This document shows, one piece after another, positions 1-13,143 of a DNA stretch of 13,143 nt; positions within the stretch are counted from its first letter, which is position 1, and every line of letters starts with the position of its first letter. Made by a program: the position numbers and the translations under genes. Under the pieces are notes generated by a model, which made no database searches, was not told the DNA's origin, and saw nothing but the letters and a program-made list of their open reading frames with translations. This DNA is from Planctomycetota bacterium (lineage in GTDB: Bacteria > Planctomycetota > Phycisphaerae > WQYP01), in the NCBI GenBank assembly GCA_021828925.1, contig JAJZCT010000030.1, positions 1-13,143 on the forward strand, written 5' to 3'.

Positions 1-29
1 ACCAGATGTGCAATAAATACGCCCAGCAT
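1..29 (-). CDS. Possible 5' end of a gene leaving the left edge
   Basis: Only nine codons are visible, reading MLGVFIAHL, and the frame stays open to the window edge. The start is supported by a GGAG ribosome binding site at 35-38, five bases before the ATG, and by a promoter-like pair further upstream at 61-88. The residues are hydrophobic, as at the start of a membrane or exported protein, but nine residues do not allow an assignment. It would lie downstream of trpS on the same strand, with its own promoter. It may be a chance start codon. Confidence 0.3.
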
Positions 30-60
30 GTTGGCTCCAAGGCAACCCGTCAAAACATGT

Positions 61-88
61 ATCATAGCCCAAAAGCCGGAGTTCTCAA
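61..88 (-). promoter_or_regulatory. Sigma-70-like promoter for the left-edge gene
   Basis: Reading the minus strand, a -35 box TTGAGA (88-83) is followed after 16 bases by a -10 box TATGAT (66-61). Transcription would begin near position 54, leaving a leader of about 25 bases before the GGAG and ATG at 27-29. The match is good but rests on sequence alone. Confidence 0.4.
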
Positions 89-280
89 GTTCATGCGGCC
101 AGGCAAGCCGAAATCGGGCGCATGACAGATTTGCCGAAGTGCCGCATACTCATACGCCGGATGGCAACCCGCGGCCGTTTCCGCGAACGGGGGCTTGGAC
201 AACATTCACATCACATCCGTGGTCTACAACCATGCGCGGCCGGAATATGCGCGCCGGTGCGTACTTCAGCCTGGCACTGC

Positions 281-296
281 TTCTGATTTCCGGCGG
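281..296 (+). repeat. 16-bp exact direct repeat, copy 1 (copy 2 at 1546-1561)
   Basis: TTCTGATTTCCGGCGG occurs at 281-296 and again at 1546-1561, in the same orientation, just outside both ends of the trpS transcription unit. The flanks do not extend the match. An exact 16-mer is not expected often by chance in 13 kb, but no function is evident. Confidence 0.45.
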
Positions 297-310
297 GTCA
301 TCAATCAAAC

Positions 311-1417
311 TTACTGCAGCGTTCGGCGGGGCAGAAAATCCTGTTTTAATGCGATTTTCGCCAGCCGAAGTGTTTCCTCGGCAACCGCGTTGGCGCGGGC
401 GGTTCCGTCCCGCAGGATTTCCAGCAGTTCGGCGGGATCTTTTTCAAAAGTCATCCGCCGCTGACGCATGGGTTCAATCAGCGCCACCAGCACGTCCACC
501 AGCTTTTTTTTGCAATCCACATCACCGATGCCGCCGGTGCGGTATTTTTCCTCCGCTTCTTTAACCCAGTTCGTGTCCGGATTAAATGTTTCATGGAATA
601 TCCATAGCGGATTGTTTTCCACGCGGCCCGGATCGGTGGCTTTTTTCCGGTTCGGATCGGTATACATGGACCTGACTTTTTTGCGGATGGTATCCGGATC
701 GTCGCTGAGATAAATGGCGTTGTTGAGAGATTTGCTCATTTTGAGCAATTGTCCGTGCTCACCGGGACCGCCAATGCCGACCAGCCTTCGCACCCGGCCC
801 AGGCGCGGTTCAATAACTGGAAACAATCCGCCGGCCTGAACATACTGTTCGTCCGGCGTCTGCGGATCAACGCCGCAGTACATTTGATCAAACCGCCGGG
901 CCACTTCGCGTGTCAATTCCAGGTGTGCCAACTGGTCTTCACCCACCGGCACCAGCGCCGGGCGAAACGCCAGAATGTCGGCAATCTGCCCGATGGGATA
1001 CAGCAGAAAGCCGAAGCTGTAGCTGTCCCCGAGATTTTTATCGCGAATTTCGTCCTTGATTGTGGGGTTGCGCATAAGCCGGGAAAATGGAACCAGCATG
1101 CTGAAGAAAAAGGTCAGCTCGGCGATGGCGGGAATTTCCGATTGCACAAAAATGGTGCTTTTTTTTGGATCAATTCCCGCCGCGAGATAATCCGCCGCAA
1201 TATCCAGAACACTCTGCCGGATGTCCGCCGGCTGTTCGGCGCGCGTGGTGAAGGCGTGCGCATTGGCAATAATGAAATAGCAATCAAATTGATCCTGCAG
1301 TTGCACCCGGTTTTCCAGTGATCCGACAAAATGGCCAAGGTGCAGGCGTCCGGTGGGAGTATCACCGGTAAGAATACGGGTTTTGGCGGCATGGGTTGAC
1401 GGCACTGGCTTTTCCAT
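311..1417 (-). CDS. trpS: Tryptophanyl-tRNA synthetase (TrpS)
   Basis: Class I aminoacyl-tRNA synthetase that joins tryptophan to tRNA-Trp using ATP in the cytoplasm; an essential housekeeping enzyme. The 368-residue product shows the class I nucleotide-binding signature as TGRLHLGH (residues 22-29) and an intact KMSKS loop (226-230). It also has the TrpS-typical stretch YPIGQIADIL followed by PVGEDQLAHLELTR (140-170). Bacterial TrpS is usually about 325-350 residues; this one is slightly longer, with a short basic N-terminal extension. The ATG at 1417 has a GGAG ribosome binding site five bases upstream and a promoter just beyond. It stands alone, with no partner gene nearby, next to but outside the integrative element. 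The reading frame shows no sign of damage. Confidence 0.97.
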   Translation of the reverse strand: MEKPVPSTHAAKTRILTGDTPTGRLHLGHFVGSLENRVQLQDQFDCYFIIANAHAFTTRAEQPADIRQSVLDIAADYLAAGIDPKKSTIFVQSEIPAIAELTFFFSMLVPFSRLMRNPTIKDEIRDKNLGDSYSFGFLLYPIGQIADILAFRPALVPVGEDQLAHLELTREVARRFDQMYCGVDPQTPDEQYVQAGGLFPVIEPRLGRVRRLVGIGGPGEHGQLLKMSKSLNNAIYLSDDPDTIRKKVRSMYTDPNRKKATDPGRVENNPLWIFHETFNPDTNWVKEAEEKYRTGGIGDVDCKKKLVDVLVALIEPMRQRRMTFEKDPAELLEILRDGTARANAVAEETLRLAKIALKQDFLPRRTLQ

Positions 1418-1444
1418 GAATGCTCCAAATTATTACGCGGAAGC

Positions 1445-1472
1445 ATTATGCGCTCCGCCACCTGATTGTAAA
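1445..1472 (-). promoter_or_regulatory. Promoter of trpS
   Basis: On the minus strand a TTTACA box (1472-1467) and a CATAAT box (1450-1445) are separated by 16 bases. The transcript would start near 1438 and carry a short leader with GGAG before the trpS ATG. A small CTGGC-TCC-GCCAG hairpin at 1476-1488 lies directly upstream of the -35 box. The leader is too short for a T-box riboswitch. Confidence 0.45.
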
Positions 1473-1537
1473 CCCCTGGCTCCGCCAGCCTGCCGTTAAT
1501 CATCTGTGCCATTCACGTTGACATGATGCGTGTACCA

Positions 1538-3040
<1,503 letters not shown>

Positions 3041-3042
3041 CG

Positions 3043-3243
3043 TCAATGAACCTCCTGAACTGGAATGGTATTGGTCTCAAGGTAATTATCCAACTGCGTA
3101 CGCCGATACTTTACCCGATGGCCGTCCTGAATGTACGCTATCTTCCCCTGTTTCCGCAGGGAGTAAAGCCGCCGCTGCGACATGTGCAGAATTTTCGCCG
3201 CCTGCTGCTCCGTGAACAGTTCCCCGGCGTTCTGGTCAATCAT
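3043..3243 (-). CDS. Small HTH excisionase-like DNA-binding protein
   Basis: A 66-residue protein consisting almost entirely of one MerR/excisionase-type helix-turn-helix domain. FTEQQAAKIL and RRLYSLRKQG form the first helices, KIAYIQDG looks like a wing, and a C-terminal RRTQLDNYLE helix follows. Proteins of this size and fold next to tyrosine recombinases act as recombination directionality factors or local regulators. Here it would bend the attachment-site DNA and bias the integrase toward excision; that is inferred from position. Its ATG overlaps the stop of the upstream regulator (ATGA), with AAGGAGG (3249-3255) five bases away, and its own stop lies two bases before the integrase ATG. 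All three are probably one transcript with coupled translation. Confidence 0.85.
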   Translation of the reverse strand: MIDQNAGELFTEQQAAKILHMSQRRLYSLRKQGKIAYIQDGHRVKYRRTQLDNYLETNTIPVQEVH

Positions 3244-3686
3244 TTGGTCCTCCTTGAATCCCTGACGCTTTTGGGCTTGGGTAACCCAAATTCCTTAAAC
3301 CAGTCGTAACGGCATTTTGCGTGCAATTCCGCATCCGCCCACAGCTGCTTAACATCCCTGAACGACACAAACGAGGCTTCCGGCCAGATAATCGGCTTTT
3401 CTGAACCGGGACTCAGGTACTTGTCCACCACCGCCATGAGTTTCAGCCAGAATGGATCATCATTGCCAACCGGTATGCCCTCCACTTCCGGAGGTTTCGG
3501 GAAATACACCGCGTGGAGGTGCCCGCGCGACACCAACCGCGATATGGCCATACGGCTGATATTCAGTATCCGCGCCGCCTGGGCCTGTGTAACCAACCCA
3601 TCCGGATATTGTCTGATCGCCGTCTCGTACCAGACCATCAGGGCGGTACCCTTGTCCTCTTCAGTTGGCATGGCGATATCTTTCAC
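3240..3686 (-). CDS. HTH regulator heading the excisionase-integrase operon
   Basis: A 148-residue protein from the GTG at 3686. Near residues 31-63 there is a clear helix-turn-helix (LVTQAQAARILN, then SRMAISRLVSRGHLHAVYF). This is followed by a more variable C-terminal half rich in aromatic and charged residues (DPFWLKLMAVVD, FVSFRDVKQLW), perhaps for dimerisation or partner contact. I do not recognise a named family beyond the HTH. The GTG is chosen because AGGAG (3695-3699) lies eight bases upstream and because the in-frame ATG at 3719 sits immediately after the predicted -10 box, upstream of the expected transcript start. An internal ATG at 3671 is also possible. The likely role is control of its own promoter, and hence of the operon, through the palindrome at 3756-3771. 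Confidence 0.8.
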   Translation of the reverse strand: MKDIAMPTEEDKGTALMVWYETAIRQYPDGLVTQAQAARILNISRMAISRLVSRGHLHAVYFPKPPEVEGIPVGNDDPFWLKLMAVVDKYLSPGSEKPIIWPEASFVSFRDVKQLWADAELHAKCRYDWFKEFGLPKPKSVRDSRRTK

Positions 3687-3719
3687 AAGTGTTTCTCCTA
3701 ACGAACCAACATCAAGCAT

Positions 3720-3748
3720 ATAATAAACGCCACTCCATCATAAGTCAA
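3720..3748 (-). promoter_or_regulatory. Promoter of the regulator-xis-integrase operon
   Basis: Reading the minus strand, TTGACT (3748-3743), an exact 17-base spacer and TATTAT (3725-3720) make a near-consensus sigma-70 promoter, the best in the window. Transcription should start near 3712, about 25 bases before the GTG start of the regulator. Being this strong, the promoter probably needs a repressor, in keeping with the adjacent palindrome. Confidence 0.7.
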
Positions 3749-3755
3749 ACGTAAA

Positions 3756-3771
3756 TGTTACATATGTAACA
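3756..3771. promoter_or_regulatory. Perfect 16-bp palindrome, probable operator
   Basis: TGTTACATATGTAACA is a perfect palindrome seven bases upstream of the -35 box of the operon promoter, centred about 51 bases before the expected transcript start. It suits a dimeric HTH protein; the regulator encoded just downstream is the obvious candidate. Its position upstream of the -35 would allow activation or looping repression rather than simple blocking. Confidence 0.65.
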
Positions 3772-3783
3772 ACCCCACGATAG

Positions 3784-4000
3784 ATTCTAACGGTGCCAAT
3801 GGGAATCCCTGCCATTGCGGGTAGGCTCTTGGCCGATGTGCCCTCGCCCACCCCAATCCTCGGTCGCTTCCTGCGTCACGCCGATATCTTGCCCATCACC
3901 GGGCGGAGCCTATCGCCTCAAGGAGCGGGCCGCCAAAGACGCCCAACCAGGGAGCGCCCCGACAAAACAGACAAAAGGGGGGGAAAAAAGTCTTGTCGAC
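3784..4000 (+). pseudogene. Frameshifted C-terminal remnant of IS21-type IstB ATPase
   Basis: In frame from 3784, the translation includes ILGRFLRHADILPITGRS, which resembles the last part of IstB-like transposition helper ATPases (in typical members ..AILDRLLHHAEVI.I.G.SYRL.). The family pattern continues as YRLKERAAKDA only after a shift to the next frame at 3911, consistent with one extra base at 3910. A TAG at 3781 closes the frame upstream and nothing of the ATPase core or of IstA is present, so this is a broken tail. The family call rests on my recollection of the IstB C-terminus and is moderately sure. Confidence 0.5.
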
Positions 4001-4024
4001 CGCCCCAAATTCGAGGTATGCAGG

Positions 4025-4041
4025 AGCCAGCTTTGCTGGCT
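4025..4041 (+). other. Short perfect hairpin, weak terminator-like
   Basis: AGCCAGC-TTT-GCTGGCT forms a perfect seven-pair stem with a three-base loop, followed on the plus strand by GGTTTTG. The T-tract is too short and interrupted for a convincing terminator. It lies between the IstB and TnpA remnants and may belong to one of those elements. Confidence 0.35.
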
Positions 4042-4076
4042 GGTTTTGAGCGCCCGTTGACACCGTTTCTACAGAC

Positions 4077-4307
4077 CTACCGGGCTAAATACCCCACCGG
4101 CACAAATACCGCCGGTTCCGCCGTACGCTCAGGTGGCAAAGACAGTCTGCGCTTCCAACGCGAGAAGGCTTTGTCACTGAGGCCCTCCCGCCTACAGAAA
4201 GCCGCCATGGTCAGTCCACTTTCACGCTGCAACGCCAACGCCAGAGACCAAAACTCCCGCCCTTCGCGCAGGGGATCCGATGAATGACCGCTACGTTTTA
4301 TCGCCAT
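4077..4307 (-). CDS. tnpA: IS66-type TnpA accessory protein, probably truncated
   Basis: A 76-residue protein resembling the TnpA (OrfA) helix-turn-helix protein of IS66 elements. It has a segment of the form W..L.L..ESGLTMAAFCRREGLSDKAFSRWKR (about residues 20-53), followed by the PAVFVPV motif that usually opens a longer C-terminal part. It then stops after VGYLAR, so it is shorter than the roughly 100-130 residues usual for the family. The ATG at 4307 has AAGGAG seven bases upstream (4315-4320). The frame stays open upstream to 4655, but that extension has no family resemblance. No TnpB or TnpC follows downstream, so the element cannot move by itself. Confidence 0.7.
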   Translation of the reverse strand: MAIKRSGHSSDPLREGREFWSLALALQRESGLTMAAFCRREGLSDKAFSRWKRRLSLPPERTAEPAVFVPVGYLAR

Positions 4308-4361
4308 CGCTTTTCTCCTTTTGCTTGCGACGGCAACAGACTCCCATATCCCTTTACCTAA

Positions 4362-4592
4362 TTGAAGGCGTGGTTTAAAAGACAGACACATTATCGCCGC
4401 GTGATGCGGCATCGCTTCGCGCACTCTCGACATCGAAAACCATACGGTCAACGCTGGCAGGTTGAAACGGTCAACAGCATGGCCAAACGCAATTTGGGAG
4501 CCGCCTGCCGAGCCAAGGCTGCGCGTGGACGAAAAAAAGACCTGCTGTTGCGTGTGCTTACCCACGATCTTATGATCGTGGCCATGTTTTGA
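4362..4592 (+). pseudogene. C-terminal fragment of an IS4-type DDE transposase
   Basis: The last 76 codons of a DDE transposase. The fragment carries the complete IS4-family signature Y-(2)-R-(3)-E-(6)-K (Y28, R31, E35, K42 within the fragment, around YGQRWQVETVNSM). It continues with KRNLGAACRAK and LLLRVLTHDLMIV, as at the end of IS4/IS5-like enzymes. The glutamate is the last residue of the catalytic triad; the two aspartates and about 250 upstream residues are missing. A TAA directly precedes the first codon and the TTG start has no ribosome binding site, so it is a dead remnant. Its junction with the upstream region of the IS66 TnpA lies at about 4361. Confidence 0.8.
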
Positions 4593-4654
4593 GGGTTGAG
4601 ACAGAGCAGTTCCGACCCCGTTTCGCTCCTCCGGTCGGGCCACTTCAACGGCCA

Positions 4655-5428
4655 CTAATTATCCATTTTCGTTTCCAATTGGCCCACTTTTTCCACAATT
4701 CTGTCGGCAAAAACCTCAATCGGTGGCATGATCCAAAGGGCGGCCCAACCCATCCAGAGCACGGCGACTGATGCAAAGGTCAGGGCGGCGAAAGCGTCGC
4801 CCTTGAGGCCGATGGTGACTGCCACTACGCCCGGCATCAGGTGCCAATTCCAGCATCGAAGGGCGTGCAGGCGGACGCACGCCGGAGTGGTGGAAGCGTC
4901 GAGCTTCCCGTCGGTGCCCACTGGTGGCCACAGGCGAGCTTGCCCTCCCGATACCGTGCCGGCAATGACACACTGGTCACCGCTCAAAATATAGACTGCG
5001 AGCACCGGCCGGATCTTGGGAAATTCCGCCGCACAGGATCGAACGATCTCAATGGCGTTCGCAACAGTGCAGTTCAGCTCGATTTGCCGCCAGCGCCGCC
5101 TCCATGAAATGGTTGGTGCGCACAAGTAAGAGGGAAGAGCGGGGTTATCCTCGTCTATGCCTTCTCGCCCAAATTCCGCAGCATTTCGTGCGTGCTGGCG
5201 GATCGTAATTCGATCAAGCCGTTTCGCATTGTAATTTTGGGCTGCCCTAATAACTATTCCGGTTAGAAGGAAGGCTAGGAAAGTCACCATACCCGCGATG
5301 TATGCCGACGAAATAAACACTAAAAGGAATATCCAAACGGCAAATGCGATGCCGCCAAGGCCAAAGGCCACCCTATCGGCTCTTGGATCCGACATGATCT
5401 TAAATAACAAGTAAAATGTCCTGCGCAT
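4655..5428 (-). CDS. Membrane protein downstream of the Rhs gene; possible immunity protein
   Basis: I do not recognise the family. From the ATG at 5428 the product has 257 residues. Two adjacent hydrophobic segments lie at about 20-40 and 41-61. A soluble region of about 130 residues follows, with an arginine-rich patch (WRRRWRQ) and several cysteines. A further hydrophobic stretch at about 197-235 (VVAVTIGL, then LTFASVAVLWMGWAALWIM) precedes a charged C-terminal helix. No signal peptide is evident. This ATG has AAGG six bases upstream and lies 14 bases after the Rhs stop; an ATG at 5446 overlapping that stop and one at 5395 are alternatives. The tight spacing implies co-transcription with the Rhs gene. 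Genes at this position commonly encode the antidote to the Rhs tip, and a membrane protein would suit a membrane-acting tip, but this is inference. Confidence 0.75.
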   Translation of the reverse strand: MRRTFYLLFKIMSDPRADRVAFGLGGIAFAVWIFLLVFISSAYIAGMVTFLAFLLTGIVIRAAQNYNAKRLDRITIRQHARNAAEFGREGIDEDNPALPSYLCAPTISWRRRWRQIELNCTVANAIEIVRSCAAEFPKIRPVLAVYILSGDQCVIAGTVSGGQARLWPPVGTDGKLDASTTPACVRLHALRCWNWHLMPGVVAVTIGLKGDAFAALTFASVAVLWMGWAALWIMPPIEVFADRIVEKVGQLETKMDN

Positions 5429-5442
5429 AGATAACCTTACCG

Positions 5443-5670
5443 TCATTGGCAGCCGCACGAAGGTGCCCCCAGGGGGGCCAAGCCAATACCAATGCCTACA
5501 AGGCTGATGATAATCCCTGCTGGCGGAATAACGATCCCGACGCCGACCCCAATAACGCCGATAACACCGCCAGCAATGGTCAGGTCATTCCCAAGACATG
5601 TATGCCACGGCGGCACCGGATGGATTTTCTGCCACTGCGAATAGGGTATTCCACCGTACGGGGTCCCTGT
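5443..5670 (-). other. Variable C-terminal tip of the Rhs protein (glycine-rich hydrophobic hairpin)
   Basis: The 75 residues after the conserved DPWG are where Rhs proteins carry their exchangeable effector. Here residues 2517-2555 form two hydrophobic, glycine-spaced segments (TIAGGVIGVIGVGVGIVI and IIISLVGIGIGLAPLG) joined by a PPAG turn. A Cys lies before (2511) and a Cys-Gly-Cys after (2558-2560). This resembles a membrane-inserting glycine-zipper hairpin rather than an enzyme. It could be a pore-forming tip or simply a membrane anchor. No nuclease or deaminase motif is visible. Confidence 0.6.
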
Positions 5671-8600
5671 CCCCCACGGATCCACATTCCCCACCGGATT
5701 GCTCATCACAAATTGATACGTGTTGGCCCCGTTGATGTAACCTGCCGGGTCCTGACTGATCCACCGGCCAAGGGATGGCGAATAGTTTCTGTTGCGGGCG
5801 TAATATAATCCTGTCACCGGGTCGAGCGCCATGCCTTGATAGAGATTATCTACGGCGGGTTGCGTGCCTGCTGGTGGCGTGGACCAATCGGCATTTAATA
5901 CGGTGATGGTGCCGTACGGGCTATATACATATCTTTGCGTGACGTCCCATGTGCCGGTGGTGCTGTTGTAGCCCACAGTGGCCGTGGTATTCCAATTGGC
6001 GTCCTGCAGGAAATACAGCCGCGAGTTCGGCTGAATCACCCCTGCGGAATATGTATCCTGCAGCACAACGGCGTTGATATACGCCGCAGACCGGACTGTT
6101 TGCGATGTCACGTTGCTGCTGGCTGTGCCATCGGTGCGAGTCTCAATAGCCTGCCACGACGAATCGTAATAAATATAGTTGACGGTCCCGGCGGCGATGG
6201 TGTTGCCGCCTTGCGGATAGGTTTCCGTGATACGGTACCCCATCGCATTATACGTGTATTGAGCGATCACCTGCCCGGCGGAATCCTTCACGGCGACGAG
6301 TTGATTCCACGCATTGTATGTATACGTGTTGCCGACCTGATCCGTGGTCATATTTCCATTGGCGTCGTACGTCGGTGTGGTTTGGCCACTGATGCTGGTA
6401 ATCTGATTTTGCGCATTGGCGGTCTCGGTTTGGGTTGAACCCTGATTCGTGAACGACGACCAATTGCCCTGGCTGTCGAGGTTCCACGATTGGTAGGCCG
6501 ACCCGCCCTGTGTGCTGCTTGCCAGGCGGTTAAGCTGGTCATAGGTGAACGTTTGCGAATAGGCCGAGTCAAGCGTGTTATTCTTAGCCGTCACGTTTCC
6601 ATTTGCATCATAGCTGTAGGTGTAACCGTCCACCGTTACGCCGCTGGAATTCACCCAGTTCTGATTAACGACGCGGCCGAACTGGTCGAGGCCCACGTAT
6701 TGGTCCCCACCGGCACCAATGCTGCCGCTGGAACCGAGGTAGGTTAAGTTGATGCCCGTCTGCGGATGATTGCGCTGCACGATGGTGCTTAAGCCCAGAT
6801 AACTGTATTGTTCCAGCACCTGCCCGACACCACCGGAGTTGGCACCGTCGCTGATGGAATCCAACCGGCCGATGGCATTATCCAGCGCGCTGTTCAGGTT
6901 GGTGCCTGAATAGTTATAGTCGATCGTGCGTCCATTGGGGTAAACCATGCTGGTAATCCTTGAACCGTTGGCTGGACTGGAATAAGTATACTCCACCACC
7001 GGCGTGGTGGAAATATCCACCGCCCCGGTGACAGCCTGATACTGGAATGCCAACTGGCCCAGACCGTTATAGATGTTTTCCACCTGATTGACGATCTGCG
7101 TGCCCGCAGTGTCGGCGTAACTGGTGTAAAGATACGCCAAGCCCTGAGCATTGTAAGCGGTATCAATTCTTCTCACGCCGCCATCCACGCCCGCACCGAG
7201 CGTGGTAACGGTGTCGCTGATTTTGCGCCCAGCGGTGTCGTAGGTGTATTGATGAACGTTGCCATTGCGGTCGGTGCTCTGGATCACCTGACCCAAAGCA
7301 GAATAGGCAGTGGAAACAGTATCCGCAGTACCGGCAACAGCGGGATAGACGGTCTGGTAGAGCAGGTCGTTGCTGGTGATATTGCTGCCGGTGGCGGCGC
7401 TTACGCCGTAGATGTAGGTTGTGGTCTGGTTGCCGGTGGATGGGTCTTCGGCGGTCATACTGGTCTGGTCGCCGAGGCCGTCATATGTGTACAGTGTGGT
7501 CTGGTTCTGGTCGTTGGTGGGGTTACCACTGTTGACGGAGGGATCATACGCGGCGATGGTTTGTGTGGTTTCACCAAGGTTATTGTAATAACTGGCTGAT
7601 ACAATGCCGTTGGGATCGGTGGTTTCATACACTTCCCCGGCCGAATTGTAACTTGTAAGCGTAATCAGATCGCCCGCGAAGTTGGAATCAGTCACCGAAG
7701 TCGGCGCATCAGCCGGCCTGGCCCAGGGCGTGGCCGCTCCACCGGCTCCGGTTGGATTGGTCCCCGCATTGACTGTGGCAATCTGCCGGTCGGCAGCGTC
7801 ATAATAAGTGGCGGAATAATAGATTCTGGCACCGAGGCTGCTGTCGGTATTGCTTGCGGGCGTGACCGTCAGGCTGCCGTCGCTGTTAACCGTATCGGTA
7901 AACAATGCACCTTCGGCGGCACTGCCGAGAATTGGATCGGTGTTGAAGCGTTGAGCATGAACAGTTTCGATAAGATTGCCGTCGCCGTCATAACCGTAGG
8001 CGGTTTGATTGATGACCACATCGTTGGATACCGAGCCGGCGGCGGCATAGGTCAGTACCACCGACCCGCCGTTGTTGACCGCACCACCGTCGGTGGTGAA
8101 GGTATCGACGAGTTCATTGACGCCATTGTATACGTTCTTTGTGACCAGCCCGGTTGGGGCTACAGTCTCGATGACGTTCCCTCTTGGGCCGTAGAAGGTG
8201 TACGAGGTTAAGGCGGTTGCCGAAATGGTTCCGGTGGTGGGATCAACGCTGTAGGTCTGGTCTTCGTAATCGCGATTTTGGGAATCGTATTGACTGGTGG
8301 TGTAACCGACGAGTCCCGCAAGCACCGCACCGGGCGCGGCACTGGCCGCGGCGGCAATGGCGTTGGCGATGGTGGTGGCGGCACCGTTGAAGTTAAGTGT
8401 CGCCAGCGTATTGCCGAGGTTATCCAGTGAGTAGACGGTAATGCCGGGGTAGGCGTCATTGGCACTGGTAACAACCGCCCCGGAACCGTTCAGAGTCAGG
8501 CCCGTTTCTGTGGCGACCAGGCGATCCTCAAAATCGTAGCTCAGCAGACTGACCTGCTGAGTGCTGGCGGTGTTGCCATCGGGATACTCGATTACTTCAG

Positions 8601-11600
8601 TGACATTGGAATCACCAACGGAGCCATTGTCATAGATATAGGATTGAACCTCCGTCATATTGTTGCCGGTGCCGGCATTGGAGCCGGTGAAGGGTTGGCC
8701 ATTGTTGGTTGTATCGTTTGTGCCCACCCAATTGGAGACCACCCGGCCCAGGGAATCGTAGACCGTATCGTGGACGGTGCCGTTGGCGTCGATGATCTGA
8801 TATTGGCGGCCATCGGCATCGTACCCGTAATAGGTGGCATAATAGTTGCCGTTGGGGGCCTGGCCTGACAATTCATTGGTGATTTTAGTACCGCTATACG
8901 GGCTGTCCTGATTTGTGGCCAGATAGGTGGCGTTGGTAATATTGGCATAGGCGTCGGACTCCACATGTTGTCCACCGGCGTTGTACAACGCGCGGGACAG
9001 GCTCTGAATGGTGAATTGGGGCGCTGTACTGGTGCCGTCGCCAGTTAAATTCAGCACATTGTCCAGACCGCTGCCAGTGCCATTTCCCGGTATAAAGCCG
9101 GGCAATACGGGGATCACCGTTTCGCCGTTGCTTCCACCAAGGCTGTAGCTGATCGGCGTATTGACGCTGAAGGTTATGGTTTCATCATAAGTTGCGCCAT
9201 ATGTAACACCACCAGTTGTATAAGTGTACGGCACCTCCACGCGCGTCATGACAATTGGACCCGTGGTCGTCAGGGTATTGTTGGAGGTGTCCAGTGCCAC
9301 ACCGGTCAGCGTGAAGATGGCACGGTCGGCGTCATCATAGACATAAAGCGTGATGCTGCCACCGGGTGAAATTGATTCAAGGGCGCGGCCAAGGTTATCG
9401 ACATAATTGGTGGTAACTAAATTTAGCCCGCCGCCGGTTGGTGTGGCCCAGCCCGAGGGCAGTTGCGGCACACCGTACTGGTTGTAGCCGTTGGAGCCGA
9501 AGGCCAGCGTTCCGCCCGGATAGGTTCCGGAATAGTTTTCCAGATTGGAAAGATTGGCGGTGTTGACATCCTGCACGCTTTGGATGGCTGCGCCGGTGGC
9601 ATTGTCATAAGCGGTATACGTAATAAATCCCTTGGCATCCATGGTCCATACGGGCTGGCCGAATTGGTTGTAAACGGTCTGGGTGGTCGTGGCGGTGCCG
9701 GAACCGTTCTGGCTGGTGGAGACCACGGGATTGGTCGTCGTCAAATCGGCGATCTGGTTGGTGACATAGCCGGACGCATTATTCTGCCAGGAATAGCCGT
9801 AGGTTGTGGTTTCGGGTACCGAGCCGTTACCGGCGGAACTTTGATATTGGGTAAAGGCGGCTTCGGGGAAAATCGTGTTGCCGTTGGAATCCAGATGTTG
9901 GATGTAAGTATAGGAATCCTGTTCAATGGGCGTGCCGCCGCTTCCCTGCTCGACATAATCCGCCTCGACATACCCGGCTGCGCCACCGGGTGCGGTGGTT
10001 GTGGCAGTGGTACTACCGTAATAAGTGGTACTGTTGATCAGGCCGGTATTGCTGTAAACCAACCCCTCGGATATTCCCAGATCGGCGTACGGTTCGATGG
10101 CTGCTTCAATGGCCGAAGCCGTGGTTGCGCCATTGAGTATCGGGGAATTGAGGTTAATGGCCGAGGGCGAAATGGTTTCAATCATTCGGCCCTGGCTGTC
10201 ATAGGTGGTCGCGGTTATCCAAACCTTCCCCTGATTGGTGGAATTTCCGGAATCGGTGTTGTCAACAAATATCTTCAGGAGTTCGTCGCCGTTGACGTTG
10301 GTGTACACGATGTTCTGGTTGCCGTCCTGCAGCGTCTGCGTGGTGCGGACCATCCAGGTATTGTAACTGTCGCCCACGGCAAAACTGGGGTTTTGGTAAT
10401 AGGCGTAGGTTTGTGTGCCCAAACCGTTGGTGGCGGCGGACCCGCCCTGAGAGAAGCTTTCCAGCGTGACCTGATGATTGGAATTGTATTGGAAGTAATG
10501 GTCCGCGTAAGGGGCGACAACCGATGCCGGGGCATCAAACGCGTCGTAGCTGGTGCCGTTGGCGGTGTTGTATGCGGCCAGCGCCCCCTGGAGCCGGACG
10601 AACGCGTTGGGGCCAAAGTCATATTGCAGGCCACCAACGAAGCCAACCGTGATGCCGGATTGCGTCCGGTCAGCGGGAGTGTAATAACGGTAACAGGATT
10701 GGCCGATGACGTTGCCGCCGCCATCCTCAATGGTGACGGTTTGCAAATCCCCGGCGTTGCCGTATTGCATGTCGCCACTGTAGCTGCCGTCATAATAGGT
10801 CAGGGCCATCTGACGGTAGAGTGTGGCCGAGCTTTGCCCGGCCCGCTGGATGGATTGCTGAATCAGAGAAACCCGCCCGGCGTTGACGCCGGTGGAGATA
10901 TAGCTGTAGATGAACCTCTCCGTGTCACCGACGGCGTCGGTCTCGGTGACGCTGGTAAGCTGGCCCGAACTATTGTATGCATAAGTAATCACGTTGCCTT
11001 GCGCGTCCACCTGCTGCTTGATCAAGCCCTGCACATTTGCGGCGTTCCCGCCGGAAAAATCATAAAAAACATATTGATTGCCGCTCGTATCCGTCATGGT
11101 ATACGTGCCGCCGGTGGAGTTGTGGGTCAGCACATTATTCTCGCCGCTGTCACCGGGTGTGGCGAGCCGGTATTGGCCCGTCCCGGTGTCGTAGTTGAAC
11201 TGAAGTTGGCTGTAGGCGCTGCCGACGACAACGATGTCGGGATTGGCCCCGTTGTCCCCTCCACCGACGTTTTCAATGAAAGCCCCGCTGCCACTGGACC
11301 AGCCGTTGCCCGACATGCTGCTGGGCGTAAACACTGTCGTGGTGGTCCAATTCAGACTGGTATCCCAGGCGCTTCCGAAGCCGGTGGATAAAAGACCCGG
11401 GCTGGTAATTTCCGGCGAACCGCTGGAATAAGCCACAGGCGAACCGGAACTTCCGGGGCACGGGTTTGGATTTGGGGCGGGACCATTTCCCGGCGGGGTA
11501 TCCTTCTGGTTCGGATTGGAGCCTAAATCTCCGTAGTTGTTGTTGACGCCGGAGGTATTATTCTGGCTGGTGTTGGTGTTCTGGATGATTGCACCGGGGT

Positions 11601-13143
11601 CTGCTGGCATCACCAGCACCCCCGATGAACCGAAACTGCCGCCGCCCGAAGACGCCGGGGTAAAGCTCCCCACCGTGTATTGCGCACCGAGTTGTGGTAC
11701 CGTCACACTGCCGGATAGGCTCAAGATTTGTGCGCTCTCCCACGACGCGGCATATACCGGATGGCTTGCCGAACTCAGCGCCACATTGGTGTCCAGGCCG
11801 CTGCTCACCGGCCCCGTCACCGGCGGCTGCGGCAGATACATTCCCCAACGCGTAGACGCCCCCGTGGTCATGGACACCGCCGAACTGTACGGCGAGCCGC
11901 CGTTGGCGTTGACCGCCTGCACGCGGAATAGATACGTTGTGTTCGCCGAGAGATTCCCCGGCAAATAGGTGTCTTCCGATCCTGTGCCACCGCTGGCCAC
12001 CAGACTCCATGTCTGGCCATTGTCCGTCGATTGCCGCACGTTAAATGAGGTGGCACCCTGCAGCGCCGCCCAAGTTACCCGCCCGTCACTGGCGGAGAAC
12101 GCCTCGGCCTGCATGTAATACGGCATCTCCGGAACCAGTGTCTGGCTGGTGGCCGCCCCCACGGAAACATTGGTGAACGCGGCGGTGGAACTGGAACTTG
12201 ATCCGCCGCTGTCGGCGGCCAGGCCGATCACCGGAGCCGCGCCCAAGGCTACGGCCGAGGTCTGGCCGACCAGCGACCAGTCTACATCGTTGGTCGAAAC
12301 GTATCCGGAGATCACACCGTTCTGGAGCGTCAGTTTGAGCCAGATGGCTCCTCTCGCCAGCGTGTAACCACCATCGTAGCCGGGGTCGGTGGCCTGATCG
12401 CCTGCGGCGTTGCGGGCCAGCATCACCACCCCTTCACTGGGGCTGAGAAAAATGCCAACAAAAGCCGCGTTGGCATCACCGCTGGCGCGGATCATCAGCC
12501 CCGCCTTGGTCTGAGAGCCAGTGTTGGTCTGGCTGCTTACCTGGGCGATAATCTGCTGATTGCTTCCCAGCGACTGGTAAACGTAATTGAAACTGTCGGA
12601 TGGCGCGCCGATGTAATACGCCGCATGGGTGTCGCCAGCGATGTTCCCCGTACTGGTGATACTGAAGGTTCCGCCCGTGGCGTAGGAGCCCGAACCGCCG
12701 GTGGCTCCGATGGCGGTGGTGCTCCATGGGGCCGGAAGAGAGGAAGCGGCGGTGGTTGCCGAGGCGGTGTTGCTTGCGGCGGCCAAGTTACCGGCGTTCT
12801 CAGCCAGAACGCGGTAATAATATGTGGTGGATCCCGCCAGGGCGTTGTCGGTGTAGCTTGTGGTACCTTGGGCCACCATCGAAACAGTGACGAAATTCAC
12901 ATCATCGGTGCTGCGTTGGATCAGCAAATCGGTTTCATTGGCGGCGGTATTGGGATCGGTCCAGGAAACATTGATCTGGGCCGCATTAACGGCTATCGCG
13001 GCCAAATTCGTGACCGCACTTGGCGCGGCCGAGGCTGGAGCTACCGATACGTTGGCGAATGTGGCGGTGGAAAGTGCACTGTTGTTATGCGCCGTTACGG
13101 CCAGCCCCGCCAAGGCGCTGGTGTTCATGGCGATGTACTGTGT
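5443..13143 (-). CDS. Giant Rhs/YD-repeat protein with FN3 and ConA-like modules (5' end missing)
   Basis: At least 2,566 residues. The frame is open through the right window edge (TQYIA precedes the first internal Met), so the N-terminus and any signal peptide are missing. Counting from the Met at 13128: residues 1-30 end a ConA-like module; FN3 lies at about 35-127; a complete ConA/laminin-G-like module at about 134-325; a second FN3 at about 332-424; an Asn/Pro/Gly-rich linker at about 490-575; and YD repeats at about 640-2453 (YTYDTAGRKISD, YGYDGDGNLIET, YTYNAMGYRITE). The Rhs core closes with GRWISQDPAG...NPVGNVDPWG (2454-2486), followed by a 75-residue tip. Such proteins build a hollow beta shell enclosing a C-terminal toxin and act at or outside the cell surface. 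FN3 and ConA-like modules suggest glycan or surface binding. No PAAR or VgrG part is visible. Only five cysteines occur, three of them in the tip. Confidence 0.93.
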   Translation of the reverse strand, partial: TQYIAMNTSALAGLAVTAHNNSALSTATFANVSVAPASAAPSAVTNLAAIAVNAAQINVSWTDPNTAANETDLLIQRSTDDVNFVTVSMVAQGTTSYTDNALAGSTTYYYRVLAENAGNLAAASNTASATTAASSLPAPWSTTAIGATGGSGSYATGGTFSITSTGNIAGDTHAAYYIGAPSDSFNYVYQSLGSNQQIIAQVSSQTNTGSQTKAGLMIRASGDANAAFVGIFLSPSEGVVMLARNAAGDQATDPGYDGGYTLARGAIWLKLTLQNGVISGYVSTNDVDWSLVGQTSAVALGAAPVIGLAADSGGSSSSSTAAFTNVSVGAATSQTLVPEMPYYMQAEAFSASDGRVTWAALQGATSFNVRQSTDNGQTWSLVASGGTGSEDTYLPGNLSANTTYLFRVQAVNANGGSPYSSAVSMTTGASTRWGMYLPQPPVTGPVSSGLDTNVALSSASHPVYAASWESAQILSLSGSVTVPQLGAQYTVGSFTPASSGGGSFGSSGVLVMPADPGAIIQNTNTSQNNTSGVNNNYGDLGSNPNQKDTPPGNGPAPNPNPCPGSSGSPVAYSSGSPEITSPGLLSTGFGSAWDTSLNWTTTTVFTPSSMSGNGWSSGSGAFIENVGGGDNGANPDIVVVGSAYSQLQFNYDTGTGQYRLATPGDSGENNVLTHNSTGGTYTMTDTSGNQYVFYDFSGGNAANVQGLIKQQVDAQGNVITYAYNSSGQLTSVTETDAVGDTERFIYSYISTGVNAGRVSLIQQSIQRAGQSSATLYRQMALTYYDGSYSGDMQYGNAGDLQTVTIEDGGGNVIGQSCYRYYTPADRTQSGITVGFVGGLQYDFGPNAFVRLQGALAAYNTANGTSYDAFDAPASVVAPYADHYFQYNSNHQVTLESFSQGGSAATNGLGTQTYAYYQNPSFAVGDSYNTWMVRTTQTLQDGNQNIVYTNVNGDELLKIFVDNTDSGNSTNQGKVWITATTYDSQGRMIETISPSAINLNSPILNGATTASAIEAAIEPYADLGISEGLVYSNTGLINSTTYYGSTTATTTAPGGAAGYVEADYVEQGSGGTPIEQDSYTYIQHLDSNGNTIFPEAAFTQYQSSAGNGSVPETTTYGYSWQNNASGYVTNQIADLTTTNPVVSTSQNGSGTATTTQTVYNQFGQPVWTMDAKGFITYTAYDNATGAAIQSVQDVNTANLSNLENYSGTYPGGTLAFGSNGYNQYGVPQLPSGWATPTGGGLNLVTTNYVDNLGRALESISPGGSITLYVYDDADRAIFTLTGVALDTSNNTLTTTGPIVMTRVEVPYTYTTGGVTYGATYDETITFSVNTPISYSLGGSNGETVIPVLPGFIPGNGTGSGLDNVLNLTGDGTSTAPQFTIQSLSRALYNAGGQHVESDAYANITNATYLATNQDSPYSGTKITNELSGQAPNGNYYATYYGYDADGRQYQIIDANGTVHDTVYDSLGRVVSNWVGTNDTTNNGQPFTGSNAGTGNNMTEVQSYIYDNGSVGDSNVTEVIEYPDGNTASTQQVSLLSYDFEDRLVATETGLTLNGSGAVVTSANDAYPGITVYSLDNLGNTLATLNFNGAATTIANAIAAAASAAPGAVLAGLVGYTTSQYDSQNRDYEDQTYSVDPTTGTISATALTSYTFYGPRGNVIETVAPTGLVTKNVYNGVNELVDTFTTDGGAVNNGGSVVLTYAAAGSVSNDVVINQTAYGYDGDGNLIETVHAQRFNTDPILGSAAEGALFTDTVNSDGSLTVTPASNTDSSLGARIYYSATYYDAADRQIATVNAGTNPTGAGGAATPWARPADAPTSVTDSNFAGDLITLTSYNSAGEVYETTDPNGIVSASYYNNLGETTQTIAAYDPSVNSGNPTNDQNQTTLYTYDGLGDQTSMTAEDPSTGNQTTTYIYGVSAATGSNITSNDLLYQTVYPAVAGTADTVSTAYSALGQVIQSTDRNGNVHQYTYDTAGRKISDTVTTLGAGVDGGVRRIDTAYNAQGLAYLYTSYADTAGTQIVNQVENIYNGLGQLAFQYQAVTGAVDISTTPVVEYTYSSPANGSRITSMVYPNGRTIDYNYSGTNLNSALDNAIGRLDSISDGANSGGVGQVLEQYSYLGLSTIVQRNHPQTGINLTYLGSSGSIGAGGDQYVGLDQFGRVVNQNWVNSSGVTVDGYTYSYDANGNVTAKNNTLDSAYSQTFTYDQLNRLASSTQGGSAYQSWNLDSQGNWSSFTNQGSTQTETANAQNQITSISGQTTPTYDANGNMTTDQVGNTYTYNAWNQLVAVKDSAGQVIAQYTYNAMGYRITETYPQGGNTIAAGTVNYIYYDSSWQAIETRTDGTASSNVTSQTVRSAAYINAVVLQDTYSAGVIQPNSRLYFLQDANWNTTATVGYNSTTGTWDVTQRYVYSPYGTITVLNADWSTPPAGTQPAVDNLYQGMALDPVTGLYYARNRNYSPSLGRWISQDPAGYINGANTYQFVMSNPVGNVDPWGTGTPYGGIPYSQWQKIHPVPPWHTCLGNDLTIAGGVIGVIGVGVGIVIPPAGIIISLVGIGIGLAPLGAPSCGCQ

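Follow-up and report, generated by a model that had tools for sequence, protein, structure and literature searches.

The Rhs protein encoded in the 13,143-nucleotide stretch of DNA analysed here (the window) ends in a 75-residue tip. With a probability of roughly 0.55, we consider this tip to be an exchangeable, membrane-inserting effector of a polymorphic Rhs toxin, with the membrane protein encoded downstream acting as its immunity protein. The tip is most likely directed at the membranes of rival cells, where it may form pores; it might conceivably also contain a disulfide. If toxic, the tip would be unusually small for an Rhs effector that acts on membranes. It would then allow one to probe the minimal length of sequence deliverable into a membrane from an Rhs shell. 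An open-licence literature search found no study of Rhs toxins from the planctomycete phylum.

Table 1. Features of the window, in window numbering, with the basis for each assignment.
Feature	Position	Strand	Basis or remark
Rhs/YD-repeat protein, C-terminal part	5443..13143	-	fn3, RHS repeats, Rhs core; open at the window edge
Core end with DPAG-X19-DPWG (Tse5 aspartyl self-cleavage spacing)	5671..5751	-	Motif and Tse5 chain match
75-residue Rhs C-terminal tip	5446..5670	-	Sequence, core-domain end, hydropathy, model, shuffles
257-aa orphan membrane protein, candidate immunity protein	4655..5428	-	ATG 14 bases past the Rhs stop
Small HTH regulator-like gene	3240..3719	-	Matches below Pfam cut-offs only
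Small HTH_17 / excisionase-like gene	3043..3243	-	
Tyrosine recombinase (integrase) ORF	1538..3046	-	Crosses tRNA-Arg on the opposite strand
tRNA-Arg (acg), likely island integration site	1690..1765	+	
25-bp repeat, putative attachment site	1743..1767	+	Exact second copy elsewhere on the contig

The Rhs ORF, which ends at 5443, covers the C-terminal 2,561 residues of the protein when read from the first ATG within the window. The ATG at 13128 is internal: the full database protein has 3,169 amino acids and starts beyond the window, at about 14952 in window numbering. Pfam scans of the protein reveal DUF1349, fn3 and RHS repeats (PF05593, E 1.1e-23, above cut-off). The Rhs-associated core (TIGR03696, E 2.4e-18, above cut-off) extends to residue 2486 of the window ORF and leaves the predicted 75 residues as the tip. 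YD/RHS repeats combined with an Rhs-associated core are the hallmark of Rhs polymorphic toxins, and by the sequence features examined the protein is one of these. The window is carried by contig C198 of a 4.5 Mb draft genome in 200 contigs. Relatives of the Rhs protein from named records are planctomycete MAGs, part of them labelled Phycisphaerales, which suggests a planctomycete source. No PAAR domain was found in the full protein by Pfam scans, which a divergent copy could escape. VgrG (G000:C134:2100-3569) and TssK (G000:C124:11751-13016) are coded in the genome, both above family cut-offs, hence the genome probably has a type VI secretion system. This system is a possible delivery route for the Rhs protein.

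The C-terminal end of the core was compared to the solved Tse5 chain, giving a match of E 2.5e-8 over residues 238-310 of a 385-residue query in which the tip starts at 311. The match thus reaches right up to the tip. In Tse5, the available text of the source describes a DPXG-X19-DPXG motif of which D1141 and D1164 are required for a cut between L1168 and I1169, with this cut required for toxicity (PMC10684867). The putative self-cleavage motif of the window protein has the same X19 spacing and stands where the original prediction had placed the release point, at DPWG; by analogy, cleavage probably occurs near DPWG. The residue following DPWG is a Thr, where Tse5 has a Leu; over 192 tips, this position is Leu in 107 and Thr in 19. 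Across 193 collected ends, the motif spacing is X19 in 78 and X20 in 12, while 97 fall outside the strict pattern.

These 193 unique Rhs ends were derived from loci and from proteins chosen for core similarity, the core search yielding 56 proteins including the Rhs protein itself. Identical ends were merged, and near-identical alleles (e.g. L017/L019) were kept apart. Omission of five ends incomplete at a contig end, and of two more shorter than 20 aa, left 186 tips (185 of at least 30 aa, 181 of at least 40 aa), some of the very short ones likely reflecting mis-set boundaries. The sequence VGNVDPWG closes the core in 17 of the collected ends, including that of the window, and the other 16 carry at least 13 different tips as judged by eye. 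The last 25 core residues are identical in three ends, again including the window's. One of these comparisons lies within the same genome (L006), where the 25 residues preceding the tip are identical and divergence sets in from the first tip residue. The tip is real and exchangeable, with a sharp boundary at DPWG. As the 16 other VGNVDPWG ends bear other tips, the core is conserved while the tip swaps, the outcome that the original check looked for. The opposite outcome, a single tip maintained throughout the relatives, was not observed, and the 17 ends with identical last eight core residues and many tips constitute a natural experiment.

The search for homologues of the tip returned no convincing candidate. 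In the protein collection, 36 candidates sharing words with the tip (0.55-1.75x protein length) included only the tip itself at E <= 1. Among 101 relative genomes, 23 gave a match at E <= 0.1, the best besides the tip itself at E 0.00124 (21 bits), and five further genomes from a 397-genome sample of the class gave matches at E 0.001-0.003 (about 20 bits). These five, as well as two weak matches in the tip's own genome, were rejected: their 2.6-3.2-kb loci contain no Rhs core and the frames look unrelated. Within these loci the E-values drop as far as 7e-7, since the database was then the single locus itself. With no convincing homologue, conservation lends no support to the tip. Among the solved chains searched, none matched it significantly (best E 0.54), and PADLOC has no family for tip or neighbour. 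No Pfam domain falls within the tip among the best stretches listed for the whole protein, and in the viral contigs searched neither the Rhs end nor the neighbour nor the island's Rep has a relative.

The tip consists of a linker, Cys25, a first hydrophobic segment (about residues 30-48), a PP turn at residues 49-50, a second segment (about 51-69) and a C-terminal SCGCQ, with K15 and D29 as the sole charged residues. Membrane segments were called using Kyte-Doolittle windows rather than a trained predictor, the 19-residue maxima being 2.42 and 2.06, and the two predicted segments around a PP turn are thus borne out. The two-segment hydrophobicity was reached by 7 of 20,000 shuffled tip sequences and by none of 17,500 random 75-aa pieces taken upstream of the collected tips, and ranks second among the 181 complete tips of at least 40 aa. 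The hydrophobicity of the hairpin is beyond chance. A single-sequence AlphaFold2 model contains a short helix at residues 10-16 followed by helices at 21-45 and 49-63. The best model has a mean pLDDT of 63, with 72-79 across residues 31-60; the remaining four score 43-55. This low-confidence helix-turn-helix is compatible with a hairpin without proving it, and together with the sequence it supports the hydrophobic hairpin that had been proposed.

The segments had also been described as glycine zippers. They are indeed hydrophobic and Gly-rich, but the zipper itself is not supported: the three GxxxG pairs in the hydrophobic stretch are reached by 46% of shuffles, no more than composition yields, while (G/A/S)xxxGxxx(G/A/S) is absent, as is GxxxGxxxT by the Gly positions. 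Five G-x6-G pairs (3% of shuffles) were noticed post hoc and are not used as evidence. The predicted Cys count could be confirmed, with Cys at 557, 812, 2511, 2558 and 2560 of the window ORF, three of the five within the last 51 residues (tip positions 25, 72 and 74); the full protein has seven. Cys enrichment is common to the collected tips generally, at 1.24% in 185 tips versus 0.45% in up to 600 aa preceding them. At the former rate, at least three Cys per 75 residues are expected by chance with a probability of about 0.07.

The candidate immunity protein, whose ORF could be extended to 5458, has two N-terminal hydrophobic segments, a middle stretch and one C-terminal hydrophobic segment. 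The membrane-protein neighbour of the original prediction is thus supported. Its structure model is too poor for use (pLDDT 49.7). Among 2,722 candidates, it retrieved only itself at E <= 0.1. A remote relative is encoded in G000:C36 and G024:C48 (three aligners put the identity at 23-27%, with E 3e-7 for the pair and E 1.4e-5 in the genome search). In both cases it is the second ORF past an Rhs remnant, with another ORF in between, and the tip of the remnant is rich in Cys without clearly resembling a hairpin. The proximity to an Rhs remnant links the neighbour family to Rhs cassettes. Besides these two genomes, six have weak neighbour matches, including G023 and G071; those in G149, G360, G047 and G191 have no Rhs nearby and were dismissed as chance hydrophobic matches. 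To compare across the set, the neighbour was defined as the ORF of greatest length whose start falls between -40 and +250 bases relative to the stop, which was available for 130 of the 186 tips. Both tips with at least two segments and a readable neighbour have a neighbour with at least two segments (2 of 2), compared to 28 of 128 other tips (Fisher P 0.052), while one-segment tips run in the opposite direction with 2 of 14. The association between hairpin tips and membrane neighbours is thus weak across the set. We consider the protein downstream of the window tip a likely immunity protein, judging from its position, its hydrophobicity and its relative near an Rhs remnant.

In the mechanism we propose, the Rhs shell would be produced with the tip enclosed, and the aspartyl-protease plug bearing DPAG-X19-DPWG would cut beside DPWG, as its motif suggests (in Tse5, one residue past DPxG). 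Once free, the tip would insert both hydrophobic segments, folded as a hairpin, into a membrane of a competitor cell, and self-association of the tip could make this membrane leak. The neighbour would shield the producer, perhaps by binding the hairpin within the membrane, a role to which its position, its hydrophobicity and the relative near an Rhs remnant point. The three Cys would be located on one side of such a hairpin and might possibly pair as a disulfide outside the cytoplasm.

Such an arrangement resembles Tse5/Tsi5 of Pseudomonas aeruginosa in outline, as far as the available text of the sources goes; the sequences do not establish kinship of the tip with Tse5-CT. Both systems combine an Rhs shell with a DPxG-X19-DPxG self-cleavage plug (PMC10684867, PMC9637101). 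Both have a membrane-acting C-terminal fragment without predicted enzymatic activity and an integral-membrane immunity protein, here by prediction. Tsi5, with two predicted transmembrane regions, protects from Tse5-CT (PMC10684867/PMC9637101). The tip differs in its size (75 versus 149 residues), and the window protein in its N-terminal DUF1349 and fn3 domains, the lack of a detected PAAR domain, its planctomycete setting and its integrative island. A pore-forming Rhs tip had been presented as unusual in kind, which does not hold as Tse5 is one (PMC10684867). The ionophore toxins of CDI systems likewise have an exchangeable membrane-acting C-terminal tip and a hydrophobic immunity protein, CdiI. 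In that system a five-helix ionophore domain is accompanied by an entry domain, and the immunity proteins measure 72-100 residues (PMC11630599), whereas we find a two-helix hairpin (in a low-confidence model), a 257-residue neighbour and an Rhs carrier rather than CdiA. That both Tse5-CT and the CDI ionophore domains exceed the window tip in size speaks against our reading. The glycine-zipper toxins EsxX, TelE and TspA share a Gly-rich hydrophobic segment near the C-terminus, and EsxX and TspA have membrane-protein immunity, according to the text available (PMC12744356). Their secretion systems differ, however, and their zipper pattern, (G/A/S)xxxGxxxG or GxxxGxxx(G/S/T), is absent from the window tip.

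Three other readings of the tip need to be weighed. The hairpin could be what remains of a longer tip that has lost its toxic domain, having once served for entry or translocation; the protein would now be harmless or deliver the hairpin alone. Longer tips of this kind exist (P0006/L100, P0017 and P0043), in which a hydrophobic hairpin soon past DPxG is followed by about 50-240 residues, and possible transposase-like debris (HTH_Tnp_1, below cut-off) lies ~400 bases past the neighbour. Against such a loss, the 257-aa gene starts 14 bases past the stop with no trace of a domain between, though a clean deletion is possible; the tip terminates in a Cys-Gly-Cys tail rather than in mid-helix, and the neighbour is a membrane protein, as expected if it answers to the hairpin. 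We therefore regard domain loss as unlikely. It is quite unlikely that the hairpin is a plain C-terminal anchor that holds the Rhs protein on the producer. The hydrophobicity of the segments would suffice for spanning a membrane and some other collected tips end in a single hydrophobic tail, but an anchor should be conserved, whereas close relatives with the same core end bear other tips and 157 of the 186 tips have no such segment. The self-cleavage motif would moreover remove the anchor.

The remaining alternative has the tip working by other means, such as binding a target membrane protein or metal/thiol chemistry at the CxC, its hydrophobicity serving for entry only. CxC or CC occurs within the last 12 residues of 7 of 185 tips, compared to 1.3 on average and at most 6 in shuffles, and this excess implies that the tail might itself be functional. 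The lack of a PADLOC family, a significant solved relative or a Pfam domain in the tip argues against it, as do the small number of charged residues (two) and, presumably, the little room for an enzymatic fold; we hold this to be about as unlikely as the anchor. The tips that share a CxC/CC tail with the window tip are otherwise different (L071, L199, P0030, P0056, L192 and L087).

The Rhs gene and its neighbour, which in the reading we prefer encode effector and immunity protein, appear to be carried together on a mobile DNA element. The 25-bp repeat consists of the final bases of tRNA-Arg plus two, and its second copy lies beyond the window at contig positions 29277-29301 (17103-17127 in window numbering). 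The island so delimited (C198 13917-29301) measures 15,385 bp with both repeat copies counted. Besides the integrase and the excisionase-like gene, it holds the complete Rhs gene with its neighbour and encodes a Rep of 439 aa that belongs to the Phage_GPA family (PF05840, E 1.2e-20). In G001:C104, a related integrase (with one stop within the match), an excisionase-like gene and Rep occur within 3.7 kb with no Rhs between, the contig ending inside Rep. The island contents and this Rhs-free set make the Rhs pair resemble cargo carried by a satellite-like integrative element. A literature search for Rhs toxins on elements of this type brought up only a paper on a virus structure database. The search for an empty site of the island gave no clean example: TrpRS was found in seven of eight genomes of the genus, and in the six besides G000, tRNA-Arg falls within the fetched stretch only in G003. 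At that tRNA-Arg (L233, G003:C32, 3870-6479), part of the tRNA is repeated 2.5 kb away, which points to another insertion in this related genome.

The core end was also matched at E <= 1e-10 in 22 of 28 family genomes, the own genome included, with up to 48 matches each. Sixty stretches (L140-L199) were picked for holding such matches, and 33 of them contain at least two core ends on one strand at a median spacing of 2.5 kb. Arrays of core-end/tip cassettes, one every 1.1-4.2 kb, are seen in L208, L140, L168, L155 and others. These resemble the orphan rhs-CT/rhsI modules of Salmonella, displaced core fragments with a tip and a neighbour gene that supply new tips by recombination, as the accessible text describes them (PMC3967940). 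The cassettes found here are far more numerous. A broader and rather doubtful picture would combine a minimal two-helix, possibly disulfide-closed, 75-residue membrane toxin, half the size of Tse5-CT, with a planctomycete Rhs shell. This shell gene would be the largest of a 15-kb mobile tRNA-Arg island (integrase, excisionase-like gene, phage-type Rep), supplied by genome-wide orphan tip/neighbour cassettes.

A second class of hydrophobic tips was observed in the collection, in which the last 20 residues are hydrophobic, some having a basic stretch and Cys. Sel1-repeat proteins follow such tips at L027:4847-5740 (+) and L166:9276-10544 (-), and are possible immunity proteins. Within this class, the neighbours scanned were those of these two tips. 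A tip lacking the hydrophobic tail is likewise followed by a Sel1 protein, at L166:2566-4401.
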